Positions 1-64,000 of a stretch of 64,000 bases of DNA are shown in pieces. The stretch covers positions 1,116,001 through 1,180,000 of the forward strand of contig NZ_FQLR01000004.1 of the NCBI RefSeq assembly GCF_900119895.1, read 5' to 3'. Under the pieces are notes generated by a model that saw only the letters and a list, made by a program, of their open reading frames with translations, did not search any database and had not been told where the DNA came from. Both the position numbers and the translations under genes were made by a program. Source of the stretch: Collinsella phocaeensis. Its GTDB lineage: Bacteria; Actinomycetota; Coriobacteriia; Coriobacteriales; Coriobacteriaceae. How positions within the stretch are numbered: position 1 is the first letter of the stretch; every line of letters starts with the position of its first letter.

Positions 1-2
1 AT

Positions 3-131
3 CCCATCTCCGGCTACGGACTCGTCACCTCGCCGTTCGGTGGGGTGTTTCGCCTCGATTTCGCTCTTGTTGCCTGCTTTCTGCTTGTTCTTGACTACAT
101 CTGCCAGCGCGCATCCCGCGCTCTCCGATAG
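3..131 (+). CDS. C-terminal fragment of an unidentified membrane protein (5' end outside window)
   Basis: An open frame enters from the left edge and ends at a TAG at 129-131, giving 42 visible residues. They end in one clearly hydrophobic stretch (FALVACFLLVLDYI) followed by a basic tail (CQRASRALR), as expected for the last transmembrane helix of an integral membrane protein with a cytoplasmic positive end. The stop overlaps the ribosome-binding site (AGGAG, 130-134) of the next gene, so the two are probably cotranscribed. Too little is visible to name a family. Confidence 0.5.
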   Translation, partial: PISGYGLVTSPFGGVFRLDFALVACFLLVLDYICQRASRALR

Positions 132-142
132 GAGCCGTTCCC

Positions 143-811
143 GTGGACCTTACCTACCTGCTCTCCAGCGCCCTTGCCGTCATCGGAGGCATCGTCATCC
201 ATGAGAGCGCGCACGCGCTCGCCGCTTACGTGCTGGGCGATCGCACGGCGCGCTCGCGCGGACGCGTATCGCTCAACCCCCTTGCGCACATCGACCCCTT
301 CGGAACCGTCTTGCTCCCGCTGCTCATGATGGCGGCGGGCGGCCCGGTGTTCGCCTTCGCGAAGCCCGTCCCTGTATACCTGGGAAACCTGAAGCACCCC
401 AAGCGCGACGAGGTGCTCGTGTCGTTCGCTGGCCCCGCGTCCAATCTGCTTCTCGCCTTCATAGCCGCACTCGTCCTCAAGGGCCTCGTCGGCCTTCCCG
501 CCGCAGGCGGCTCCAACATGGCCGGTTCCGTCGCCTATTTTTGCCTGACCTGCATTTCCGTCAATCTCTCCCTTGCGTTTTTCAACCTCATCCCCCTGCC
601 GCCGCTCGACGGATCGTCGATCCTCGTCCCGTTTCTTCGCGGTCGCGCGCTGTCTGGGTACTATCAGATTCAGTCCATGGCGATGCCCATCCTGATCGTC
701 GTCCTCTACCTTCTTCCCTCCGTGCTCCATATAGACCTGGTCGGAATCTATTTCGCGTTCACGGTGGACCCTCTGTTCAGCGCGCTCGTGAGGTTCGCGC
801 TCGGCGCGTAG
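143..811 (+). CDS. Site-2 protease family (M50) membrane metalloprotease
   Basis: This is a 222-residue polytopic membrane protein. It carries the intramembrane zinc-protease motif HESAH at residues 20-24 (HExxH) in the first membrane segment and the second metal-ligand motif NLIPLPPLDG at 148-157, with Asp156 as the likely third ligand. It belongs to the short, PDZ-less M50 proteins related to Bacillus YwhC; these cleave membrane-embedded substrates, but the substrate here is unknown. The start is GTG at 143, with AGGAG at 130-134. It lies directly ahead of scpA, a common arrangement in Gram-positives, and probably shares its transcript. Confidence 0.9.
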   Translation: MDLTYLLSSALAVIGGIVIHESAHALAAYVLGDRTARSRGRVSLNPLAHIDPFGTVLLPLLMMAAGGPVFAFAKPVPVYLGNLKHPKRDEVLVSFAGPASNLLLAFIAALVLKGLVGLPAAGGSNMAGSVAYFCLTCISVNLSLAFFNLIPLPPLDGSSILVPFLRGRALSGYYQIQSMAMPILIVVLYLLPSVLHIDLVGIYFAFTVDPLFSALVRFALGA

Positions 812-863
812 TGCGCTAGACTGGAAGATCGATGCACCGACGGCACGAGAGCTGAGGGGGAAG

Positions 864-1664
864 ATGTCATACCGTATCTCGACGCAGGCCTATTCGGGTC
901 CGTTCGATCTTCTTCTCCAGCTCGTAAGCAGGCAGAAGGTCGATATCGGATCCATCTCCATCACGGAGGTATCCGAGCAATACCTGGCTGAGGTCGAACG
1001 GCTCGAGGCGCTCGACCTCGATGTCGCCAGCGACTTCCTTCTGGTGGCCGCGACGCTGTTGGACATCAAGGCCGCATCGCTCGTGCCGGACGAGAAGCCG
1101 CGGCCCTCGGTCGACGATGAGGACCTCGACGAGCTCGCCGATCTCGACGGCGACGCGCTGAGGGAAGTCCTCATCGCACGACTTATCGCGTACAAGCAGT
1201 TCAGGAGCGCTGCCGCTGCGCTCGGTTCCCGCATGGAAGCCGAAAGCAGGATGCATCCCCGCGTCGCGGGGCCCGACCCTGAGTTTCTGAACCTCATGCC
1301 CGACTACCTCGCCGGCATCACGCTGCGCGGGCTCGCCGTCATCTGCGCCGACCTCGACGGCAGGAGGGAGACGTTCCTGCTCGAGGCCGAGCACGTGGCG
1401 CCCCATCGCGTTCCCCTTGAGCTCACGGTCGCCTCGGTCGACCGCGTCACCATCTCCCGCCCGCACCTCACGTTCGATGAGCTGCTGGACGGCGATTCCA
1501 CGACCGAGCAGCTCGTGGCGACCTTTCTCGCCATTCTCGAACTTGCGAAGCGCGGCTCGGTCACGTTGAGCCAGAATGAGAACTTCGGAACCATCGCGAT
1601 CGACCGCGTCGAGGGCGCGGCGGAATACCGCCCCGGTGACGCGCTCACCATCGAGGAGGCCTGA
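864..1664 (+). CDS. scpA: Segregation and condensation protein A (kleisin)
   Basis: A 266-residue kleisin that bridges the SMC dimer and recruits ScpB in the chromosome-condensing SMC-ScpAB complex. The family signature GPFDLLLQL is near residues 12-20, followed by a helical N-terminal domain, an acidic linker (DDEDLDELADLDGD) and a C-terminal winged helix (about 205-255). A GAGGGGGA ribosome-binding site precedes the ATG. The stop (1662-1664) is followed after one base by the scpB start, so the two partners are almost certainly translationally coupled. Length is normal. Confidence 0.96.
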   Translation: MSYRISTQAYSGPFDLLLQLVSRQKVDIGSISITEVSEQYLAEVERLEALDLDVASDFLLVAATLLDIKAASLVPDEKPRPSVDDEDLDELADLDGDALREVLIARLIAYKQFRSAAAALGSRMEAESRMHPRVAGPDPEFLNLMPDYLAGITLRGLAVICADLDGRRETFLLEAEHVAPHRVPLELTVASVDRVTISRPHLTFDELLDGDSTTEQLVATFLAILELAKRGSVTLSQNENFGTIAIDRVEGAAEYRPGDALTIEEA

Positions 1665-1665
1665 T

Positions 1666-2349
1666 ATGATCGAATTGCAACCATTGGACGCCTCGTCGCT
1701 CAAGGGCGCCCTGGAGGCGCTCTTGCTCGTCTCGAGCGATCCCGTGAGCGCGGCGGCGCTCGGCTCGGCCCTCGAGATCGCCCCGGGCGAGGCGGCATCG
1801 CTCCTCGCCGAGCTTAAAGTCGAGTACGAGGAGGCGAACCGTGGATTTCAGCTCCGCGAGGTTGCGGGAGGCTGGAGGCTGTTCACCCATCCGGCGTATC
1901 ACGACCAGGTCGAGGCTTTCGTCTTGTCCTGGGACACCCAGCGCCTCTCGCAGGCGGCCTTGGAGACGCTCGCCGTTGTTGCGTACCACCAGCCCGTCAC
2001 GCGCGAGATGGTCAAGGGCATCCGCGGCGTCAACTCCGATGGCGTCATCTCCTCCCTCGTCGACAAGGGGCTTATCCGCGAAGTCGGGCGGGATGCCCAG
2101 CGCGGCGGTGCCATCATCTACGGAACCACCTCGGCGTTTCTCGAGAAGTTCGGGTTGCGCAGCACGAAAGACCTGCCCGACCTCGAGCAGTTCGCGCCGG
2201 ATGAGCAGTCTCGCCAGTTCATCCGGGAGCGTTTGAGCGGGCGCTCCATCCAGTCAACGCTCGAAGAGGCCGAGGAGGACCTCGAGGAGGAGCGGGACCT
2301 GCTCGAGGTCGACGAGGATGCCACGGAGCGCGGTGATGCGGATGTGTAG
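1666..2349 (+). CDS. scpB: Segregation and condensation protein B
   Basis: A 227-residue partner of ScpA that dimerises and stabilises the SMC-kleisin ring. Two tandem winged-helix domains are evident; the signature around residues 100-135 (LAVVAYHQPVTREMVKGIRG) is diagnostic. A highly acidic C-terminal tail follows residue 195. The in-frame frame opens further upstream, but the ATG at 1666 has GAGGAGG (1653-1659) at good spacing and directly follows the scpA stop. The scpA-scpB-rluB-cmk order is standard in actinobacteria. Confidence 0.95.
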   Translation: MIELQPLDASSLKGALEALLLVSSDPVSAAALGSALEIAPGEAASLLAELKVEYEEANRGFQLREVAGGWRLFTHPAYHDQVEAFVLSWDTQRLSQAALETLAVVAYHQPVTREMVKGIRGVNSDGVISSLVDKGLIREVGRDAQRGGAIIYGTTSAFLEKFGLRSTKDLPDLEQFAPDEQSRQFIRERLSGRSIQSTLEEAEEDLEEERDLLEVDEDATERGDADV

Positions 2350-2398
2350 CGCTCCCATGCCGCCCCGCGACCCGGGGACCGGGGAGCTGATCGTCCCC

Positions 2399-3145
2399 AT
2401 GCGCCTCCAGCGGTTCCTCGCCCGCGCCGGCGTCGCAAGCAGGCGCGGGTCGGAGGACCTCATGACGGCCGGTCGCGTCACCGTCAACGGCACCGTCGCC
2501 TCCGGACTCGGATGCAAGGTCGATCCGTCCCGCGACGAGGTTCGCGTCGACGGAAACCTCGTCACCTGGGGGAGTGCGCCGGTGACGCTCGTGCTCAATA
2601 AGCCGGCAGGGTACCTCACCTCGATGAGCGACCCGTTCGGGCGGCCGTGCGTATCCGGGCTCGTGCCCTGCGACCGGTACCCCGGGCTCTTTCCAGTCGG
2701 GCGCCTTGACCTCGATACCACGGGGTTGCTCGTCTTCAGCACTGACGGCGACCTGGGCCAAAGGCTCCTGCATCCCTCTCGGCATGTATGGAAAACCTAC
2801 TGGGCGCTCTGCGACGGGCACGTGCGCGACCGTGAGCTGGAGGAGCTGCGACAGGGCATCGTGCTCGATGACGGCCCCTGCCAGCCCGCCCGCTGCCGGA
2901 TCCTCGACCCAAGCGAGGTCTCCGGTATCTGGCGCCCGCGCCTTCCCGAGTTCAGCACTCCTGTTGAGGTGCGCATTCGCGAAGGTCGCAAGAACCAGGT
3001 CAAGCGCATGCTCGGACGCATCCATCATCCGGTGATTCGCCTGCATCGCGTTCAGTTCGGCGCGTTGCGCCTGGAAGGTTTGGAGCCAGGGGAGTGGCGT
3101 GTTCTCGATGATGACGAGATAGCGCTGCTGCAGGTACAGGAATAA
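2399..3145 (+). CDS. rluB: Pseudouridine synthase, RluB/RsuA family
   Basis: A 248-residue protein expected to convert a uridine of 23S rRNA to pseudouridine. It has an N-terminal S4 RNA-binding domain (RLQRFLARAGVASRR, residues 2-16) and a catalytic domain with GRLDLDT at 101-107, where Asp104 is the predicted nucleophile. The frame is open from 2318, inside scpB, but family proteins begin MRLQKFLA, so the ATG at 2399 is preferred. Its only nearby ribosome-binding sequence is GGGGAG, 12 bases upstream, so the start is less certain than the function. Whether the target is U2605 (RluB) or a 16S site (RsuA) cannot be settled from sequence alone; context favours RluB. Confidence 0.9.
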   Translation: MRLQRFLARAGVASRRGSEDLMTAGRVTVNGTVASGLGCKVDPSRDEVRVDGNLVTWGSAPVTLVLNKPAGYLTSMSDPFGRPCVSGLVPCDRYPGLFPVGRLDLDTTGLLVFSTDGDLGQRLLHPSRHVWKTYWALCDGHVRDRELEELRQGIVLDDGPCQPARCRILDPSEVSGIWRPRLPEFSTPVEVRIREGRKNQVKRMLGRIHHPVIRLHRVQFGALRLEGLEPGEWRVLDDDEIALLQVQE

Positions 3146-3183
3146 CGAACGGGGCCCGTGCCCCGCTTATGAAAGGTCTTCCC

Positions 3184-3861
3184 ATGATCGTTGCCATCGA
3201 CGGCCCCGCGGGGTCTGGTAAGTCCACCGTCGCGAACCGCATCGCAGCGGAGCTCTCGCTGAGCAAGCTCGACACCGGCGCCATGTTCCGCACGGTCGCG
3301 TTCGTCGCGCATGCGCGCGGCATCGACCTCGACGACGAGGATGCCGTGTGCGGGCTCGCGGGCTCGCTCGCGATTCGCTTCCAGGATGCGCCCCAGGGCC
3401 CAAGGGTCCTTGCCGACGGCAGGGACGTCAGCGCCCAGATCCGCACCCCCGAGGTCGACCGCATCGTCTCCAAGGTCTCCGCCTATCCGGGCGTGCGCCG
3501 CGCGCTCCTCGCCTGCCAGCGCTCGTTTGCCGAAGGGCGCGACGTGGTAGCTGAGGGCAGGGATATCGGCACCGTCGTCTTCCCCGATGCGCAGGTCAAG
3601 GTGTTTCTCACCGCCGACCCGCGCGAGCGCGCACGCCGGCGCGTCCTTCAGCGCCATGGGGGCGAATCCCTCGCTCCCGAGCAGTTCGAACGCGAGGTCG
3701 CGGAGACGCTTGCCGACATCGAGCGCCGCGATCAGATCGATTCGCACCGGGCGTCCGCGCCTCTTCGCGCCGCCGACGATGCCGTGAGGATCGATTCCAC
3801 ATCCCACTCCATCGACGAGATCGTCGCCATGATCGTCGACCTCATCAAGGCAAGGAGCTGA
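3184..3861 (+). CDS. cmk: Cytidylate kinase
   Basis: A 225-residue cytosolic kinase phosphorylating CMP and dCMP with ATP, recycling nucleotides from RNA and phospholipid turnover. It shows the P-loop GPAGSGKS (7-14), the substrate-binding DTGAMFR segment near 32 and the conserved AEGRDIGTVVFP block. An ATG exists at 3169, but GAAAGG lies just upstream of the ATG at 3184 at correct spacing and the family starts at that point. It lies between rluB and plsC; cmk-plsC-ispH is a known Gram-positive gene order. Confidence 0.95.
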   Translation: MIVAIDGPAGSGKSTVANRIAAELSLSKLDTGAMFRTVAFVAHARGIDLDDEDAVCGLAGSLAIRFQDAPQGPRVLADGRDVSAQIRTPEVDRIVSKVSAYPGVRRALLACQRSFAEGRDVVAEGRDIGTVVFPDAQVKVFLTADPRERARRRVLQRHGGESLAPEQFEREVAETLADIERRDQIDSHRASAPLRAADDAVRIDSTSHSIDEIVAMIVDLIKARS

Positions 3862-3862
3862 C

Positions 3863-4600
3863 ATGGCCGCATCTGGGCACGCCCCCTCCGCCATCGAGTC
3901 GAGCTACGACACGCCCATGCGCGACTTCCCCCTGTACCGCCGGGCCCTCTACAACTTCGTTCTGGCCGTCCTCTTCGTCTTCTCCAAGCTCATGTGGAGA
4001 TGGAAGGTCGAGGATGCAGGGAAGTTGGTCCCGGAAGGGAAGACGGGGTCCGTCATCATCTGCAACCACACCTCCATGGCCGAGGTGCTCCCGCTCGTGA
4101 CCCATATCTGGGCCTCGGGCAGGCGCGTCAGGCCCATCTACAAGTCGGAATTCGATTCGATCGCGATCGCGCGCTGGGCGTTTCCCTGCGTCGCGGGGGG
4201 CATCCCCGTCGATCGGGGAACGGGCGACGTTCGCATGCTCCGGGCCGCCCAGCACGCGCTGCAGCGCGGCGAGGACATTCTGATCTTCCCTGAGGGAACG
4301 CGCGTGCGCTCTGACGACCAGCCGGTCGAGGTGCACAGCGGGTTCGCGCTCATCGCCCAGATGGGGAAGGCTCCCATCGTTCCCATGGCCGTATGCGGCT
4401 TTAGGGACATAACGCCCGCGGGGAAGAAGCTCATGCGCCCCAAGAAATGCTGGATCCGCGTCGGCGACGCCGTCAGCGCATCCGATGCTCCGGGCGATCT
4501 CAAGCGCCGCGACCGCGCGCGATGGGTCGAGGACGAAGCCCTCAGGCGCATGTTCGCACTCCGCGACCAGCTCCGCGACGAGCATCCCGGGAGGTTCTGA
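3863..4600 (+). CDS. plsC: 1-acyl-sn-glycerol-3-phosphate acyltransferase (PlsC family), HX4E variant
   Basis: A 245-residue membrane-associated acyltransferase expected to acylate lysophosphatidic acid to phosphatidic acid. One hydrophobic helix (about 29-43) precedes the catalytic domain. Motif I reads NHTSMAE (68-74): the catalytic His69 is present, but the usual HX4D aspartate is glutamate 74. Motif II (YKSEF), GGIPVDRG and FPEGTR (142-147) are intact. AAGGAG precedes the ATG at 3863, one base after the cmk stop. Together with plsY and gpsA nearby it supplies phosphatidic acid. The Asp-to-Glu change may lower or alter activity. Confidence 0.88.
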   Translation: MAASGHAPSAIESSYDTPMRDFPLYRRALYNFVLAVLFVFSKLMWRWKVEDAGKLVPEGKTGSVIICNHTSMAEVLPLVTHIWASGRRVRPIYKSEFDSIAIARWAFPCVAGGIPVDRGTGDVRMLRAAQHALQRGEDILIFPEGTRVRSDDQPVEVHSGFALIAQMGKAPIVPMAVCGFRDITPAGKKLMRPKKCWIRVGDAVSASDAPGDLKRRDRARWVEDEALRRMFALRDQLRDEHPGRF

Positions 4601-4601
4601 T

Positions 4602-5462
4602 ATGGCAGCGTTTTGCGTCGAAGTCGCCGATAGGGCGGGGGTCTGCTACGGCGTCGAGCGCGCCCTGCGCATGGCGCGCGACGCCGGCCTCGCCGCCACG
4701 GGCCGCGTGCACACCCTGGGCCCCCTCATCCACAACCCGATCGTCGTGCAGGACCTTGCGGCTTCCGGTGTCGAGGTGGCCGATTCCCTCGATGACGTTG
4801 AAAGCGGCACGGTTATCGTGCGCGCCCATGGCGTCGTCCCCGAAATCGTGCGAGAAGCGAGCGACCGCGGCCTCGAGGTCCTCGATGCCACTTGCCCGTA
4901 CGTAAAGAAGGTGCATCGCGCGGCCGAGCGGCTCGTTTCGGAGGGCTACCGCCTCATCATCGTCGGCGAGCCCGGCCACCCCGAGGTGGAAGGGATCTTG
5001 GGGCACGCCGGCCCCGGCGCGGTCGTCGTTTCCGATCCCGCCGAGCTCCCCACGATGGAGATCGGCGGCAAAGTCGGCGTCGTCGTGCAGACCACCCAGA
5101 CCGCAGAGGCGCTTTCCGCCGTGGTCGCCGCGCTTGCGGCTCGAACAGGCGAGCTTCGGGTCATCAACACCATCTGCGCGGCCACGCAGGAGCGCCAGGA
5201 CAGCGCTGCGAAGCTCGCATCCCGCGTCGACGCGATGGTCGTCGTGGGCGGCAAGAACTCCGGCAACACGCGACGTCTCGCCGAGATCTGCCGGGATCGC
5301 TGCCCTGCGACGTTTCATATCGAGGACGCGGCCGAGCTTGAGAGCTCTTGGTTCGCCCATGCGCGCGTCGTCGGTCTCACCGCCGGCGCCTCGACTCCGC
5401 CCGAGCATATCGACCGTGCCGTCGAGGCCCTCCGGTCGATCGGGGAGGGACTGGAGGCATGA
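4602..5462 (+). CDS. ispH: 4-hydroxy-3-methylbut-2-enyl diphosphate reductase
   Basis: A 286-residue iron-sulfur enzyme of the last step of the MEP isoprenoid pathway, reducing HMBPP to IPP and DMAPP. The three cluster cysteines are visible at Cys15 (AGVCYGV), Cys98 (ATCPYVKKVH) and Cys192 (TICAATQERQ), with active-site His44 (LIHNP) and the GHPEVEG motif (His126, Glu128). The ATG at 4602 lies one base after the plsC stop; further-upstream in-frame starts lie inside plsC. Its stop overlaps the next start (ATGA), indicating coupling. Confidence 0.95.
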   Translation: MAAFCVEVADRAGVCYGVERALRMARDAGLAATGRVHTLGPLIHNPIVVQDLAASGVEVADSLDDVESGTVIVRAHGVVPEIVREASDRGLEVLDATCPYVKKVHRAAERLVSEGYRLIIVGEPGHPEVEGILGHAGPGAVVVSDPAELPTMEIGGKVGVVVQTTQTAEALSAVVAALAARTGELRVINTICAATQERQDSAAKLASRVDAMVVVGGKNSGNTRRLAEICRDRCPATFHIEDAAELESSWFAHARVVGLTAGASTPPEHIDRAVEALRSIGEGLEA

Positions 5463-6868
5463 CGGAGCGCACGCATCCCACCGTCGCATCCTACGCCTCC
5501 TCGGTCGCACCATATGCGCCCTCGAGGCATCCCGACAGCGACGGCGCCCTCGTGGTGTCCGTTTTACCTGAGTCCCCTGCAGACGACATCGGCATCGTGC
5601 CCGGTATGCGCGTCACGCACGTCAACGGAAAGCCCCTGACGGATATGATCGTCTGGCTCTGGGAGATGGACGGCGAGTCGGCCGAGCTCACCGTGTACGA
5701 CCCGCGCGACGGGGTTACCGAGACCGCCGCCATCGAGCGCTTCGCCGGCGAGGATTGGGGCGTGGACTTCGACGGGGCCGTATTCGACGGCATGCGCACC
5801 TGCGTCAACGCGTGCCTGTTCTGCTTCATGAACATGCTTCCGAAGGAAAGCCGTTCGTCGCTTTCCATTCGAGACGACGACTACCGTCTCAGTTTCCTGC
5901 AGGGCAACTTCGTCACGCTGACGAACATGTCGGATCGAGAGGTCAGCGACGTCATCGAGAAGATGCTGTCCCCGATGAACGTCTCCCTGCACGCCGTGAG
6001 CCCCGAGGTACGCCGCCGCCTGATCGGGCGCAACGCCGCCCGCGGGATGGAGGTGCTCGAGCGCCTTCTCGAAGCCGGAATCGAGGTGCATGCCCAGATC
6101 GTCTTGTGCCCCGGCCTGAACGACGGTGACGAACTGCGGGCGACGCTTGATTACGTAGAGGCCCATCCGGGCATCACCAGCCTCGCGATCGTCCCTTTGG
6201 GATTCACGAAGCACCAGTCGCGCTTCACGTCCTCTTACTCGGACGATGTTGAGGCGTCGCGCGCGGTCGTGGACCTTATCGCGCCGTATCAGGAGCGGGC
6301 GCGAAGGACGCGCGGGCATACCGTGTTCCAACTCGGGGACGAGTTTTACGTCGATGCCGACATGGAGGTTCCCCCCGCCGAGACGTATGACGGATTCCCG
6401 CAGTTCTACGATGGCATCGGCATGCTGAGAAGCTTCATCGATGACGTCGAGCGCCTACGGACCGAATGCGCAGACGACCTCGAGGAAGTTCATGCGGCGC
6501 TGCTGGACGACCGCACCGATGCGCTGCTCGTGTGCGGCAGGGCGGCGCGCGGCGCGTTCCAGACGTTTTGCGAGGCGCTCGGCGGCGATGTCGTCTCGCC
6601 GTCCCCGATCGATAACCGCTATTTCGGCGGAAACGTCAACGTGACCGGCCTTACGTGCGCCTGCGACCTTTTCGCGCAGCTTTCGCCCGACCTGTCGGCG
6701 AAGCTCGTGGTGCTCCCCGACGTGATGTTCAACTACGACGGCGTCACCCTCGACGGCGTCCATCGGGACGAGATCGTCCGCGAGCTCGAGAGCCGTGGGG
6801 GGAGCGTCGCGATCTCGACCCCGGACCCCCGGCAGCTCCTTGACGCGCTGCGGCGTGCTTTGCGCTGA
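5459..6868 (+). CDS. DUF512 / PDZ-domain radical SAM protein, function unknown
   Basis: A 469-residue protein with an N-terminal PDZ-like domain (about 30-95, containing GIVPGMRVTHVNGKPL), a radical-SAM-like [4Fe-4S] motif CVNACLFC (Cys115, Cys119, Cys122; CX3CX2C) and a C-terminal DUF512 domain with conserved FGGNVNVTGL and LPDVMFNYDG segments. In Firmicutes this family is often next to der and plsY, as here. No reaction has been established for it that I can state with confidence. The ATG overlaps the ispH TGA (ATGA), so translation is coupled; a longer frame open from 5348 lies inside ispH. Confidence 0.85.
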   Translation: MTERTHPTVASYASSVAPYAPSRHPDSDGALVVSVLPESPADDIGIVPGMRVTHVNGKPLTDMIVWLWEMDGESAELTVYDPRDGVTETAAIERFAGEDWGVDFDGAVFDGMRTCVNACLFCFMNMLPKESRSSLSIRDDDYRLSFLQGNFVTLTNMSDREVSDVIEKMLSPMNVSLHAVSPEVRRRLIGRNAARGMEVLERLLEAGIEVHAQIVLCPGLNDGDELRATLDYVEAHPGITSLAIVPLGFTKHQSRFTSSYSDDVEASRAVVDLIAPYQERARRTRGHTVFQLGDEFYVDADMEVPPAETYDGFPQFYDGIGMLRSFIDDVERLRTECADDLEEVHAALLDDRTDALLVCGRAARGAFQTFCEALGGDVVSPSPIDNRYFGGNVNVTGLTCACDLFAQLSPDLSAKLVVLPDVMFNYDGVTLDGVHRDEIVRELESRGGSVAISTPDPRQLLDALRRALR

Positions 6869-6977
6869 CGCCTCCTCGGCGAACCGCGCATTGACCCCGC
6901 CCCATGCTCCCGATAGGCTGGTACATGCCCTCCGGCATATCCTAACGATATGCAGCGTGTATTTCGAAAGGCTCACC

Positions 6978-7445
6978 ATGAAACGTTTCAAGTTCGTATC
7001 CGCTCTCATCGCGAGCTCCCTTGTCCTCGCACTGGTGACGGGCTGTACGGCCAGCACAACCTCCTCGCTGACCTTCGACGTGAGCACCGGGGATTCCGTC
7101 ACCGTCGCCCTCGACACATCCGGCGGCCACAAGCTCGTCGAGGAAGATGGCGACTTCATCGTTCAACAGGATGGCAAGACGATCCTCCAGGGTTCGTTCC
7201 TCACGCAGGAGGGATATGATGAGCAGGAGGCGGCCATCGACAGCGAGTCCGTTGAGGTCATCGAGGAGGCCGATGTCGACGGCAACCCCTACGTGTTCTA
7301 CGAGTACACCGAGGACGGCACCGTCAACGAGCTGTTCCTCCTGTGGATCGACGGGTCTCATACCGGTGTACTGCTTGGCGGCCAGTCGGGTGCCGAGGCC
7401 TCGCAGAAGGCATTCGACGCCCTCACGTTTTCCCTTGACTCCTAG
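6978..7445 (+). CDS. Small secreted lipoprotein, unknown function
   Basis: A 155-residue protein with a type II signal peptide: basic MKRFKF, a hydrophobic core, and lipobox LVTGC with Cys23 as the predicted lipidated residue. The mature part is acidic, with a beta-rich look (TFDVSTGDSVTVALDTSGG; EYTEDGTVNELF) and no catalytic motif I recognise. The ATG at 6978 is preceded by CGAAAGG; in-frame starts further upstream would bury the signal peptide. It is followed by a strong terminator. It may be an independent unit inserted between the DUF512 gene and der. Confidence 0.75.
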   Translation: MKRFKFVSALIASSLVLALVTGCTASTTSSLTFDVSTGDSVTVALDTSGGHKLVEEDGDFIVQQDGKTILQGSFLTQEGYDEQEAAIDSESVEVIEEADVDGNPYVFYEYTEDGTVNELFLLWIDGSHTGVLLGGQSGAEASQKAFDALTFSLDS

Positions 7446-7472
7446 TCTTGCTGCATTCGACCTGCGCTTTCG

Positions 7473-7502
7473 AGGGGCGGCCATCGCGGCCGCCCCTCTT
7501 TG
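7473..7502 (+). terminator. Rho-independent terminator after the lipoprotein gene
   Basis: A perfect 11-bp stem (GAGGGGCGGCC at 7473-7483 pairing with GGCCGCCCCTC at 7489-7499), a 5-base loop and a short T run. It ends the lipoprotein transcript, so der needs its own promoter in 7503-7607; no convincing -35/-10 pair is visible there. Confidence 0.85.
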
Positions 7503-7607
7503 TCGCCAGCTGAGGTTTGGACACACCATGATGGCTCATCCGGCATAAGTGGGCACCCCTGGCGCATGGTATCCTTGATGTATATGTACCTACATGAGGA
7601 GCTTTGC

Positions 7608-8945
7608 ATGTCAAAACCCATCGTCGCCGTGGTCGGCCGCCCCAACGTGGGAAAGTCCACGCTCGTCAACCGTCTTGCCCAGACCTCCGATGCCATCGTG
7701 CACGAGAGCCGTGGCGTCACCCGAGATCGCAGCTATTTCGATGCCGAATGGAACGGCAGGGCCTTCACCCTCATCGACACCGGCGGCATCGAGCCTATGA
7801 AGAGCGATGACGTCTTCTCCGCCTCCATTCGCGACCAGGCCCTGGCAGGTGCCGAGGAGGCCGACGTCATCCTTCTCGTCGTCGATGGTTCGGTCGGCGT
7901 CACCGAGGAGGACGAGAGCGTGGCGCGCATGATCAAGCGCGTACGCAAGCCCACGTTTTTGCTTGTGAACAAGCTCGACAACCCTGCACGCGAGGACGAG
8001 CGCCTGTGGGAGTTCTACTCCCTCGGAATCGGCGATCCGGTACCCATCTCGGCCGTGCACGGTCATGGAACCGGAGACCTGCTCGACGATGTCGTCGCTC
8101 TCTTCCCCGACGATGACGGTCTCGAAGAGGTGGATGACGGCTCACTCTCGGTCGCCATCATCGGCAGGCCCAATGCGGGCAAATCGTCCCTTTTCAACAA
8201 GATCATCGGAACCGAGCGCTCCATCGTCTCCGACGTCGCGGGCACTACACGCGACGCGATCGACACGGTCGTCGAGCGTGACGGGCGCCGGTACCGCCTC
8301 GTCGACACCGCGGGCATCCGGAAGAAGAGCACGGTGTACGAGAACATCGAATACTATTCGATGGTTCGCGGCCTGCGCGCCATCGACCGAGCAGATGTCG
8401 CCCTGCTCGTGATCGATTCCAGCACCGGCATGACCGAACAGGACCAGAAGGTCGCCAACCTCGCGATCGAGCGCGGCTGCGCGCTCGTCATCCTGCTGAA
8501 CAAGTGGGACCTCCTTCCCGACGACCATGCGCGCGAACATGTCATGGAAACCGTCGCGCGGCGCCTGACGCTCGCCCCATGGGCAAGCTACCTGCGCATC
8601 TCCGCCCTGACCGGCCGTTCGGTCGAGAAGATCTGGAAGTACATCGACGCCGCGGCCGAGGCGCGCGCCGCCAAGGTATCCACGAGCAGCCTCAACAGGC
8701 TGCTCACCGAGATGCGCGAATTCGGCCACACCGTCGTCGACGGCAAGCGCCGCCTCCGCATGCACTACGTCACCCAGACGGGAACCAAGCCGCCTACCTT
8801 TACCTTCTTTGTGAACCACACCGACCTGGTCTCCGACAGCTATCGCCGCTACGTAGAGAATCGCCTGCGCAAGGCGTTCGGCTTCGAGGGCACGCCCATT
8901 CGCCTGCGCTTTCGCAGCAAGGACACCAAGCCCAAGGAGGAGTAG
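7608..8945 (+). CDS. der: Ribosome biogenesis GTPase Der (EngA)
   Basis: A 445-residue protein with two tandem GTPase domains followed by a KH-like domain, required for 50S ribosomal subunit assembly. The first P-loop is GRPNVGKS (10-17) and the second GRPNAGKS (near 187); the matching DTAGI and NKWD guanine-specificity motifs are present. The ATG at 7608 has GAGGA seven bases upstream; the frame is open from 7500 but that stretch lies just after the terminator and lacks family similarity. der-plsY-gpsA is a conserved Gram-positive order. Confidence 0.97.
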   Translation: MSKPIVAVVGRPNVGKSTLVNRLAQTSDAIVHESRGVTRDRSYFDAEWNGRAFTLIDTGGIEPMKSDDVFSASIRDQALAGAEEADVILLVVDGSVGVTEEDESVARMIKRVRKPTFLLVNKLDNPAREDERLWEFYSLGIGDPVPISAVHGHGTGDLLDDVVALFPDDDGLEEVDDGSLSVAIIGRPNAGKSSLFNKIIGTERSIVSDVAGTTRDAIDTVVERDGRRYRLVDTAGIRKKSTVYENIEYYSMVRGLRAIDRADVALLVIDSSTGMTEQDQKVANLAIERGCALVILLNKWDLLPDDHAREHVMETVARRLTLAPWASYLRISALTGRSVEKIWKYIDAAAEARAAKVSTSSLNRLLTEMREFGHTVVDGKRRLRMHYVTQTGTKPPTFTFFVNHTDLVSDSYRRYVENRLRKAFGFEGTPIRLRFRSKDTKPKEE

Positions 8946-8948
8946 GGG

Positions 8949-9647
8949 ATGGCACCGACTTCCTTCGAGCCGTGGCTGTGGACCTGCGCATGCTGCCTGG
9001 TTTCGTACCTGGTCTGCGGGATCCCCTTTGGCAAGATCATCGCGGCAAAGCTCGCTCACGTCGATCTCCAGCGGGTCGGATCGGGTAACATCGGGACCAC
9101 CAACGCGCTGCGCGCCGGGGGCCCCAAAGTCGCCGTCCTCACGCTTCTGTGCGATGTCCTCAAGGGCACCGCGTGCGTGATCGCCGGGCGTGCTGCGATC
9201 GCATCGTTCGGCTTCGGCTTCGCTCCGAGCATCATGGACCCCGGCTCCGCTGGTGACGTACTGCTCGCTCTCGTAGCGCTGAGCGCGCTCTACGGGCACA
9301 TCTTTTCCCCATACCTCAAGTTCAAGGGCGGGAAGGGCATTGCCACGGGTGTAGGCATCCTATTCGGGTTCTGCTGGCCGCTCGCGCTCGTCCACCTGGC
9401 CGTCTTTATCGTTATCGTCGCGATCACCAGGCTCGTGTCGCTCGGTTCCGTCGTCACCGCCGCCATCGTCCCGGTCACGGTGTACCTGGCGTTCCCGCAG
9501 ATCAGCCTTTCCGCGCTCGCCATCTGGGCGATTCTCGGATGGACGGTCGTCTGGGCCCACCGCTCCAACATCTCCCGCCTGCGGGCGGGCAGCGAATCGA
9601 AGCTCTCGTTCACCAAGCGGGTAGACAAGATGGATGATGCGTCATGA
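8949..9647 (+). CDS. plsY: Acyl-phosphate:glycerol-3-phosphate acyltransferase PlsY
   Basis: A 232-residue polytopic membrane enzyme that transfers the acyl group from acyl-phosphate to glycerol-3-phosphate, the first committed step of phospholipid synthesis in this type of bacterium. Conserved loops GSGNIGTTNALRAGG and FKGGKGIATG are present, with about five hydrophobic segments. The ATG follows GGAGTAGGGG and the der stop by three bases. Its last codons overlap gpsA (ATGA at 9644-9647), coupling it to the enzyme that makes its glycerol-3-phosphate substrate. PlsX is not in the window. Confidence 0.95.
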   Translation: MAPTSFEPWLWTCACCLVSYLVCGIPFGKIIAAKLAHVDLQRVGSGNIGTTNALRAGGPKVAVLTLLCDVLKGTACVIAGRAAIASFGFGFAPSIMDPGSAGDVLLALVALSALYGHIFSPYLKFKGGKGIATGVGILFGFCWPLALVHLAVFIVIVAITRLVSLGSVVTAAIVPVTVYLAFPQISLSALAIWAILGWTVVWAHRSNISRLRAGSESKLSFTKRVDKMDDAS

Positions 9648-10648
9648 CCATAGCGCTTATTGGTTCGGGCTCGTGGGGCACGGCGGTCGCCGGACTTGCC
9701 GCCCCCCACGCCGACGTCTGCATGTGGGCGCACAGCGCGCTGTGCGCAGAGGGCATCAACAGGGACCATCGCAACCCGCGGTACCTCGAGGACTATAGGC
9801 TTCCCGACAACGTGCAGGCGACCTGCGACCTCGAGCGCGCGCTCGAGGGGGCGGACGGCGCGATCTTCGCCGTTCCGTCCTCGCATTTGCGGGCCGTCGC
9901 GCACGAGGCTTCTCATTACATGCCCTCCAACCTGCCGATCCTGTGCCTCACAAAAGGGATCGAGTGCGGCACGGGGCTGCTCATGTCCGAGATTATCGGT
10001 GAGGAATGCGGGCATCCCGAACGCATCGCCGTGCTTTCCGGTCCCAACCACGCCGAAGAGGTCTGCCGTGGCGGCCTTTCGGCCGCCGTCATCGCGTCGG
10101 AAGACACTCAGGTCGCCCAGTTCTTCAAGGACAACTTGATCTCCCAGGCGTTCCGCATCTATATCACCAACGATGTCGTGGGCGTCGAGACCTGCGGCGC
10201 CGTGAAGAACATCATCGCCGTCACCTGCGGCATCGCTTCGGGGGTCGGTCTGGGCGACAACACACTCGCCCTGATCATGACCCGCGGCCTCGCCGAGATC
10301 AGCCGCCTCGTACATGCTCGAGGCGGTGACGCGATGACCTGCATGGGGCTTGCGGGCATGGGGGACCTGGTGGCGACCTGCACGTCCGAGCACTCGCGCA
10401 ATCGAACATTCGGCATCGCCTTCTCCCAAGGCGAGTCCCTCGAGGCCTATCAGCAGCGAACTCATATGGTCGTCGAGGGCGCCGTGGCCGCCGTAAGCGC
10501 GACGGAGCTCGCGCGCAGCCTCGGTGTGGACGCCCCCATCACGTTTGCCCTCAACGATGCGCTGTGGAACGGGCTGTCTATTCATGAGGCACTCACCTCA
10601 CTCGTTGACCGTATCCCCTCCGAAGAGTTCTATGGCATGGACGACTAG
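9644..10648 (+). CDS. gpsA: NAD(P)-dependent glycerol-3-phosphate dehydrogenase
   Basis: A 334-residue cytosolic enzyme reducing dihydroxyacetone phosphate to glycerol-3-phosphate for PlsY. The nucleotide-binding GSGSWGTA motif (7-14), the conserved LSGPNHAEEV segment, the catalytic-lysine region GAVKNIIAV, and TRGLAEISRL are all visible. The start codon overlaps the plsY stop. Length is typical. Confidence 0.97.
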   Translation: MTIALIGSGSWGTAVAGLAAPHADVCMWAHSALCAEGINRDHRNPRYLEDYRLPDNVQATCDLERALEGADGAIFAVPSSHLRAVAHEASHYMPSNLPILCLTKGIECGTGLLMSEIIGEECGHPERIAVLSGPNHAEEVCRGGLSAAVIASEDTQVAQFFKDNLISQAFRIYITNDVVGVETCGAVKNIIAVTCGIASGVGLGDNTLALIMTRGLAEISRLVHARGGDAMTCMGLAGMGDLVATCTSEHSRNRTFGIAFSQGESLEAYQQRTHMVVEGAVAAVSATELARSLGVDAPITFALNDALWNGLSIHEALTSLVDRIPSEEFYGMDD

Positions 10649-10660
10649 AAAGGCCTCTGA

Positions 10661-11341
10661 ATGAGCAACGCCGTGAAGATCTCCCCCTCCATCATGTCTG
10701 CCGACCTCGCGTATCTCGCACGCGACCTCCACGCGGTGCGCAACGCCGATTACATCCATATCGATGTCATCGACGGCCAGTTCGCGCCCAACTTGACCTA
10801 CGGCGTCCCGGTTGTCGCCGCATGCAAGCGCGCGACCGATGTGCCCCTCGACGTCCACCTCATGATCGACAACCCCGATGACCATGCCGACTGGTTCGTC
10901 GATGCCGGGGCCGACCTGATCACGTTCCATATCGAGGCCGCCCGGCACGCCCATCGGCTCCTCGCCCATCTGCATGACCGCGGGGTCAAGGCCGGCGTCG
11001 TCCTTAACCCGGCTACGCCGGTCTGCATGCTCGAGAGCATCATCGAAGACGTCGACGTCGTCATGCTCATGAGCGTGAATCCGGGTTTCGGAGGCCAATC
11101 CTTCATCGAGGGAACGTATGCCAAGCTGAATCAGCTCGTCGCGCTGTGTAGGGAGCATGACGTGCACCCGCTCATCGAGCTCGACGGCGGCGTCTCGGTC
11201 TCCAATGCCGCCGAGGTGGCGGCTGCCGGAGCCGATCTCCTTGTCGCCGGGTCCGCGGTGTTCGGAGCCGCCGATCCCCATCGGGCCGTCGCAGAGCTGC
11301 GCGCCCTTGCCGAATCCGGACTCTCGAAGGCGGGTGCGTAG
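10661..11341 (+). CDS. rpe: Ribulose-phosphate 3-epimerase
   Basis: A 226-residue TIM-barrel epimerase interconverting ribulose-5-phosphate and xylulose-5-phosphate in the pentose phosphate pathway. Family signatures include ISPSIMSADLAYL at the N-terminus, the metal-binding HIDVIDGQFAPNLTYG and HLMI regions, MSVNPGFGGQSF, and ELDGGV. AGAAAGG precedes the ATG. It is followed three bases later by a cysteine desulfurase gene, so the two probably share a transcript, although their functions are not obviously linked. Confidence 0.96.
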   Translation: MSNAVKISPSIMSADLAYLARDLHAVRNADYIHIDVIDGQFAPNLTYGVPVVAACKRATDVPLDVHLMIDNPDDHADWFVDAGADLITFHIEAARHAHRLLAHLHDRGVKAGVVLNPATPVCMLESIIEDVDVVMLMSVNPGFGGQSFIEGTYAKLNQLVALCREHDVHPLIELDGGVSVSNAAEVAAAGADLLVAGSAVFGAADPHRAVAELRALAESGLSKAGA

Positions 11342-11344
11342 CGC

Positions 11345-12517
11345 GTGTCCGCATCCGCTTCCGCAACGGTTCCCGTCAACCTCGATTACGCCGCGTCCAC
11401 GCCCATGCGCTCCGTGGCCATCGAGGCGCAGGCCGATTACGACCGTTCCGATATCGCTGGCGCCAATCCCAACTCGCTCCACGCCCTCGGCCGCCGCGCC
11501 GCGCTTGCACTCGAAGGCGCACGACGCGACATCGCCGCTTCCCTCGGCTCTCGCGTCCGCAGCCACGAGATCGTCTTCACGGGAGGCGGGACCGAGGCGA
11601 ATCACCTCGCTCTGCTCGGCATCGCGGAGGGCGTTCGTGTTCGGGACCGCCGCCGCAACCGGGTCGTTGTCTCAGCGATCGAGCACGATTCCATCTTGGA
11701 CAACCTGGGGCTTCTCCGCGATGCCGGCTTCGACGTGACGACCGTGAGGCCCGATTCAAGCGGCGTGGTCTCTCCCGATACCCTAGCCCGCGTGATCGAC
11801 GAAGGCGTCGCGCTCGTTTCCGTCATGCTCGCGAACAACGAGACGGGGGTCATCCAGCCCGTCGCCGATCTTGCCCGCGTGGCGCACGCCGCAGGGGCCC
11901 GCTTCCACATGGACGCCATCCAGGGCTATCTCCATATCCCTATCGATGTGGACGAGCTCGGCGTCGACGCGCTCACCCTCGCCGGGCACAAGGTCGGCGC
12001 CCCTGTTTCCATCGGAGCGCTGTACCTCAGATCGCGCACCCCGCTTCGCCCGCAGCTGTTCGGCGGCGGCCAGGAGTCCGGCCGGCGCCCGGGCACCCAG
12101 GACGTTCGCTCTGCACTTGCCCTTTCCGCCGTGGCTCGTATGCTGGCCCCTACGGTCGAGCAGGACCGCATCCGCCTGCAGCAGCATGCCGACGCGTTGT
12201 ATCGACGCCTGTGCGAGCACCCTTCCATCGTCGCGACGATGGGGGACTGGGAGCATGTCGACCGATTGCCCGGACTCGTCTCCGTCGCCGTCTTGGGAGC
12301 AGACTCCGAGGAGCTTATCCTGCAGCTCGACGCTCGCGGATTCGCCGTCTCCGCCGGCTCGGCCTGCTCATCCGGATCCAACGACGCAAGCCATGTGCTC
12401 ACGGCGATGGGACTGCCGAAGGACCGTGCACTCGGCGCCCTGCGGATCTCATTCGACGATCGCGTCGACGCACGCGACCTCGATCGCTTCGCGGACGCGC
12501 TCCTGGGATTGCTTTAG
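11345..12517 (+). CDS. Cysteine desulfurase (NifS/IscS family)
   Basis: A 390-residue PLP enzyme removing sulfur from cysteine for iron-sulfur clusters or thiolated tRNA. It shows LDYAASTPM at the N-terminus, the PLP-lysine in LAGHKVGAP (Lys216), and the persulfide cysteine in SAGSACSSGS (Cys341), the arrangement of group I NifS/IscS-type proteins. The start is taken as GTG at 11345, three bases after rpe; no strong ribosome-binding site is visible. No scaffold gene (iscU, sufU) or thiouridylase (mnmA) is adjacent, so the acceptor cannot be assigned from context. Confidence 0.92.
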   Translation: MSASASATVPVNLDYAASTPMRSVAIEAQADYDRSDIAGANPNSLHALGRRAALALEGARRDIAASLGSRVRSHEIVFTGGGTEANHLALLGIAEGVRVRDRRRNRVVVSAIEHDSILDNLGLLRDAGFDVTTVRPDSSGVVSPDTLARVIDEGVALVSVMLANNETGVIQPVADLARVAHAAGARFHMDAIQGYLHIPIDVDELGVDALTLAGHKVGAPVSIGALYLRSRTPLRPQLFGGGQESGRRPGTQDVRSALALSAVARMLAPTVEQDRIRLQQHADALYRRLCEHPSIVATMGDWEHVDRLPGLVSVAVLGADSEELILQLDARGFAVSAGSACSSGSNDASHVLTAMGLPKDRALGALRISFDDRVDARDLDRFADALLGLL

Positions 12518-12526
12518 GGGGTCACT

Positions 12527-13333
12527 ATGACAGTCGATGATCTCCTGGTCGCTCTGGAGCAACGGTTCCCGGCATCGGATGCCGAGGCTTGGGACCACGT
12601 CGGCCTCTCCGTCGGAGATCCGGGATCCAGCATCTCGGGCATCTGCGTTGCGCTCGATGCGACCACGGACAACGTTCTTGCGGCTTGCGAGCACGGGGCC
12701 AACGTGCTTCTTACGCATCATCCCGTCTACATCAAAGCGCCCGCGTCATTTCGCCCGGCGTGCTCCTTGCAGCCCTCGTCCTCGTCCGCTCTTTTCGAAG
12801 CGGCGCGCAGGGGAGTAAGCATCGTTTCGCTTCACACCAATCTCGATCGATCGCGCGAGGCCCGCGATCGCCTTCCATCTTTGGTCGGCATGGCGGCCGA
12901 AAGCTCTTTGGAGTATCCGGATGATCCCGAGCGGCACGGCTTGGGCGCGCTGGTGCGTACCGAGGATAGGACCTTGCGCGAGGTCTCGCTTGCGTGCGCC
13001 CGCGCATTTCGCTGCGAACCGCGCGTATGGGGGGCGCTCGACCGCTCGGTCGGGCGCGTCGCCTTCCTCGGAGGCTCCTTGGGAGACTTTGGCGAGCTTG
13101 CCATCTTGTCCTCCGCGGACGCGGTCGTCTGCGGCGAAGCGGGATACCACGTATGTCAAGACTTGTGCGCCCGAGGCGTCGGCATCATCCTGCTCGGCCA
13201 TGACCGCTCCGAGGAGCCGTTCGTGGATATCTTGAAGGAAGCATGCGTCTCCGCCGGATATGACGGGGGCCGTATCAGTACAATAGTCCGTCCGCGTCAA
13301 TGGAATACGTTACGAGATGAGGAGCTCGCATGA
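12527..13333 (+). CDS. Nif3-like dinuclear metal-centre hexameric protein (YbgI/YqfO family)
   Basis: A 268-residue member of the NIF3 family, toroidal hexamers with a two-metal site. Metal ligands are suggested by WDHVG near the N-terminus, LLTHHPVY (His64, His65), SLHTNLD, and near the C-terminus LLGHDRSEEP. Members have been annotated as GTP cyclohydrolase I type 2 homologues, but that activity is not general and I do not assert it. AGGGGG precedes the ATG. The stop overlaps the next start (ATGA), and pairing with a zinc-ribbon gene also occurs in mycobacteria. Confidence 0.9.
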   Translation: MTVDDLLVALEQRFPASDAEAWDHVGLSVGDPGSSISGICVALDATTDNVLAACEHGANVLLTHHPVYIKAPASFRPACSLQPSSSSALFEAARRGVSIVSLHTNLDRSREARDRLPSLVGMAAESSLEYPDDPERHGLGALVRTEDRTLREVSLACARAFRCEPRVWGALDRSVGRVAFLGGSLGDFGELAILSSADAVVCGEAGYHVCQDLCARGVGIILLGHDRSEEPFVDILKEACVSAGYDGGRISTIVRPRQWNTLRDEELA

Positions 13334-14037
13334 GTGTAGCGACCGACCTATTTGAACTGCAGGACCTTGAGCTTTCCTGCACCCGCATGCGCGAAGAGCT
13401 TGCCAGCATGCCCCAAATCGCAGAGCTCGCGAAGAAGCGTCGCGCGCACCAGAAGCTCAAAGCCGATGCGACCAAGCTCTTCGCTGCCCGCAAGGACGAG
13501 GAGACCTTTATCGCCGACCTCGACGCGGAGGCGCAGCAGGCCGAAGAGCGCCTCGCCGCTGTCCGCCGCAACACCGACATGTCCGACTATCGCGACATCC
13601 AGGAGCTTGAGCTGGCGATGTCCGACCACGCCAAGAAACTCGACAAGGTCGCGTTCGACCGCGCCGCGCACGAGAAGAAGCTTGCGGAACTCCGTGAGAA
13701 GGAGAACTATCTGGCAAGCTATATCAAGAAGTTCGAAGACGCTCTGATCGCCGACGCCAAGGCCGCACGCGATGCCGCCGAGGGCCTCCAAAACGATATC
13801 GCCGAATCCGAGCGTCGCATCGAGCGTATTTCGGCGCGTCTCCCGCAAGACGTTCTTCAGGGGTACCGCGCGGCGTCCAAACGGTTCGGCGGCCTGGCCG
13901 TGGAGCGTCTCGAGGGATCCGTCCCCAGCATCTGCCGCATGGCCCTGCAGGAGTCTTCCATGGCCGAGCTTCGTCGTGCCGACGGCATCGCAGAATGCCC
14001 GTACTGCCACCGCATGCTCGTGCTGGATGGCGAGTAG
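13330..14037 (+). CDS. Coiled-coil protein with degenerate C4-type zinc ribbon
   Basis: A 235-residue protein: a long charged, heptad-rich coiled coil (about 5-160), then a C-terminal zinc-ribbon-like end with Cys202 and the pair Cys223/Cys226 (CPYCH). Family members normally have two CxxC pairs; here the first member of pair one is Pro199 (PSIC), leaving three cysteines, with His227 a possible substitute. Function is unknown; the family is nearly always paired with nif3-like genes, as here, where the ATG overlaps the previous stop. Confidence 0.85.
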   Translation: MSVATDLFELQDLELSCTRMREELASMPQIAELAKKRRAHQKLKADATKLFAARKDEETFIADLDAEAQQAEERLAAVRRNTDMSDYRDIQELELAMSDHAKKLDKVAFDRAAHEKKLAELREKENYLASYIKKFEDALIADAKAARDAAEGLQNDIAESERRIERISARLPQDVLQGYRAASKRFGGLAVERLEGSVPSICRMALQESSMAELRRADGIAECPYCHRMLVLDGE

Positions 14038-14039
14038 CC

Positions 14040-15230
14040 GTGGCCCAGCGCAAGAATCCCTGCGTCCTCCTCTGCGTCACTGGCTGCATCGCCGCCTACA
14101 AGTCGTGCGAGATCGTGCGCCTGCTCCAGAAAGAGGGCATGCGCGTCAAGGTGCTTATGACCGAACACGCCGCCCGATTCGTCGGCCCCACGACCTTCAG
14201 GGCGCTGACGCACGAGAAGGTCGCCATCGACCTGTTCGATGACCCCGAGGACCCCATACACCATATCTCGCTGGCCCAAGAGGCCGACGTCGTGCTCATC
14301 GCGCCCGCGACCGCCAACATCATCGCCAAGATGGCCCAAGGCATCGCCGACGACCTCATGTCCACCACGTTGCTCGCCACCAAGGCCCCTGTAGTAGTTG
14401 CCCCAGCCATGAACAACGGCATGTGGACGGCGAGCGCGACGCAGGAGAACATGGAAACGCTTCGGCGTCGCGGTGTTCGTGTCGTGGGCCCCGGTACGGG
14501 CTATCTGGCATGCGGGGATGTTGCCGAAGGGCGTCTGACGGATCTATCCGAGATCGTGGAGGCGACGGTCTCCTCATTGGATCCTGACGTCGTCTCCGGT
14601 CCGTTAAGCGGATCCTCGATACTTGTCACCGCGGGTCCCACCCATGAGCCCATCGATCCCGTGCGTTTTATCGGCAACAGGTCTTCGGGCAAGATGGGAA
14701 TCGAGCTCGCGCGCGCCGCCCGCAATGCGGGGGCCCGCGTCACGCTGGTCTTGGGTCCCTGCGACATCATTCCGCCTGCGGGCGTAAAGACCGTTCATGT
14801 CGAGACGGCGCACGAGATGCTCGAGGCTTCGCTCGACGCCTTCGCACGGTGCACGCACGCGATCTGCGCCGCCGCCGTTGCGGACTACACGCCCTCCCGT
14901 CCTGCGAACCATAAGCTCAAAAAGACCCTTGAGCCCCTCGACGTGCTCGAACTCAAGGAGACCGTCGATATCCTGGCTGAGCTCTCGCGCGTAAAAGGCG
15001 ATCGCCGCGTCATCGGGTTCGCCGCCGAGACCGATGAGGTCTGCGACTACGCGATGCGGAAGCTGGAACGCAAAGGGTGCGATGCCATCGTTGCCAACGA
15101 TGTGAGCAGGGCAGATTCAGGGTTCGGGCGCGACACCAACAAGGCGTGGTGGGTCACCTCCTCCGGCATCGAGGAGTTTCCGCTGCTCACCAAAAAGGCG
15201 CTCGCCGAACGCATCGTTTCGAAGCTGTAA
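14040..15230 (+). CDS. coaBC: Bifunctional phosphopantothenoylcysteine decarboxylase / phosphopantothenate-cysteine ligase
   Basis: A 396-residue flavoprotein carrying out two consecutive coenzyme A steps. The N-terminal CoaC half has GCIAAYKSCEI, the catalytic-histidine region HHISLAQEAD, the FMN site APATANIIAKMA, substrate motif APAMNNGMW, and the flexible-flap cysteine in GYLACGD. The C-terminal CoaB half has TAGPTHEPIDPVRFI, the NRSSGKMG nucleotide site and the lysine-rich HKLKKT. A GTG start at 14040, two bases after the previous stop, is preferred to the upstream in-frame ATG at 13995, which would lie inside the zinc-ribbon gene. Confidence 0.95.
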   Translation: MAQRKNPCVLLCVTGCIAAYKSCEIVRLLQKEGMRVKVLMTEHAARFVGPTTFRALTHEKVAIDLFDDPEDPIHHISLAQEADVVLIAPATANIIAKMAQGIADDLMSTTLLATKAPVVVAPAMNNGMWTASATQENMETLRRRGVRVVGPGTGYLACGDVAEGRLTDLSEIVEATVSSLDPDVVSGPLSGSSILVTAGPTHEPIDPVRFIGNRSSGKMGIELARAARNAGARVTLVLGPCDIIPPAGVKTVHVETAHEMLEASLDAFARCTHAICAAAVADYTPSRPANHKLKKTLEPLDVLELKETVDILAELSRVKGDRRVIGFAAETDEVCDYAMRKLERKGCDAIVANDVSRADSGFGRDTNKAWWVTSSGIEEFPLLTKKALAERIVSKL

Positions 15231-15255
15231 GGGACATGCGCTTGCCTCATGTTGA

Positions 15256-15287
15256 GCCGGGGCGCCGAATGTCGTCGGCATCCCGGC
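15256..15287 (+). terminator. Hairpin downstream of coaBC, possible terminator without T run
   Basis: GCCGGG (15256-15261) and GCCGA (15264-15268) pair with TCGGC (15275-15279) and CCCGGC (15282-15287) across a small internal loop, 25 bases after the coaBC stop. There is no uridine run afterwards, so intrinsic termination is uncertain. The rest of the 15231-15414 gap shows nothing gene-like. Confidence 0.4.
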
Positions 15288-15414
15288 TGTCTGCAGTTCC
15301 GGAGAGCGATCGATCGAATCGAAGCGAGCTGCCCTGCGTCAGGCAGACCTATCTTCGCATCGCGTCGTCACAACGGTGCTTTCGACGCTCGCAAAAGTTT
15401 TTCAAAAAAATCTC

Positions 15415-15443
15415 TTGCATCAATCCGCAGAGTTGAGTAAAGT
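15415..15443 (+). promoter_or_regulatory. Predicted sigma-70-type promoter of tRNA-Pro
   Basis: TTGCAT (15415-15420) and TAAAGT (15438-15443) are separated by exactly 17 bases, in a locally AT-rich stretch 32 bases before the tRNA. A small hairpin (GCTGTC 15451-15456 / GACAGC 15462-15467) would lie in the 5' leader removed by RNase P. Confidence 0.6.
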
Positions 15444-15474
15444 ATACCTTGCTGTCAGCGAGACAGCGACATAA

Positions 15475-15551
<77 letters not shown>

Positions 15552-15562
15552 GATTTTAGCAG

Positions 15563-15590
15563 GTCGGAAGGTATTCCTTCCGACTTTTTT
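15563..15590 (+). terminator. Rho-independent terminator of tRNA-Pro
   Basis: A perfect nine-pair stem (GTCGGAAGG 15563-15571 with CCTTCCGAC 15576-15584), a four-base loop and six T residues, 11 bases past the tRNA. Confidence 0.95.
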
Positions 15591-15636
15591 ATTCTTAATG
15601 AACGCCTGTTTATACTGCAATTGCGCTTCTTTGCAT

Positions 15637-15656
15637 GAGTGCCAGGATAGGCACTC
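15637..15656. promoter_or_regulatory. Perfect inverted repeat upstream of the phosphatidyltransferase gene
   Basis: GAGTGCC and GGCACTC, seven bases each with a six-base centre, lie 64 bases before the start codon and downstream of a TATACT (15611-15616) that could be a -10 element. It could be a repressor operator or a 5' leader hairpin. No -35 partner is clear. Confidence 0.35.
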
Positions 15657-15719
15657 CAAGATTGGGTATCATTTCCAAAGTTGTCCGGTGCGCTGTGCGC
15701 ATGGCCATAAAGGATTCAC

Positions 15720-16448
15720 GTGGGTCTCAAGAAAAAGATCAAGAAGGAGCTTATCGGCACATCCGACTATCCTTCTAACAAGATTTTCACCATCTCGAAC
15801 TTCATCACGTTCACGCGACTCGTGCTTACGTTCGTGTTTCTCTACCTCTTCATCTCGAATGAGAACCGCTACGTCGCGCTTGTCATCTACGCCATCGCCG
15901 CATCGACCGATTGGCTTGACGGTCAGATCGCCCGCATGACCAAGACGGTCAGCTGGCTTGGAAAGATGATGGATCCCGTCGTCGACCGATGCCTGCTGTT
16001 CACCGGTGTCGTCGGGCTTGTCGGCAAGGGAGAGCTCCCCGTCTGGGTGTGCATCGCCATCATCGGGCGAGACGTCTACCTCGCTTTGGGCAATCTCATC
16101 GTGCGCCGCTACCATCGCAGGCCCATCGATGTCGTCTATACCGGAAAGATCGCCACGGCCTTGTTGATGAGCGGCTTCACGCTCATGCTTCTCGGCCTGC
16201 CCGTTCTTGACGGCCTTGGTTTCGTACCGAGCGCGATCACCTGGCTTCCCGGCCTTAACGGCGACTCAGCGCCCCTGGGCATCTTCTTCGTATACGTGGG
16301 CGTCGTCTTCTCGCTGCTGACGGGCGTTATCTATACGGCGAAGGGGATCATAGCCATACACAATGCCCGGCTGCACCCCGAGGATGAAGACGAGGACTTC
16401 CTCAATCCCGAAGTCGATGATGAAGAAGCGATCGGCCCCGTCGCCTAA
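15720..16448 (+). CDS. CDP-alcohol phosphatidyltransferase (PgsA-like), copy 1
   Basis: A 242-residue polytopic membrane enzyme with the full CDP-alcohol motif: STDWLDGQIAR, then eight residues, then G-x3-D-x3-D (GKMMDPVVD), near residues 61-87. This class transfers the phosphatidyl group from CDP-diacylglycerol to an alcohol such as glycerol-3-phosphate. It has a long acidic C-terminal tail (LHPEDEDEDF). The GTG start at 15720 has AAGGA five bases upstream. A second homologue lies at 36022-36675 next to cinA, the usual place for housekeeping pgsA; this copy may instead make cardiolipin or another lipid. A pgsA-like gene also lies near garA in mycobacteria. Confidence 0.85.
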   Translation: MGLKKKIKKELIGTSDYPSNKIFTISNFITFTRLVLTFVFLYLFISNENRYVALVIYAIAASTDWLDGQIARMTKTVSWLGKMMDPVVDRCLLFTGVVGLVGKGELPVWVCIAIIGRDVYLALGNLIVRRYHRRPIDVVYTGKIATALLMSGFTLMLLGLPVLDGLGFVPSAITWLPGLNGDSAPLGIFFVYVGVVFSLLTGVIYTAKGIIAIHNARLHPEDEDEDFLNPEVDDEEAIGPVA

Positions 16449-16514
16449 TTCGCCTCGACTGGGGTAAGATAAACCTGTTACACGCACGTTCCTCAACCAT
16501 GCGAGGAGATTCAT

Positions 16515-16949
16515 ATGTCTGATGCCATGCACACCGGTTCCGTCGACGGCCAGCCCGCCGATTCCACTCGCGTCTTTCGTATGCCGGTAGATGATGTCAC
16601 CGTTCCCGACCTGATGAAAAGCGCACCGATCACGACACCGGTGCTCACCATCATCAAGGGGCCCCAGACCGGCAACACCTTCGAGCTCGAGGGCGCGGAG
16701 ACCAGCGTGGGGCGCGATCCCTCGAACGGAATCTTCCTGAATGACATGACGGTCTCCCGTGCACACGCCAAGATCGTTCGAAATGCCGCGGGCGTTCTGA
16801 TCGAAGACCTCGGCTCGCTCAACGGTACTTGGGTTGACGGCGCTATCGTCAACTCCGCACCGCTTCATGATGGCTCTTCCGTTCAAATCGGTACGTTCAC
16901 GCTGATCTACCATGAGAACGCTGCGGAGCGCATCGAAACTGGTGAGTAG
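16515..16949 (+). CDS. GarA/OdhI-like FHA-domain signalling protein
   Basis: A 144-residue protein with one forkhead-associated domain (about 42-135): SVGRDPSNGIFL, VSRAHAKI and DLGSLNGTWV supply the phosphothreonine-binding residues. The N-terminal tail contains DSTRVFR (16-22), resembling the ETTSVFR phospho-switch of mycobacterial GarA and corynebacterial OdhI, where a Ser/Thr kinase phosphorylates a Thr and the domain then folds onto it. In those proteins the unphosphorylated form controls 2-oxoglutarate and glutamate enzymes. The following gene is a MerR regulator, as for Rv1827-Rv1828. GAGGAG precedes the ATG. No kinase gene is in the window. Confidence 0.85.
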   Translation: MSDAMHTGSVDGQPADSTRVFRMPVDDVTVPDLMKSAPITTPVLTIIKGPQTGNTFELEGAETSVGRDPSNGIFLNDMTVSRAHAKIVRNAAGVLIEDLGSLNGTWVDGAIVNSAPLHDGSSVQIGTFTLIYHENAAERIETGE

Positions 16950-17814
16950 CTTGGCTGAGCGCAACTACCTCAGCATCGGTCAGGTCGTTAACTTTCTGCG
17001 CGGGGCGTATCCGGACCTCTCGAACTCCAAGATCAGATTCCTTGAAGATGAGGGTTTGATCACCCCGCATCGTACCCCTAAGGGCTATCGGCAGTATTCC
17101 AAAGAAGATGTCGACAGGCTCGAGGTCATTCTGCATCTTCAGAAGACGCGTTACATGCCGCTCAACGTTATCAAGCAGAAGCTTGATAACGCGACAGATC
17201 TGTCTACGCTCGCTTTCGAAGTCGGATTGCTCTCCGATCTTCCCATGAAAGCCGAGCCGAAAGAGACCAAGCAAAAGCTCCATCCTATCGAGGACATCCC
17301 CGATCTTCTCGGTGTAGAGATATCCTTCATTCGGGCCCTTGCCGACAACGACCTCATTCGCATCGTTCGAAGTCCTCAGAATCGCGATCTTGTCGACGGC
17401 CGCGACTTCGAGATCATTCGCCTATGCTCTGAGCTCAATCGGTTCCATATCGAGCCGCGCAATCTCCGCCAGTACGTCTCCGCTGCCAATCGAGAGTCGG
17501 CTATGTTCGAGCAGGTTCTCATCGGCATGCTCGGCATGGACAGCTCGGATGACGAGCGCGACGCCAAGCTCGAGCGCGCCTTCAATAAGCTACACGATTT
17601 GACGGACGGCGTCCGCACGGCGCTTCTCAAGAATCGCGTCTTCGAATCCCTCAATGCCGTGGTTGACGACGCCGATCTCGATACGATCGACGACGAGATC
17701 AACCGGGCCGAGAAGGCGCAGCTCAAGCCTCACAGGCCTACACAGGAGTCGCTTCCCGTCGAATCGCGTCCCGTGTCTTCGTCTAAAGCCGCATCGCGCA
17801 AACGTATCCGCTAG
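16942..17814 (+). CDS. MerR-family transcriptional regulator (Rv1828-like)
   Basis: About 290 residues. The N-terminal MerR helix-turn-helix reads YLSIGQVVNFLRG, then KIRFLEDEGLI and GYRQYSKEDVDRL, a canonical winged-helix layout. A second MerR-like segment appears further on (PIEDIPDLLGVEISFIRALADNDLI). The effector is unknown; no metal-binding Cys cluster is visible. Two starts are possible: GTG at 16942, overlapping the FHA gene by eight bases, or TTG at 16951, which has GGTGAG four bases upstream. Either way translation is coupled to the FHA gene. The C-terminus is basic (ASRKRIR). Confidence 0.85.
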   Translation: MSSLAERNYLSIGQVVNFLRGAYPDLSNSKIRFLEDEGLITPHRTPKGYRQYSKEDVDRLEVILHLQKTRYMPLNVIKQKLDNATDLSTLAFEVGLLSDLPMKAEPKETKQKLHPIEDIPDLLGVEISFIRALADNDLIRIVRSPQNRDLVDGRDFEIIRLCSELNRFHIEPRNLRQYVSAANRESAMFEQVLIGMLGMDSSDDERDAKLERAFNKLHDLTDGVRTALLKNRVFESLNAVVDDADLDTIDDEINRAEKAQLKPHRPTQESLPVESRPVSSSKAASRKRIR

Positions 17815-17844
17815 AACACCGTCACATACAACCAAGGAGCCCCC

Positions 17845-18378
17845 ATGGCCGTTTTCGACTACGCATCTCGCATCATCGATATTCCCGACTATCCGGAGCC
17901 GGGAGTCATCTTCAAAGACATCACGCCGTTGTTCAGCGACGCTCGGGGTATGGCAGCTATGATCGAAGATATCGCCGGGCATTTTGCAGATCAGGGCATC
18001 ACTAAGGTCGTAGGCCCCGAGGCTCGAGGATTCATGGTAGGTGTACCGGTCGCATATAAACTTGGCGCCGGATTCATCCCGGCCCGAAAGCCCGGCAAGC
18101 TTCCGCGCGAAACTCGCTCCGTTACATACGAGTTGGAGTACGGTACGGACTCCCTCGAGATTCATGTCGACGCCATTCAGCCCGGCGACAAGGTGCTTAT
18201 CGTTGATGACCTTGTGGCCACGGGCGGTACGGCAGCAGCGACCGCCTGTCTTGTGCAGGAGATGGGCGCTGAGTTTGCCGGATTTGCCTGCATCCTCGAG
18301 CTCTCTTTCCTCAATCCGCGCAAAACGCTCGCGGAGGCCGGAGACCATGAGCTTTACAGCTTGATCAAGGTGGAGTAA
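17845..18378 (+). CDS. apt: Adenine phosphoribosyltransferase
   Basis: A 177-residue cytosolic salvage enzyme making AMP from adenine and PRPP. The PRPP-binding motif VLIVDDLVATGGT (117-129) and the N-terminal IPDYPEPGVIFKDITPL segment are diagnostic. AAGGAG precedes the ATG. A terminator follows immediately, so apt ends this transcription unit. A purine permease gene of the NCS2 class lies 4 kb away on the other strand. Confidence 0.97.
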   Translation: MAVFDYASRIIDIPDYPEPGVIFKDITPLFSDARGMAAMIEDIAGHFADQGITKVVGPEARGFMVGVPVAYKLGAGFIPARKPGKLPRETRSVTYELEYGTDSLEIHVDAIQPGDKVLIVDDLVATGGTAAATACLVQEMGAEFAGFACILELSFLNPRKTLAEAGDHELYSLIKVE

Positions 18379-18399
18379 GCGTACACGCAGTTACCCACG

Positions 18400-18439
18400 A
18401 GCACCCGGCGCGCATCCAGGGCGAGCCGGGTGCTTTTTT
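18400..18439 (+). terminator. Rho-independent terminator after apt
   Basis: AGCACCCGGC (18400-18409) pairs perfectly with GCCGGGTGCT (18425-18434), followed by five more T residues. The 15-base loop is somewhat long. Confidence 0.85.
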
Positions 18440-18486
18440 CTTTTGGCACGCGGACCGCATATCCTCGAACCCTACGATATTGCAGT

Positions 18487-18515
18487 TCGACCGTTTCGGA
18501 CACAGGTCTATACTT
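18487..18515 (+). promoter_or_regulatory. Predicted promoter of degV-like gene
   Basis: TATACT (18510-18515) is a good -10 element; TTCGAC (18487-18492), 17 bases upstream, is a weak -35. The start codon is at 18543, giving a leader of about 20 bases with GGAAGGA. Confidence 0.45.
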
Positions 18516-18542
18516 GTGTGAACGAAGAAGGGAAGGACCGAC

Positions 18543-19403
18543 ATGAGCTTTGCTATCGTTGCCGATTCAAGCTGCAACTTGAAGGGCTGGAAGCCCGCCG
18601 CCCCGGACACCGAGTTCATCTCCGTTCCCCTGTCCATACATGCCGGTGCATACGACTTCGTCGATGACGATGCGCTCGATATCAACGAGATGCTCAAATG
18701 CGTGGAAGGGGAGAAGGGCGGTTCGTCGACCTCTTGCCCCAGCGTTGGATCGTGGGCAGATGCCTTTAGGGCTGCGGACAATGTCATCGCGATCACGATT
18801 TCGTCCAAACTTTCTGGTAGCTATGATTCGGCTTTGACCGCACGTGATCTTGTACTTTCCGATGACGCTGCGTCATCACGCCGTATTCGCGTTTTGGACT
18901 CTCGGGCAGCTGGCGGCAAGCTCGAAGTTATCGTCACGCTATTAGATAGGTACCTTATTGATAATCCCGACGATTTTACAGGAGCCGTTTCGTTTGTAGA
19001 GGACCTCGAGAAGCACTCCATGGTGCTCTATTCCTTGAGCAGCTACGACAATCTCGTCAAGAGCGGCCGCATGCCGCGTGTTGCAGGCCAGGTCGCCTCG
19101 ATGCTCAGCATTCGGATTCTCGGAACCGCAAGCGACGAGGGCACCATTCAGGTCGTAGGACCCACGCGCGGCGAGAAGAAGACGTATCGAAAGATTTGCG
19201 ACACCATGGCATCAGACGGTTATGCTGGCGGGCTGGTGTACATCGACCACGTCTTGAACGAAGATGGCGCTCGTGATTTAGCGAAGGCAATTGTAAACAC
19301 CTGGCCGAATGCAGATGTGCACGTGCTGCCGTGTCGTGGCCTATGCTCTCATTATGCAGAGCCCGCGGGCCTCATTATCGGATACGAATGGCAGAATCGA
19401 TAA
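18543..19403 (+). CDS. DegV family fatty-acid-binding protein
   Basis: A 286-residue member of the DegV family, whose structures hold a bound fatty acid; in Firmicutes some (FakB) present fatty acids to the kinase FakA. Typical features include the N-terminal VADSSCNL, SCPSVGSW (usual SQPS-like loop), ITISSKLSGSYDSA, and KSGRMPRVAGQVASMLSI. No fakA (DhaK-like) gene is in the window. GC content at third positions is visibly lower than in the preceding genes. Preceded by its own likely promoter; convergent with trxB. Confidence 0.9.
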   Translation: MSFAIVADSSCNLKGWKPAAPDTEFISVPLSIHAGAYDFVDDDALDINEMLKCVEGEKGGSSTSCPSVGSWADAFRAADNVIAITISSKLSGSYDSALTARDLVLSDDAASSRRIRVLDSRAAGGKLEVIVTLLDRYLIDNPDDFTGAVSFVEDLEKHSMVLYSLSSYDNLVKSGRMPRVAGQVASMLSIRILGTASDEGTIQVVGPTRGEKKTYRKICDTMASDGYAGGLVYIDHVLNEDGARDLAKAIVNTWPNADVHVLPCRGLCSHYAEPAGLIIGYEWQNR

Positions 19404-19480
19404 CATGCTCATCGAGTGCGCGCAGCGTGCTTGTGAAGCGATCGAAGCGGTGTAAACTGATTCCTCCATCAACCTCCTTC

Positions 19481-19513
19481 AGATACAAGTAGACAAAAGT
19501 AGATACAAGTAGA
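19481..19513. repeat. Two 13-base direct repeats in the degV-trxB intergenic region
   Basis: AGATACAAGTAGA occurs at 19481-19493 and again at 19501-19513 (20-base period), separated by CAAAAGT. The second copy runs into the left arm of a long inverted repeat. The bases between and after are otherwise non-coding. Confidence 0.7.
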
Positions 19514-19552
19514 TGAGCCGATCTCACAGACACGCGAGACCGGCTCATCTAC
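19505..19552. terminator. Long inverted repeat between convergent degV and trxB, likely bidirectional terminator
   Basis: GTAGATGAGCCG (19509-19520) is perfectly complementary to CGGCTCATCTAC (19541-19552), and after one mismatch TCTC (19522-19525) pairs with GAGA (19536-19539), making a hairpin of about 16 pairs. On the minus strand a TTGTATCTACTTTTG tract follows, which suits trxB termination; on the plus strand there is no T run. A 50-base AT-rich patch (19561-19612) with weak inverted ends (ACCTACTT / AAGGTAGGT) lies on the trxB side. The whole gap 19404-19681 has no gene I can support. Confidence 0.6.
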
Positions 19553-19681
19553 GTACTTCACTACCTACTTTACATAACATATATTATCGCGAGAACTAAT
19601 AATTATAAGGTAGGTGGATCGCTCCGTCAGCACATTCAAGTTGATGCTCGACCCACAACCCTATGTACACGAAAGCCGAGG

Positions 19682-20626
19682 TTAGGAATTTGCCGTCAAG
19701 GACTGAATGTACACGTAAGCTGCCGTTGCCGCTATGGCACCATCAGAAGCCGCGGTGATCACCTGACGCAAAGGCTTCGAGCGCATATCGCCAGCGCAGA
19801 ACAAGCCAGGGGTATCAGTGGACATGGAATCATCCGTGATCACGCCACCATCCGGACCGAACGTGACATATGGACGAACAAGTTCGACGACAGGGTCATT
19901 GCCTGTAAAGACGAAAACTCCCGCACTGCCTTCATCGAACGTTTCGACATAGCACTCCTTCGTGTCGTTATGCTCAAAGGTGATCGATCCGATGAAGCGC
20001 TCCCCCGTCACCTCGACAATACTAGTTAGGTACCTAACCTCAACATTATCTCGAGCAAGGAGTAAGTCGACGCGACCTCGTGAAGCTCGAAATTCGTCGC
20101 GTCTCACGAGCATGACGACACGCTTTGCAATGTTTGAAAGGAAGAGCCCCTCCTCGCACGCAGAATTGCCCCCACCGACCACGTACACGGTCTTGTTGCG
20201 GTAAAACATGCCATCGCAGGTTGCACAATACGAGATGCCCCGACCGCGAAACGAGTTCTCCCCTTTGAATCCAGCGGGACGAGGGACGGCACCGCTGGCA
20301 ACGATTACGGTGCGAGCCATCAAGGTATTTCCGTTGACGTCGACCTCAAAGCCCGGCTCGCCCTTACGGATCTGCTCGATAGCTCCATATTCAAATGACG
20401 CACCGGCGGCTTCCGCATGCGCGCGCATGCGCTCGCCGAGCTCAACGCCGCCGATATCGGGCAGACCGGGATAGTTGTCGACGAGGTGAGACGTTGCGAT
20501 CTGACCTCCAGGTATGCCACGCTCTACAACAAGGACATTCAAGCTTGCACGTGCCGCGTAGAGACCGGCAGTGCTTCCAGCCGGACCAGCGCCGATAACG
20601 ATGGAATCGTACATTGAGGAATCCAT
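19682..20626 (-). CDS. trxB: Thioredoxin-disulfide reductase (thioredoxin reductase family)
   Basis: A 314-residue FAD/NADPH enzyme passing electrons to thioredoxin. The FAD motif GAGPAG (12-17), redox-active CATC (Cys134, Cys137), NADPH-binding GGGNSACEE and C-terminal FCAGDMR-AITAASDG segments are all present. The ATG at 20626 has GGAGG five bases upstream (an in-frame ATG at 20641 sits before that site and is not preferred). Sequence is less GC-rich than neighbouring genes. No thioredoxin gene is adjacent. Confidence 0.95.
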   Translation of the reverse strand: MDSSMYDSIVIGAGPAGSTAGLYAARASLNVLVVERGIPGGQIATSHLVDNYPGLPDIGGVELGERMRAHAEAAGASFEYGAIEQIRKGEPGFEVDVNGNTLMARTVIVASGAVPRPAGFKGENSFRGRGISYCATCDGMFYRNKTVYVVGGGNSACEEGLFLSNIAKRVVMLVRRDEFRASRGRVDLLLARDNVEVRYLTSIVEVTGERFIGSITFEHNDTKECYVETFDEGSAGVFVFTGNDPVVELVRPYVTFGPDGGVITDDSMSTDTPGLFCAGDMRSKPLRQVITAASDGAIAATAAYVYIQSLTANS

Positions 20627-20699
20627 GAGACCTCCAATCATATGGTATTTAGCTTCTACCCTTTATTATGTCGGCTGAATCTTGATAGCGGTGTCGACT

Positions 20700-20727
20700 T
20701 TGTGACGTACCCTGGGTGCCGTAAAAT
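20700..20727 (+). promoter_or_regulatory. Predicted promoter of the glycosyltransferase gene
   Basis: TTGTGA (20700-20705), a 16-base spacer and TAAAAT (20722-20727) lie about 30 bases upstream of the GTG start, in the divergent trxB/glycosyltransferase gap. Confidence 0.5.
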
Positions 20728-20757
20728 GTTTCCAACCTAACGACTTACGGAGGACAA

Positions 20758-22041
20758 GTGACCACCGAACCAAAGGCTGGAACCCATATGCAATCAAGCG
20801 ACTCCTTATCAGGAAGCGCTGCTCCGGAACCCGTCATCACCATCGTGCACGCCTCGGTCGGCTCCGGCCACAAGGCCGCCGCGAACGCAGTGGCAGAAGC
20901 CGTTGAGCGTATGCGAGGGACGGATGGCGTCCCTCAGAACATCCGCATCGATGTTCTGGATATACTCGATTACGGACGCATCAAGTTTGACGGAAACAAG
21001 ACTGCTGCCGCATTCACGGGCGCAACTCGCCCTATCTACGATATCACCTGGCGCTACACCCTGACGGGTCGGTTGCTTTGGGGAGGCGGCACCGCCTGGT
21101 CGCGCGTCATGTTTCCAGCATTTACGGAATACGTTCGCACTCATAATCCAATTGCATTAATCTGCACCCATATCACAGCCGCTAACGTGGCGGTGGGCGC
21201 ACGCATGATCACCGGACAGGATTATCCAGTCGTCTGCATTCCGACAGATTACGAAATCGAAGGCTGGTGGCCTCACCTGGACACAGACCTGTTCTGCGTC
21301 GCGACGGAGTTTATGGCCGAGACCCTTCGACCGCGCAAGGTTAGAGAATCCAACATACTCATCACCGGCATACCCGTTCGAGGAGGATTCGAATTCTGCG
21401 AATCAAAAGAGGAAAGCAGAAAGCGCTTCGGCCTTCCGCTCGACAAAAAGATCGTTCTCATCATGGCGGGAGCGAGCCTGCCGCAGCCCTATGTGCGGTT
21501 CAGGGCCGCGATAGAGCAGACCCTCCCCTATCTTCGCAGCTTTGATGATATGCATTTCGCATTCTTGCCGGGTAAAGACAAAGACTATGCCGAAAAGCTC
21601 AAACGCACGTTCAGCGGCATGAAGCTTGAAAATGTCTGTGTGCTCGATTACGTCGAGGACATGGCATCCCTTATGCATGCAAGCGATGTGGCGGTGCTCA
21701 AATCCGGCGGACTTGCCGTCACCGAGTGCATCTGCGCGCGACTTCCCATGATCTTGCTGGGGAAGTCGTACGGCCAAGAAAAAGCCAACACGGTCATGTT
21801 CACCGGCATAGGGGCGAGTATGCACGCAACGACAGCGCGTGAGCTCATCATCACCCTCAAACACCTCGACAATAACCCGGCGTCACTTGACGCGATGCTC
21901 ATCAATGGCGATACGCTTCGCAAGCCTCATGCCGCGGAGGATATCGTGCGCGCGACCATGCGGCGAGCCCAGGAGCCTTGCAAGCACAGGCGTCGACTCA
22001 TTAAGTTCTATATCGGCGGCAAGCCCGCACATATTCGTTAG
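20758..22041 (+). CDS. MGDG synthase-like / processive diacylglycerol glucosyltransferase-like glycosyltransferase (GT28)
   Basis: A 427-residue glycosyltransferase. The N-terminal half (about 25-190) carries the MGDG-synthase-type acceptor domain with HASVGSGHKAAANAV; the C-terminal half is GT28-like with IMAGASLPQPY, FLPGKDKDY and the nucleotide-sugar site SGGLAVTECICARLPMI. Homologues transfer glucose or galactose to diacylglycerol, making membrane glycolipids and lipoteichoic-acid anchors; the sugar cannot be decided here. The GTG start has GGAGGA five bases upstream; an ATG at 20788 is the alternative. Confidence 0.87.
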   Translation: MTTEPKAGTHMQSSDSLSGSAAPEPVITIVHASVGSGHKAAANAVAEAVERMRGTDGVPQNIRIDVLDILDYGRIKFDGNKTAAAFTGATRPIYDITWRYTLTGRLLWGGGTAWSRVMFPAFTEYVRTHNPIALICTHITAANVAVGARMITGQDYPVVCIPTDYEIEGWWPHLDTDLFCVATEFMAETLRPRKVRESNILITGIPVRGGFEFCESKEESRKRFGLPLDKKIVLIMAGASLPQPYVRFRAAIEQTLPYLRSFDDMHFAFLPGKDKDYAEKLKRTFSGMKLENVCVLDYVEDMASLMHASDVAVLKSGGLAVTECICARLPMILLGKSYGQEKANTVMFTGIGASMHATTARELIITLKHLDNNPASLDAMLINGDTLRKPHAAEDIVRATMRRAQEPCKHRRRLIKFYIGGKPAHIR

Positions 22042-22076
22042 CCTTACCGCACCGGCTCGCAACCAAGATATCCATG

Positions 22077-22114
22077 AAAAAATGGGCTCGCGCACATAAA
22101 CGCGAGCCCATTTT
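22077..22114. terminator. Bidirectional terminator between glycosyltransferase and purine permease genes
   Basis: AAAATGGGCTCGCG (22079-22092) and CGCGAGCCCATTTT (22101-22114) form a 14-pair stem with an eight-base loop. The flanking A run (22077-22082) gives a six-U tract on the minus transcript, and TTTT ends the plus arm, so both convergent genes can use it. Confidence 0.92.
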
Positions 22115-22136
22115 GCAAGATGGTGCTAAATCAATC

Positions 22137-23450
22137 TTAGAGCATCAAGAAGTAGAGCAGGAATGCGATCGAGGCGACCCACATGAGCGGGCGGATCTTC
22201 TTGAACTGACCGGTCACGGTGGCAACCACGACATAGGCGATGAAACCAAGGCCGATGCCGTTGGAGATCGAGTACGTGAACGGGATGCCTGCGATGATCA
22301 TGAAGGTCGGGAAGCCCTCAAGGATGTCGCTCCAGTCGATGTCGACCACGTCGCTCATCATCAAGAAGCCTACGTACACGAGGGCACCGCAGGTAGCAGC
22401 CGAGCTGATGCAGCTGATCACGGGCGAGAAGAACGCCGCAAGCAAGAACAGGATGCCGGCGAACACTGACGTGAGACCGGAGCGACCGCCGTCGGCGGCA
22501 CCGGAGGCAGACTCGACGAACGTAGTAATGGAAGAGGCGCCGAGCGCACCGCCGGCGATGGCGGCAACGGAGTCGACGATGAGAATAGGCTTGATGTCCT
22601 CGACTTTGCCGTCGTGAGTGAGGAACTCGCCCTGCTTGGCGACAGCCATGGCGGTACCCATGGTGTCGAAGAAGTCGCTCATCATGAGCGAGAAGGCGAA
22701 CAGCAGTAGAGAGGGGGTGGTGATGGCCTTAACGACTCCCATGACGCCGTCAGCATCGGCCTGGAAGGGGGCGCCGAACGTGGTGAAGTCGAGCGGGGCG
22801 ACGATGCTCGAGGGTGCGGCGGTGACGCCCAGGGGGATACCACAGACGGCGGCGATGAGGATGCCCCAAAGCAGGGCGCCCTTGACGTTCATGGAAGAGA
22901 GCACGACGGTCGCGACGATGGAGATGAGACCGACCAGGAACACGGGGTCGGTGACGGCGCCGAGGCTGACCATGGTGGCCTCGTTGGCAACGATGATGCC
23001 ACCGTCCTTCAGGCCGATCATGGCAATAAAGAGGCCCAGACCGATGGAAATGCCGTGACGAAGGGACACGGGAATGGCGTCCATGATGGCCTCGCGAAGA
23101 CCGCAGAGAACAAGCAGCAGGATCGCGATACCCTCGACGAAAATGATCGCCATGGCGGTCTGCCAGCCGAGGCCCATGCCGCCGCAAAGCGTGTAGGCCA
23201 CGATAGAGTTAATGCCCATACCGGAGGCGCAGGCGAGCGGGCGGTTAGAGAAGATGCCCATAGCGATAGTCATGATACCCGCGCCGATGCAGGTAGCGGT
23301 GACGGCGGCGGAAACGGGAACGCCACCCGCCTCGAGAATCAGCGGATTCACGACGATGATGTACGCCATAGCGAGAAACGTCGTGAGGCCGGCGCGCAGC
23401 TCAGTCGAAACAGACGAGTTGCGCTCTCCCAGCTTAAAGAACGAATCCAT
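22137..23450 (-). CDS. NCS2 family purine permease (AzgA/PbuG-like)
   Basis: A 437-residue protein with 12 or more hydrophobic segments. The N-terminal ELRAGLTTFLAMAYIIVVNP, CASGMGINSIVAYT and DFFDTMGTAMAVA segments mark the AzgA/PbuG branch of NCS2, which imports hypoxanthine, guanine or adenine with protons. GGGGAG precedes the ATG. It lies 59 bases after dut and may be cotranscribed with nrdR-dut; a small hairpin (CGCGCA / TGCGCG, 23477-23491) lies in that gap. No purine riboswitch can be recognised in so short a leader. Confidence 0.92.
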   Translation of the reverse strand: MDSFFKLGERNSSVSTELRAGLTTFLAMAYIIVVNPLILEAGGVPVSAAVTATCIGAGIMTIAMGIFSNRPLACASGMGINSIVAYTLCGGMGLGWQTAMAIIFVEGIAILLLVLCGLREAIMDAIPVSLRHGISIGLGLFIAMIGLKDGGIIVANEATMVSLGAVTDPVFLVGLISIVATVVLSSMNVKGALLWGILIAAVCGIPLGVTAAPSSIVAPLDFTTFGAPFQADADGVMGVVKAITTPSLLLFAFSLMMSDFFDTMGTAMAVAKQGEFLTHDGKVEDIKPILIVDSVAAIAGGALGASSITTFVESASGAADGGRSGLTSVFAGILFLLAAFFSPVISCISSAATCGALVYVGFLMMSDVVDIDWSDILEGFPTFMIIAGIPFTYSISNGIGLGFIAYVVVATVTGQFKKIRPLMWVASIAFLLYFLML

Positions 23451-23509
23451 AATCTCCCCTTTTCAAAAGTACAGGACGCGCAGGGTGCGCGCTATGCTCT
23501 CGGTACGGA

Positions 23510-23953
23510 TTACTCCGTACCGCTGGAACCGAAACCACCGGTGCCGCGATCGGTCTCATCGAGCTCGCCGACTTCGACAAGCTCAACCACCGGGACGCGT
23601 TGGATAACGAGCTGGGCGATGCGCTCGCCGCGCTCGATATGGATCGTACGCTCCGGATCGAGATTCACGGCGATGATCTTAAGCTCGCCCCGGTAATGGG
23701 CGTCGATAAGGCCGGGCGTGTTTGCAATGGAAAGTCCCTGCTTCAAGGCCATGCCGCTACGAGGCTGCACGAAGCCGGCGTACCCATCGGGTATCGCGAT
23801 GGCGAGGCCCGTAGGAATAAGCGCCCGGCGGTGCGGAGCGATCTCAGCAGATTCGGAAGCCCTCAGGTCGAGGCCGGCGTCACCCGCATACGCGTATGTA
23901 GGAAGGGCAACATCGGGATCGAGCCGCTTGATGCGAACAGTTATATCAGCCAT
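23510..23953 (-). CDS. dut: dUTP diphosphatase
   Basis: A 147-residue trimeric dUTPase that removes dUTP and supplies dUMP for thymidylate. All five motifs are present: AGDAGLDLRA, QPRSGMALKQG, NTPGLIDAHYRGE, RGERIAQLVI and the C-terminal RGTGGFGSSG. It starts three bases after nrdR ends, so the two form a dNTP-control pair. Confidence 0.97.
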   Translation of the reverse strand: MADITVRIKRLDPDVALPTYAYAGDAGLDLRASESAEIAPHRRALIPTGLAIAIPDGYAGFVQPRSGMALKQGLSIANTPGLIDAHYRGELKIIAVNLDPERTIHIERGERIAQLVIQRVPVVELVEVGELDETDRGTGGFGSSGTE

Positions 23954-23956
23954 GAA

Positions 23957-24400
23957 TTACCTCAGCTTATCGAGCTCCGAAAGGAACTCCTCGATGTTCT
24001 GGAAATCACGGTACACGGAGGCGAAGCGGATGTAGGCGACCTTATCGATTTTCTCGAGTCGCTTGAGGACCATATCGCCCAACTCGTGAGAGGTGACAGC
24101 GGTAAGGGTGCGAGACCGAAGCTCGCGCTCGATGTCATCGATAAGTCCGTTAAGCGTGGCCAGATCGATATCTCGCTTGGAAGTTGCGCGCATGAGCCCT
24201 ACAAGAAGCTTATTGCGGTCGAATGCCTGGGAAGAGCCGTCGCTCTTCATGACCTCGATAGGATCCTCGCAACGCTCGAACGTGGTGAAGCGATATCCGC
24301 ACGAGCGGCATTCGCGACGACGCTTGATGGCGTTCGTCGCGTCCTGCATACGGGAGTCGATAACCCTGGTATCTCCCCCACCGCATTTGGGACAGCGCAT
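23957..24400 (-). CDS. nrdR: Transcriptional repressor NrdR
   Basis: A 147-residue repressor of ribonucleotide reductase genes. An N-terminal zinc ribbon (Cys3, Cys6, Cys31, Cys34) is followed by an ATP-cone domain beginning PIEVMKSDG and containing RNKLLVGL. The ATG at 24400 has GAGGGGG six bases upstream; a GTG at 24406 would abut that site and is rejected. The nrd genes and their NrdR boxes are not in the window. lexA, LysM gene and nrdR in this order also occur in mycobacteria. Confidence 0.96.
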   Translation of the reverse strand: MRCPKCGGGDTRVIDSRMQDATNAIKRRRECRSCGYRFTTFERCEDPIEVMKSDGSSQAFDRNKLLVGLMRATSKRDIDLATLNGLIDDIERELRSRTLTAVTSHELGDMVLKRLEKIDKVAYIRFASVYRDFQNIEEFLSELDKLR

Positions 24401-24551
24401 CGGCACCCCCTCTTAACACAACAACTGAACAAGAATACCACGAATCCGGCGAATGAGTTGAGTTCATCCGTAATCGAGCTGACTAAGAAATACTCAAGCT
24501 GAATAAGGAGACGTCATAGCATCGAAGAGGAGGAGCGCACCTCGGGCAATC

Positions 24552-24968
24552 TCACTCGACGGCAACGTACAGCTCCTGTCCCGGAACGAGTGCGGCGTGC
24601 TCAAGATGGTTCCAGCGCTTCATGAGACGAACGGTATCGCCCGTCGTCATGCCGGGCACGGGATGACGCTCCGCCAGGCTCCAAAGAGAATCGCCGGAAT
24701 CCACAATGACCCGCTGGGTCTCGGTACCCGCAAGCGCATGCTCGAACGTCACACGACCGAGCACCGAGGGGATGACGGAAAACACCAGGACGCAGGTTGC
24801 CACAACAAGAGCGAGCGCGCGGAAGGACGCGAGCGGCGCCGCGGTACGCACGGCACGGGAATGATCCCGTGCCCGTCCACGACCGCCCTGGACCACCGTG
24901 AATGTAGGGGCATCATCGAAAGCGGTGTCAAGCGCAAGGTTTCCATCAATCATCTTCACTGCATGCAT
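24552..24968 (-). CDS. LysM-domain membrane protein, SOS-induced cell-division inhibitor candidate (YneA/ChiZ-like)
   Basis: A 138-residue protein: a cytoplasmic N-terminus of about 48 residues, one transmembrane helix (49-70, ALALVVATCVLVFSVI), and one extracytoplasmic LysM domain (85-137; VDSGDSLWSLAERH and VPGQELYV). Its position facing lexA, its TM-LysM layout and SOS boxes in its promoter match Bacillus YneA and mycobacterial Rv2719c/ChiZ, which slow division after DNA damage. It is slightly longer than YneA. GGGGAG precedes the ATG. The 24407-24551 gap before nrdR shows no terminator. Confidence 0.82.
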   Translation of the reverse strand: MHAVKMIDGNLALDTAFDDAPTFTVVQGGRGRARDHSRAVRTAAPLASFRALALVVATCVLVFSVIPSVLGRVTFEHALAGTETQRVIVDSGDSLWSLAERHPVPGMTTGDTVRLMKRWNHLEHAALVPGQELYVAVE

Positions 24969-25038
24969 ATGGGCTCCCCTCTTCGAAACGTATCGAGATA
25001 GGTATACCGGTCCGTATGGACAAAAATGGTATGGCGCG

Positions 25039-25052
25039 AGAACGGATGTTCG
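25039..25052. promoter_or_regulatory. SOS box A (LexA operator), near the LysM gene
   Basis: AGAACGGATGTTCG matches the Gram-positive LexA consensus CGAAC-N4-GTTCG at all but the first base. It lies just downstream of the predicted -10 of the LysM promoter. Confidence 0.8.
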
Positions 25053-25058
25053 TATATG

Positions 25059-25086
25059 ATTATGTTCGAACAGTTGTTCCTGTCAA
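25059..25086 (-). promoter_or_regulatory. Predicted promoter of the LysM gene with SOS box in the spacer
   Basis: On the minus strand TTGACA (25086-25081, a perfect -35) and CATAAT (25064-25059) are 16 bases apart, and SOS box B fills the spacer. LexA bound there would block RNA polymerase directly. Confidence 0.75.
25067..25080. promoter_or_regulatory. SOS box B (LexA operator)
   Basis: CGAACAGTTGTTCC matches CGAAC-N4-GTTCG except at the last base. It sits between the -35 and -10 of the LysM promoter and 47 bases before lexA. Confidence 0.88.
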
Positions 25087-25094
25087 GCGAAATT

Positions 25095-25108
25095 CGAACA
25101 GATGTTTG
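25095..25108. promoter_or_regulatory. SOS box C (LexA operator), near lexA
   Basis: CGAACAGATGTTTG matches the consensus with one change in the right half-site. It lies 18 bases before the lexA start and probably mediates autorepression. Confidence 0.85.
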
Positions 25109-25126
25109 CAATAGAGAGGAGAGCCC

Positions 25127-25768
25127 ATGGCACGCAAGGTGACCAAACGCCAGCAGGAGATCTATGACTTCATTCGTTCGTATCAGCTGGAAAAGGGGTA
25201 TCCGCCCAGCGTGCGAGAGATGGCGGCCGCAGTCGGACTATCCTCCCCCTCCACCGTTCATGCCCATCTCGCCGCCCTCGAGGAGCACGGCCTGATCCGT
25301 CGCGATGCGACAAAGCCCCGAGCACTCGAGGTCTTCAATCAAGACGGAAGCTCCGCAAAACCTGTTGAACCGGTAGCAGCCCCTTCGGAACGAGGGACGG
25401 TCTCCCTCCCCCTTGTCGGCCGGGTGGCAGCCGGTATGCCCATCCTCGCCGAGCAGAACATCGAGGAGACGCTCACGCTTCCCACGGAAATCGTAAGCGA
25501 CACGAGCTCCTTCATCCTCGAAGTCCACGGCAACTCGATGGTCAACGCCGGGATCTTCAACGGCGACTACATCGTTGTCAAGGAGCAGAGAAGCGCGATG
25601 AACGGCGAGGTCGTCGTCGCTATGATCGACGGTGAAGCCACCGTCAAAACGTTTTACAAAGAACGCGGACGCGTTCGGCTGCAGCCTGAAAACGACGCCA
25701 TGGAACCGATCTACGCAACGAATCCGGTGATCCTCGGTAAAGTTGTCGCGCTTCTCAGGCGCCTGTAG
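25127..25768 (+). CDS. lexA: LexA repressor
   Basis: A 213-residue SOS repressor. The N-terminal winged helix (about 1-65) contains PPSVREMAAAVGLSS; the self-cleavage site is Ala102-Gly103 (RVAAGMPI), and the catalytic dyad is Ser137 (HGNSMV) with Lys174 (ATVKTF). GAGAGGAG precedes the ATG. Three LexA boxes lie in the divergent region upstream. The next gene starts four bases after the stop, so it may be SOS-coregulated by read-through. Confidence 0.97.
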   Translation: MARKVTKRQQEIYDFIRSYQLEKGYPPSVREMAAAVGLSSPSTVHAHLAALEEHGLIRRDATKPRALEVFNQDGSSAKPVEPVAAPSERGTVSLPLVGRVAAGMPILAEQNIEETLTLPTEIVSDTSSFILEVHGNSMVNAGIFNGDYIVVKEQRSAMNGEVVVAMIDGEATVKTFYKERGRVRLQPENDAMEPIYATNPVILGKVVALLRRL

Positions 25769-25772
25769 AACC

Positions 25773-26501
25773 ATGGCTCAGCCCACCTCCGAGCAGCCTC
25801 GCGTGCGCCTGTCCGCGCTCGACACGCTTCGCGGTTTCACCATCCTTTCCATGATTGCCTTCCATGCGTGCTACGACGCCGCGTACATCTATGGATTCAG
25901 TTTGCCTTGGTTTGCCGGCACGCCCCTGCAGGCAATCTGGCGCTCCTCCATCAGCTGGACGTTTTTATTCCTTGCCGGATGGATGGTTAGCCAATCGCGC
26001 AATAACGTCAAGCGCGCCGCCAAGTACGGCGCGCTTGCCTTGGCCATATGGATTGCGACCTCCGTGGCGGCGGTCGATACTCCCATATCGTTCGGCATCA
26101 TGTACTGCATGGCCGCCTCGACCGCCCTTGCCGCCATCGCGGTCCCAGCGGTTCGACGCTGCGAGCATCCGCTGCTCATGATGGCGGTCAGTCTTTCCCT
26201 GTTTATGCTGACGTCACCGTTGCCGTGCTCCGTATATCCCTTAGAGGGCATGGCATGGCTCGGATTTCCCGGGCTAACGTTCTCGTCGGGCGACTACTAT
26301 CCGCTCATTCCTTACGGTTTCATGTACGCAGCAGGCGTTTTCGCCTCGTGCACGCACACAAGAAGCAATCAGTCAGAAAGTCCGGAATGGCTCAGAAAAG
26401 ACTGGTTTCCGCCTCTCACGGTACTTGGACGACACGCCTTGGCGTGCTATGTCGTTCACCAACCGGTGCTACTCATAGCATTTGAATTCATCGTCGGCTA
26501 A
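25773..26501 (+). CDS. DUF1624 / heparan-alpha-glucosaminide N-acetyltransferase-like membrane protein
   Basis: A 242-residue integral membrane protein with about six hydrophobic segments. The opening RLSALDTLRGFTILSMIAFH resembles the N-terminal signature of the HGSNAT catalytic-domain family (PF07786), membrane acyltransferases whose bacterial substrates are unknown. The ATG at 25773 lies four bases after lexA. The stop codon overlaps that of the convergent hflX (26498-26501), leaving no room for a terminator. Confidence 0.75.
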   Translation: MAQPTSEQPRVRLSALDTLRGFTILSMIAFHACYDAAYIYGFSLPWFAGTPLQAIWRSSISWTFLFLAGWMVSQSRNNVKRAAKYGALALAIWIATSVAAVDTPISFGIMYCMAASTALAAIAVPAVRRCEHPLLMMAVSLSLFMLTSPLPCSVYPLEGMAWLGFPGLTFSSGDYYPLIPYGFMYAAGVFASCTHTRSNQSESPEWLRKDWFPPLTVLGRHALACYVVHQPVLLIAFEFIVG

Positions 26502-27793
26502 CGATCGGTTACTTCATAGCGCCTGATACGGCCGACGATGCGCTCAGGAACCCTCGCGACGACATCTGCTCCATCAGAGCGGTAATCAAGGGCGATGACG
26601 TCACCATACGTACGCAGCAAATTCAGCAGATCGCCTTGCGCGTAGGGGATCATCAAGCTCATGAGCGTATCGGAGCGAGTAGCTTCCGTGGACAGGCGAT
26701 CGAGCAAGCTCTCAAGTCCCCAAGAGGTCGCAGCCGAGAATAGAACCGCATCGGGATGCCGGGCCTGAAGATAGCTGCGCTGCTCGGAATCGAGCATGTC
26801 CACTTTGTTATACAACGTGATCGCTGGGCGCTCACCGGCACCGATCTCGCATAGAACGCGATCTACTGCTTCGATATGCCTATCGGCATCGTCATCAGCG
26901 GCGTCGATCACCTTGATGATGAGATCGGCGGACAGCACTTCAGAGAGTGTTGACTTGAACGCCTCGACAAGACCGTGCGGCAGCTTCTGGATGAAACCGA
27001 CCGTATCGGTAATCGTGAGCCGTCTGCCACCGGGAAGCGAGAGCGTCCGCGTTGTCGGATCAAGGGTCGCAAAGAGCTTGTCGGCAGATTCCACATTCGC
27101 CGCTGTGAGTGCATTAAGGATGCTGGATTTCCCAGCGTTCGTATAGCCGGCAAGGGCTACGCGAAACGCAAGGGATTCGGATCGCGACCTCGATTGAACC
27201 TCGCGGCGTCGCTCGACGGTTTTCAACTCGCGTCGCAAAGAGGAGATCTTGTCGCGAATAAGACGACGGTCAATTTCAAGCTGACTTTCTCCCTGGCCGA
27301 ATCGGCTTCCGATTCCGCCACGCGTCTGCTCCTTAGCAAGATGGCTCCACATACCGCGCAGACGAGGTAATAGATATTGAAGTTGTGCGAGCTGGACCTG
27401 AAGCCGGCCTTCTCTCGAGCGAGCTCGGAGGCCGAAGATGTCGAGGATCAACGCGGTGCGGTCGATAATCTTCACGGACCGGCCAACGCTTTTCTCGAGA
27501 AACGACTGCTGAGAAGGGGTCAAGTCGTCATCGAAGACCACGACATCCGCATCAAGACGCTCAACCAAAGCCTCGAGTTCCTCGACCTTGCCCGAACCGA
27601 TGAAAGACCTGGGCACTGGACGATCGAGGCGTTGTGTCAAACGACCTACGCATTCAGCACCCGCGGATTCAACGAGACGTTCGAGCTCATCGAGGGAGCG
27701 CTCGGTTGGCCAAATAGAGTTGCGCCACTCAATTCCAACGAGAACGGCGCGCTCCGAAACAGGAGCGGTGGAGATGAAGCTAGCAGCCGACAT
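26498..27793 (-). CDS. hflX: Ribosome-splitting GTPase HflX
   Basis: A 431-residue GTPase that dissociates stalled or stressed ribosomes. The N-terminal HflX domain includes RPVPRSFIGSGKVEEL and the ATP/GTP-linked stretch QSFLEKSVG; a helical linker (QLQYLLPRL) leads to a GTPase domain with GYTNAGKSS, DTVGFIQKLP and YNKVD. Its start overlaps the miaA stop by 14 bases. miaA-hflX is a conserved pair (hfq, often between them, is absent). Confidence 0.95.
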   Translation of the reverse strand: MSAASFISTAPVSERAVLVGIEWRNSIWPTERSLDELERLVESAGAECVGRLTQRLDRPVPRSFIGSGKVEELEALVERLDADVVVFDDDLTPSQQSFLEKSVGRSVKIIDRTALILDIFGLRARSREGRLQVQLAQLQYLLPRLRGMWSHLAKEQTRGGIGSRFGQGESQLEIDRRLIRDKISSLRRELKTVERRREVQSRSRSESLAFRVALAGYTNAGKSSILNALTAANVESADKLFATLDPTTRTLSLPGGRRLTITDTVGFIQKLPHGLVEAFKSTLSEVLSADLIIKVIDAADDDADRHIEAVDRVLCEIGAGERPAITLYNKVDMLDSEQRSYLQARHPDAVLFSAATSWGLESLLDRLSTEATRSDTLMSLMIPYAQGDLLNLLRTYGDVIALDYRSDGADVVARVPERIVGRIRRYEVTDR

Positions 27794-28739
27794 GGTCGTC
27801 CTCTAGAACACGTTGAATGAGACCAGCAGCCTCAGAAACAGAGAGGCGATCCATATCAAGCCATTGAATCCTGGAATCCCGTCTAAACCAGGAAAGCTGA
27901 CGCTTTGCGTAGCGCCGCGACCTGAGCTTGACCGTCTCGACGGATTCGGAGAGCGTGCAGCGCCCCTCAAGGCAATCAATGATTTCTTTGTATCCTATCG
28001 CCTGACGCGACGTGAGCGCATCGCCCTGACCCCGTTCGAGAAGCGAACGAACCTCATCGACGAGACCCTGTTCGAGCATCCTATCGACTCGGCGGTCGAT
28101 GCGCCCATACAGTCGTTCGCGATCCATGCTCAGCGCGAACTGAACCGAACGGTAATGCGCCCGCGGGCGCGAGAAACCGGAGACCTGCTGAGCATAGGAC
28201 ACGCCTTCATCGAGCATCTCCAGAGCACGAATAACCCTGCGGCTGTTATGGGGATGGATGAGCGCGGCGCTCTCGCTGTCCCGTTCGCGCAGCAGCGCGT
28301 ACAGACCATCATCACCCAGTTGTTCATGAAGCTCGGTATAAACACGACGGCTCGAGCTATCCACCTCTCCGGCGGGAAACTCCATTTCATCAAGCACGGC
28401 GCGAACATACAGCCCCGTGCCTCCACAAAGTATGGAAAGTAGGCCGGAAGCTAGCTGATCATCGATCAGGCGACGAGCGTCCCTTTGAAACAATGCGGCT
28501 GAATACGGCTCATCGACATCGACGACGTCGACCATGTGCAATGGAACCAGACGTTCATCCACAGGGGTCTTGGCGGTACCGATATCCATCCCCCGATACA
28601 CCTGCATCGCATCGGCAGAGATGACAGAGGTGTGCATGCGACGTGCGAGCTCGTCGGCAACAGCGCTCTTCCCGACAGCAGTCGGCCCCAATATGGCTAC
28701 AACGGGACCGGGGAGCGCCGCCTCAAGAGAATCAATCAT
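27780..28739 (-). CDS. miaA: tRNA dimethylallyltransferase
   Basis: A 319-residue enzyme adding a dimethylallyl group to A37 of tRNAs reading UNN codons, producing the substrate of MiaB. The P-loop GPTAVGKS (18-25), ISADAMQVYRGMDIGTAK and the LCGGTGLYVRAV segments are characteristic. The ATG overlaps the miaB stop (ATGA), so MiaB and MiaA are made together. The isoprenoid donor comes from the pathway ending with IspH in this window. Confidence 0.96.
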   Translation of the reverse strand: MIDSLEAALPGPVVAILGPTAVGKSAVADELARRMHTSVISADAMQVYRGMDIGTAKTPVDERLVPLHMVDVVDVDEPYSAALFQRDARRLIDDQLASGLLSILCGGTGLYVRAVLDEMEFPAGEVDSSSRRVYTELHEQLGDDGLYALLRERDSESAALIHPHNSRRVIRALEMLDEGVSYAQQVSGFSRPRAHYRSVQFALSMDRERLYGRIDRRVDRMLEQGLVDEVRSLLERGQGDALTSRQAIGYKEIIDCLEGRCTLSESVETVKLRSRRYAKRQLSWFRRDSRIQWLDMDRLSVSEAAGLIQRVLEDDHVGC

Positions 28740-30094
28740 CTCATGTCGCCCACGATGGAGCCCGAGAGATACCAGGTCTTGGCAGTATCGACCTCGACAT
28801 CGACGATACGGCCGAGCAGCTCCGCAGGATTTGCGCCGGCAGGAACAGGAGCATGGACCGTCTGGTTTTTGGGGCTCTTGCCCTGAAGCATGCCGGGATC
28901 CTTCTTGGAGGTGCCCTCGATCAACATGGGAACCTTCGTATGAAGGTCCTTCTGATTGAAGTCGTATGCAGTGCCCTCAACGACCTTGACGAGCCTGTTG
29001 AAGCGCTCGAGGATCACTTCGCGCGGCGTGTCATCGGGCATCTCGGCTGCAGGCGTGCCGGCACGCTTCGAATAGATGAAGGTGAATGCCTGGGCGTACC
29101 GAGCCTCTTGGGCCAAGGAGATCGTCTGCTCGAAGTCTTCTTCCGTCTCACCCGGAAAACCGACGATGATATCAGTAGACAGGGCGATATCCGGAATCCG
29201 GCCACGGACGCGCTCGATCAGATCAAGATAGTGCTCGCGCGTGTACTTGCGATTCATAAGCTTAAGAATGCGGTTGGAGCCGGACTGAACAGCAAGATGG
29301 AGCTGCGGCATGACTGAAGGAACTTCAGCCATGGCATCGATCGTTTCGGGAAGAAGATCCTTGGGGTGAGAGGAAGTGAAGAAGATGCGCTCAACCCCGG
29401 TCTCGCCGACGGCGCGCAGAAGTTCGGCGAAGCGTGGAGAGCCAAAGCTATCACGTCCGTAGGAGTTTACATTTTGACCAAGCAGCGTGATCTCGCGCAC
29501 ACCAGCCCGTACAAGCCCGGTGACCTCGTCGACGATCTGTTCAAACGAACGGCTCTTCTCGCGTCCGCGCACATATGGAACGATGCAGTACGAACAGAAG
29601 TTGTTGCATCCGGTCATGATGGGCACCCAGGCATGGTAGCTGGTGGCACGATGCCAGGGCATATCCGTAGCGACCCCGGTATCCCCCTCGATGCAACGCA
29701 CGCGGCTGCCACCGCTCTCGAACACGTCGGCAATGAGATCACCGACGTGCGCGATGGAATCGGTGCCGAAGACGACGTCGACGTTGTCAAGATTCTTGAG
29801 CAGGCCCTCACCGTCGCGTTGCGCGATGCAGCCGCCGACGGCTACGACACGTCGACCGGATGGGGGCGCAGGAAGACTTTTGCAAGAGGAGCACTGGCCG
29901 TACAGGCGCGTATCTGCAGCCTCGCGGACGCAGCACGTCATGAAGATGACGATATCGGCGTCCTCGGGACCAGAAACCTCCAGGCACCCGAGAGAATCAA
30001 GAAGACCGCTGACGCGCTCAGAGTCATGAAGATTCATCTGGCAGCCGAATGTGCGGATGAAATACGTCTTGCCGTTGAGAATGGAATTCTGCAT
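28736..30094 (-). CDS. miaB: tRNA-2-methylthio-N6-dimethylallyladenosine synthase
   Basis: A 452-residue radical SAM methylthiotransferase acting on i6A37. It has the N-terminal cluster cysteines (Cys18 in FGCQMN, one near 54 and Cys89), the radical SAM motif CNNFCSYC (Cys163, Cys167, Cys170) and a C-terminal TRAM domain. It is followed by miaA with overlapping codons and preceded by spoVS. The ribosome-binding site is weak (GTAGG). Confidence 0.96.
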   Translation of the reverse strand: MQNSILNGKTYFIRTFGCQMNLHDSERVSGLLDSLGCLEVSGPEDADIVIFMTCCVREAADTRLYGQCSSCKSLPAPPSGRRVVAVGGCIAQRDGEGLLKNLDNVDVVFGTDSIAHVGDLIADVFESGGSRVRCIEGDTGVATDMPWHRATSYHAWVPIMTGCNNFCSYCIVPYVRGREKSRSFEQIVDEVTGLVRAGVREITLLGQNVNSYGRDSFGSPRFAELLRAVGETGVERIFFTSSHPKDLLPETIDAMAEVPSVMPQLHLAVQSGSNRILKLMNRKYTREHYLDLIERVRGRIPDIALSTDIIVGFPGETEEDFEQTISLAQEARYAQAFTFIYSKRAGTPAAEMPDDTPREVILERFNRLVKVVEGTAYDFNQKDLHTKVPMLIEGTSKKDPGMLQGKSPKNQTVHAPVPAGANPAELLGRIVDVEVDTAKTWYLSGSIVGDMR

Positions 30095-30097
30095 AAC

Positions 30098-30418
30098 CTA
30101 CCCGACTCGAAGATTATCGTCGGCGATATCGAACGCATCACCGGAATGGGCTGAAATCGAATGAACATAGACGGAAAGCCTGATAGCCGTGCGGCTCTCG
30201 CCGTTGATGAGGATATCGGAGAATACCGGTGCGCACGAGATGTCGAAACCCGTCGGAATGAGAAAACCGCGAGCTATGGCCACGGCTTTAATGGCCTGGT
30301 TGACGGCACCCGCCCCGACGCATTGGATGTTAACGGGAACGCCGTCTTTAACCATGCCCGCAATTGCGCCGGCAACGGAAGCGGGCGAAGATTTGCTCGA
30401 TACCTTCAGGAATTCCAT
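30098..30418 (-). CDS. spoVS: SpoVS-like protein with C-terminal extension
   Basis: A 106-residue protein whose first 85 residues match stage V sporulation protein S: EFLKVSSKSSPASVAGAIAG, VGAGAVNQAIKAVAIARGF and INGESRTAIRLSV. The Bacillus protein has about 86 residues; here about 20 extra residues follow (ending DIADDNLRVG). SpoVS has an Alba-like fold and is found in non-sporulating bacteria too, so sporulation is not implied. ATG at 30418 fits the family; an ATG at 30427 with GGAG only two bases away is the alternative. It lies between the GHKL gene and miaB. Confidence 0.88.
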   Translation of the reverse strand: MEFLKVSSKSSPASVAGAIAGMVKDGVPVNIQCVGAGAVNQAIKAVAIARGFLIPTGFDISCAPVFSDILINGESRTAIRLSVYVHSISAHSGDAFDIADDNLRVG

Positions 30419-30463
30419 GAGTACCATTTCTCCAGCGTGTGTAGTGCATTTAATCTGCTCAAA

Positions 30464-30492
30464 ACAATATCCTATGGGATAGAGGAGGGCAA
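30464..30492 (-). promoter_or_regulatory. Possible promoter of spoVS-miaB-miaA-hflX
   Basis: On the minus strand TTGCCC (30492-30487) and TATTGT (30469-30464) are 17 bases apart, just after the GHKL gene stop. Both hexamers are four of six matches. Confidence 0.35.
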
Positions 30493-30495
30493 GCG

Positions 30496-31581
30496 TCAGT
30501 CATCTTTGCCGATATCAAAGCTGATCGTTATGCGATCACGCGTAACACGAACCTTGGGCTCAGAAGGACAGCTGAGGTAATATCGGTCAGCAAGATCGGA
30601 AAAGCTCTTTTCAACCGATCGAGTGAATCGATCGAGGTCTTCGGATGAGATCTTCAGACCGCGGCGATCGCGAACAAGATCGACGGAGACGGGCTTGCGC
30701 GAAGTCGCGCCGCGCTCACGAAGCAACCGCGAGGACACGCTCTTAAGGGGCTGAAGAGCACCCGACAAGATGCGGTGGGCGGTCCGCTCGGAAACGTCGA
30801 TGCCGATGCTGTGGGCGATGGCGATAAAATCAGACGCATCGGCAGCATACCCGAGTCGGTCGATGACGGGCAGCTCCTCGGGGTCGTCGGTGAAAAGATA
30901 CGTACTCGCCTCGACCGATGATGAGGCATGCGCATAAAGCGTCGCGGCGATCTCGGTAGGCGAACCGAGATAGACATCGCATCCATGCAGCTCTTCGAGG
31001 GCAAACTCGCATGCCGTGCGAATGATGTTGTGCGGACCTTTGGTGCAGACCACCACACCGTCGTCCCCACGCGCCGCCGACGGCCACGTCGACTGATCGG
31101 TGCGCTCAGAGAGAGACGAGGTGTCCGCGACCACTCGAAACGAACTACCGAGTTGCATGCCGGATGCCACAACTTGAGCGACCATGCAGTTTTGACGAAT
31201 CGAGAACAGAGCCATGCCGCGACCGTGAACGCCCCATCGATCCATTTTGATGGTCTCGAGTTTCGAGGTCACACGCGCATCGAAGATGCGTTCGCGCATA
31301 TCCTCGGGAACACCTGAGCCGTTATCAAAGAAGAGGAGGGTGCGCACACCCTCCTCTTTCTGCATGGCGACATAGATCTTGGAGGCACCGGCGTCACGAG
31401 CGTTGCGCAGCATCTCGATAACGACATCTTCAACATGCTGAATATCGTGCTTCGCTTGGCGCCGCTCGGCCTCCGAGACACGAAGCTTGACGAAGCCCTC
31501 ACCAAGATTCTCCTCGACACGGAGGTTTCCCTCACCTGTCATGGAGGCGATGAACGAGATGAGCTCACGCGAATCGCCCAT
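30496..31581 (-). CDS. GHKL-fold ATPase with MutL-like motifs, function unknown
   Basis: A 361-residue protein. The N-terminal ATPase core shows the Bergerat-fold motifs: N-box EMLRNARDAG (56-65), DNGSGVP (86-92), ARVTSK (102-107) and GVHGRGMALFSI (117-128). Their spacing and wording resemble MutL (ELVxNxxDAGA, DNGxG, ATSK, GFRGEALxSI) more than histidine kinases, Hsp90 or gyrase B. The rest (about 140-361) has no domain I recognise and lacks MutL's C-terminal dimerisation/endonuclease region. It follows rny by five bases and precedes spoVS, suggesting one operon. No mutS is in the window. I do not assign a role. Confidence 0.8.
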   Translation of the reverse strand: MGDSRELISFIASMTGEGNLRVEENLGEGFVKLRVSEAERRQAKHDIQHVEDVVIEMLRNARDAGASKIYVAMQKEEGVRTLLFFDNGSGVPEDMRERIFDARVTSKLETIKMDRWGVHGRGMALFSIRQNCMVAQVVASGMQLGSSFRVVADTSSLSERTDQSTWPSAARGDDGVVVCTKGPHNIIRTACEFALEELHGCDVYLGSPTEIAATLYAHASSSVEASTYLFTDDPEELPVIDRLGYAADASDFIAIAHSIGIDVSERTAHRILSGALQPLKSVSSRLLRERGATSRKPVSVDLVRDRRGLKISSEDLDRFTRSVEKSFSDLADRYYLSCPSEPKVRVTRDRITISFDIGKDD

Positions 31582-31586
31582 AGCGG

Positions 31587-33137
31587 CTACTTGGCGATAT
31601 CGACGGCGCGACTCTCGCGAATGACCACAACGCGCACCTGACCGGGATACTCCATCTCGTTCTCGATCTGCTGAGCGATGTCATGCGCCAGAACCGTGGA
31701 CTGGGCATCAGAGATCTTGTCAGGCTGAACCATGACATGGACCTCACGACCGGCCTGCATGGCATAGGTACGCTCGACGCCGTCATGAGAATTAGCGATC
31801 TCCTCGAGCTTCTCAAGGCGCTTGATGTAATTCTCGGCGGACTCGCGACGGGCGCCCGGACGGGATGCAGAAATGGCATCGCCGGCCTGAACGAGAACTG
31901 CAAGAACGGTATTAGGATCGACGTCGCCGTGATGGGCCTCGATAGCATGGACGATAACGGGCTTCTCGCCGTAACGACGGGCAAGATCGGCACCGATGAC
32001 GGCATGGGGACCCTCGACATCATGGTCGATGGCCTTTCCGAGGTCATGAAGCAGGCCGGCACGCTTGGCGGTCATGACGTCGACACCAAGCTCGGCGGCC
32101 ATGATTCCGCACAGCTCGGAAACCTCGAGCGAATGCTGCAGGACGTTCTGCCCGAAGGAGGTACGATAGCGCAGAGCGCCCAGGGTTCTGACGATCTCAG
32201 GATGCAGGTCATGGATCCCCGTATCGAAGGCGGCCTGTTCGCCCGCCTCGCGAACGCGCTGGTTAACGAGATCGGCGGCCTTGTGGTACATCTCCTCGAT
32301 GCGCGCCGGATGGATACGGCCATCTGCGATGAGGTTCTCCAGCGCAACGCGAGCGGTCTCGCGACGAACCGGATCGAAACTGGACAGCACGACCGTCTCG
32401 GGCGTATCGTCGATGACGAGATTGACGCCGGAAACCTGCTCGAACGTACGGATATTGCGGCCTTCGCGTCCGATGATGCGACCTTTGAGGTCATCCGAGG
32501 GAATATGGACCGAAGTGACGGTGACCTCAGCGGTATGGTCGGCGGCGCAACGCTGGATGGCGAGGGAGATGATCTCCTGAGCAGTCTTGTGGCACTCGGC
32601 GCGAACCTGCTGCTCGGACTCACGGATGATGGCGGCGGCCTCATGGGTGACCTCACCGCGGACCTTGTCGAGAAGCTCATGATGCGCATCGTCGCGCGTC
32701 AGCTCAGAGATGCGCTCGAGCTCGGAAGTCTGCCTCGACATGAGTTCATCAAGTTCGCGAGAACGCTTATCGAGCTGTCCGGCCTGGCTGGAAAGCTGGT
32801 GCTCGCGCTTATCGAGCGCCTCGTTGCGACGATCGAGACTCTCTTCGCGCTGCATAACGCGGTTCTCAAGAGAGCGAAGCTCGCGCTTGCGCTGCTTCTC
32901 CTCGGCCTCGGCGGCCTGCTTGCCCTGGATGATCTCCTCCTTGGCCTCGAGCAGCGCCTCTTTCTTAAGGGTTTCTGCCGTCCGCTTGGCATCGCCGATA
33001 ACCTGCTCGGCCTCCGCATGAGCCGACTGAATCTTCGAGTCGGCCTCACGGAGGCTGCCGTTCTTGGCGCTGCGCATGGCGAACACGGCAGCGGCGGCCC
33101 CGATCAGGAGGCCAACGATACCGAAGACGAATTCCAT
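31587..33137 (-). CDS. rny: Ribonuclease Y
   Basis: A 516-residue membrane-anchored endoribonuclease starting bulk mRNA decay. One N-terminal transmembrane helix (about 4-22), a long charged coiled coil (30-200), a KH domain ([15 protein letters not shown]) and an HD domain with [12 protein letters not shown]. The ATG at 33137 has AAGGAG eight bases upstream; the in-frame ATG at 33167 precedes that site and would put ten residues ahead of the membrane helix. RNase J and PNPase genes are also in this window. Confidence 0.96.
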
Positions 33138-33218
33138 GCTGTGTTCTCCTTTGTAGTATTCAGACAAAACGGCACGCCGCGAAGGACGTGCTCGACATTT
33201 GCTAGGGTATGGTCACCC

Positions 33219-33247
33219 AATATGAAAGTGAAACTATCTAAATTCAA
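33219..33247 (-). promoter_or_regulatory. Possible promoter of rny
   Basis: On the minus strand TTGAAT (33247-33242), 17 bases, CATATT (33224-33219), in an AT-rich part of the recX-rny gap, about 80 bases before the rny start. Confidence 0.35.
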
Positions 33248-33348
33248 TCTCATCGATGATGAGCGCATATCACATAACAAATGACATGTTAATCCTACGT
33301 TTACATAGTACTTCTGTCAAACACCGCGCACGATAAACAGGTTCAAGT

Positions 33349-33375
33349 GCAACGGGGCGGCAAGCCCTGGAACCT
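33349..33375 (-). terminator. Hairpin at the end of recX, probable terminator
   Basis: AGGTTC (33349-33354) pairs with GAACCT (33370-33375), enclosing a GGGC/GCCC inner stem. It begins at the recX stop codon and is followed on the minus strand by GTTTATCG. The T run is short. The remaining recX-rny gap (33138-33348) holds the rny promoter region and no gene. Confidence 0.45.
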
Positions 33376-34045
33376 ATGCCTCCACGTTCGCCTCCAGAAT
33401 TTGCGAAACGGCTCGACGGGCAACGGAGCCGTCGAATCCCCGATTCAACAGATGCCGCACCAGTCGTTCGAAGGCCTTGGTGTCCGGAACGCGCTTTCGG
33501 CGCAATACGTCTAACGCGAGCTCGAATTCTCTTCCGTCGGGGAAAAACCTCTCGGGATACCCCTCGATCGAAGAGATGTCGATACCTTTCAACTTCAATT
33601 CGGCTGCAATCTTACGGGGACCCCAGCCTCGACGAATGCGCTCCTCGATGAAATAGCCCGCAAACCGACGATCGTCCACGAATCTATGGGACCGGGCACG
33701 ATCGAGAGCAGAAGCTATCTCTTGCTCCCTGAATCCATACAGCCGAAGCTTGCGGTGCAGCTCGGCCTCGGCATGGTCGCGACGCGATAGCATCTCAGTC
33801 GCCATAGCGAAGGCGACGCGCTCTTCGAGCGCATGCACGGCATCGAACGCAGCGTCCTCTTCCATCGGGAGAGGGATGGGATCCTCGCGCAGCAAACGAC
33901 CGACTCGCGTGGGAACGACGATCTCGCGTATGCGTCCATCCTCAAGCTCGACCGATACGGCTGCCATGGGCTTTCTGCCGAACGAGGCCGCCCGGGCACG
34001 GGCGGCCTCGTTCGGAAGATCGACATGAAACGATATGACGTCCAT
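33374..34045 (-). CDS. recX: Regulatory protein RecX
   Basis: A 223-residue all-helical modulator that limits RecA filament growth. The tandem three-helix repeats contain EMLSRRDHAEAELHRKL, RFVDDRRFAGYFIEER and GWGPRKIAAELKLKGI, typical of RecX. The N-terminal 50 residues (DLPNEAARARAASFG) form an extension beyond the short family form, common in actinobacteria. It follows recA by 12 bases and would be induced with it. Confidence 0.93.
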   Translation of the reverse strand: MDVISFHVDLPNEAARARAASFGRKPMAAVSVELEDGRIREIVVPTRVGRLLREDPIPLPMEEDAAFDAVHALEERVAFAMATEMLSRRDHAEAELHRKLRLYGFREQEIASALDRARSHRFVDDRRFAGYFIEERIRRGWGPRKIAAELKLKGIDISSIEGYPERFFPDGREFELALDVLRRKRVPDTKAFERLVRHLLNRGFDGSVARRAVSQILEANVEA

Positions 34046-34057
34046 GGTCGCAGGCCA

Positions 34058-35164
34058 CTACATGACGTCGGAAGACGAATCTCCCATTAGGGCCGCATCA
34101 ACAGCCTCGCCCGTAGGCTCGTCTTCAAAATCAAGTCCGCACGCAACGCGCACGCGGTGCTCTATCTCCTCAGAAAGCGGCGGATTGGTGCGCAGGAACT
34201 CCTTTGCGGCCTCGCGACCTTGCCCCAAGCGATCTTCACCATAGGTGTACCACGAACCGGCCTTCTTGACGATTCCGTAATCGACGCCCATGTCGAGCAA
34301 CGAGCCCTCTTTGGAGATTCCCGTTCCGTACATGATGTCGAACTCTGCGGTTTTGAAGGGAGCCGCCACCTTGTTCTTTACGATCTTGCACCGCACGCGA
34401 TTGCCCACGATCTCGTCCTTCTGCTTGATGCTATCGATACGCCTGATATCGATGCGCACGGATGAAAAGAACTTGAGCGCACGACCACCGGTCGTGGTCT
34501 CAGGATTGCCGAACATGACGCCGATCTTCTCACGCAGCTGGTTGATGAAGATGCAGGTGGTCCTGGATTTAGCGAGCGAACCCGCAAGCTTGCGCAGAGC
34601 CTGGCTCATCAGGCGCGCCTGCAGACCGACCGAGGAATCTCCGATCTCGCCCTCGATCTCCGCACGTGGGACGAGCGCGGCAACGGAGTCGATGACGATG
34701 ACATCGATGGCACCCGAGCGCACAAGCATGTCGCAGATTTCCAGAGCCTGCTCGCCGGTATCCGGCTGAGAGATAAGAACTTCGTCGATGTCGACACCGA
34801 TGCGCGCCGCATACGTGGGATCGAGGGCGTGCTCGGCGTCGATGAACGCAACGACACCGCCTTGCGCCTGGGCTTCCGCAAGGATCTCAAGGGAAAGCGT
34901 CGTCTTGCCCGATGACTCGGGACCATAGATCTCGATGATGCGCCCGCGCGGAACGCCGCCGATGCCAAGCGCGGCGTCGAGCGCGAGCGCTCCGGTCGGA
35001 ATGGCCTCGACCTCGAGCTCGGGCCCGCCGTCGCCATAGCGCATGATCGATCCGTCGCCGAATTTCTTGATGATCTCCGCCTTGGTGGCGTCAACCATCC
35101 TGTCGCGCTCCTCGCCATACGTGCGCTCGTGGATCTGCCGCGCCGGTCCTGAACTCTTAGCCAT
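34058..35164 (-). CDS. recA: Recombinase RecA
   Basis: A 368-residue recombinase and coprotease for LexA cleavage. Walker A is GPESSGKT (81-88); [13 protein letters not shown], the L1/L2 loops and [22 protein letters not shown] are present. The C-terminal tail is acidic. GGGAGG precedes the ATG. No intein interrupts it, unlike in some mycobacteria. The promoter contains a perfect LexA box. Confidence 0.98.
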
Positions 35165-35195
35165 GCCGTTCCTCCCTTGGTCTCAGTGCCCCCAT

Positions 35196-35224
35196 ACTGT
35201 AGACGAACAGCTGTTCGCGGTCAA
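35196..35224 (-). promoter_or_regulatory. recA promoter
   Basis: On the minus strand TTGACC (35224-35219) and TACAGT (35201-35196) are exactly 17 bases apart and 32 bases before the recA ATG. The spacer contains the SOS box. Confidence 0.85.
35204..35217. promoter_or_regulatory. SOS box (LexA operator) of recA
   Basis: CGAACAGCTGTTCG is a perfect 14-base palindrome matching the CGAAC-N4-GTTCG consensus, located wholly between the -35 and -10 of the recA promoter. Confidence 0.95.
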
Positions 35225-35514
35225 GGGCACATTCAGAGCATAAGGGCAAGACGGTCTCAACGGTGACGATACCTCGAACAGATACGCGACAAGCGGAAGG
35301 ATACCTCCAACCAGAACCAGACCCCCGTACTCAGACATGGCGACGGCGCAGGTACGGGCCGCGCTGATGACGAGTCTGGTTCAAAGAAATAGAGCACGGT
35401 ATGCGCTCGGCACGACGGATGTGCCGCAAGGCGATCCGAACCGCCACAGACACCCCATAAGATGAGAAACGGCGCCAGCCGCCAAACGAACGGGGCCCAC
35501 GATAGAGACCGGGC
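35225..35514 (-). other. Non-coding region between cinA and the recA promoter, with nested inverted repeats
   Basis: No gene is supportable in these 290 bases. GAACCAGAC (35314-35322) is complementary to GTCTGGTTC (35374-35382), and inside it CCCGTAC (35324-35330) to GTACGGG (35352-35358), so a nested hairpin of 16 pairs could form. A weak hairpin (GGCG / CGCC) near 35475-35490 follows the cinA stop and might be its terminator. A half SOS-like CGAACAGATAC occurs near 35276. Confidence 0.5.
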
Positions 35515-36018
35515 TCATTTGTTGATGCGGAGGGCAAGCCTCAACGCGGCCAAAGAGGCCTGCCGACGCACGGCGGTGCGATCTCCGGAGAAGACAAAGC
35601 GCTCGCTCGTCACGAACCCCTCGGTGGCATAACCGATATACACCGTACCGACCGGATCGGAGGCGGTGCCGCCGCCGGGCCCCGCGTAGCCGGTCAGGCT
35701 CACGGCGCAGGTGCTTCCGAAGAGGCCGAGCGCGCCGACGGCCATCTCGCGCGCGGTCTCATGGGAAACCTCGGTATGGGCCGCGATGGTTGCGGCCTCG
35801 ACGCCGAGAACGCGCTCCTTCACTTCGTTGACGTAGGTGACGGCACCGCCGCGGAGAACCAGCGAGGCACCGGGAACGCCGCCGACCGCAGATGAGGTGA
35901 GCCCGGCCGTCAGCGATTCGGCGAACGCAACGGTCTTGGATGAAGCCCGGAACCTATCGACGAGCTCATGCGCGGCAAGATCGAGCTCGTCGCGGAGATG
36001 TCCCTCGCAGCCGCACAC
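35515..36018 (-). CDS. pncC: Nicotinamide-nucleotide amidohydrolase (CinA C-terminal domain, PncC)
   Basis: A 167-residue single-domain CinA protein deamidating NMN to nicotinate mononucleotide in NAD recycling. Conserved TVAFAESLTAGLTSSAVGGVPGAS, GGAVTYVNEVK and SLTGYAGPGGGT segments are present. The N-terminal molybdopterin-like domain of long CinA is absent. The start is GTG at 36018, three bases after pgsA; the ribosome-binding site is weak. The pgsA-cinA-recA order is widely conserved. Confidence 0.93.
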   Translation of the reverse strand: MCGCEGHLRDELDLAAHELVDRFRASSKTVAFAESLTAGLTSSAVGGVPGASLVLRGGAVTYVNEVKERVLGVEAATIAAHTEVSHETAREMAVGALGLFGSTCAVSLTGYAGPGGGTASDPVGTVYIGYATEGFVTSERFVFSGDRTAVRRQASLAALRLALRINK

Positions 36019-36021
36019 GGT

Positions 36022-36675
36022 TTACACCGAGAACACGACATGGCGCAGGTTCCAGAAGTACTGGGCGCCCGAGACGACGGTGAGAATCACGGCGGCGACC
36101 ATAGACACCTGCGCAACGACCTGCACGGCGAGGGCGACCGTAGAAACGCCGGAGCCGGCAGACCAAAACGCAAGCGCGACGCCGAGCAGATAGGAGCAAA
36201 GCGACACCATGGTGACCGCCGTCTTCCATTTACCGAGCTTACCGGCGGCGACGACGACGCCGTTCGCGCTCGCCACCATGCGCAAGGCGCTCACCAAAAA
36301 CTCGCGCAACAAGATGATGAAGACGAACCACACGTTCACATAGCCATGCTCGAGCAGGACGAGCAGTGCGGAGAACACGAGCAGCTTGTCGGCGATGGGG
36401 TCGAGAAACTTGCCGAAGTCCGTCACCTCGCCCCGCTTGCGGGCCAGGTCCCCATCGACCTTGTCGGTGGCGCTCAAAAGAACGTACAGCACGAAAGCGG
36501 AAAACGCCCATGTGGCGGCGGTCGCCATCGAGGAATCGTGAGACTGCTGCGCCACAGCGAACGAGACCTCGCTCGCGATCATGAAGAGCGGAATGAACGC
36601 GATGCGCACGCACGTGATGATATTGGCGGGCGTCCAGATGCTGGTGATCTCCTCGCCCTTGGCGTTGACGGCCAT
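36022..36675 (-). CDS. pgsA: CDP-diacylglycerol-glycerol-3-phosphate 3-phosphatidyltransferase
   Basis: A 217-residue polytopic membrane enzyme forming phosphatidylglycerol phosphate. The CDP-alcohol motif is complete: TDKVDGDLAR, eight residues, then GKFLDPIADK. The position between rimO and cinA is the usual one for housekeeping pgsA. The ATG at 36675 has GAGGAG upstream, inside the end of rimO; an earlier in-frame start at 36699 is rejected. A second family member lies at 15720-16448. Confidence 0.92.
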   Translation of the reverse strand: MAVNAKGEEITSIWTPANIITCVRIAFIPLFMIASEVSFAVAQQSHDSSMATAATWAFSAFVLYVLLSATDKVDGDLARKRGEVTDFGKFLDPIADKLLVFSALLVLLEHGYVNVWFVFIILLREFLVSALRMVASANGVVVAAGKLGKWKTAVTMVSLCSYLLGVALAFWSAGSGVSTVALAVQVVAQVSMVAAVILTVVSGAQYFWNLRHVVFSV

Positions 36676-36679
36676 ACGA

Positions 36680-38023
36680 CTACTCCTCAACAACCTCACC
36701 GACGAGCTCGTAGCAGAAGCTGTCGGTAAACCTAACCTTCAGGATATCGCCGACGGCGGCCTCTTCTATATCGAGATGGACCGCCCCGTCACAGTCCGGA
36801 GCTTGGAACCATGCATGACCGATAAGCTCGAGCCCGTCATCGGTCTCCTCGACGCCGTCGACGATCACATCGGCCGTCGTGCCGACGCGCGCGGCGGTCG
36901 CGGCGAAGCCGAGCGACTCAGCAAGGTCCATACCCGCTTGGGTCCGCTCGATCTTCACGGCCTCATCGAGCTGGCAATCCATCTTCGCGGCACGGGTTCC
37001 CTCCTCGGCCGAATACTCGAATACGCTCGTGTAGTCGAATCCGGTACGATCCATGAAGGCGAGCATCGCCGCGGCCTCGTCATCGGTCTCGCCCGGGAAA
37101 CCCGCCAGGTAGGTGGTGCGAATCACCATGTCGGGGATCTCTGAGCGCAGGCGTGAGAAGAGCTCATCAAGCTCCGCCTCGGACCCCGAGCGGTTCATGG
37201 CCGCGAGAACGCGAGCCGAGCAGTGCTGCACCGGGATGTCGATGTACGGTAGCACCTCGGGGGTATCGCGGATAGCAGAGATGAGCTCAGGGGTCATACC
37301 CTCGGGCTGGAGGTACAGGACGCGAATCCAGACATGTTCGGGGCGAACCGCCTCCGCGACGGCGACCAGAAGCTCCGCAAGCGTGCGCGGGCCTTCGACC
37401 GACTCATCGAAATCCGTACCCCAGATACCCGTGTCCTGGCCGATGAGCACCAACTCGCGCACGCCCCCGGCAACGAGCTCGCGAGCCTCCGCGAGGATGG
37501 AGGCAGCGCCCCTGGAGGCGTAACGGCCGCGAATATACGGGATGGCGCAGAAGCTGCAGAACCGATCGCAGCCGTCGGAGATCTTGAGGTAGGCGACGGC
37601 GCCCTCGACGGTGCGCTTGACGTCGGGGACCGATACCTCCATGCGCTCAGAGCGTCCGAGCACGCGGTCCACCACGGAGACGATCCCGTCCTCCTTGTCG
37701 GCGGGAACGAACGCAGCGACCTCGGGAAGCTCATCGGGAAGGTCGTCGCCATAGCGGGAAGGCAGGCACCCGCACATGACGATCGGCGTCGAGCGCACCC
37801 CGTCATGCACCTCCTCGGCCAACTGAAGGGTGCACTCGATGCTCTCCGAGGAAGCGGAGGCGAGGAACGAGCAGGTGTTGATGATGACGGCATCGGCCTC
37901 AGCTGAATCGAGGGCCTCATCATAGCCCGCAGCGTTGAGAAGGGCGCGCATGCGGTCGGTGTCGACCTCGTTTTTCGCGCAACCGAGCGTGATGTACAGA
38001 ATGGACGGTTTGGCTTGGCTCAT
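36680..38023 (-). CDS. rimO: Ribosomal protein S12 methylthiotransferase RimO
   Basis: A 447-residue radical SAM enzyme methylthiolating an aspartate of ribosomal protein S12. Its LGCAKNEVDTDRM opening (Cys15), Cys51 and the CGC region near 84-86, and the radical SAM motif DGCDRFCSFCAIP (Cys152, Cys156, Cys159) are RimO-specific in wording. A TRAM domain ends the protein. It is upstream of pgsA with four bases between stop and start. Confidence 0.95.
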   Translation of the reverse strand: MSQAKPSILYITLGCAKNEVDTDRMRALLNAAGYDEALDSAEADAVIINTCSFLASASSESIECTLQLAEEVHDGVRSTPIVMCGCLPSRYGDDLPDELPEVAAFVPADKEDGIVSVVDRVLGRSERMEVSVPDVKRTVEGAVAYLKISDGCDRFCSFCAIPYIRGRYASRGAASILAEARELVAGGVRELVLIGQDTGIWGTDFDESVEGPRTLAELLVAVAEAVRPEHVWIRVLYLQPEGMTPELISAIRDTPEVLPYIDIPVQHCSARVLAAMNRSGSEAELDELFSRLRSEIPDMVIRTTYLAGFPGETDDEAAAMLAFMDRTGFDYTSVFEYSAEEGTRAAKMDCQLDEAVKIERTQAGMDLAESLGFAATAARVGTTADVIVDGVEETDDGLELIGHAWFQAPDCDGAVHLDIEEAAVGDILKVRFTDSFCYELVGEVVEE

Positions 38024-38062
38024 GGAACGGCTACAACCTCTCTCGTGGACGATAAGGCGATC

Positions 38063-38560
38063 TTATCGGTAGTTGGTGAACTGCAGCGGCTGACCGTAAT
38101 CCTGCTCGCGCAAGAACTGAATGACCTGCTGGAGGGCATCCTTGGAAGCGCTCGAGACGCGCAGCTTGTCGGACTCGATCGTTACCTTGACCTTAGCCTT
38201 GAGGTCCTTGATGTCACGGTTGATCTTTTTTGCGGTGGGCTGATCGATGCCCTCCACGATGCGGCCCGCGACGCGGACGCTTCCACCGGATGCAGCCTGA
38301 GGCGCATCCCAGTTCACGGCAGAGATGTCGACGCCGCGCTTGATGAGCTTGGAGTTGAGGACATCGATGACCTGACGGGCGACGAAGTCGGCCGGGGCGC
38401 TGACGGTGAAGAGGGCATCCGCCTTCGAGAGCTCGACGCTCGCACCTGAGTCCTTAAGGTCGTAGCGCTGCGCGATCTCGCGAACGCACTGCTGGTAGGC
38501 GTTATCGACCTCCTGCATGTCGACCTGGGACACGACGTCGAAGCTGGAATCCTTAGCCAT
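38063..38560 (-). CDS. YajQ family (UPF0234) nucleotide-binding protein
   Basis: A 165-residue protein with the YajQ signature: DSSFDVVSQVDMQEVDNA at the N-terminus, RYDLKDSGAS, KLIKRGVD and KVKVTIESDKLRVSS. Homologues bind nucleotides or RNA, and in some proteobacteria bind cyclic di-GMP; the role here is unknown. GAAAGGAG precedes the ATG. Confidence 0.92.
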   Translation of the reverse strand: MAKDSSFDVVSQVDMQEVDNAYQQCVREIAQRYDLKDSGASVELSKADALFTVSAPADFVARQVIDVLNSKLIKRGVDISAVNWDAPQAASGGSVRVAGRIVEGIDQPTAKKINRDIKDLKAKVKVTIESDKLRVSSASKDALQQVIQFLREQDYGQPLQFTNYR

Positions 38561-38582
38561 GTGCGGCTCCTTTCTGCATGCG

Positions 38583-39887
38583 CTACGCCGAAGCCGAAGC
38601 GCTGGAATCGTCGGTGGTGCCGTCGTCGGCAGAGCCGTTGGTCGCGGCCTGCGTGGTAACGGGCTTGGGAACGGTCACGGTAAGCTTTGCGACACCGGAG
38701 GTCTTGGTATCCCAAGAGAGCTTCTCCCCGTTCTTGGTGACCTTGACGGCCGACGGCTCGCTCGCGGTGATCTCGAGGGACTCGGTCGGCGTGAACTCCA
38801 TGCTGAACGGACCCACGGCATTATGCGAGTAGGCATACGTGCCATCAACCTTGACCTCGACGAACGAGCTCTCGCCATCAGCGATGGAGACGGTCACCTT
38901 GACCTGTTCGACGGTTGCCGGATCGCTCGAGGAGCCGGTGCTCGCCGAAGTGGCCGATGCCGAGGCGTCGTCGGCATCCTTGTCCTCATCGCCCTGCGGC
39001 GTCGACGAGGACTGCTCCGTGACGGCAGTCGTGGCGACGGCGTCCTTGTCGGCAGCAGGCACCGTCGAGCAGCTGCGCACGAGCAGGACGACGACCAGGA
39101 CAAGCAGAACGGCTATCAGGCCGAGGGCTCCGATGAGCAGGCGGGGATCGTATAGAGGCGCCCGGGAGCCGCCGCGCGATCCGCCGCGCCCAACGGGCCC
39201 ACGCGGCCCTCCGCCGGCACGGCGTGACGCCTCCTGAGCACGCACAGGGCGTCCAAGCTGCCCATCGCGTCCACGCGAGCCCTCCCGATAAGGACGGGCG
39301 GAACCGAGAGCGCGTCCGGAGCGCTCCGAAGGACTCGGTCTCACATCGCGGCGCAGGCCGTAAGAAGGACGATCGACCGCATGGGGGCCGGGACGTCCGG
39401 ACCCGTGGCGCACGGGTCGCGCGGGCGGCAGGTTCGCGGCGCGCCGCTCGTTTCCGGCGACCCGCATGGGAACATGCCCGGACGTGGTGTCGGAGACGTA
39501 CCCGGCCTGCGGAGGACGCTGCCCGAACCTCGAGCTGGGGAGCTGGGTATCGACCATCATGAAACGCCCGGCACTCGAAGAGCTCCGGGGAACGGGCTCG
39601 CTCGCACCCTCGGCGAACCGGCTGCCCGCAGACTCTCCGGTGCGCTCGAACACATAGAGCTCGTCGAAGTAGGCCCCGACGACCTCTCGAGGGTTGAGCC
39701 CCAGAAACCGGGCATAGCTCGAGATCATCCCCTGTGCGTAGCCGCGCGGGGGCATGGCGGCGAAGTTTCCCGTCTCGAAGTACTCGATGATCTGCGGGCG
39801 CATCTTGATGGTGTTCGCTACCTGCTGGATGGAAAGACCCATCTCGCGGCGGCGGTTCAGCAGCATCTCGCCGAATCGACTGGCCAT
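38583..39887 (-). CDS. RodZ-like cytoskeletal/morphology protein (HTH + TM + DUF4115)
   Basis: A 434-residue bitopic protein. An N-terminal Xre-type helix-turn-helix (GEMLLNRRREMGLSIQQVANTI, about 6-75) is followed by an Arg/Gly/Pro-rich linker (about 110-230), a membrane helix (ALGLIAVLLVLVVVLLV), a Ser/Thr/Asp-rich extracytoplasmic stretch and a beta-rich DUF4115 domain with Ser/Ala tail. RodZ links MreB to the wall machinery in rods. The ATG shares its A with the ftsK stop (TGATG), with GGAGGG five bases upstream, so it is coupled to ftsK. Confidence 0.88.
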   Translation of the reverse strand: MASRFGEMLLNRRREMGLSIQQVANTIKMRPQIIEYFETGNFAAMPPRGYAQGMISSYARFLGLNPREVVGAYFDELYVFERTGESAGSRFAEGASEPVPRSSSSAGRFMMVDTQLPSSRFGQRPPQAGYVSDTTSGHVPMRVAGNERRAANLPPARPVRHGSGRPGPHAVDRPSYGLRRDVRPSPSERSGRALGSARPYREGSRGRDGQLGRPVRAQEASRRAGGGPRGPVGRGGSRGGSRAPLYDPRLLIGALGLIAVLLVLVVVLLVRSCSTVPAADKDAVATTAVTEQSSSTPQGDEDKDADDASASATSASTGSSSDPATVEQVKVTVSIADGESSFVEVKVDGTYAYSHNAVGPFSMEFTPTESLEITASEPSAVKVTKNGEKLSWDTKTSGVAKLTVTVPKPVTTQAATNGSADDGTTDDSSASASA

Positions 39888-42628
39888 CACAACCCTCCAT
39901 ATCCATCGTCTTCGGCCATCTGGGCCTCGACCTGCTGAAGCGCGGCAAGCCCCTCCTCGTCCAGGAGCACCTCACGCGGCTTCGAGCCGTCCGGCGGACC
40001 GACGACGCCCTTCTCTTCAAGCATATCCATGATACGGCCGGCGCGGGCGTAGCCCACCTTGAGGCGACGCTGGAGCCCGGAAGTGGATCCGAGTTGGGAT
40101 TCGACGACGATCTGGGCGGCTTCCCAGATCAGCGGGTCGTCATCAGAGGGTTCGTGGCCAGAAAAGCCAGAAGCTCCCCCGACCATGGCCGGAGCCACAG
40201 CGGAAAGGATCTCCTCATGGTAGTCGGGAGCGCCCTGCTCCTTGACGAACTCGACGACCTGGCTGATCTCGTCGTCCGAGACGAAACAGCCCTGGATGCG
40301 CTTGGGCTTACCCCAATCGACCTTTGAGAACAGCATGTCACCGTAGCCGGTGAGCTTCTCGGCGCCCATCTGGTCGATGATGACGCGGCTATCGATGCCC
40401 GTCGCGACGTTGAACGCGATGCGGTTGGTGATGTTGGCCTTGATGAGACCCGTGACGACGTTGGAGCTCGGACGCTGCGTCGCCACGATCAGGTGGATGC
40501 CCGCGGCGCGGCCCAGCTGGGCGATGCGGACGATCGACGCCTCGACGTCTTTGCCGGCTACCATCATGAGGTCGGAGAGCTCGTCGATGATGATCACGAG
40601 GTACGGCATCTTCGCAGGCGGGTTGTCGTAGTGCTCGAACTCCCCGGACTGCTGCTTGGCGTTGAAGGTCGAGATGTTGCGGACGCCGATGCGCTCGAAC
40701 ACCTTGAGGCGGCGCTCCATCTCGGACACGCCCCATTGCAGCGCGCTCGCGGCCTGTTTGGGCTCCGTGACCACGGGAACGTACAGGTGGGGCAGCCCGT
40801 TATAGCCGGCGAGCTCGACGCGCTTGGGATCGACCATGATGAGCCGGACTTCCTCAGGGGTCGAGCGCATGAGCATGCTCATGACGATGGAGTTGATCAT
40901 CACCGACTTGCCGGATCCGGTGGTGCCCGCGATAAGGAGGTGCGGCATCTTGGCGAGGTCGGCGACGATCGGGGCGCCCTCAGCATCGCGACCGATCGCG
41001 AGCACGAGCGGACCGCCCTTCGCATAGGGAAGGACGTCGCCCAGGTTGACGTTCTGACGCGTTCGGTTGGGAATCTCGATGCCCACGAGCGAGGTGCCCG
41101 GGATGGGAGCGAAGATGCGGACGGATGTGGAGGCGAGCGACAGGGCGATATCGTCCTCGAGGCTCGAGATACGGCTCACGCGCTCTCCCTCACCCGGCTG
41201 TACCTTGAAGGTCGTGACCGTGGGGCCGGAGATCCAGCCCACCACGCGGGAGTGCAGGTTGAACTCGGAGAGCGTGGACTGGAGCGCGTTGGCCGTCTGC
41301 TCGAGCTCCTTGTCGGAGCTCGCCGACTTAGCCGAGGCGGGATTATGCCGCAGGATGGAAGCGGGCGGGAGCGTAAGGCCCTCCTGGACGGCAGGGGCCT
41401 CGGGCTCTTTCGCGACACGGCCCTCCGGCTCCGCGGTCTTATCGCCTGCGGCGTCGCGAGGGGGCTCGACGCTCCCCTGCCCATCCTTCTGATGGGAAGA
41501 CGCGGTCGCGTGTGCACGAAGGAAATCGGGCATTGCGGGGGAATCGGCGGAAGCGCCACCGGTGGGGGTCCGAACGCGCAGGTCGTCAGCATCCTCATCA
41601 TCGTCCCACGGCAGATCATCCGAGACGAATCCGCCACCGGGAACCGAGATGCCGTCGAGATCCGACGTCGCAGGGCGCAGAGCGGATGCGGCTTCGGCAG
41701 GAACCGCGTCCACTTCGCCGGATCGCGGCGCGAAATGCTCGCGGACGGGAATGAGGGTGGTCTTTGCGCGTTCCGCCGCGATCTGGTCGGAGACGTCGAG
41801 AATCGGGTCCTCTTCGGGTTCATCGCCGGAGCGATCCAGAACGGACGTGGAACGGTTGCCCAGATAGGTCGTCTCAAAGGTCCCCTCGTCGTCGAACAGG
41901 GGGCGCTGGACCTGGTCGGGGTTGCAGGTATCGTCATGCGGCGAGGACCCGACGTTTGCGTCGCCCCACGGGGCGGCGTTGACGTCGGGGCGCCGACGAC
42001 GGACGAGCTGCTCGGCCCCGAAGGCGACGGCCCGAGCCATATCACCGACGGAGAAGCCGATAATGACAAGCCCGAGCAGCACGAGCCCTATGAGCACGAC
42101 CAGGGAGATAGTCTTACCGAGGGCGTTCTGGAGCGCGCTTGCGACGAAGGCCCCGAGATAGCCCCCGCACGAGGCAAGCGCCTCCGGCTCGAACATGCCG
42201 ACCGTGGAAAGCCCGGTGTTGGGCGCGTTGAGCGACAGAACGGACTCGACCGCGACGAAAATCAAGGCGACGCCGCCCAGGATGCGCGCGGGGACATGGA
42301 TCGCGCCGCGAAGAAACAGCAGCACGGAGGCAGCGAGCATGACGAGCGGGATTACGTAGGCGCCGAGCCCGAAGCCCAGATGATACAGCTGTGCGACGAC
42401 ATGGGTGAGCGGCGCCGAGGACGGCGTCACGACCGCGATGAACGAAGCGACCGCGAGGACGGCGAGGACGACTCCCACGATATCGGCGGCGGCGCCGCCG
42501 TCAAGCAGGGGCTCCGCGACATCGTGCTCGACATGCGGAGCGCGATTTCCCCGTAGGTTGTCCGCGCCGGCGCGCCCGCCCTTCGGCTGGGCGGCGCGGC
42601 GCTTGGTCTTGCTCCCACCCTGCGCCAC
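39887..42628 (-). CDS. ftsK: DNA translocase FtsK/SpoIIIE
   Basis: A 913-residue septal DNA pump clearing chromosomes from the division plane. The N-terminus has a basic stretch and four or more membrane helices (about 45-220), a long low-complexity acidic linker (230-430), then the RecA-like motor with Walker A GTTGSGKS, the FDLIMVDPKR-like LIMVDPKRVEL block, IIIDELSDLMM and a C-terminal gamma winged helix (RRLKVGYARAGRIMDMLE) that reads polar motifs. Coupled to the rodZ-like gene downstream; the RNase J gene lies just upstream. Confidence 0.96.
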   Translation of the reverse strand: MAQGGSKTKRRAAQPKGGRAGADNLRGNRAPHVEHDVAEPLLDGGAAADIVGVVLAVLAVASFIAVVTPSSAPLTHVVAQLYHLGFGLGAYVIPLVMLAASVLLFLRGAIHVPARILGGVALIFVAVESVLSLNAPNTGLSTVGMFEPEALASCGGYLGAFVASALQNALGKTISLVVLIGLVLLGLVIIGFSVGDMARAVAFGAEQLVRRRRPDVNAAPWGDANVGSSPHDDTCNPDQVQRPLFDDEGTFETTYLGNRSTSVLDRSGDEPEEDPILDVSDQIAAERAKTTLIPVREHFAPRSGEVDAVPAEAASALRPATSDLDGISVPGGGFVSDDLPWDDDEDADDLRVRTPTGGASADSPAMPDFLRAHATASSHQKDGQGSVEPPRDAAGDKTAEPEGRVAKEPEAPAVQEGLTLPPASILRHNPASAKSASSDKELEQTANALQSTLSEFNLHSRVVGWISGPTVTTFKVQPGEGERVSRISSLEDDIALSLASTSVRIFAPIPGTSLVGIEIPNRTRQNVNLGDVLPYAKGGPLVLAIGRDAEGAPIVADLAKMPHLLIAGTTGSGKSVMINSIVMSMLMRSTPEEVRLIMVDPKRVELAGYNGLPHLYVPVVTEPKQAASALQWGVSEMERRLKVFERIGVRNISTFNAKQQSGEFEHYDNPPAKMPYLVIIIDELSDLMMVAGKDVEASIVRIAQLGRAAGIHLIVATQRPSSNVVTGLIKANITNRIAFNVATGIDSRVIIDQMGAEKLTGYGDMLFSKVDWGKPKRIQGCFVSDDEISQVVEFVKEQGAPDYHEEILSAVAPAMVGGASGFSGHEPSDDDPLIWEAAQIVVESQLGSTSGLQRRLKVGYARAGRIMDMLEEKGVVGPPDGSKPREVLLDEEGLAALQQVEAQMAEDDGYGGL

Positions 42629-42629
42629 G

Positions 42630-44309
42630 CTAGACCTCCATGACGACCGGGATGATCATCGGGCGGGTCTTGGTGTGGTTCCAGATGAAGTTGGAGACGG
42701 AATCGCGAACGGCCTTGCGAATCGCATCGGTACCGCTGCTCGTGTAGTTGAAAGACCCCTTCTCGATGGTCTTCAGCACGGAGGCCGAGGCATCGGCGGA
42801 GAATGCATCGTCGATGGTGAAAGACACGCCGCGACCGGAGAACTCGATGGCGTCGACCTTCTTGCGCTTGAGCGAGACGATGGCGACCGCGGTGACCATG
42901 CCGTCGTTTGCGAGCTTCTGACGGTCGCGAAGCACGATGGGATCGGTGTCGCCGATGCGAAGTCCGTCGACGTAGACGACGCCGCTTTCGACAGAAGGAC
43001 CGCGCTTCACGACGCCGCCGCGCATCTCGAGCGTGTCGCCGTTGTCCATAATGAAGATGTTCTCGCGGGGGATTCCCAGCTTGCGCCCGAGGCGCGCGTG
43101 GGCGCGCAGGTGGACAGCCTCGCCGTGGACCGGCATGAAGTACGTTGGGTGCGTCATGGCGAGCATAAGCTTGAGCTCTTCCTGGCTGCCGTGACCGGAG
43201 ACGTGGACGAGCGTGCGGTTCTTGTCGTACACGTCGCAGCCGATCTTCGCCAGGCTGTTGATGACGCCCTGCACGCCCTTCTCGTTGCCGGGAATCGGCG
43301 TAGCCGAGATGATGACCGTGTCGCCATCATGCATGGACAGGGTCTTGTGCTCGCCGTTGGCCATGCGGGAAAGCGCCGACAAGGGCTCGCCCTGCGACCC
43401 GGTGCACATCACGACGATCTTGTTCTCGGGAAGGTTGTTGATGTCGTAGGCATCGATGATATCGGACTCGTCGACCTTGAGATAGCCGAGCTCCCGCGCG
43501 ACGCGGGTGTTGGTGAGCATGGAGCGACCGGTGACCACGATCTTGCGACCGCACTTCTTGGCGGCGTCGCATATCTGTTGGAGACGGTGGATATGGCTGG
43601 AGAAGGACGCGACGAACACGCGGCCCGGAGCATCCTTGATCGCCGCGTACAGCGAGGGGCCGACCTCAGCCTCAGACCGGGTGAATCCCGGGACGGTCGC
43701 GTTGGTGGAATCGGAAAGCAGCAAGTCGATCCCCTGCTTGGCGAACTTGTTGATCGCCGCGTAGTCGGGAGTCACGCCGTCGATGGGGGTCTGGTCGAGC
43801 TTGAAGTCGCCGGTGTGCATGACGGTTCCCTGCGGGGTGCGGATGAACACGCCGAGCGCGCCGGGGATCGAATGCGTCATCGAGAAGAAGTCGACGGAGA
43901 TGCAACCGAGATTGACATGGCTGCCGCCGTGCACCTCGCGGAACTTGGGGGCGCGGATACGGAATTCGGCGAGCTTGCCCTCGATGAATCCGAGCGTCAG
44001 CTTGCTGGAGAAGATGGGGACCTTGTTGTTAAGGTCCTGCAGGAGATACGGGAGCGAGCCGGTGTGGTCCTCGTGGCCGTGCGTGATGACGATGCCGCGG
44101 AGCTTGTCCTCGTTCTCGAGGACATAGGTGTAGTCGGGCAGGACCAGGTCGATACCGGGCTGGGAGTCATCGGGGAACATGAGACCGGCATCGATGAGGA
44201 TCATATCCTGGCCGCACTCGATGACGGTCATGTTCTTGCCGATACCGTCAAGGCCGCCCAGCGGAATGATGCGGAGCGGTGCAGCTTTCTTTTTAGTTGT
44301 GGTTGCCAT
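42630..44309 (-). CDS. rnj: Ribonuclease J
   Basis: A 559-residue metallo-beta-lactamase/beta-CASP nuclease with endo- and 5'-3' exonuclease activity in mRNA and rRNA processing. The metal motif HGHEDH (77-82) and downstream GHGSQEELKLMLA and PVHGE motifs are clear. The ATG at 44309 begins MATTTKKK, with AAAGGAG 13 bases upstream, which is long spacing; a much longer in-frame extension to 44513 has no family similarity. It lies between pnp and ftsK, one base ahead of ftsK. Confidence 0.95.
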   Translation of the reverse strand: MATTTKKKAAPLRIIPLGGLDGIGKNMTVIECGQDMILIDAGLMFPDDSQPGIDLVLPDYTYVLENEDKLRGIVITHGHEDHTGSLPYLLQDLNNKVPIFSSKLTLGFIEGKLAEFRIRAPKFREVHGGSHVNLGCISVDFFSMTHSIPGALGVFIRTPQGTVMHTGDFKLDQTPIDGVTPDYAAINKFAKQGIDLLLSDSTNATVPGFTRSEAEVGPSLYAAIKDAPGRVFVASFSSHIHRLQQICDAAKKCGRKIVVTGRSMLTNTRVARELGYLKVDESDIIDAYDINNLPENKIVVMCTGSQGEPLSALSRMANGEHKTLSMHDGDTVIISATPIPGNEKGVQGVINSLAKIGCDVYDKNRTLVHVSGHGSQEELKLMLAMTHPTYFMPVHGEAVHLRAHARLGRKLGIPRENIFIMDNGDTLEMRGGVVKRGPSVESGVVYVDGLRIGDTDPIVLRDRQKLANDGMVTAVAIVSLKRKKVDAIEFSGRGVSFTIDDAFSADASASVLKTIEKGSFNYTSSGTDAIRKAVRDSVSNFIWNHTKTRPMIIPVVMEV

Positions 44310-44637
44310 AAGCGGGTATGTGCTCCTTTCGGTGAAGCTGATACAACATAAGCGGAGTCGGCTTGGGTCAGGGCCGGAGCGTCCGCGCAGATCCCGAATC
44401 GCCGTCAACGAGACGGCGCATATGGATTGCATTTTACCAACAGACCGTTCGGGCATACATATGGGCGTAAAGGTTGCATGAAGGAAACACGACCTCAGCG
44501 GTTCAGGAGGCACGCACGCGGGCCCTCATGCGAAATCGCAGGGGCGGCACATGAACAAGGGCCCCGACAAGATGCCGGGGCCCTTGGGTCACGCCTGAAC
44601 GCGAGAAGGCGAAGCTGCGCGTGGAGATAGGCGCAGG
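44310..44637 (-). other. pnp-rnj intergenic region with terminator and leader hairpin
   Basis: This 328-base gap contains no supportable gene. It holds the pnp terminator (44556-44586) and, 92 bases before the RNase J start, a perfect seven-pair hairpin CGCCGTC / GACGGCG (44401-44419) that would be in the RNase J mRNA leader if transcription starts upstream. A TAAAAT on the minus strand (about 44440) is a possible -10 without a good -35. Confidence 0.5.
44556..44586 (-). terminator. Terminator after pnp
   Basis: CAAGGGCCCCG (44556-44566) and CGGGGCCCTTG (44576-44586) form an 11-pair stem 50 bases past the pnp stop. The following minus-strand bases are TTCATG, a weak U tract. Confidence 0.7.
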
Positions 44638-46881
44638 TTAGGCGTCGTGATGGCGACGGGGCGTCCTGCCGCCGTTGTCGCCGGGGCGGCGCGGTCCGCG
44701 CTCGCGGCCGCCGCGCTCGCGGCGCTCGCGGCCGGGCCTGTCACCGCGCTCGCGGCGCTCATGGCCGGAAGGAGCAGAGCCCTCGGGCGCATCGGGCTTC
44801 TCGAGGCGATCGAGGGAGATCTTGCCGCGGTCGTCGATCTCGATGACCTTGACCTTGACCTCATCGCCGACGTTGAGGACGTCCTCGACCTTCTCGACGC
44901 GGCCGTTGGCGACGCGAGAGATGTGGAGCAGGCCGTCTTTGCCCGGAAGCAGGTTGACGAAGGCGCCGAAGGGCTGGATGGAGACGACGCGTCCGGTGTA
45001 CTCCTCGCCCACCTCGGGGACCTTGACGATGAGCTCGATGCGCTCGATCGCCTCGGCCACGGACTCACCCGTGCCGCCGACGTAGATGGTGCCGTCCTCC
45101 TGGATATCGATGGAGGCGCCGGTCTCGTCCTGGATGCAGCGGATAACCTTGCCGCCGGAACCGATGACGTCGCGGATGTTGTCGACGGGGATGGTGATCG
45201 TCTGGATCTTGGGCGCGGTGGCGCGGGTCTCCTCGCGCGGGGCGGGGACGACGTCGAGCATCTTGCCCAGGATGAACGCACGGCCCTCCTTGGCCTGCTC
45301 GAGCGCACGGCGGAGGATGTCGAACGTGAGGCCGGTGGCCTTGTTGTCCATCTGCAGCGCGGTGATGCCGCGCTCGGTGCCGGTCACCTTGAAGTCCATG
45401 TCGCCGAGGAAGTCCTCGATGCCCTGGATGTCGGACAGGACGACGGTCTCACCCTCCTCCTGGATCAGGCCCATGGCGATGCCGGAGACCGGGCGCTTGA
45501 TGGGCACGCCGCCGTCCATGAGGGCGAGGCAGCTACCGCAGGTTGACGCCATCGAGGAAGAGCCGTTGGACTCCATGACCTCGGACACGACGCGAATGGC
45601 GTACGGGAACTCGTTCTCGTCGGGCAGGACGGGCAGCAGCGCGCGCTCGGCGAGGTTGCCGTGGCCGATCTCGCGGCGCTTCGGGGAGCCCATGCGGCCG
45701 GTCTCGCCGGTGCAGAAGGGCGGGAAGTTGTAATGGTGCATGTAGCGCTTGCCCTCGACCGGCTCGATGGTGTCAAGGCGCTGGCCCTCGTTGAGCATGC
45801 CGAGCGACAGGACGGAGAGCACCTGGGTCTGACCGCGCTGGAACAGACCGGAACCGTGGACGAGCGGCAGGTAGTCGCCCTTCACCATGATGGGACGAAT
45901 CTCGTCGGCGGCACGGCCGTCGACGCGCTCGCCGGTCTCGACGACCATGCGGCGCATGGCGGTCTTCTCGAGCTTCTTGAGGTTCACCGGGATCTCGCGC
46001 TCCCAGACGAGCTGCTCCTCTTCGGTGAACTCGGCGCGAATGGCCTCCTTGAGGTCTGCGACCTTGTCCTGGCGGGACAGCTTGTCGGCATCACGGAGGG
46101 CGGCCGCCATCTCGTCGTAATGGGCGAAGACGCGCTCGTGGACCTCCTCGACCGGCTCGTCGAGCGGGTACTCACGCTTGGCGATCGGGCCGTTGACGCG
46201 CTCCCACTCGGCAGCGAACTCAAGCTGCGCGTCGCAGAAGGCGCCGATGGCCTCCTGGCCGAACTGCATGGCGGCGAGCATGTCCTCCTCGGACACCTCG
46301 TCCGCACCCGCCTCGACCATGGAAATGAAGTCGCGCGTACCGGCGAGCTCGAGATCGAGATCGGAGCTCTCGCGCTCCTCATACGTGGGGTTGACGATGA
46401 ACTCGCCCGTCTCGGTGTCGCGGCCGATGCGGACGCAGGCCAGCGGGCCCTCGAAGGGGACGCCTCCGATGGTCATGGCGAGCGAGGCGCCCATGACGCA
46501 GATGACGTCGACCGGGTTGGCCTGGTCGGCGACTAGCGGCGTGGCGACGACCTGGACCTCGTTGCGGAACCCGTCCGGGAAGCTCGGACGGATGGGGCGG
46601 TCGATCATACGAGCCGTGAGGGTGGCCTTCTCGCTGGGACGGCCCTCGCGCTTGAGGTAGCCGCCCGGGATGCGGCCGGCAGCGTACATCTTCTCGTTGA
46701 AGTCGACGGTGAGCGGGAAGAAGTCGTAGTTCTTGCGCTCCTTGGAGACGACCACCGTCGTGAGGACGGTGGAGTCGCCCTGCTTCACGACGGCGGCACC
46801 GGTCGCCTGGCGGGCAAGCTCGCCGGCTTCGAGCACGTAGGTCTTGCCGAACAGGTCAAAGGTCTTGCTTACGAGTGACAT
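44638..46881 (-). CDS. pnp: Polyribonucleotide nucleotidyltransferase (PNPase)
   Basis: A 747-residue 3'-5' phosphorolytic exoribonuclease. Two RNase PH domains (first about 10-215, second about 320-545, containing the conserved TCGSCLALMDGGVPI), then a KH domain with VIGSGGKVIRCIQ and an S1 domain (EYTGRVVSIQPFGAFVNLLPG). The last 45 residues are an Arg/Gly-rich tail (ERRERGDRPGR), not present in E. coli PNPase and likely RNA-binding. It follows rpsO, the classical rpsO-pnp pair. Confidence 0.97.
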   Translation of the reverse strand: MSLVSKTFDLFGKTYVLEAGELARQATGAAVVKQGDSTVLTTVVVSKERKNYDFFPLTVDFNEKMYAAGRIPGGYLKREGRPSEKATLTARMIDRPIRPSFPDGFRNEVQVVATPLVADQANPVDVICVMGASLAMTIGGVPFEGPLACVRIGRDTETGEFIVNPTYEERESSDLDLELAGTRDFISMVEAGADEVSEEDMLAAMQFGQEAIGAFCDAQLEFAAEWERVNGPIAKREYPLDEPVEEVHERVFAHYDEMAAALRDADKLSRQDKVADLKEAIRAEFTEEEQLVWEREIPVNLKKLEKTAMRRMVVETGERVDGRAADEIRPIMVKGDYLPLVHGSGLFQRGQTQVLSVLSLGMLNEGQRLDTIEPVEGKRYMHHYNFPPFCTGETGRMGSPKRREIGHGNLAERALLPVLPDENEFPYAIRVVSEVMESNGSSSMASTCGSCLALMDGGVPIKRPVSGIAMGLIQEEGETVVLSDIQGIEDFLGDMDFKVTGTERGITALQMDNKATGLTFDILRRALEQAKEGRAFILGKMLDVVPAPREETRATAPKIQTITIPVDNIRDVIGSGGKVIRCIQDETGASIDIQEDGTIYVGGTGESVAEAIERIELIVKVPEVGEEYTGRVVSIQPFGAFVNLLPGKDGLLHISRVANGRVEKVEDVLNVGDEVKVKVIEIDDRGKISLDRLEKPDAPEGSAPSGHERRERGDRPGRERRERGGRERGPRRPGDNGGRTPRRHHDA

Positions 46882-46950
46882 TTCTCTCCTATCCCCACGC
46901 GCCCCTTGCGCGCGGGCTTCTTAAGGTCGACGGGACCCTCCCGCCGATCG

Positions 46951-47018
46951 GTGTAGGGGCGACCACGATGGCGTCACCGCCCCTTACATGAAAAGGGGCG
47001 CCGCGAAACGGCGCCCCC
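46951..47018 (-). terminator. rpsO terminator and stacked hairpins in the rpsO-pnp gap
   Basis: GGGGCGCCG (46995-47003) and CGGCGCCCC (47009-47017) form a perfect stem followed on the minus strand by TTTT (46994-46991): a terminator for rpsO. A second stem, TGTAGGGGCG (about 46952-46961) with CGCCCCTTACA (about 46978-46988), lies closer to pnp. The CGCCCC of the second can also pair with the GGGGCG of the first, so alternative structures are possible. Confidence 0.75.
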
Positions 47019-47029
47019 TGCATGCACGA

Positions 47030-47308
47030 CTACTGGATATTGTCGCGGATGCCGAGCTCCTTGATGAGCTCGCGGTACTCGAAGATGTCGTTCTTCTTGA
47101 TGTAGGACAGAAGACGACGGCGACGGCCGACGAGCATGAGCAGGCCACGACGGGTGTGGAAGTCCTTCTGGTGGGACTTCATGTGCTCGGTGAGCTCGCG
47201 GATGCGCTCGGTCAGGATGGCGACCTGGACCTTCGGGTTGCCGGTGTCGGCGGCGTTCTTGCCGAACTGGGCGGTAAGCTCCGCCTTGCGCTCCTTGGAA
47301 ATCGTCAT
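47030..47308 (-). CDS. rpsO: 30S ribosomal protein S15
   Basis: A 92-residue primary 16S rRNA-binding protein. The signature [29 protein letters not shown] and the C-terminal [13 protein letters not shown] are typical (shown here in pieces: [24 protein letters not shown]). The ATG at 47308 has AAAGGTG upstream; an earlier in-frame start at 47353 adds non-conserved residues. The mRNA leader from the predicted promoter is about 110 bases, and S15 often represses its own mRNA. Confidence 0.97.
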
Positions 47309-47423
47309 GATTTCACCTTTCTGATCGGGACGCGCGGCGAGCAGCCGACGCATCCGATATTCGCCTCAAGCCGGGAAGCCGCTGGAGCAGCGCGCATCTA
47401 GGCCCAAGGTAGTACGCTGACGA

Positions 47424-47432
47424 ATGATACCA
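47424..47432 (-). promoter_or_regulatory. Possible extended -10 promoter of rpsO
   Basis: On the minus strand TGGTATCAT (47432-47424) fits an extended -10 (TGnTATAAT) without a clear -35. It lies in the recO-rpsO gap (47309-47515), which has no gene. Confidence 0.45.
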
Positions 47433-47515
47433 CAGGAATCTGGCTTCACTATACCTGCACGTACGCAGCGAAATCAGAGCCCGGCGATTCGCGCGGCATG
47501 GCTTCGCGCGGATCG

Positions 47516-48268
47516 CTACCGGCCCAGCAGGAACTCGAATGCGCGCATCCTCGCATCGAGATGCGTCGCCGCCCAGATGTGGGAGAGCCCGAGCGCGAAC
47601 GCGGCGCTGGGGCCATCGACCTCCATGGCCGCAAGCTCTTCGAACCGGCATCCGATGCATGCGCGGAGCAGCGTGACGCAGGCGGAGTCGACGGGCTCGG
47701 CTCCGGCGACGTCGCGGGAGCACGAGGAGCACAAAAGGCCGCCCATGGATGCGGAGAAGTAGCTGAGCGCAGGGTCGCCGCATGCGACGCACGACGAGAG
47801 GTCGGGGCGATATCCGATATGGGAAAGGACCTTGAAGACGTAAGCCGCCACGAGAAGATTAAGATGGGGACCGTCCACCGGGGCGGCCCCCAGCTTCGAG
47901 AGCAAGGCGCGCGTGATCGCGAAGACGAACGGGTCGACCGCGTCCTCATAGCAGCACAGCCGAGCCACCTCGCACACCGCGGAAGCGGCGCAGAGCAGGT
48001 CGTAATCGGGCGACGCTCCCAAAGGGGCCTCGAGAAGCTCTGCCTGCGACACGATGTCGAGCGTCCTGCCATGGGCAAGCAGCATATCGCAGCAGCAGGC
48101 GAGCTCGCATCGCGCGGCGAGTCGGCTTCCGGGCTTTCGCGCGCCCTTGGCGACCGCGCGCACCTGCCGCCCATCTTGCGTGATGAGCGTCAGGATAAGG
48201 TCGGTCTCCTTGAGCTTGGTGCGTCCGAGCACGATGGCGGTCGTGCGGTAGGTGCGCGCCCCGGGCAC
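47516..48268 (-). CDS. recO: DNA repair protein RecO
   Basis: A 250-residue RecFOR mediator loading RecA on SSB-coated gaps. An N-terminal OB fold (YRTTAIVLGRTKLKETDLI) is followed by helices and a zinc site with Cys pairs SCVACGD and LCSSCSR. The start is GTG at 48268, nine bases after era, with TGAGG upstream. era-recO is a standard pair. Confidence 0.95.
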   Translation of the reverse strand: MPGARTYRTTAIVLGRTKLKETDLILTLITQDGRQVRAVAKGARKPGSRLAARCELACCCDMLLAHGRTLDIVSQAELLEAPLGASPDYDLLCAASAVCEVARLCCYEDAVDPFVFAITRALLSKLGAAPVDGPHLNLLVAAYVFKVLSHIGYRPDLSSCVACGDPALSYFSASMGGLLCSSCSRDVAGAEPVDSACVTLLRACIGCRFEELAAMEVDGPSAAFALGLSHIWAATHLDARMRAFEFLLGR

Positions 48269-48277
48269 GTCCGAGCC

Positions 48278-49270
48278 TCAGTCCTCAGCGTTGTAGCCGA
48301 ACCGGCGAATCTCGCGCGCGTCGTCGCGCCAGCCCGGCTTGACCTTGACGTCGAGCAGAAGCAGCACCTTGCACCCGAAGATGCGTTCGAGGTCCCGGCG
48401 GGCGTCGGTGCCGATACGCTTGATCATCTCGCCGCCCTTGCCGATGATGATGCCCTTCTGCCCCTCGCGCTCCACGTAGACGGTCGCATGGATGCGCAGG
48501 AGGCGCTTATCCTGCTCAAAGGAGTCGCACAGCACGCCGACGGAATGAGGAATCTCCTCGCGCGTGCGCAGCAGGACCTTCTCGCGGACGAATTCCGCCA
48601 CGAGGGTCTCATCGGTCACATCGACCCCCATGTCATCGGGAAACCATTTAGGCCCGGCGGGAAGGTAGCTCGCAACGAGCTGGATGAACTGCTCGACATT
48701 GAAGTCCTCCGTGGCCGACACCACGATCTCCTCGTCGAAATCCATGAGCTCGTGCGCGGCGGCGATCTGCGTCATGACGGCCTCGGGATTGGCGCGGTCC
48801 GCCTTCGTGACCACGAGGACCTTGACCGCCGGGGACTTCTTGACGCGCTCCGCGACCCAGGCGTCCCCGCGGCCGACGGGCTTGGTCGCGTCGATGAGGA
48901 ACGCCACGACGTCCACATCGGAGAGCTCCATGAGGGCGCTGCGGTTCAGCTCGCCCCCCAGGCCGTCTTTCGGCTTGTGGATTCCCGGCGTGTCAACGAA
49001 TACGAGCTGGAAGTCGTCACGGTTCACGACCGCGCGCATGCGCCTGCGGGTCGTCTGGGCGACAGGTGACTCGATCGCAACCTTCTGGCCATAGCAGGCG
49101 TTCAGAAGCGTAGACTTGCCGACGTTGGGCCTGCCGACCAACGCGACGAAACCGGAGCGGAACCCGTCACCGACAGGGGGCACCGCGCACGCCTCGTCCG
49201 CGACGCCCAACGCGTCGATCTCATCGTCGGTCATGCCGGCGAAGGGGTCGAATTCGATCATATCTTCCAA
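48278..49270 (-). CDS. era: GTPase Era
   Basis: A 330-residue GTPase binding the 3' end of 16S rRNA during 30S assembly. The G domain has GRPNVGKSTL (near 46-55), FVDTPGIHKP and VTKAD, and the C-terminal KH domain has GQKGIIIGKGGEMIKRIG. About 38 acidic residues precede the G domain, an extension relative to E. coli Era. The start is the TTG at 49270 because GAGGAGG sits five bases before it; ATG at 49261 is the alternative. Confidence 0.95.
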   Translation of the reverse strand: MEDMIEFDPFAGMTDDEIDALGVADEACAVPPVGDGFRSGFVALVGRPNVGKSTLLNACYGQKVAIESPVAQTTRRRMRAVVNRDDFQLVFVDTPGIHKPKDGLGGELNRSALMELSDVDVVAFLIDATKPVGRGDAWVAERVKKSPAVKVLVVTKADRANPEAVMTQIAAAHELMDFDEEIVVSATEDFNVEQFIQLVASYLPAGPKWFPDDMGVDVTDETLVAEFVREKVLLRTREEIPHSVGVLCDSFEQDKRLLRIHATVYVEREGQKGIIIGKGGEMIKRIGTDARRDLERIFGCKVLLLLDVKVKPGWRDDAREIRRFGYNAED

Positions 49271-49303
49271 GGGGGCCTCCTCATGTGATAACGGTTCAAG
49301 CGC

Positions 49304-49684
49304 CTAGGCGATGAAGCCGAGCGCCCGCGCGAAGACGATGACGCCGACGACAGCGGCCGTGATGGACAGGGTGTAGACGCTGGCGGCGGCGATGTCCTTC
49401 GCGCGCTTGGCCAAGGGGTGCAACTCCTGGGTCGCGAGGTCGACGATGGCCTCCATCGCGGTGTTGCAGAGCTCGGCGAAGATGACCATGCCGCAGCACA
49501 GCGCGACAAGGCACCATTCGACCGCCGTGAGACCGATGGCGAGGCCGGCCGCGACGGCGACGACACCGGCGGCGAGCATAACCTTGATGTTGCGCTCGGT
49601 CCTGACAGCGGTCGCGAATCCCTCTATCGCGTAGCCGAACGAGCGGAGGAACGAAGGGTGGTCTGAAGAGGAACCGGGAATCAT
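49304..49684 (-). CDS. dgkA: Diacylglycerol/undecaprenol kinase family protein
   Basis: A 126-residue small membrane kinase with three helices. The catalytic signature ELCNTAMEAIVDLATQELHPLAKRAKDIAAA contains the Glu and Asp residues of the family (here ELCNTAMEAIVD and AKRAKDIAA). In Gram-positives such proteins phosphorylate undecaprenol, recycling the wall carrier lipid. ATG at 49684 has GAAAGG upstream; an upstream TTG inside ybeY is rejected. ybeY-dgkA-era is conserved. Confidence 0.92.
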   Translation of the reverse strand: MIPGSSSDHPSFLRSFGYAIEGFATAVRTERNIKVMLAAGVVAVAAGLAIGLTAVEWCLVALCCGMVIFAELCNTAMEAIVDLATQELHPLAKRAKDIAAASVYTLSITAAVVGVIVFARALGFIA

Positions 49685-49709
49685 GGTCCGTATGCCTTTC
49701 CGGTCAGAG

Positions 49710-50219
49710 TCAGTCGTCAAGATGGCGGGTCATGGGCCCGATGCGGACGGAATGGGGATCGAGCCCGCGGTTAACGGCCAGGGTGCGCAGGACGGCGAGC
49801 TCGCCGGCCTCCATCTCATTCGCGCCCTGCTCGTCGATATGGTCGTACCCGAGCAGGTGGAACATGCCGTGGACGAGCATGAGAAGGCACTCCTCGGCAG
49901 GGGTGTTGCCGAACTCGGGGGCCTGCGACGCGATGACTCCGGGGCACAGGATGACGTCCCCGAGCTCGATCGGCTCGTCGTCCGGGACGTCATCGTCAAA
50001 CGGAGAGTCGCACTCGAACGAGAGCACGTCCGTAGGGGCGTCGATTCCGCGCCAGGCCGCATTGAGCCCGCGCATCTCGTCCTCATCCACGAACGAGACG
50101 GAAACGTTGACGTCGCGGATGACGCCCTCATGGACGAGCACCGCGTTCACGGCAGCGGATACGAGCGGCCCCTCGATAAGCATGTCGAGATCGCCGTCGT
50201 TAGCGATGAGCGTCGCCAT
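49710..50219 (-). CDS. ybeY: Endoribonuclease YbeY
   Basis: A 169-residue metalloprotein involved in 16S rRNA 3' maturation and ribosome quality control. The zinc motif HGMFHLLGYDHIDE gives three histidines, and VLSFECDSP with LGDVILCP is conserved. Two close ATGs exist; the one at 50219 is seven bases after AAGGAG and is preferred to 50225. The gene overlaps the phoH end by 20 bases. Confidence 0.95.
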   Translation of the reverse strand: MATLIANDGDLDMLIEGPLVSAAVNAVLVHEGVIRDVNVSVSFVDEDEMRGLNAAWRGIDAPTDVLSFECDSPFDDDVPDDEPIELGDVILCPGVIASQAPEFGNTPAEECLLMLVHGMFHLLGYDHIDEQGANEMEAGELAVLRTLAVNRGLDPHSVRIGPMTRHLDD

Positions 50220-51213
50220 CCCCATGCTCCTTTCTAGTTCTGCGGGCCGCATCTGCGCGGCCGCACCGTTCATCATACCGCTCGTACGCCTCGACGATGC
50301 GACCGACGAGCTCATGCCGCACGACATCCGATCGATCGAGGTGCACGAAGGCGATGTCTTCGACGCCCGACAAGATGGTCTCGATATCGTAGAGGCCGCC
50401 GCGCCGGCCCACGAGGTCGCGCTGCGTGAGGTCGCCAGTCACGACGAACCGGGCGTTGAACCCGAGGCGCGTGAGAAACATCTTCATCTGCTCCGGGGTG
50501 GTGTTCTGCGCTTCGTCGAGAACGACGAAGGCATCGTTGAGCGTCCTGCCGCGCATGTAGGCGAGCGGGGCGATCTCGATCGTGCCCTCATCGAGGGCGC
50601 GCACGATCTCGTCGGCGTCCATCATGTCGTACAGGGCGTCGAGGAGCGGCCGGACATAGGGGTCGACCTTCTCCTCGAGCGTCCCGGGCAAGAAGCCCAG
50701 GCTCTCGCCCGCCTCGACGACCGGGCGCGTGAGCACGATGCGCCCGCATTCGCGACGGTGCAGCGCGGCCACGGCGAGAGCCATGGCAAGATAGGTCTTG
50801 CCCGTGCCGGCGGGACCGAAGCAGAACGAGAGCGTATGGGAGCGGATCGCCTCGACATACGCCTCCTGCCCCGAGGTCTTTGGACGGATCGAGCGACCGC
50901 GATAGGTGAGAATGCGACCGTCATGCGGTGCCGATCCGGGCGCACCGCCCCGGCGAGCGGACACCAGCTTGACCACATCGGCCGCATCGAGGGCGTCGCC
51001 TTGGGCAGCACGATTGAACAAGGTCTCGAGGCAGCGCGCGGCGAGCTCCACGGACGCGGTGGGCCCGTCAACGAGCACGCGATCGCCTCGGACCACGAGA
51101 CGCGCATCGAGCTCGCGCTCCAGCGTCCGAAGCACGGCATCCCCAGCGCCGAAGGCGCGCACGCTATCGACGCCCCGGGGCACCCGCAACGCAATCGAAG
51201 AGGTGTCGGCCAT
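50200..51213 (-). CDS. phoH: PhoH-like ATPase
   Basis: A 337-residue cytosolic ATPase of the PhoH/YbeZ type, thought to act with YbeY in RNA metabolism. Walker A is GPAGTGKT (133-140); Walker B appears as FVVLDEAQNTTPEQMKMFLTR, and TGDLTQRDL follows. The N-terminal 90 residues form a KH-like region. Its 3' end overlaps ybeY, consistent with joint translation. Confidence 0.95.
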   Translation of the reverse strand: MADTSSIALRVPRGVDSVRAFGAGDAVLRTLERELDARLVVRGDRVLVDGPTASVELAARCLETLFNRAAQGDALDAADVVKLVSARRGGAPGSAPHDGRILTYRGRSIRPKTSGQEAYVEAIRSHTLSFCFGPAGTGKTYLAMALAVAALHRRECGRIVLTRPVVEAGESLGFLPGTLEEKVDPYVRPLLDALYDMMDADEIVRALDEGTIEIAPLAYMRGRTLNDAFVVLDEAQNTTPEQMKMFLTRLGFNARFVVTGDLTQRDLVGRRGGLYDIETILSGVEDIAFVHLDRSDVVRHELVGRIVEAYERYDERCGRADAARRTRKEHGDGDAHR

Positions 51214-51222
51214 GATCGCCCC

Positions 51223-52506
51223 CTAGCGAGACGGTCCGGCGACGGGACGCGCATGCAGGACCCCCGCCTCGTCGATGGATTCGATCTGCACCTCAAGGAT
51301 GCCGGACGACGCGTCCTCGGGGACCCCGTCGACCACGACTCGGTGAAAAGAGCCGAGCGTCCCTCGGTTGCCGTACTCCAGAACGGCGCGCTCGCACGTC
51401 CCGATCCGTGAGCGCGCATCGGAGCGAGCGGAAGCAGCCACGAGATCGCGGACGGAGGCGGACCTGGACGCCATCACCTCAGGGGCGACCTGACCGGGCA
51501 TGGACGCCGCCGGAGTGCCCGGTCGCGCGCTGTAGCGAAACACGTGCAGCCTCGAAAAGCCGACGCGCTCGACGAAGGAACGCGTGTCGGCAAACTCGGA
51601 TTCGGTCTCGCCGGGAAACCCGACGATCAGGTCACCGGAGATGCCGCATGCCGGAACCCTGTCCCGGATGCGGGCGACGGTCTCCTCGAAGTCACGCGTC
51701 GTGTACGGACGACCCATGCGGGCAAGGGTCGCGCTGCAGCCGGACTGGACGGGAAGATGCAGGAACGGGGCGATGCGGTCGCCGTGGGCCGCCATGCAGT
51801 CGATCAGCTCATCCGTGACGTCCATCGGCTCAATGGACGAAAGGCGGATCTGAGGGATGCCCGTGCAGCCGAGGATGCTTTCGATGAGGCCCACCAATCC
51901 GACCGACGCTTCGCCCTCGGTGGCGGCGGAGTATGCGCCGAGGTTCACCCCCGTGAGCACGACCTCGGGGACCCCGGCGGCCTCGGCGGCGCGCACCTGC
52001 TCGAGGACCGCCTCGACCGGGACGCTGCGCTCGGGACCGCGGGCCTTCCATACGATGCAGTAGGTGCATCGGTTGTTGCAGCCGTCCTGGATCTTGACTC
52101 CCAGCCGGCTGCGGCCGAGGAGGCGCTCCGGGGCAAGGCAACCGGGGGAAGACGTATCGGGATCCCACGAAAGCAGCTCGCAGACGCGGTCCGCCACATC
52201 GACTTTAGACGGCTCGGCGACGACGCGCGGCGAGAGGTCGCACAGCTCGTCGGGATGGAGGTTCACGACGCACCCGGTCACCACGACGTGCGGACCGCGT
52301 GGAAGGCCCAGCGCATGGCGGACCGCCTTGCGGGTCTTGGCCTCGGCTTCACCGGTGACGGCGCAGGTGTTGATGACGACCAGATCGGCCGCGGCCTCAT
52401 CGACCAGGGCGAGGCCGCATGCAGAGAGGTCTCGGCAGATCCGGTCGCTTTCGACGCGATTGACCCGGCAGCCGAGATTGACGACGGAGACGCTGGGGGT
52501 GCTCAA
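51223..52506 (-). CDS. mtaB: tRNA t6A37 methylthiotransferase MtaB
   Basis: A 427-residue radical SAM enzyme converting t6A37 to ms2t6A37 in tRNA. The N-terminal cluster cysteines are Cys13 (LGCRVN), Cys48 (INTCAV) and Cys79 (TGCV), and the radical SAM motif is CNNRCTYC (Cys143, Cys147, Cys150). LGCRVNRVESD and the adjacent phoH/dnaJ context fit MtaB rather than MiaB or RimO, which are encoded separately here. The C-terminal TRAM domain is short. Confidence 0.93.
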   Translation of the reverse strand: MSTPSVSVVNLGCRVNRVESDRICRDLSACGLALVDEAAADLVVINTCAVTGEAEAKTRKAVRHALGLPRGPHVVVTGCVVNLHPDELCDLSPRVVAEPSKVDVADRVCELLSWDPDTSSPGCLAPERLLGRSRLGVKIQDGCNNRCTYCIVWKARGPERSVPVEAVLEQVRAAEAAGVPEVVLTGVNLGAYSAATEGEASVGLVGLIESILGCTGIPQIRLSSIEPMDVTDELIDCMAAHGDRIAPFLHLPVQSGCSATLARMGRPYTTRDFEETVARIRDRVPACGISGDLIVGFPGETESEFADTRSFVERVGFSRLHVFRYSARPGTPAASMPGQVAPEVMASRSASVRDLVAASARSDARSRIGTCERAVLEYGNRGTLGSFHRVVVDGVPEDASSGILEVQIESIDEAGVLHARPVAGPSR

Positions 52507-52516
52507 GATCTACCGC

Positions 52517-53665
52517 CTAATCAAGCATGTCATCGATGGCGTCGCGAATGCGATCGCCCACGGACTTCTTGTGCGCGACGTCGTCGCCCGAGGCCTCCGC
52601 GAAGCGCTCGAGCGCCTCGCGCTGAGCGGCGTTGAGCTTCGTGGGCACGTCGACGAGCACCCGTACGAGCAGGCGGCCGCGGACCTTCGACGATCCGGCA
52701 CCGGAACGGGGCATGCCGTATCCGTCTTGGGTCACGACGTCACCGAACTGCGTCCCCGCGGGAACCGAGACCTGGACGCGCTCGCCCTCCAGGATGCCGT
52801 CGACCTCGATCTCGCAGCCGAGCGCTGCCTGGGCGATGGAGACATGCGCCTCGCACAGCAGGTCATCGCCGGATCGCGTGAAGCGCGCATGCTCCGTGAC
52901 CTGGATGGTGACGATGAGGTCCCCGCAAGATGCCCCGCGGAACCCGGCCTCGCCGTATCCGCGCACGCGGAGCTGACGCCCGGTCGCGATGCCTGCCGGG
53001 ATGTCGATATCGATCTTCTCGTGCGTCGGGGTGCGGCCCTGCCCGTCGCACATGTCGCACGGGTGATCGATCACCGTGCCCTCCCCCTGGCAGTCGGGGC
53101 AGGGGGAGCTCGACTGGACCTGACCGAAGATCGACCGCTGGTAGGTGGTCACGTAACCGGTTCCGTGGCAGCGGGAACACTCGACTTCCCGGGCGCCCTC
53201 GGCGGCTCCGGAACCTCCGCAGTCCTCGCACGGGGCGAGACGGTCGAAGCTGATGGTCTTCTTGCAGCCGGATGCCGCCTCCTCGAGCGAGATGGAAAGC
53301 GAGATGGCCATGTCGCGGCCCGCGCGACGCTGCTGGCTCCCGCCTCGTCCGCCTCCCGCGCCGCCGAAGAACGATGAGAAGATGTCGTCGACGCCCATGC
53401 CGCCGAAGATGTCGCTGAAATCGACGTATCCGCCGCCCATAGGGCCGTCCGCGGTGCCGTACCTATCGTAATTGGCGCGCTTCTGCTCGTCGGACAGGAC
53501 GGAATACGCCTCGTTCAGCTCCTTGAACTTCCCCTCGGCGTCGGGATCGTCGGAAACGTCTGGATGGACCTGCCGCGCCTTCTTGAGAAACGACCGCTTG
53601 ATGGTGCGCGCGTCGGCGTCGCGGTCGACGCCGAGAATCTCGTAGTAATCCTTTGAATCCGACAC
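52517..53665 (-). CDS. dnaJ: Chaperone protein DnaJ (full-length, type I)
   Basis: A 382-residue J-protein with a J domain (DYYEILGVDRDADARTI, HPD motif), a Gly-rich stretch with many Phe (GGGRGGSQQRR), four CxxCxGxG zinc motifs (CEDCGGSG, CSRCHGTG, CPDCQGEG, CDMCDGQG) and a complete C-terminal substrate domain. GTG at 53665 has AAGG nine bases upstream; ATG at 53695 is the alternative, adding ten residues. hrcA, grpE and dnaK are not adjacent. It lies ten bases upstream of mtaB. Confidence 0.94.
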   Translation of the reverse strand: MSDSKDYYEILGVDRDADARTIKRSFLKKARQVHPDVSDDPDAEGKFKELNEAYSVLSDEQKRANYDRYGTADGPMGGGYVDFSDIFGGMGVDDIFSSFFGGAGGGRGGSQQRRAGRDMAISLSISLEEAASGCKKTISFDRLAPCEDCGGSGAAEGAREVECSRCHGTGYVTTYQRSIFGQVQSSSPCPDCQGEGTVIDHPCDMCDGQGRTPTHEKIDIDIPAGIATGRQLRVRGYGEAGFRGASCGDLIVTIQVTEHARFTRSGDDLLCEAHVSIAQAALGCEIEVDGILEGERVQVSVPAGTQFGDVVTQDGYGMPRSGAGSSKVRGRLLVRVLVDVPTKLNAAQREALERFAEASGDDVAHKKSVGDRIRDAIDDMLD

Positions 53666-53767
53666 GATTGAGAACCTTCCCCGTGTATTCGACATGACCC
53701 CGCCGGCCGGCGGGCCTACTTGATATACCCAATGTGACGCAGACTAGGCGCAGGGCCTTCCCGTCGA

Positions 53768-54883
53768 TCAATACCCGTACCCATAGGGCGCGAGCATGAC
53801 CCGCTGGCTGCACGAGGCGAAGCTCGACGCGATAAGCGCGAGAAAGACCCCGTTGACCGCCCCGTTGAGCACCTGCGAGAGCGCGCGCCTCCACCATATC
53901 CCCGTCTTATGGAGGACGTCGTCGCGAACGATAAGCGCCACAGAGGAGACGAGGGGAACGAGGCACAGGAGGGTTATCAGCGAGAATACGCCCTGAACGG
54001 CCGAGAACACGAGGAACGGAACGAGGAAGCCGACCCAGTAGAACGCGCGTGCCGTGGCCGGGGAGAGGCGCTCCGCCGTCACGCGCGCGCGTCCGACGAG
54101 GTCACCGCCCTCGGCGCCGTTGGTCCCTGCATGCCCCATCGAGCTCAGCCGGACCGTGTCCCCGTCATGCGTCCCCGCGGGAAACTCGACCACCGCCTCG
54201 GTGACGACCGGAACGCGGCCGCTCCCGCCGCAGTCGGGACAAGGATCCGAGATGACGCGTCCGCTGCCCCCGCATTCGGGGCAGACGGTCTGGAAGGTGC
54301 CGGCTCCGAAGATCCCGGACAGGTCGACCTCCATCGAGCCGCGGCCGCCGCAGGAGGGGCAGGTATGCGCAGTCTCGGCGGAAACGGAACCGCTCCCCCC
54401 GCAATGGGTGCAGGACTCGTAGCGACGGTACTTGATGGCCCTCCGGACTCCGCTGCGCGCCTGCTCCGCGGTAAGCTCGACCTCGACGACGACGTCGGCC
54501 CCCGCCTCGGGGTTGTAGGCGGACCCGCCCCGGCGCCGGGCCCCGAAGCCCGAATCGAACGGGAACCCGAACGGGAACCCGAAACCCCCGCCGTACGAGC
54601 CGGAATACCCTCCCCCGTAAGGACTCGCACCGGAGCCGCCCTGCGCGCCCGCAAAGGGATTGCCCGAGCGCATGGCGTCGTAACGGGCCCGCTTCTGCTC
54701 ATCGGACAGGACGGCATAGGCCTCGGAAACCTCTTTGAAGCGCTCCTCGGCATCGGGTTCCTTGTTCACGTCGGGATGAAGTTTGCGCGCCTTCTGCTGA
54801 AACGCCTTCTGGATCTCCTTTTTTGTGGCATCCTTCGAGACGCCGAGTACGGCGTAGTAGTCTTTTTCGTTCATCGAGGCCAT
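53768..54883 (-). CDS. Membrane-anchored DnaJ-like protein
   Basis: A 371-residue protein starting as a normal type I J-protein: J domain (4-70, HPD at 36-38), Gly/Phe-rich region (72-120, many GGF/GFPF repeats), and four zinc motifs CxxCxGxG (Cys158/161, 175/178, 201/204, 215/218). A short beta segment follows (227-270), but the second C-terminal substrate domain is missing. Instead residues 281-357 contain three hydrophobic segments (about 281-297, 299-319, 338-357) with a basic WWRR loop. The protein should be membrane-bound with its J domain in the cytosol. ATG at 54883 has GGAG ten bases upstream. Confidence 0.85.
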
Positions 54884-55247
54884 ATCGAGCGCACTCCAAC
54901 CTTTCGCATACGCAGTGGGAGCCATTATATCCCGACGCAGCGAAAGACCGCCACGAGATGCCGCCGGCCAAAATATGACCCGAAACGAGGCGCGAGCAGA
55001 TCCCCCATTACAGTAAGAGCCGTCCACAAGGGCGGCTCCTACACCTTCAAGGCATTACGATTGAGCCGTGTCGATGGTCGCCGACCGACCGCCCCGGATG
55101 GCCGTTTCGCCCCCCGCCCATGAACGAAAAGACGGCAAGGCGGATGTCCCGACATGCACGCAACAGGAAGCGGCAGTCGAGCGAGGGGGGCCCGCGGATG
55201 GGACGGCTGGATCGACGCCGCCCTCGATCGGAATGCGAGAGGACGCT
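54884..55247 (-). other. Non-coding region between the dCMP deaminase gene and the membrane DnaJ-like gene
   Basis: This 364-base gap shows no supportable gene. A perfect TATAAT on the minus strand (54929-54924) lies 40 bases before the membrane DnaJ-like start and is a likely -10, although its -35 (GGCGGT) is poor. An inverted repeat GTAAGAGCCG (55013-55022) / CGGCTCCTAC (55033-55042) could fold in the minus transcript through a G-U pair; it may be a terminator without T run or an operator. No CIRCE or HAIR heat-shock operator is seen. Confidence 0.5.
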
Positions 55248-55727
55248 CTACAGCGCGCCGGCGTCCAGCTTTACCTGTCGATACGTGACGCCGCAGCGGT
55301 CGAGGATGCTCTTGGAGATCAAGTTGTCCTGCGTTCCGCAATACTTGTCATCGAGGTACACGACCTCGCCGATACCGGCCTGGACAAGGGTCTTGGCGCA
55401 CTCGTGACACGGGAACAGCGTCACGAACACCGTCGCTCCCGCCATATCCTTGAGCGAACCGCGGTAGTTGAGGATGGCGTTCGCCTCCGCATGGATCACG
55501 TAGTTGTGCTTATCGAGCAGCGGGTCGTCGGTCGATTCCCATGGAAAGTCATCATCGTCCAAACCGGCGGGGGTGCCGTTGTAGCCAACGGAGAGAATCC
55601 TGTTGTTGGTATCGGCGATGCAGGCGCCCACCTGGGTATTAGGATCCTTGCTGCGCAGCGACGCGGCGACGGCGGCGCGCATGAAGAACTCGTCCCAACT
55701 GATGACATCCTCGCGTTTTCCAGGCAT
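55248..55727 (-). CDS. dCMP/deoxycytidylate deaminase family protein
   Basis: A 159-residue zinc deaminase expected to convert dCMP to dUMP for thymidylate synthesis. Zinc ligands and the catalytic Glu are in HAEANAI and PCHECAK. GAAAGGAG precedes the ATG at 55727. ComE-B-type deaminases are often near competence genes (comEC lies 6 kb away), but the enzyme is metabolic. It is apparently transcribed alone. Confidence 0.92.
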   Translation of the reverse strand: MPGKREDVISWDEFFMRAAVAASLRSKDPNTQVGACIADTNNRILSVGYNGTPAGLDDDDFPWESTDDPLLDKHNYVIHAEANAILNYRGSLKDMAGATVFVTLFPCHECAKTLVQAGIGEVVYLDDKYCGTQDNLISKSILDRCGVTYRQVKLDAGAL

Positions 55728-55830
55728 GACGGCTCCTTTCCGTTGCGCATAGCATGGCGCAAGCGCGTCTCGCGCGCAAGGCCCGCACACGGAAACGCGA
55801 GCGGGATCCAGCCCTTGAAACCGGGATGCG

Positions 55831-56952
55831 TCAAGCGAGGTCCCAGAAAAGTCCGAACAGCTCGTTTCCCTCAAGCCACCCGCGGCGCGTGGGCACCAGG
55901 CTTCCCCCCTCCCAGCGCGCGAGACCCGAGGCGACCGCACGGTCGACTGCATCCCGCAACGCGGGCGCGGACACCGTGCGCGCAGCGCGCCCCAAAAGCG
56001 CCGGCGGTATGCCGTCGACCATGCGGCAGGCGAGCATCAGGTCCTCGGCGAGCGCCTCTCGACACGTCAGCTCCTCGCGCTCGAAGCGGAGACCCTCGTC
56101 GTCGAGCTGTCGCGTGCGAATCCTGCCCTCAGCGCCAAGGTCGAGCATTCCGGCGGCGGACCGGCCGAGACCGAGGTAGCTCACCCCGGTCCAATAGGCG
56201 ATGTTGTGGCGGCACCGATGCCCCGGCAGCGCGTAGCTCGCCACCTCATAGCGGCGATATCCCGAAGAAGACAGGATATCGGACGCGATCTCCATGCAAG
56301 CGGCTTGGAAATCCTCGTCAGGCACCATGACGCCGCCCGATCGCTCAAGGGCCTCAAGGGGGGTCCCCTCCTCCAGCTGCAAGGGATAGACCGAGATGTG
56401 GTCGGGCGCCTCGGGAGCCGCAAGGACGTGCTCAAGGGTCGAGCGCCAGGATTCAACAGTCTGGCCGGGAAGCCCGCACATCAGGTCGCAGGACACGGAC
56501 ATCCCGGCCCTCTTGGCCGCAGCGATGGCGGCAAGTGCCTGCCCGGGCCCATGGATGCGGCCGATGGCCGCAAGCTCGTCGGGAACGAGCGACTGCACGC
56601 CGATCGACACGCGCGACACGCCGGCCTGGCGGAGCTTACGGGAAAGGAGATCCGTGAACGATTCGGGATTCGCTTCACAGGTGAACTCAGAGGGGTCGCA
56701 ATATGTGCGCACGGCGCGCACGAGCTCGACCAAGCCGTCACCGGCCAGCGAAGGCGTCCCGCCGCCTATATAGACGGTCTCGATTTCGGAGAGCTCCGAA
56801 TCGGCCCCGCACGCGTGCACCTGATCGATCAGGCGCTCTACATAGCGGTCCAGGGCCTCGTGCGATGATCCGCACGCGCTCGAGTCGAAATCACAGTACA
56901 GGCACTTCGATCTGCAAAACGGAATATGAAGGTAGAGGGCTCGATATCCCAT
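55831..56952 (-). CDS. hemW: HemW heme chaperone (radical SAM, formerly coproporphyrinogen III oxidase-like)
   Basis: A 373-residue radical SAM protein with CRSKCLYCDFDS (Cys13, Cys17, Cys20), YIGGGTPSLAGD, SIGVQSLVPDEL and the HemW-typical HNIAYWTGVSYLGLG. HemW inserts heme into acceptor proteins; it lacks the fourth N-terminal Cys pattern of true HemN. lepA-hemW proximity is conserved, here with dusB between. ATG at 56952 has GAGG eight bases upstream. Confidence 0.93.
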   Translation of the reverse strand: MGYRALYLHIPFCRSKCLYCDFDSSACGSSHEALDRYVERLIDQVHACGADSELSEIETVYIGGGTPSLAGDGLVELVRAVRTYCDPSEFTCEANPESFTDLLSRKLRQAGVSRVSIGVQSLVPDELAAIGRIHGPGQALAAIAAAKRAGMSVSCDLMCGLPGQTVESWRSTLEHVLAAPEAPDHISVYPLQLEEGTPLEALERSGGVMVPDEDFQAACMEIASDILSSSGYRRYEVASYALPGHRCRHNIAYWTGVSYLGLGRSAAGMLDLGAEGRIRTRQLDDEGLRFEREELTCREALAEDLMLACRMVDGIPPALLGRAARTVSAPALRDAVDRAVASGLARWEGGSLVPTRRGWLEGNELFGLFWDLA

Positions 56953-56965
56953 GGCCGAAGCCTCG

Positions 56966-58015
56966 CTAGCCCTCGCGGGCACCGGGGAAGCCCGGCACGG
57001 CCTCGCCGTTTCGCACAAGCTCCTGGCAACGGGCGACATCCGCCTCGATCTCGTCGACCAGGTCCATGAAGTCCTCGAACTCGCTGCATGCCACCACGCG
57101 CCCGCGCCACCCCGCGGCATGCGGCATGCCCTTCAGATACCAAGTGGCGAAGGTGCGGGCCCGCGCCATATGCGCATCGTGCTCGTGCAGCAGGCGCAGA
57201 TGCTCGCGCAGGGCATCAAGGCGCTCGAAGGCGCCTCGAACCGGGACGGCGGCACCCTCCTGGGCAAGCGCGCGAGCGTCTTCGAAGACCCAAGGGTTGC
57301 CGTAGGTCCCCCGCGCGACGAAGACGGCAGACGCCGCCGTCTGCTCGAGCATCCGGCACGCATCCTCCGCGGAGAACACGTCTCCTGAGCCGATAACGGG
57401 AACCGAGACGCGGTCGGCCACCGCATCGATCACCGACCAGTCGGCATTCCCGGAGTAGAGCTGGCCCGCGGACCTGCCGTGCACCGCAACCGCGGAGGCG
57501 CCGGCCTGTTCCATGCGGGCGGCGAAATCCGGGGCGAGCAGGCGACCGCTCTTGAAGTCCTTGCGCATCTTGACCGTGATGGGGACATGGGCGCGGCCGG
57601 CGCACGCCCTGACGATGTCCTCCGCCAGGTCCGGGCGCTCCATGAGCGCCGATCCCTCCCCCTTCGAGATGACCTTCCGGGCGGGGCACGCCATATTGAT
57701 GTCGATGAGGACGAGCTTATCGCCCACGCGCCGCTCGACGGCCTCGACTGCGGCCGCGAACTGGTCGGGCTTAGACCCAAACAGCTGGACGCACACGTCC
57801 GGCTCATCATCGGCGGGCATGACGAGCTCCCAGGTCTTCTCGCTTGCGTACGCGAGGCCGGCGACCGAGACCATCTCGCTATATGCCGTGCGGGCTCCGT
57901 GCCGCCGGCACATGATCCGGTACGCGGCGTCGGTCACACCGGCCATGGGGGCGAGCAGAAACGGCTGCTCCGAGAAGCGGGTTCGCAACTCATCTGCATA
58001 GGGTGAAAGAGCCAC
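56966..58015 (-). CDS. dusB: tRNA-dihydrouridine synthase B
   Basis: A 349-residue FMN enzyme reducing uridines in tRNA D-loops. PFLLAPMAGVTDAAYR, catalytic Cys in INMACPARKV, KMRKDF, AVHGRSAGQLYSG and GSGDVFS match the Dus family. GTG at 58015 has GGAG four bases upstream. It is 13 bases upstream of hemW. Confidence 0.94.
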   Translation of the reverse strand: MALSPYADELRTRFSEQPFLLAPMAGVTDAAYRIMCRRHGARTAYSEMVSVAGLAYASEKTWELVMPADDEPDVCVQLFGSKPDQFAAAVEAVERRVGDKLVLIDINMACPARKVISKGEGSALMERPDLAEDIVRACAGRAHVPITVKMRKDFKSGRLLAPDFAARMEQAGASAVAVHGRSAGQLYSGNADWSVIDAVADRVSVPVIGSGDVFSAEDACRMLEQTAASAVFVARGTYGNPWVFEDARALAQEGAAVPVRGAFERLDALREHLRLLHEHDAHMARARTFATWYLKGMPHAAGWRGRVVACSEFEDFMDLVDEIEADVARCQELVRNGEAVPGFPGAREG

Positions 58016-58035
58016 GGCACTCCATTCGAAACAAG

Positions 58036-58064
58036 GGGCCCGCAGGATCAAATCCTGCGGGCCC
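58036..58064 (-). terminator. Terminator after lepA
   Basis: A perfect 13-pair stem (GGGCCCGCAGGAT 58036-58048 with ATCCTGCGGGCCC 58052-58064), three-base loop, about 90 bases past the lepA stop. On the minus strand it is followed by CTTGTTTCG. Confidence 0.8.
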
Positions 58065-58154
58065 GAACGATACGGCACGGACGAGCGCAAGATGCAGCGG
58101 TCGCGCTCTTAAGCCCCGATACGCGATCCGGGCGCGCCCGGAGAACCCGAGGCG

Positions 58155-59963
58155 CTACTCGTCAACCTTGAGGATGGCCAGGAACGCCTCTTGGGGAACC
58201 TCGACGGAGCCGATCGCCTTCATGCGCTTCTTGCCCTCTTTCTGCTTCTCGAGCAGCTTGCGCTTGCGGGAGATATCGCCGCCGTAGCACTTAGCGAGAA
58301 CATCCTTGCGACGCGCCTTCACGGTGGAGCGCGCGATGATCTTGTTGCCGATGGCACCTTGGATGGGGACCTCGAACAGCTGGCGCGGGATGATCTCCTT
58401 CAGCTTGTCGCACAGCCCGCGAGCGAGCCCGTACGCCTTGTCCTTGTGGACGATGAACGAGAGGGCGTCCACGTCATCGCCGGACAGCAGGATATCGAGC
58501 TTCACGAGTTCGCTGACCCGGTACTCGGAGAATTCGTAATCGAGCGATGCGTATCCCTTGGTGCGACTCTTAAGCTGATCGAAGAAATCGAGAATAAGCT
58601 CGGCGAGGGGCATATCGAATCGCATCTCGACGCTCTTCTGCGACAGATGGATCATGTCGGTGGTGACGCCGCGGTGATCGATGGCGAGCTGCATGACGGC
58701 GCCGGTGTACTCGGGCGGGACGATGACCTTCGCCTTGAGGTACGGCTCCTCGATACGGTCGATGCGCGTGGCCTCGGGAAGATCCTGGGGGCTCCGCACG
58801 CACACCATCTCGCCATCCGTCTTATAGACGTGGTAGTCGACGCTGGGGCTCGTGGCGATGAGAGCAAGACCGAACTCGCGCTCGAGGCGCTCCTTGACGA
58901 CCTCCATGTGAAGCAGCCCGAGGAACCCGACGCGAAAACCGAAACCGAGCGCGACCGAGGTCTCGGGCGACCACACGAGCGACGGGTCGTTCACATGGAG
59001 CTTCTCGAGCGCATCGCGCAGGTTCTCGTAGTCCTTGTTGTCGATCGGGAACAGACCGGTATAGACCATGGGCTTGGCCTCGCGGTAACCGGGCAGGGGC
59101 TCGGCGCAGGGGCGCGCGGCATCCGTAAGCGTATCGCCCACGTGCACGGCCTCGGGATCCTTGAGGCCTGTCACGACGAATCCGACCTCTCCGACACCGA
59201 TGGCGTCGACCGGCGTCTCGGCGGGGCGCTTGACGCCCACGCCGTCGACGAGAAAGTCCTCTCCCCCCTGCATCATGCGCAGGCTCTGCCCCTTCTTGAT
59301 GCAGCCGTCGAACACGCGGACCGTGGCGACGACCCCGCGGTACTCATCGAAATACGAGTCGAGGATCAGGGCCTTGAGCGGCTCGTCCGCATCCCCCCGG
59401 GGAGGCGACACGAGAAAGACGATCGCCTCGAGCAGATCGTGGATGCCCTCGCCCGTCTTACCGGAGACGCACACGGCATCGTCCGCCGGGATGGCGAGCT
59501 CGTCCTCGATCTCCTCCTTCACCTCTTCGGGATGAGCGGAGGGCAGGTCGATCTTGTTGATCGCGGGGACGATATCCAGGTCCGCATTCATGGCGAGGCT
59601 GGCATTGGAGACGGTCTGCGCCTCGACGCCCTGCGTCGCATCGACCACGAGCACGGCGCCTTCGCATGCGGCGAGGCTTCGGCTGACCTCATAGGTGAAG
59701 TCGACGTGCCCGGGGGTATCGATCAGGTTGAACTGATAGGTCTCCCCGTCGTCAGCGTCGTACATGACGCGGACGGCGTTGGATTTGATGGTGATGCCGC
59801 GCTCGCGCTCGATATCCATCGTATCGAGCAGCTGCGAAGCCATGTCGCGCTCCTCGACGGTCCGGGTGAGCTCGAGAATGCGATCGGATATGGTGGACTT
59901 CCCGTGGTCGATGTGCGCCACGATGGAGAAGTTCCTGATGTGAGAAGTGTCTATAGTATTCAT
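58155..59963 (-). CDS. lepA: Elongation factor 4 (LepA)
   Basis: A 602-residue ribosomal back-translocase GTPase. The G domain has [20 protein letters not shown] and NKIDLP; domains II, III, V and the LepA-specific C-terminal domain ([20 protein letters not shown]) follow. ATG at 59963 ([12 protein letters not shown]) fits the family; there is no ribosome-binding site before it, and a TATCAT lies eight bases upstream, so the mRNA may be leaderless. Confidence 0.97.
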
Positions 59964-59965
59964 GA

Positions 59966-59980
59966 GCGCTATGATAGCGC
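59966..59980 (-). promoter_or_regulatory. Palindrome over the probable lepA -10 element
   Basis: GCGCTATGATAGCGC is a perfect 15-base inverted repeat three bases before the lepA ATG. Its centre contains TATCAT on the minus strand (59976-59971), placed so that transcription would begin at the start codon. Confidence 0.5.
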
Positions 59981-60075
59981 AGAATCCTTGCGCGAAGCGA
60001 CCCCGCACATCATGTGTACGACATGAGATTCACGTCTAATCCATAGGGTTCTCTCTTTTCTCGGCCCGCGACGCG

Positions 60076-60084
60076 TGCTATACT
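60076..60084 (+). promoter_or_regulatory. Predicted extended -10 promoter of rpsT
   Basis: TGCTATACT (TGn plus TATACT) gives a leader of about 75 bases before rpsT. The -35 is poor (TTTTCT at 60056-60061). Overlapping short palindromes CACATCATGTG and CATGTGTACGACATG (60006-60025) lie between this and the lepA promoter. Confidence 0.6.
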
Positions 60085-60164
60085 CCCCTGACTGTATGAC
60101 CTCAACCGTGTCTCAGAGGCCGGATAGTAAGGCTTTTTGTAAGAATTCGAAAGGAAACCTACCA

Positions 60165-60428
60165 GTGGCAAACATCAAGTCTCAGAAGAAGCGCATCCGT
60201 ACCAATGAGATCGCTCGCGTCCGCAACAAGGCGATTCGCTCAGAGCTCAAGACCGTGATCAAGCACGTCCACGCCGCCGTCGAGGCTGGCGACAAGGCTG
60301 CTGCGGCCGCCGCCGCCACCACCGCCTACCGCAAGCTCGACAAGGCCGTCGCCAAGGGCGTCATCCACAAGAACCAGGCTTCCAACCGCAAGTCCGGCAT
60401 CCAGAAGCTGGTCAACGGCATCAACTAA
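60165..60428 (+). CDS. rpsT: 30S ribosomal protein S20
   Basis: An 87-residue basic helical protein binding 16S r[17 protein letters not shown] at the N-terminus and [17 protein letters not shown] at the C-terminus are diagnostic. The start is GTG at 60165 with GAAAGGAAA upstream; an in-frame ATG at 60075 lies at the promoter and is rejected. It is the only plus-strand gene in this half of the window and has its own promoter and terminator. Confidence 0.97.
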
Positions 60429-60450
60429 CTTCGCGTTATCGCGTTGTTTC

Positions 60451-60478
60451 AAATCCCCGCCTTCGGGCGGGGATTTTT
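60451..60478 (+). terminator. Rho-independent terminator of rpsT
   Basis: AAATCCCCGCC (60451-60461), a TTCG tetraloop and GGCGGGGATTT (60466-60476), then two more T. Stable stem with UUCG loop. Confidence 0.95.
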
Positions 60479-60606
60479 GTATGTATCGGCTTCGTTCAAA
60501 TGGAAGCCCTGCATTCAGCACCCGCACCCCACGCATGCGGAGGACACGGCAAAGCTCATCTTCGTCGCGCGATGCCCTCACGGGCAGTCTTTGGCACCGA
60601 GCGCAT

Positions 60607-61584
60607 CTAGCGCGAAGGCCGGGTTGAGCGTCGGCATAGCGAGATGATCCAGAGGCGCAGCGCGAGCTGGGAGTCCTTAGACCCCTTGAGGGCGGCCTCG
60701 ACGTCAACCGCATCCGACAACGCGCCGACAAGCTCATCCATCCGCCACGTTCGCGACCAGGCGAGATGGTTTTTCACCTGCCAGGATTGCACGCCCAGCG
60801 TATGCGCAAGCTCCGAACCCGCTCCCCGCGCATCGAGGGAACGCGCGACGATCAGCTCGCGAAGTCGCGTGACGAGCAGCGAAAACAGCCGAATCTCGCT
60901 GCGCTCGGGCTGCAGGGACAGAAGCTCGAGCGCCCGAACCATATCGCGCGCGGAAACGGCGTTCAAAAGATCCCAGGGCTTGACCTCAGCCGTCCGAACC
61001 ACAAGCCGCTCGACGTCAGCCAGCGTGATCTCGGGCCCCTCGACCATCTGGGCAAGACGGACCAACTCGTTGTCGAGCATGCGGCTCGACTCCCCGGCGC
61101 GTGATACGAGGGCCTCGGCGGCGGGCAGGCCCATGGTCTTGCCATGATGGCGCGCCATGCCGACAACCTGTTTCGGCATCTCCCATGCCTTCTTCGGCGC
61201 GCAGTCGATGACCGCCTTCGCCCCAACCTTGGCAACCGCCTTGTATAGCCTCGTATTCTTTGCGAGCGAATTGGCGACCAGCAGGCACACCGTAGTCGGT
61301 GCAGGGGACGCAAGGTACTCGACCAGCAGTTCGCTTACCGCCTTGGGAAGCTTGTCGCATCCATCAAGGATGACGAGGCGAAACTCGGATCCCATCGGAT
61401 AGGTGTTGAGCGATGCGATGATGTCATCGATCGCCGGATCCTTCGTCATGTCGCGCTCGTCCAGGTTGAACGCCGCCATCCCGCTCTCTTCGAGCCGGGC
61501 GCGCATCTTGGAAACGGCGTGCGACCGCTTGTACTCGTCGGCTCCGACGATAAGATATGCGGGCAGAAGCTCGGCCTTCGACAT
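60607..61584 (-). CDS. holA: DNA polymerase III subunit delta
   Basis: A 325-residue clamp-loader subunit opening the sliding clamp. The N-terminal AAA-like domain lacks a functional P-loop, as in the family; segments LPAYLIVGADEY, RLVILDGCDKLPK and LDNELVRLAQMVE are typical. ATG at 61584 has AGGAG six bases upstream; a frame open to 61992 lies antisense-free inside comEC and lacks similarity. comEC-holA-rpsT is a conserved arrangement. Confidence 0.93.
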   Translation of the reverse strand: MSKAELLPAYLIVGADEYKRSHAVSKMRARLEESGMAAFNLDERDMTKDPAIDDIIASLNTYPMGSEFRLVILDGCDKLPKAVSELLVEYLASPAPTTVCLLVANSLAKNTRLYKAVAKVGAKAVIDCAPKKAWEMPKQVVGMARHHGKTMGLPAAEALVSRAGESSRMLDNELVRLAQMVEGPEITLADVERLVVRTAEVKPWDLLNAVSARDMVRALELLSLQPERSEIRLFSLLVTRLRELIVARSLDARGAGSELAHTLGVQSWQVKNHLAWSRTWRMDELVGALSDAVDVEAALKGSKDSQLALRLWIISLCRRSTRPSR

Positions 61585-61615
61585 GGATGCTCCTAGAAAA
61601 TCGGGGACCACCATT

Positions 61616-63940
61616 CTACCTCGCCCAGCGCCGCCATGAAACGCGCGGCCCCGCCGTGTCCGGCGCGACCGTGATATCGCCGACCGCCGCGGTGCAAAGG
61701 GTCTCGACGCCGTGGCGTCGAAGCGTTGCCAGACATTCGTCGTCCGGATGGCCGTACGGGTTGTCCTCCCCCGCGCTGGCGATAGCCACCTCGGGGTCCA
61801 GGGCTTCGAGCAGGGCGCCATCGACCGAATCGCGTGAACCGTGATGGCCGAGCTTGAGGACATCGATGTTCCCCGCAGCCTCGATGACCTGATTGGTCTG
61901 CGGGGCCTCCGCATCTCCGCACAGAAGCATGCGGTACCCCGCAGCGCCACCATGGTACTCAAGCGCGAGGACGATCGAATCGGCGTTCTCATCTCCCGAC
62001 ACCGGCATCAAGGGCCAGAGCGCCGTCGCAACGTACCGGCCGCACGCGAGCGCATCACCGCGCCGCAGCTCAACGACGGGCCCACGATATGCGCGCTCGA
62101 TATCCGCCGGCATGGACGAGGCGGCGCCCTCCGCCACCACAAGCCTTTCGACCGACACGGTGCGCAGCAAGGTATCGAGTCCTCCGCAGTGGTCGCGATC
62201 CCAATGGGTGATGACCACCGCGTCAAGAACATAGACGTGGTTGCGCGCGAGCGCTCGTGCACACTTTTCGTCGACACCCGCATCGATGAGAACGGAAGAA
62301 GAACCGTCGCGTATCAAGATGGCATCCGCCTGCCCAACATCCATGACCACGACTTGCGGCGGGGCTAATCGCGTCCACAGCAACCCCCACATCATCGTAA
62401 GCGCTGCGCAGGCAAGCGCCCCTGCACGCACCCGACTCCCCCGAGCGAAACGCCAACGCATGTAGACGACCGCCGCCGCGCCGTACAACGGCAGCGCGAT
62501 CCACGAGCCCGCCTCGACTCCGATGCACGCGGCGGGAACCCGTGAAAGCAGCTCCGCGGCAAAGAGCGCGATGCGCGCGAGCGCGACCGCCAGACAACCG
62601 GCATCTTGAAACACGGGCGCGAAGGCAGCAAGGGGAAAGGCTGCGATTCCCGCTGCAAGCACCCCATTCATCACCGGGGCCACGATAAGATTGGCCAATG
62701 GTGCCACGAGCGACAACTCACCGAAGACGGGAAGCGTTATCGGAATCGTCGCCCATTGGGCGCACAGCGTGCACGACAACGCCTCACTCAGGCCCTCGGG
62801 AAGACCGGCGGACAAAAGATGCCATCGGACGTACCCCGAATACAAGCCAAGGAACAGCACGCTCAGGGCGCTGAGCTGAAACCCCATATCGAACACGCAG
62901 GCCGGGTCCGCAACGGCCATGCAAATAACCGCGATCGATAATCCGGAAATGCCATGCGGGCGGCGGCCGCCAACGGAAGCAGCGGATGACGTCAGCACCA
63001 TCGCCGCCGAGCGGACCGCAGAGGGCGCGCAGCCGGTAAGCGCGGCGTACGAACAGCAGACGACGGCGAGCAGGGAGATGCGGAGCGGACGACGAAGGCG
63101 CATCGCGGTGAGCATGCGCTGAAGAAAGGATGAGATAAGGACCAGATGGCCACCGGAGACCGCGACGAGGTGACTCAGCCCGCATACTGAAAACACCTCG
63201 GATGCCTCGCTGCCCGACAGGTACGTCGTGTTCCCGCACACGATGCCCGCACATAGAGCCCGAGCATCGTCGCGCTGCGGCTCGATGACGGCGAGCACGG
63301 TCGACCGAAGCGAATCGAGCAAGGAGGCATCCATGCGCTCGACCGTGAAGCGGCGAACGGAGACGACACCGACCTCGCCGCGCACGAACCTCGACCGTCC
63401 CCACGCGCTGTCGGGAAGCTCCTCAAGCGACCCATAGAGCCGTACCACCGAGCCGCGCGAGAGCTCATCTGACGACGAGATGCGGAGCCGCACCGCGCCT
63501 TCCGGAGCATCGTTGACGACACCGCTCGCCGACCACCCCGTCGCGGACTTGGCGGCATCGCCGGAAACGGCGATCGAAAGAGGCATGGACAGGTGGGCAC
63601 GGGCGCTTCGCGACGCATCCATGCGCACAAGCCAACCCGTGCTCGCGAGCGCAGCGAGCGCACATCCCGCCGCCATGAAGCGAAGGATCGAGGCCGATGC
63701 GGCAAAGGAGGCGGCGGGCCCGGTCGATGACAAGCGCCACGCAGCCGCCGCGAACAGGCAGGAAAGCACGGCGACGCACGCCAGGCGCCGTACATCAACA
63801 AGCGAAGCGGCCCCCTCGAGATAGGCGACCCATCCCCCATCGATCACATAGGCGCAGGAGCCGACCATGGCCGCAGCGGCAAGAGCGGCCGGAGGGAGAA
63901 GGGGCCGAACGGGAACTCCGTCCTCGCCCCTCATATGCAT
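61616..63940 (-). CDS. comEC: ComEC/Rec2-type DNA uptake channel protein
   Basis: A 774-residue integral membrane protein. An N-terminal OB-like extracellular domain (about 110-230), the competence domain with ten or so helices (SVCGLSHLVAVSGGHL, GCAPSAVRSAAM), and a C-terminal metallo-beta-lactamase domain (MDVGQADAILI, THWDRDHCGG, LGHHGSRDS). It transports single-stranded DNA into the cytoplasm. ATG at 63940 follows AGGG; a second in-frame ATG at 63934 overlaps the comEA stop. The pilus and comF genes are not in the window. Confidence 0.95.
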   Translation of the reverse strand: MHMRGEDGVPVRPLLPPAALAAAAMVGSCAYVIDGGWVAYLEGAASLVDVRRLACVAVLSCLFAAAAWRLSSTGPAASFAASASILRFMAAGCALAALASTGWLVRMDASRSARAHLSMPLSIAVSGDAAKSATGWSASGVVNDAPEGAVRLRISSSDELSRGSVVRLYGSLEELPDSAWGRSRFVRGEVGVVSVRRFTVERMDASLLDSLRSTVLAVIEPQRDDARALCAGIVCGNTTYLSGSEASEVFSVCGLSHLVAVSGGHLVLISSFLQRMLTAMRLRRPLRISLLAVVCCSYAALTGCAPSAVRSAAMVLTSSAASVGGRRPHGISGLSIAVICMAVADPACVFDMGFQLSALSVLFLGLYSGYVRWHLLSAGLPEGLSEALSCTLCAQWATIPITLPVFGELSLVAPLANLIVAPVMNGVLAAGIAAFPLAAFAPVFQDAGCLAVALARIALFAAELLSRVPAACIGVEAGSWIALPLYGAAAVVYMRWRFARGSRVRAGALACAALTMMWGLLWTRLAPPQVVVMDVGQADAILIRDGSSSVLIDAGVDEKCARALARNHVYVLDAVVITHWDRDHCGGLDTLLRTVSVERLVVAEGAASSMPADIERAYRGPVVELRRGDALACGRYVATALWPLMPVSGDENADSIVLALEYHGGAAGYRMLLCGDAEAPQTNQVIEAAGNIDVLKLGHHGSRDSVDGALLEALDPEVAIASAGEDNPYGHPDDECLATLRRHGVETLCTAAVGDITVAPDTAGPRVSWRRWAR

Positions 63941-64000
63941 ACGAGATCCCTGAGGCGCTCCAGCTTCTTCTCGCCGATGCCGCTGACACGCAGCAAATCG
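63931..64000 (-). CDS. comEA: ComEA-type helix-hairpin-helix DNA receptor (C-terminal end only)
   Basis: A frame entering from the right edge ends at TGA 63933-63931, overlapping the comEC start region. The 22 visible residues include LLRVSGIGEKKLERLRDL, the second half of a tandem helix-hairpin-helix motif. With comEC directly downstream this is very probably ComEA, the surface DNA-binding receptor. Confidence 0.85.
   Translation of the reverse strand, partial: DLLRVSGIGEKKLERLRDLVCI

Follow-up and report, generated by a model that had tools for sequence, protein, structure and literature searches.

A MutL-type GHKL ATPase gene directly behind rny in Coriobacteriia and other Actinomycetota: a candidate partner of RNase Y

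Background

RNase Y initiates mRNA decay in many bacteria, and we know of no director of this enzyme outside Bacillota. Directly behind rny, the RNase Y gene, the Collinsella genome analysed here (2.1 Mb) carries a gene for a MutL-like protein of the GHKL ATPase superfamily. Does this GHKL protein serve RNA decay or DNA mismatch repair? The gut class Coriobacteriia is without known mismatch repair (PMC5290159), all its good genomes keep this MutL-type ATPase, and the function of the protein bears on whether the class truly lacks such repair. Our literature search returned no paper linking a GHKL or Bergerat ATPase to RNase Y, and none naming Coriobacteriia together with RNase Y. An earlier sequence-only reading of the window (the whole stretch of 64,000 nucleotides that was analysed, part of the Collinsella genome) had proposed a MutL-derived or independent GHKL switch working with RNase Y or SpoVS.

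Results and discussion

The gene and its surroundings

The open reading frame at 30496..31581 on the minus strand is a real gene for a protein of 361 residues with exactly the coordinates first read from the letters; its ATG lies at 31581 and its stop codon ends at 30496. It is no chance frame: Pfam matches exceed their cut-offs, 83 of 83 homologues match, and on the plus strand this interval is interrupted by stop codons. As had been described, the gene sits between rny (31587..33167, minus strand), 5 nt upstream, and spoVS (30098..30427, minus strand), 68 nt downstream; spoVS is the next gene here and is absent in many relatives. After a further 3 nt comes miaB (28736..30094, minus strand), which together with miaA and hflX makes up the remainder of the apparent operon. 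Upstream of rny we find recX (33374-34045) and recA (34058-35164), and the complete order pgsA-cinA-recA-recX-rny-GHKL-spoVS-miaB-miaA-hflX is on the minus strand. A promoter-like site upstream of rny (TTGACA-17-TAGGAT, 33292..33320, minus strand) is a consensus match of a kind found in numbers not above those in shuffled sequence. Rfam yielded no RNA elements in the recA-rny-GHKL-spoVS block. A Collinsella aerofaciens record shows an identical order around the gene, annotated there merely as 'ATP-binding protein'.

A side observation concerns locus L252 (NZ_OY725717.1 29255-48337), which belongs to a 900-kb Collinsella aerofaciens record labelled 'plasmid 6'. Core genes, among them recA, rny, miaB and lexA, are present on it, and it seems to be either chromosomal sequence submitted under a plasmid label or a second replicon that carries core genes.

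A MutL-type ATPase domain without the rest of MutL

The Bergerat-fold (GHKL) ATPase domain covers about residues 46-153 (31123..31446, minus strand). All four motifs that had been read by eye are present and intact: EMLRNARDAG at residues 56-65, DNGSGVP at 86-92, ARVTSK at 102-107 and GVHGRGMALFSI at 117-128. Pfam assigns HATPase_c_3 (E 2.8e-8, residues 50-134) and HATPase_c (PF02518, 1.4e-7) to the window protein, both above the curated cut-offs, and a HATPase match is seen in each of the 83 aligned homologues. Across this alignment N60, D86, G90, T105 and G122 are invariant, E56 (by position the equivalent of MutL E29) and G120 are kept in 82 sequences, and the further catalytic-site residues D63, G88, S106, K107 and G117 are nearly invariant. 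ATP-site residues being so strongly kept, we conclude that ATP binding is under selection. Other invariant residues are private to the family: E37, R41 and E51 ahead of the ATPase domain and Q163, N185, S264 and R270 past it, with R266 in 82/83.

Profile and predicted structure both place the domain closest to MutL, and the view of the protein as a MutL-type ATPase lacking the rest of MutL holds up well. Searched against the PDB, the 83-sequence profile finds Aquifex aeolicus MutL with E 6e-10, ahead of the histidine kinase CckA (4e-5), MORC2 (1.5e-3) and GyrB (0.6). An hhalign comparison with the true MutL of family f40 aligns the N-terminal half (P 5e-12, 33% identity, 96 columns). For the AlphaFold model of the full protein (pLDDT 90.4, pTM 0.76) the top VIA-align match is Bacillus subtilis MutL (Z 13.2, 2.9 A, 144 residues), followed by Mlh1, other MutL structures and TopoVI-B and then by PMS2, GyrB, ParE and topoisomerase II; Foldseek ranks histidine kinases and MutL alike (E about 1e-4).

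Outside this domain the likeness ends. The NCBIfam MutL model scores 36.3 bits over residues 49-130 only, against a cut-off of 180. As expected from the first reading, the window protein has no match to a MutL C-terminal domain; nor does it match the S5 domain (PF01119) at E<=10, and PF01119 is not among the families listed for the 83 homologues at E<=1. The S5 domain of MutL bears a catalytic lysine; because this domain is unrecognised in the GHKL protein, ATP hydrolysis is only putative. No characterised GHKL family was found to match the protein over its whole length.

Distribution of the gene

A match is present in 56 of 58 relatives, nearly all of them with one full-length copy. Within Coriobacteriia the gene occurs, as a single copy, in 147/149 genomes and in all 124 good ones, and it is therefore a core gene of the class. 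Among 296 Actinomycetota genomes drawn evenly, a single-sequence search finds it in 118. The profile built from 83 homologues recovers the same 118 plus only two weak matches to other GHKL proteins, which gives the family a sharp boundary. For the copies of family f40, the search with one sequence detected little beyond the ATPase domain, but the profile match spans positions 24-361, which makes these copies full-length orthologues as well.

The RNase_Y_N domain is found in 219 of the 296 genomes, including 117 of the 118 with the GHKL gene. In the one exception, G410, the genome is 79% complete and the GHKL gene is truncated, missing its first 50 residues. RNase Y is not generally dependent on the GHKL protein, since about 102 of the sampled genomes with rny do not have its gene. 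SpoVS occurs in 95 genomes (94 above the cut-off), 83 of them GHKL-positive. The remaining 35 GHKL-positive genomes, which have no detectable SpoVS, comprise all 26 of f40, seven of family f49 and two others; at least 10 sampled genomes have SpoVS and no GHKL gene.

Pairing with rny

In the neighbourhood survey, which covered 79 fetched loci of 38 family-level groups without the Collinsella's own family, the GHKL gene comes immediately after rny and in the same orientation every time (79/79). The gap between the two genes has a median of 47 nt and stays within 250 nt in 72 loci; seven gaps are larger, and in L130 the enlarged gap contains a small ORF. Downstream, spoVS follows on the same strand in 59/79 loci, mostly 60-180 nt away, and can be missing from the neighbourhood in f40, f49, f11 and f13. 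The pair is kept even where its surroundings change. In L098 both flanks are replaced, with no recA upstream and no spoVS or miaB downstream. In the rearranged block of L094 ruvC-ruvA-ruvB take the place of spoVS-miaB (GHKL-ruv stretch L094:6992-10310), in L100 carA-like and carB-like genes follow, and in L091 a phosphoglucomutase-like gene is inserted between the GHKL gene and spoVS. Most lineages without the GHKL gene have spoVS, miaB or a PHP-domain gene directly behind rny, which argues that the slot itself is stable.

The constant partner of the GHKL gene is therefore rny and not spoVS; SpoVS is dispensable. Of the rny-GHKL-spoVS arrangement that had been put forward for a survey, the first half is conserved far past the genus, with the place beside rny kept in every fetched locus, while the second is not, given the 35 of 118 genomes without SpoVS.

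Two further kinds of gene were seen in passing. A PHP-domain phosphoesterase-like gene recurs before miaB, after spoVS or the GHKL gene, in many relatives (L130:5757-6590, L091:5229-6128 and L147:6128-6970 in the neighbourhood survey). It is absent from the spoVS-miaB position in the window, and in L238 and L243, from lineages without the GHKL gene, it stands directly behind rny. Near the rny-GHKL pair, two loci from members of one family hold related small genes, at L098:6230-6808 and L094:11493-12077, beginning DETGVLALVDELSDLIEDGKPALGNRD and DDTNVYELLDALSNLIDGGKPVLGNRDK.

A proposed partner of RNase Y

Synteny and fold lead us to propose, at a probability of roughly 0.5, that the GHKL protein is an ATP-dependent partner dedicated to RNase Y, acting as an adaptor or switch. 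It would then probably serve RNA decay and not DNA mismatch repair. By analogy with GHKL proteins of the MutL, GyrB and Hsp90 type, ATP binding may be followed by dimerisation or closure of the GHKL domain. The C-terminal region would contact RNase Y, its nucleic-acid substrate or both, and the ATP state would switch the place or time of cutting. The protein might in this way resemble RicT and its partners in Bacillus subtilis, as an adaptor of specificity or localisation.

Among the candidate partners, RNase Y is the one that the pairing pattern favours most, and of the two first suggested for the switch it is the one that remains, SpoVS not being constant. Evolutionary rates lend this reading no support. 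In a mirror-tree test from which the background of recA, miaB and miaA was removed, the GHKL protein shows no covariation with RNase Y above background (partial r 0.03, p 0.33) and a negative value with SpoVS (-0.18); covariation is highest for miaA, which we take as shared divergence. As nothing specific to rny emerged from the rates, we put the RNase Y reading no higher than the value above; the adjacency could reflect co-expression only. Being universal, single-copy and ATP-binding, and encoded behind rny in 38 family-level groups, the GHKL protein offers a concrete candidate for a director of RNase Y. We suggest more tentatively still that a MutL-like ATP-gated clamp runs RNase Y in a deep branch of Actinomycetota, which would make it the first GHKL ATPase with a dedicated part in mRNA decay. 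If true, this clamp would be the ATP-driven counterpart of the Bacillus Y-complex.

The C-terminal region and a DNA-binding alternative

Neither Pfam nor NCBIfam has a model that matches residues 183-361 of the window protein (30499..31035, minus strand), in agreement with the unrecognised sequence noted before; the region comprises about 180 residues. Modelled alone, these 179 residues form a confident structure (pLDDT 91, pTM 0.60); Foldseek finds nothing better than E 1.3 for it, which is no proof of a new fold. Within the region, residues 249-273 (30763..30837, minus strand; GIDVSERTAHRIL) resemble a helix-turn-helix by eye, are modelled by AlphaFold as two helices with a turn, and carry a conserved S-x-R-xxx-R (invariant S264 and R270, near-invariant R266), a tentative assignment on weak evidence.

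On this segment hinges the rival that survives best, although we consider it improbable: an ATP-sensing regulator whose C-terminal helix-turn-helix binds DNA, perhaps its own recA/rny promoter, with the GHKL domain gating the binding. Structure alignment of the C-terminal model does bring up winged-helix repressors over residues 204-279, namely ArgR (Z 4.2, 50 residues), VanR, Fur and BusR, and single homologues match HTH_3 (1.4e-4) or HTH_31. All these structural Z scores are below 5, however, and the segment is not basic, being acidic or neutral on average (mean net charge -0.7 over residues 246-295 and +0.7 over the putative recognition helix). The invariant serine and arginine might instead serve packing or ATP sensing. 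Kinship with ArgR, which eye and structure alignment had raised, finds no support in a profile comparison of the family with 28 ArgR sequences (P 0.4, not significant). Nucleic-acid binding by the modelled C-terminal region is possible.

A second rival differs from the RNase Y reading in mechanism alone and appears doubtful. Here the protein would be an Hsp90-like maturation factor or a membrane-assembly helper that acts on RNase Y itself without steering its substrates. It shares the rny synteny and the GHKL fold as evidence, and the tight spacing of the genes would permit co-translational assembly, but no middle or client-binding domain is recognisable.

Mismatch repair

Does the gene stand in for MutL? 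In Coriobacteriia no MutL is found, MutS_I is found in 0/59 genomes (11/14 in the control rings), NucS gives no credible match but only short, marginal fragments, and our own Collinsella genome is without any PF01119 match at all. The earlier question whether genomes with the gene lack mutS and mutL is thus answered with yes for this class. MutL (PF01119 above the cut-off) occurs in 26 of the 296 Actinomycetota genomes, all of family f40, and each of them also has the GHKL gene. It has been reported that Rubrobacteria possess MutS-MutL and that Coriobacteriia have neither these nor NucS (PMC5290159), and on this basis f40 probably represents Rubrobacteria.

A DNA-repair protein that replaces MutL where MutS, MutL and NucS are absent, working with the adjacent recA and recX, would agree with this gene complement, with the ATPase domain being nearest to MutL and with recA and recX lying just upstream. 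We nevertheless regard it as unlikely. MutL and the GHKL gene coexist in all 26 f40 genomes, many MutL-negative Actinomycetota do without the GHKL gene, the gene is still found beside rny in L098, from which recA is gone, and it comes with neither a MutS-type partner nor a nuclease domain. We reject both a MutL-derived replacement and a MutL remnant, given this coexistence, the missing S5 domain and the missing MutL C-terminus. That the protein belongs to a third, so far undescribed mismatch-repair route in Coriobacteriia is very improbable indeed.

Weaker than repair by MutL replacement is a partnership with the Alba-like nucleic-acid binder SpoVS, with rny as a mere neighbour, since the frequent downstream spoVS is outweighed by its absence from 35 GHKL-positive genomes, its presence in at least 10 others without the GHKL gene and the negative rate covariation.

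Comparison with known systems

With the N-terminal ATPase of MutL, Mlh1 and PMS2 the GHKL protein has the fold and motifs I-III in common (E..N, DxGxG, TSK...GxxG). It differs in having neither the S5/DNA_mis_repair domain nor a C-terminal dimerisation or endonuclease domain, in its G2 loop (GVHGRGMAL, where MutL has GFRGEAL) and in its private N-terminal extension (with E37 and R41) and C-terminal region.

Histidine kinases share the ATP-binding fold and the PF02518 match. The GHKL protein, in contrast, lacks HisKA/DHp and a kinase G box and has a MutL-type TSK lid with the HGRGMAL loop. Only HATPase models match, CckA (4e-5) is a weaker hit than MutL (6e-10), and of the 45 residues preceding the ATPase domain, where a kinase would carry its phospho-accepting histidine, H45 is present in only 55/83 homologues; we reject this identity. 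A defence gene is rejected as well: PADLOC gives only a weak GHKL match (TmtA, 2.3e-4), and no relatives of the family were found in phages or viral contigs.

In Bacillus the slot between rny and spoVS is presumably occupied by the gene for YmdB. YmdB is a metallophosphoesterase. It was not found in eight sampled Coriobacteriia, but in family f33 and some f40 genomes it is located elsewhere alongside the GHKL gene. Because these genomes hold both, there is no simple exchange, and the idea of a functional replacement is weakened.

MORC and paraMORC proteins are prokaryotic MutL-like ATPases outside mismatch repair, with an S5 domain and restriction-type operons (PMC2292703). The likeness lies in a GHKL domain from the MutL-like side of the superfamily, of which bacterial members are known (PMC2292703). 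Whereas those genes stand in restriction-modification operons with SFII helicases, the GHKL gene stands behind rny, encodes no S5 domain and has been inherited vertically as part of the core genome, with recA, recX, rny, spoVS and miaB as neighbours.

The described cofactors of RNase Y are the Ric/Y-complex proteins RicT-RicA-RicF of B. subtilis (PMC10470536). Their likeness to the GHKL protein is limited to the proposed role of a dedicated factor steering RNase Y; they are unrelated to it, and there is no GHKL ATPase among them. The GHKL protein is neither a Ric/Y-complex nor a MORC/paraMORC protein, but a new, undescribed family within the known GHKL superfamily.
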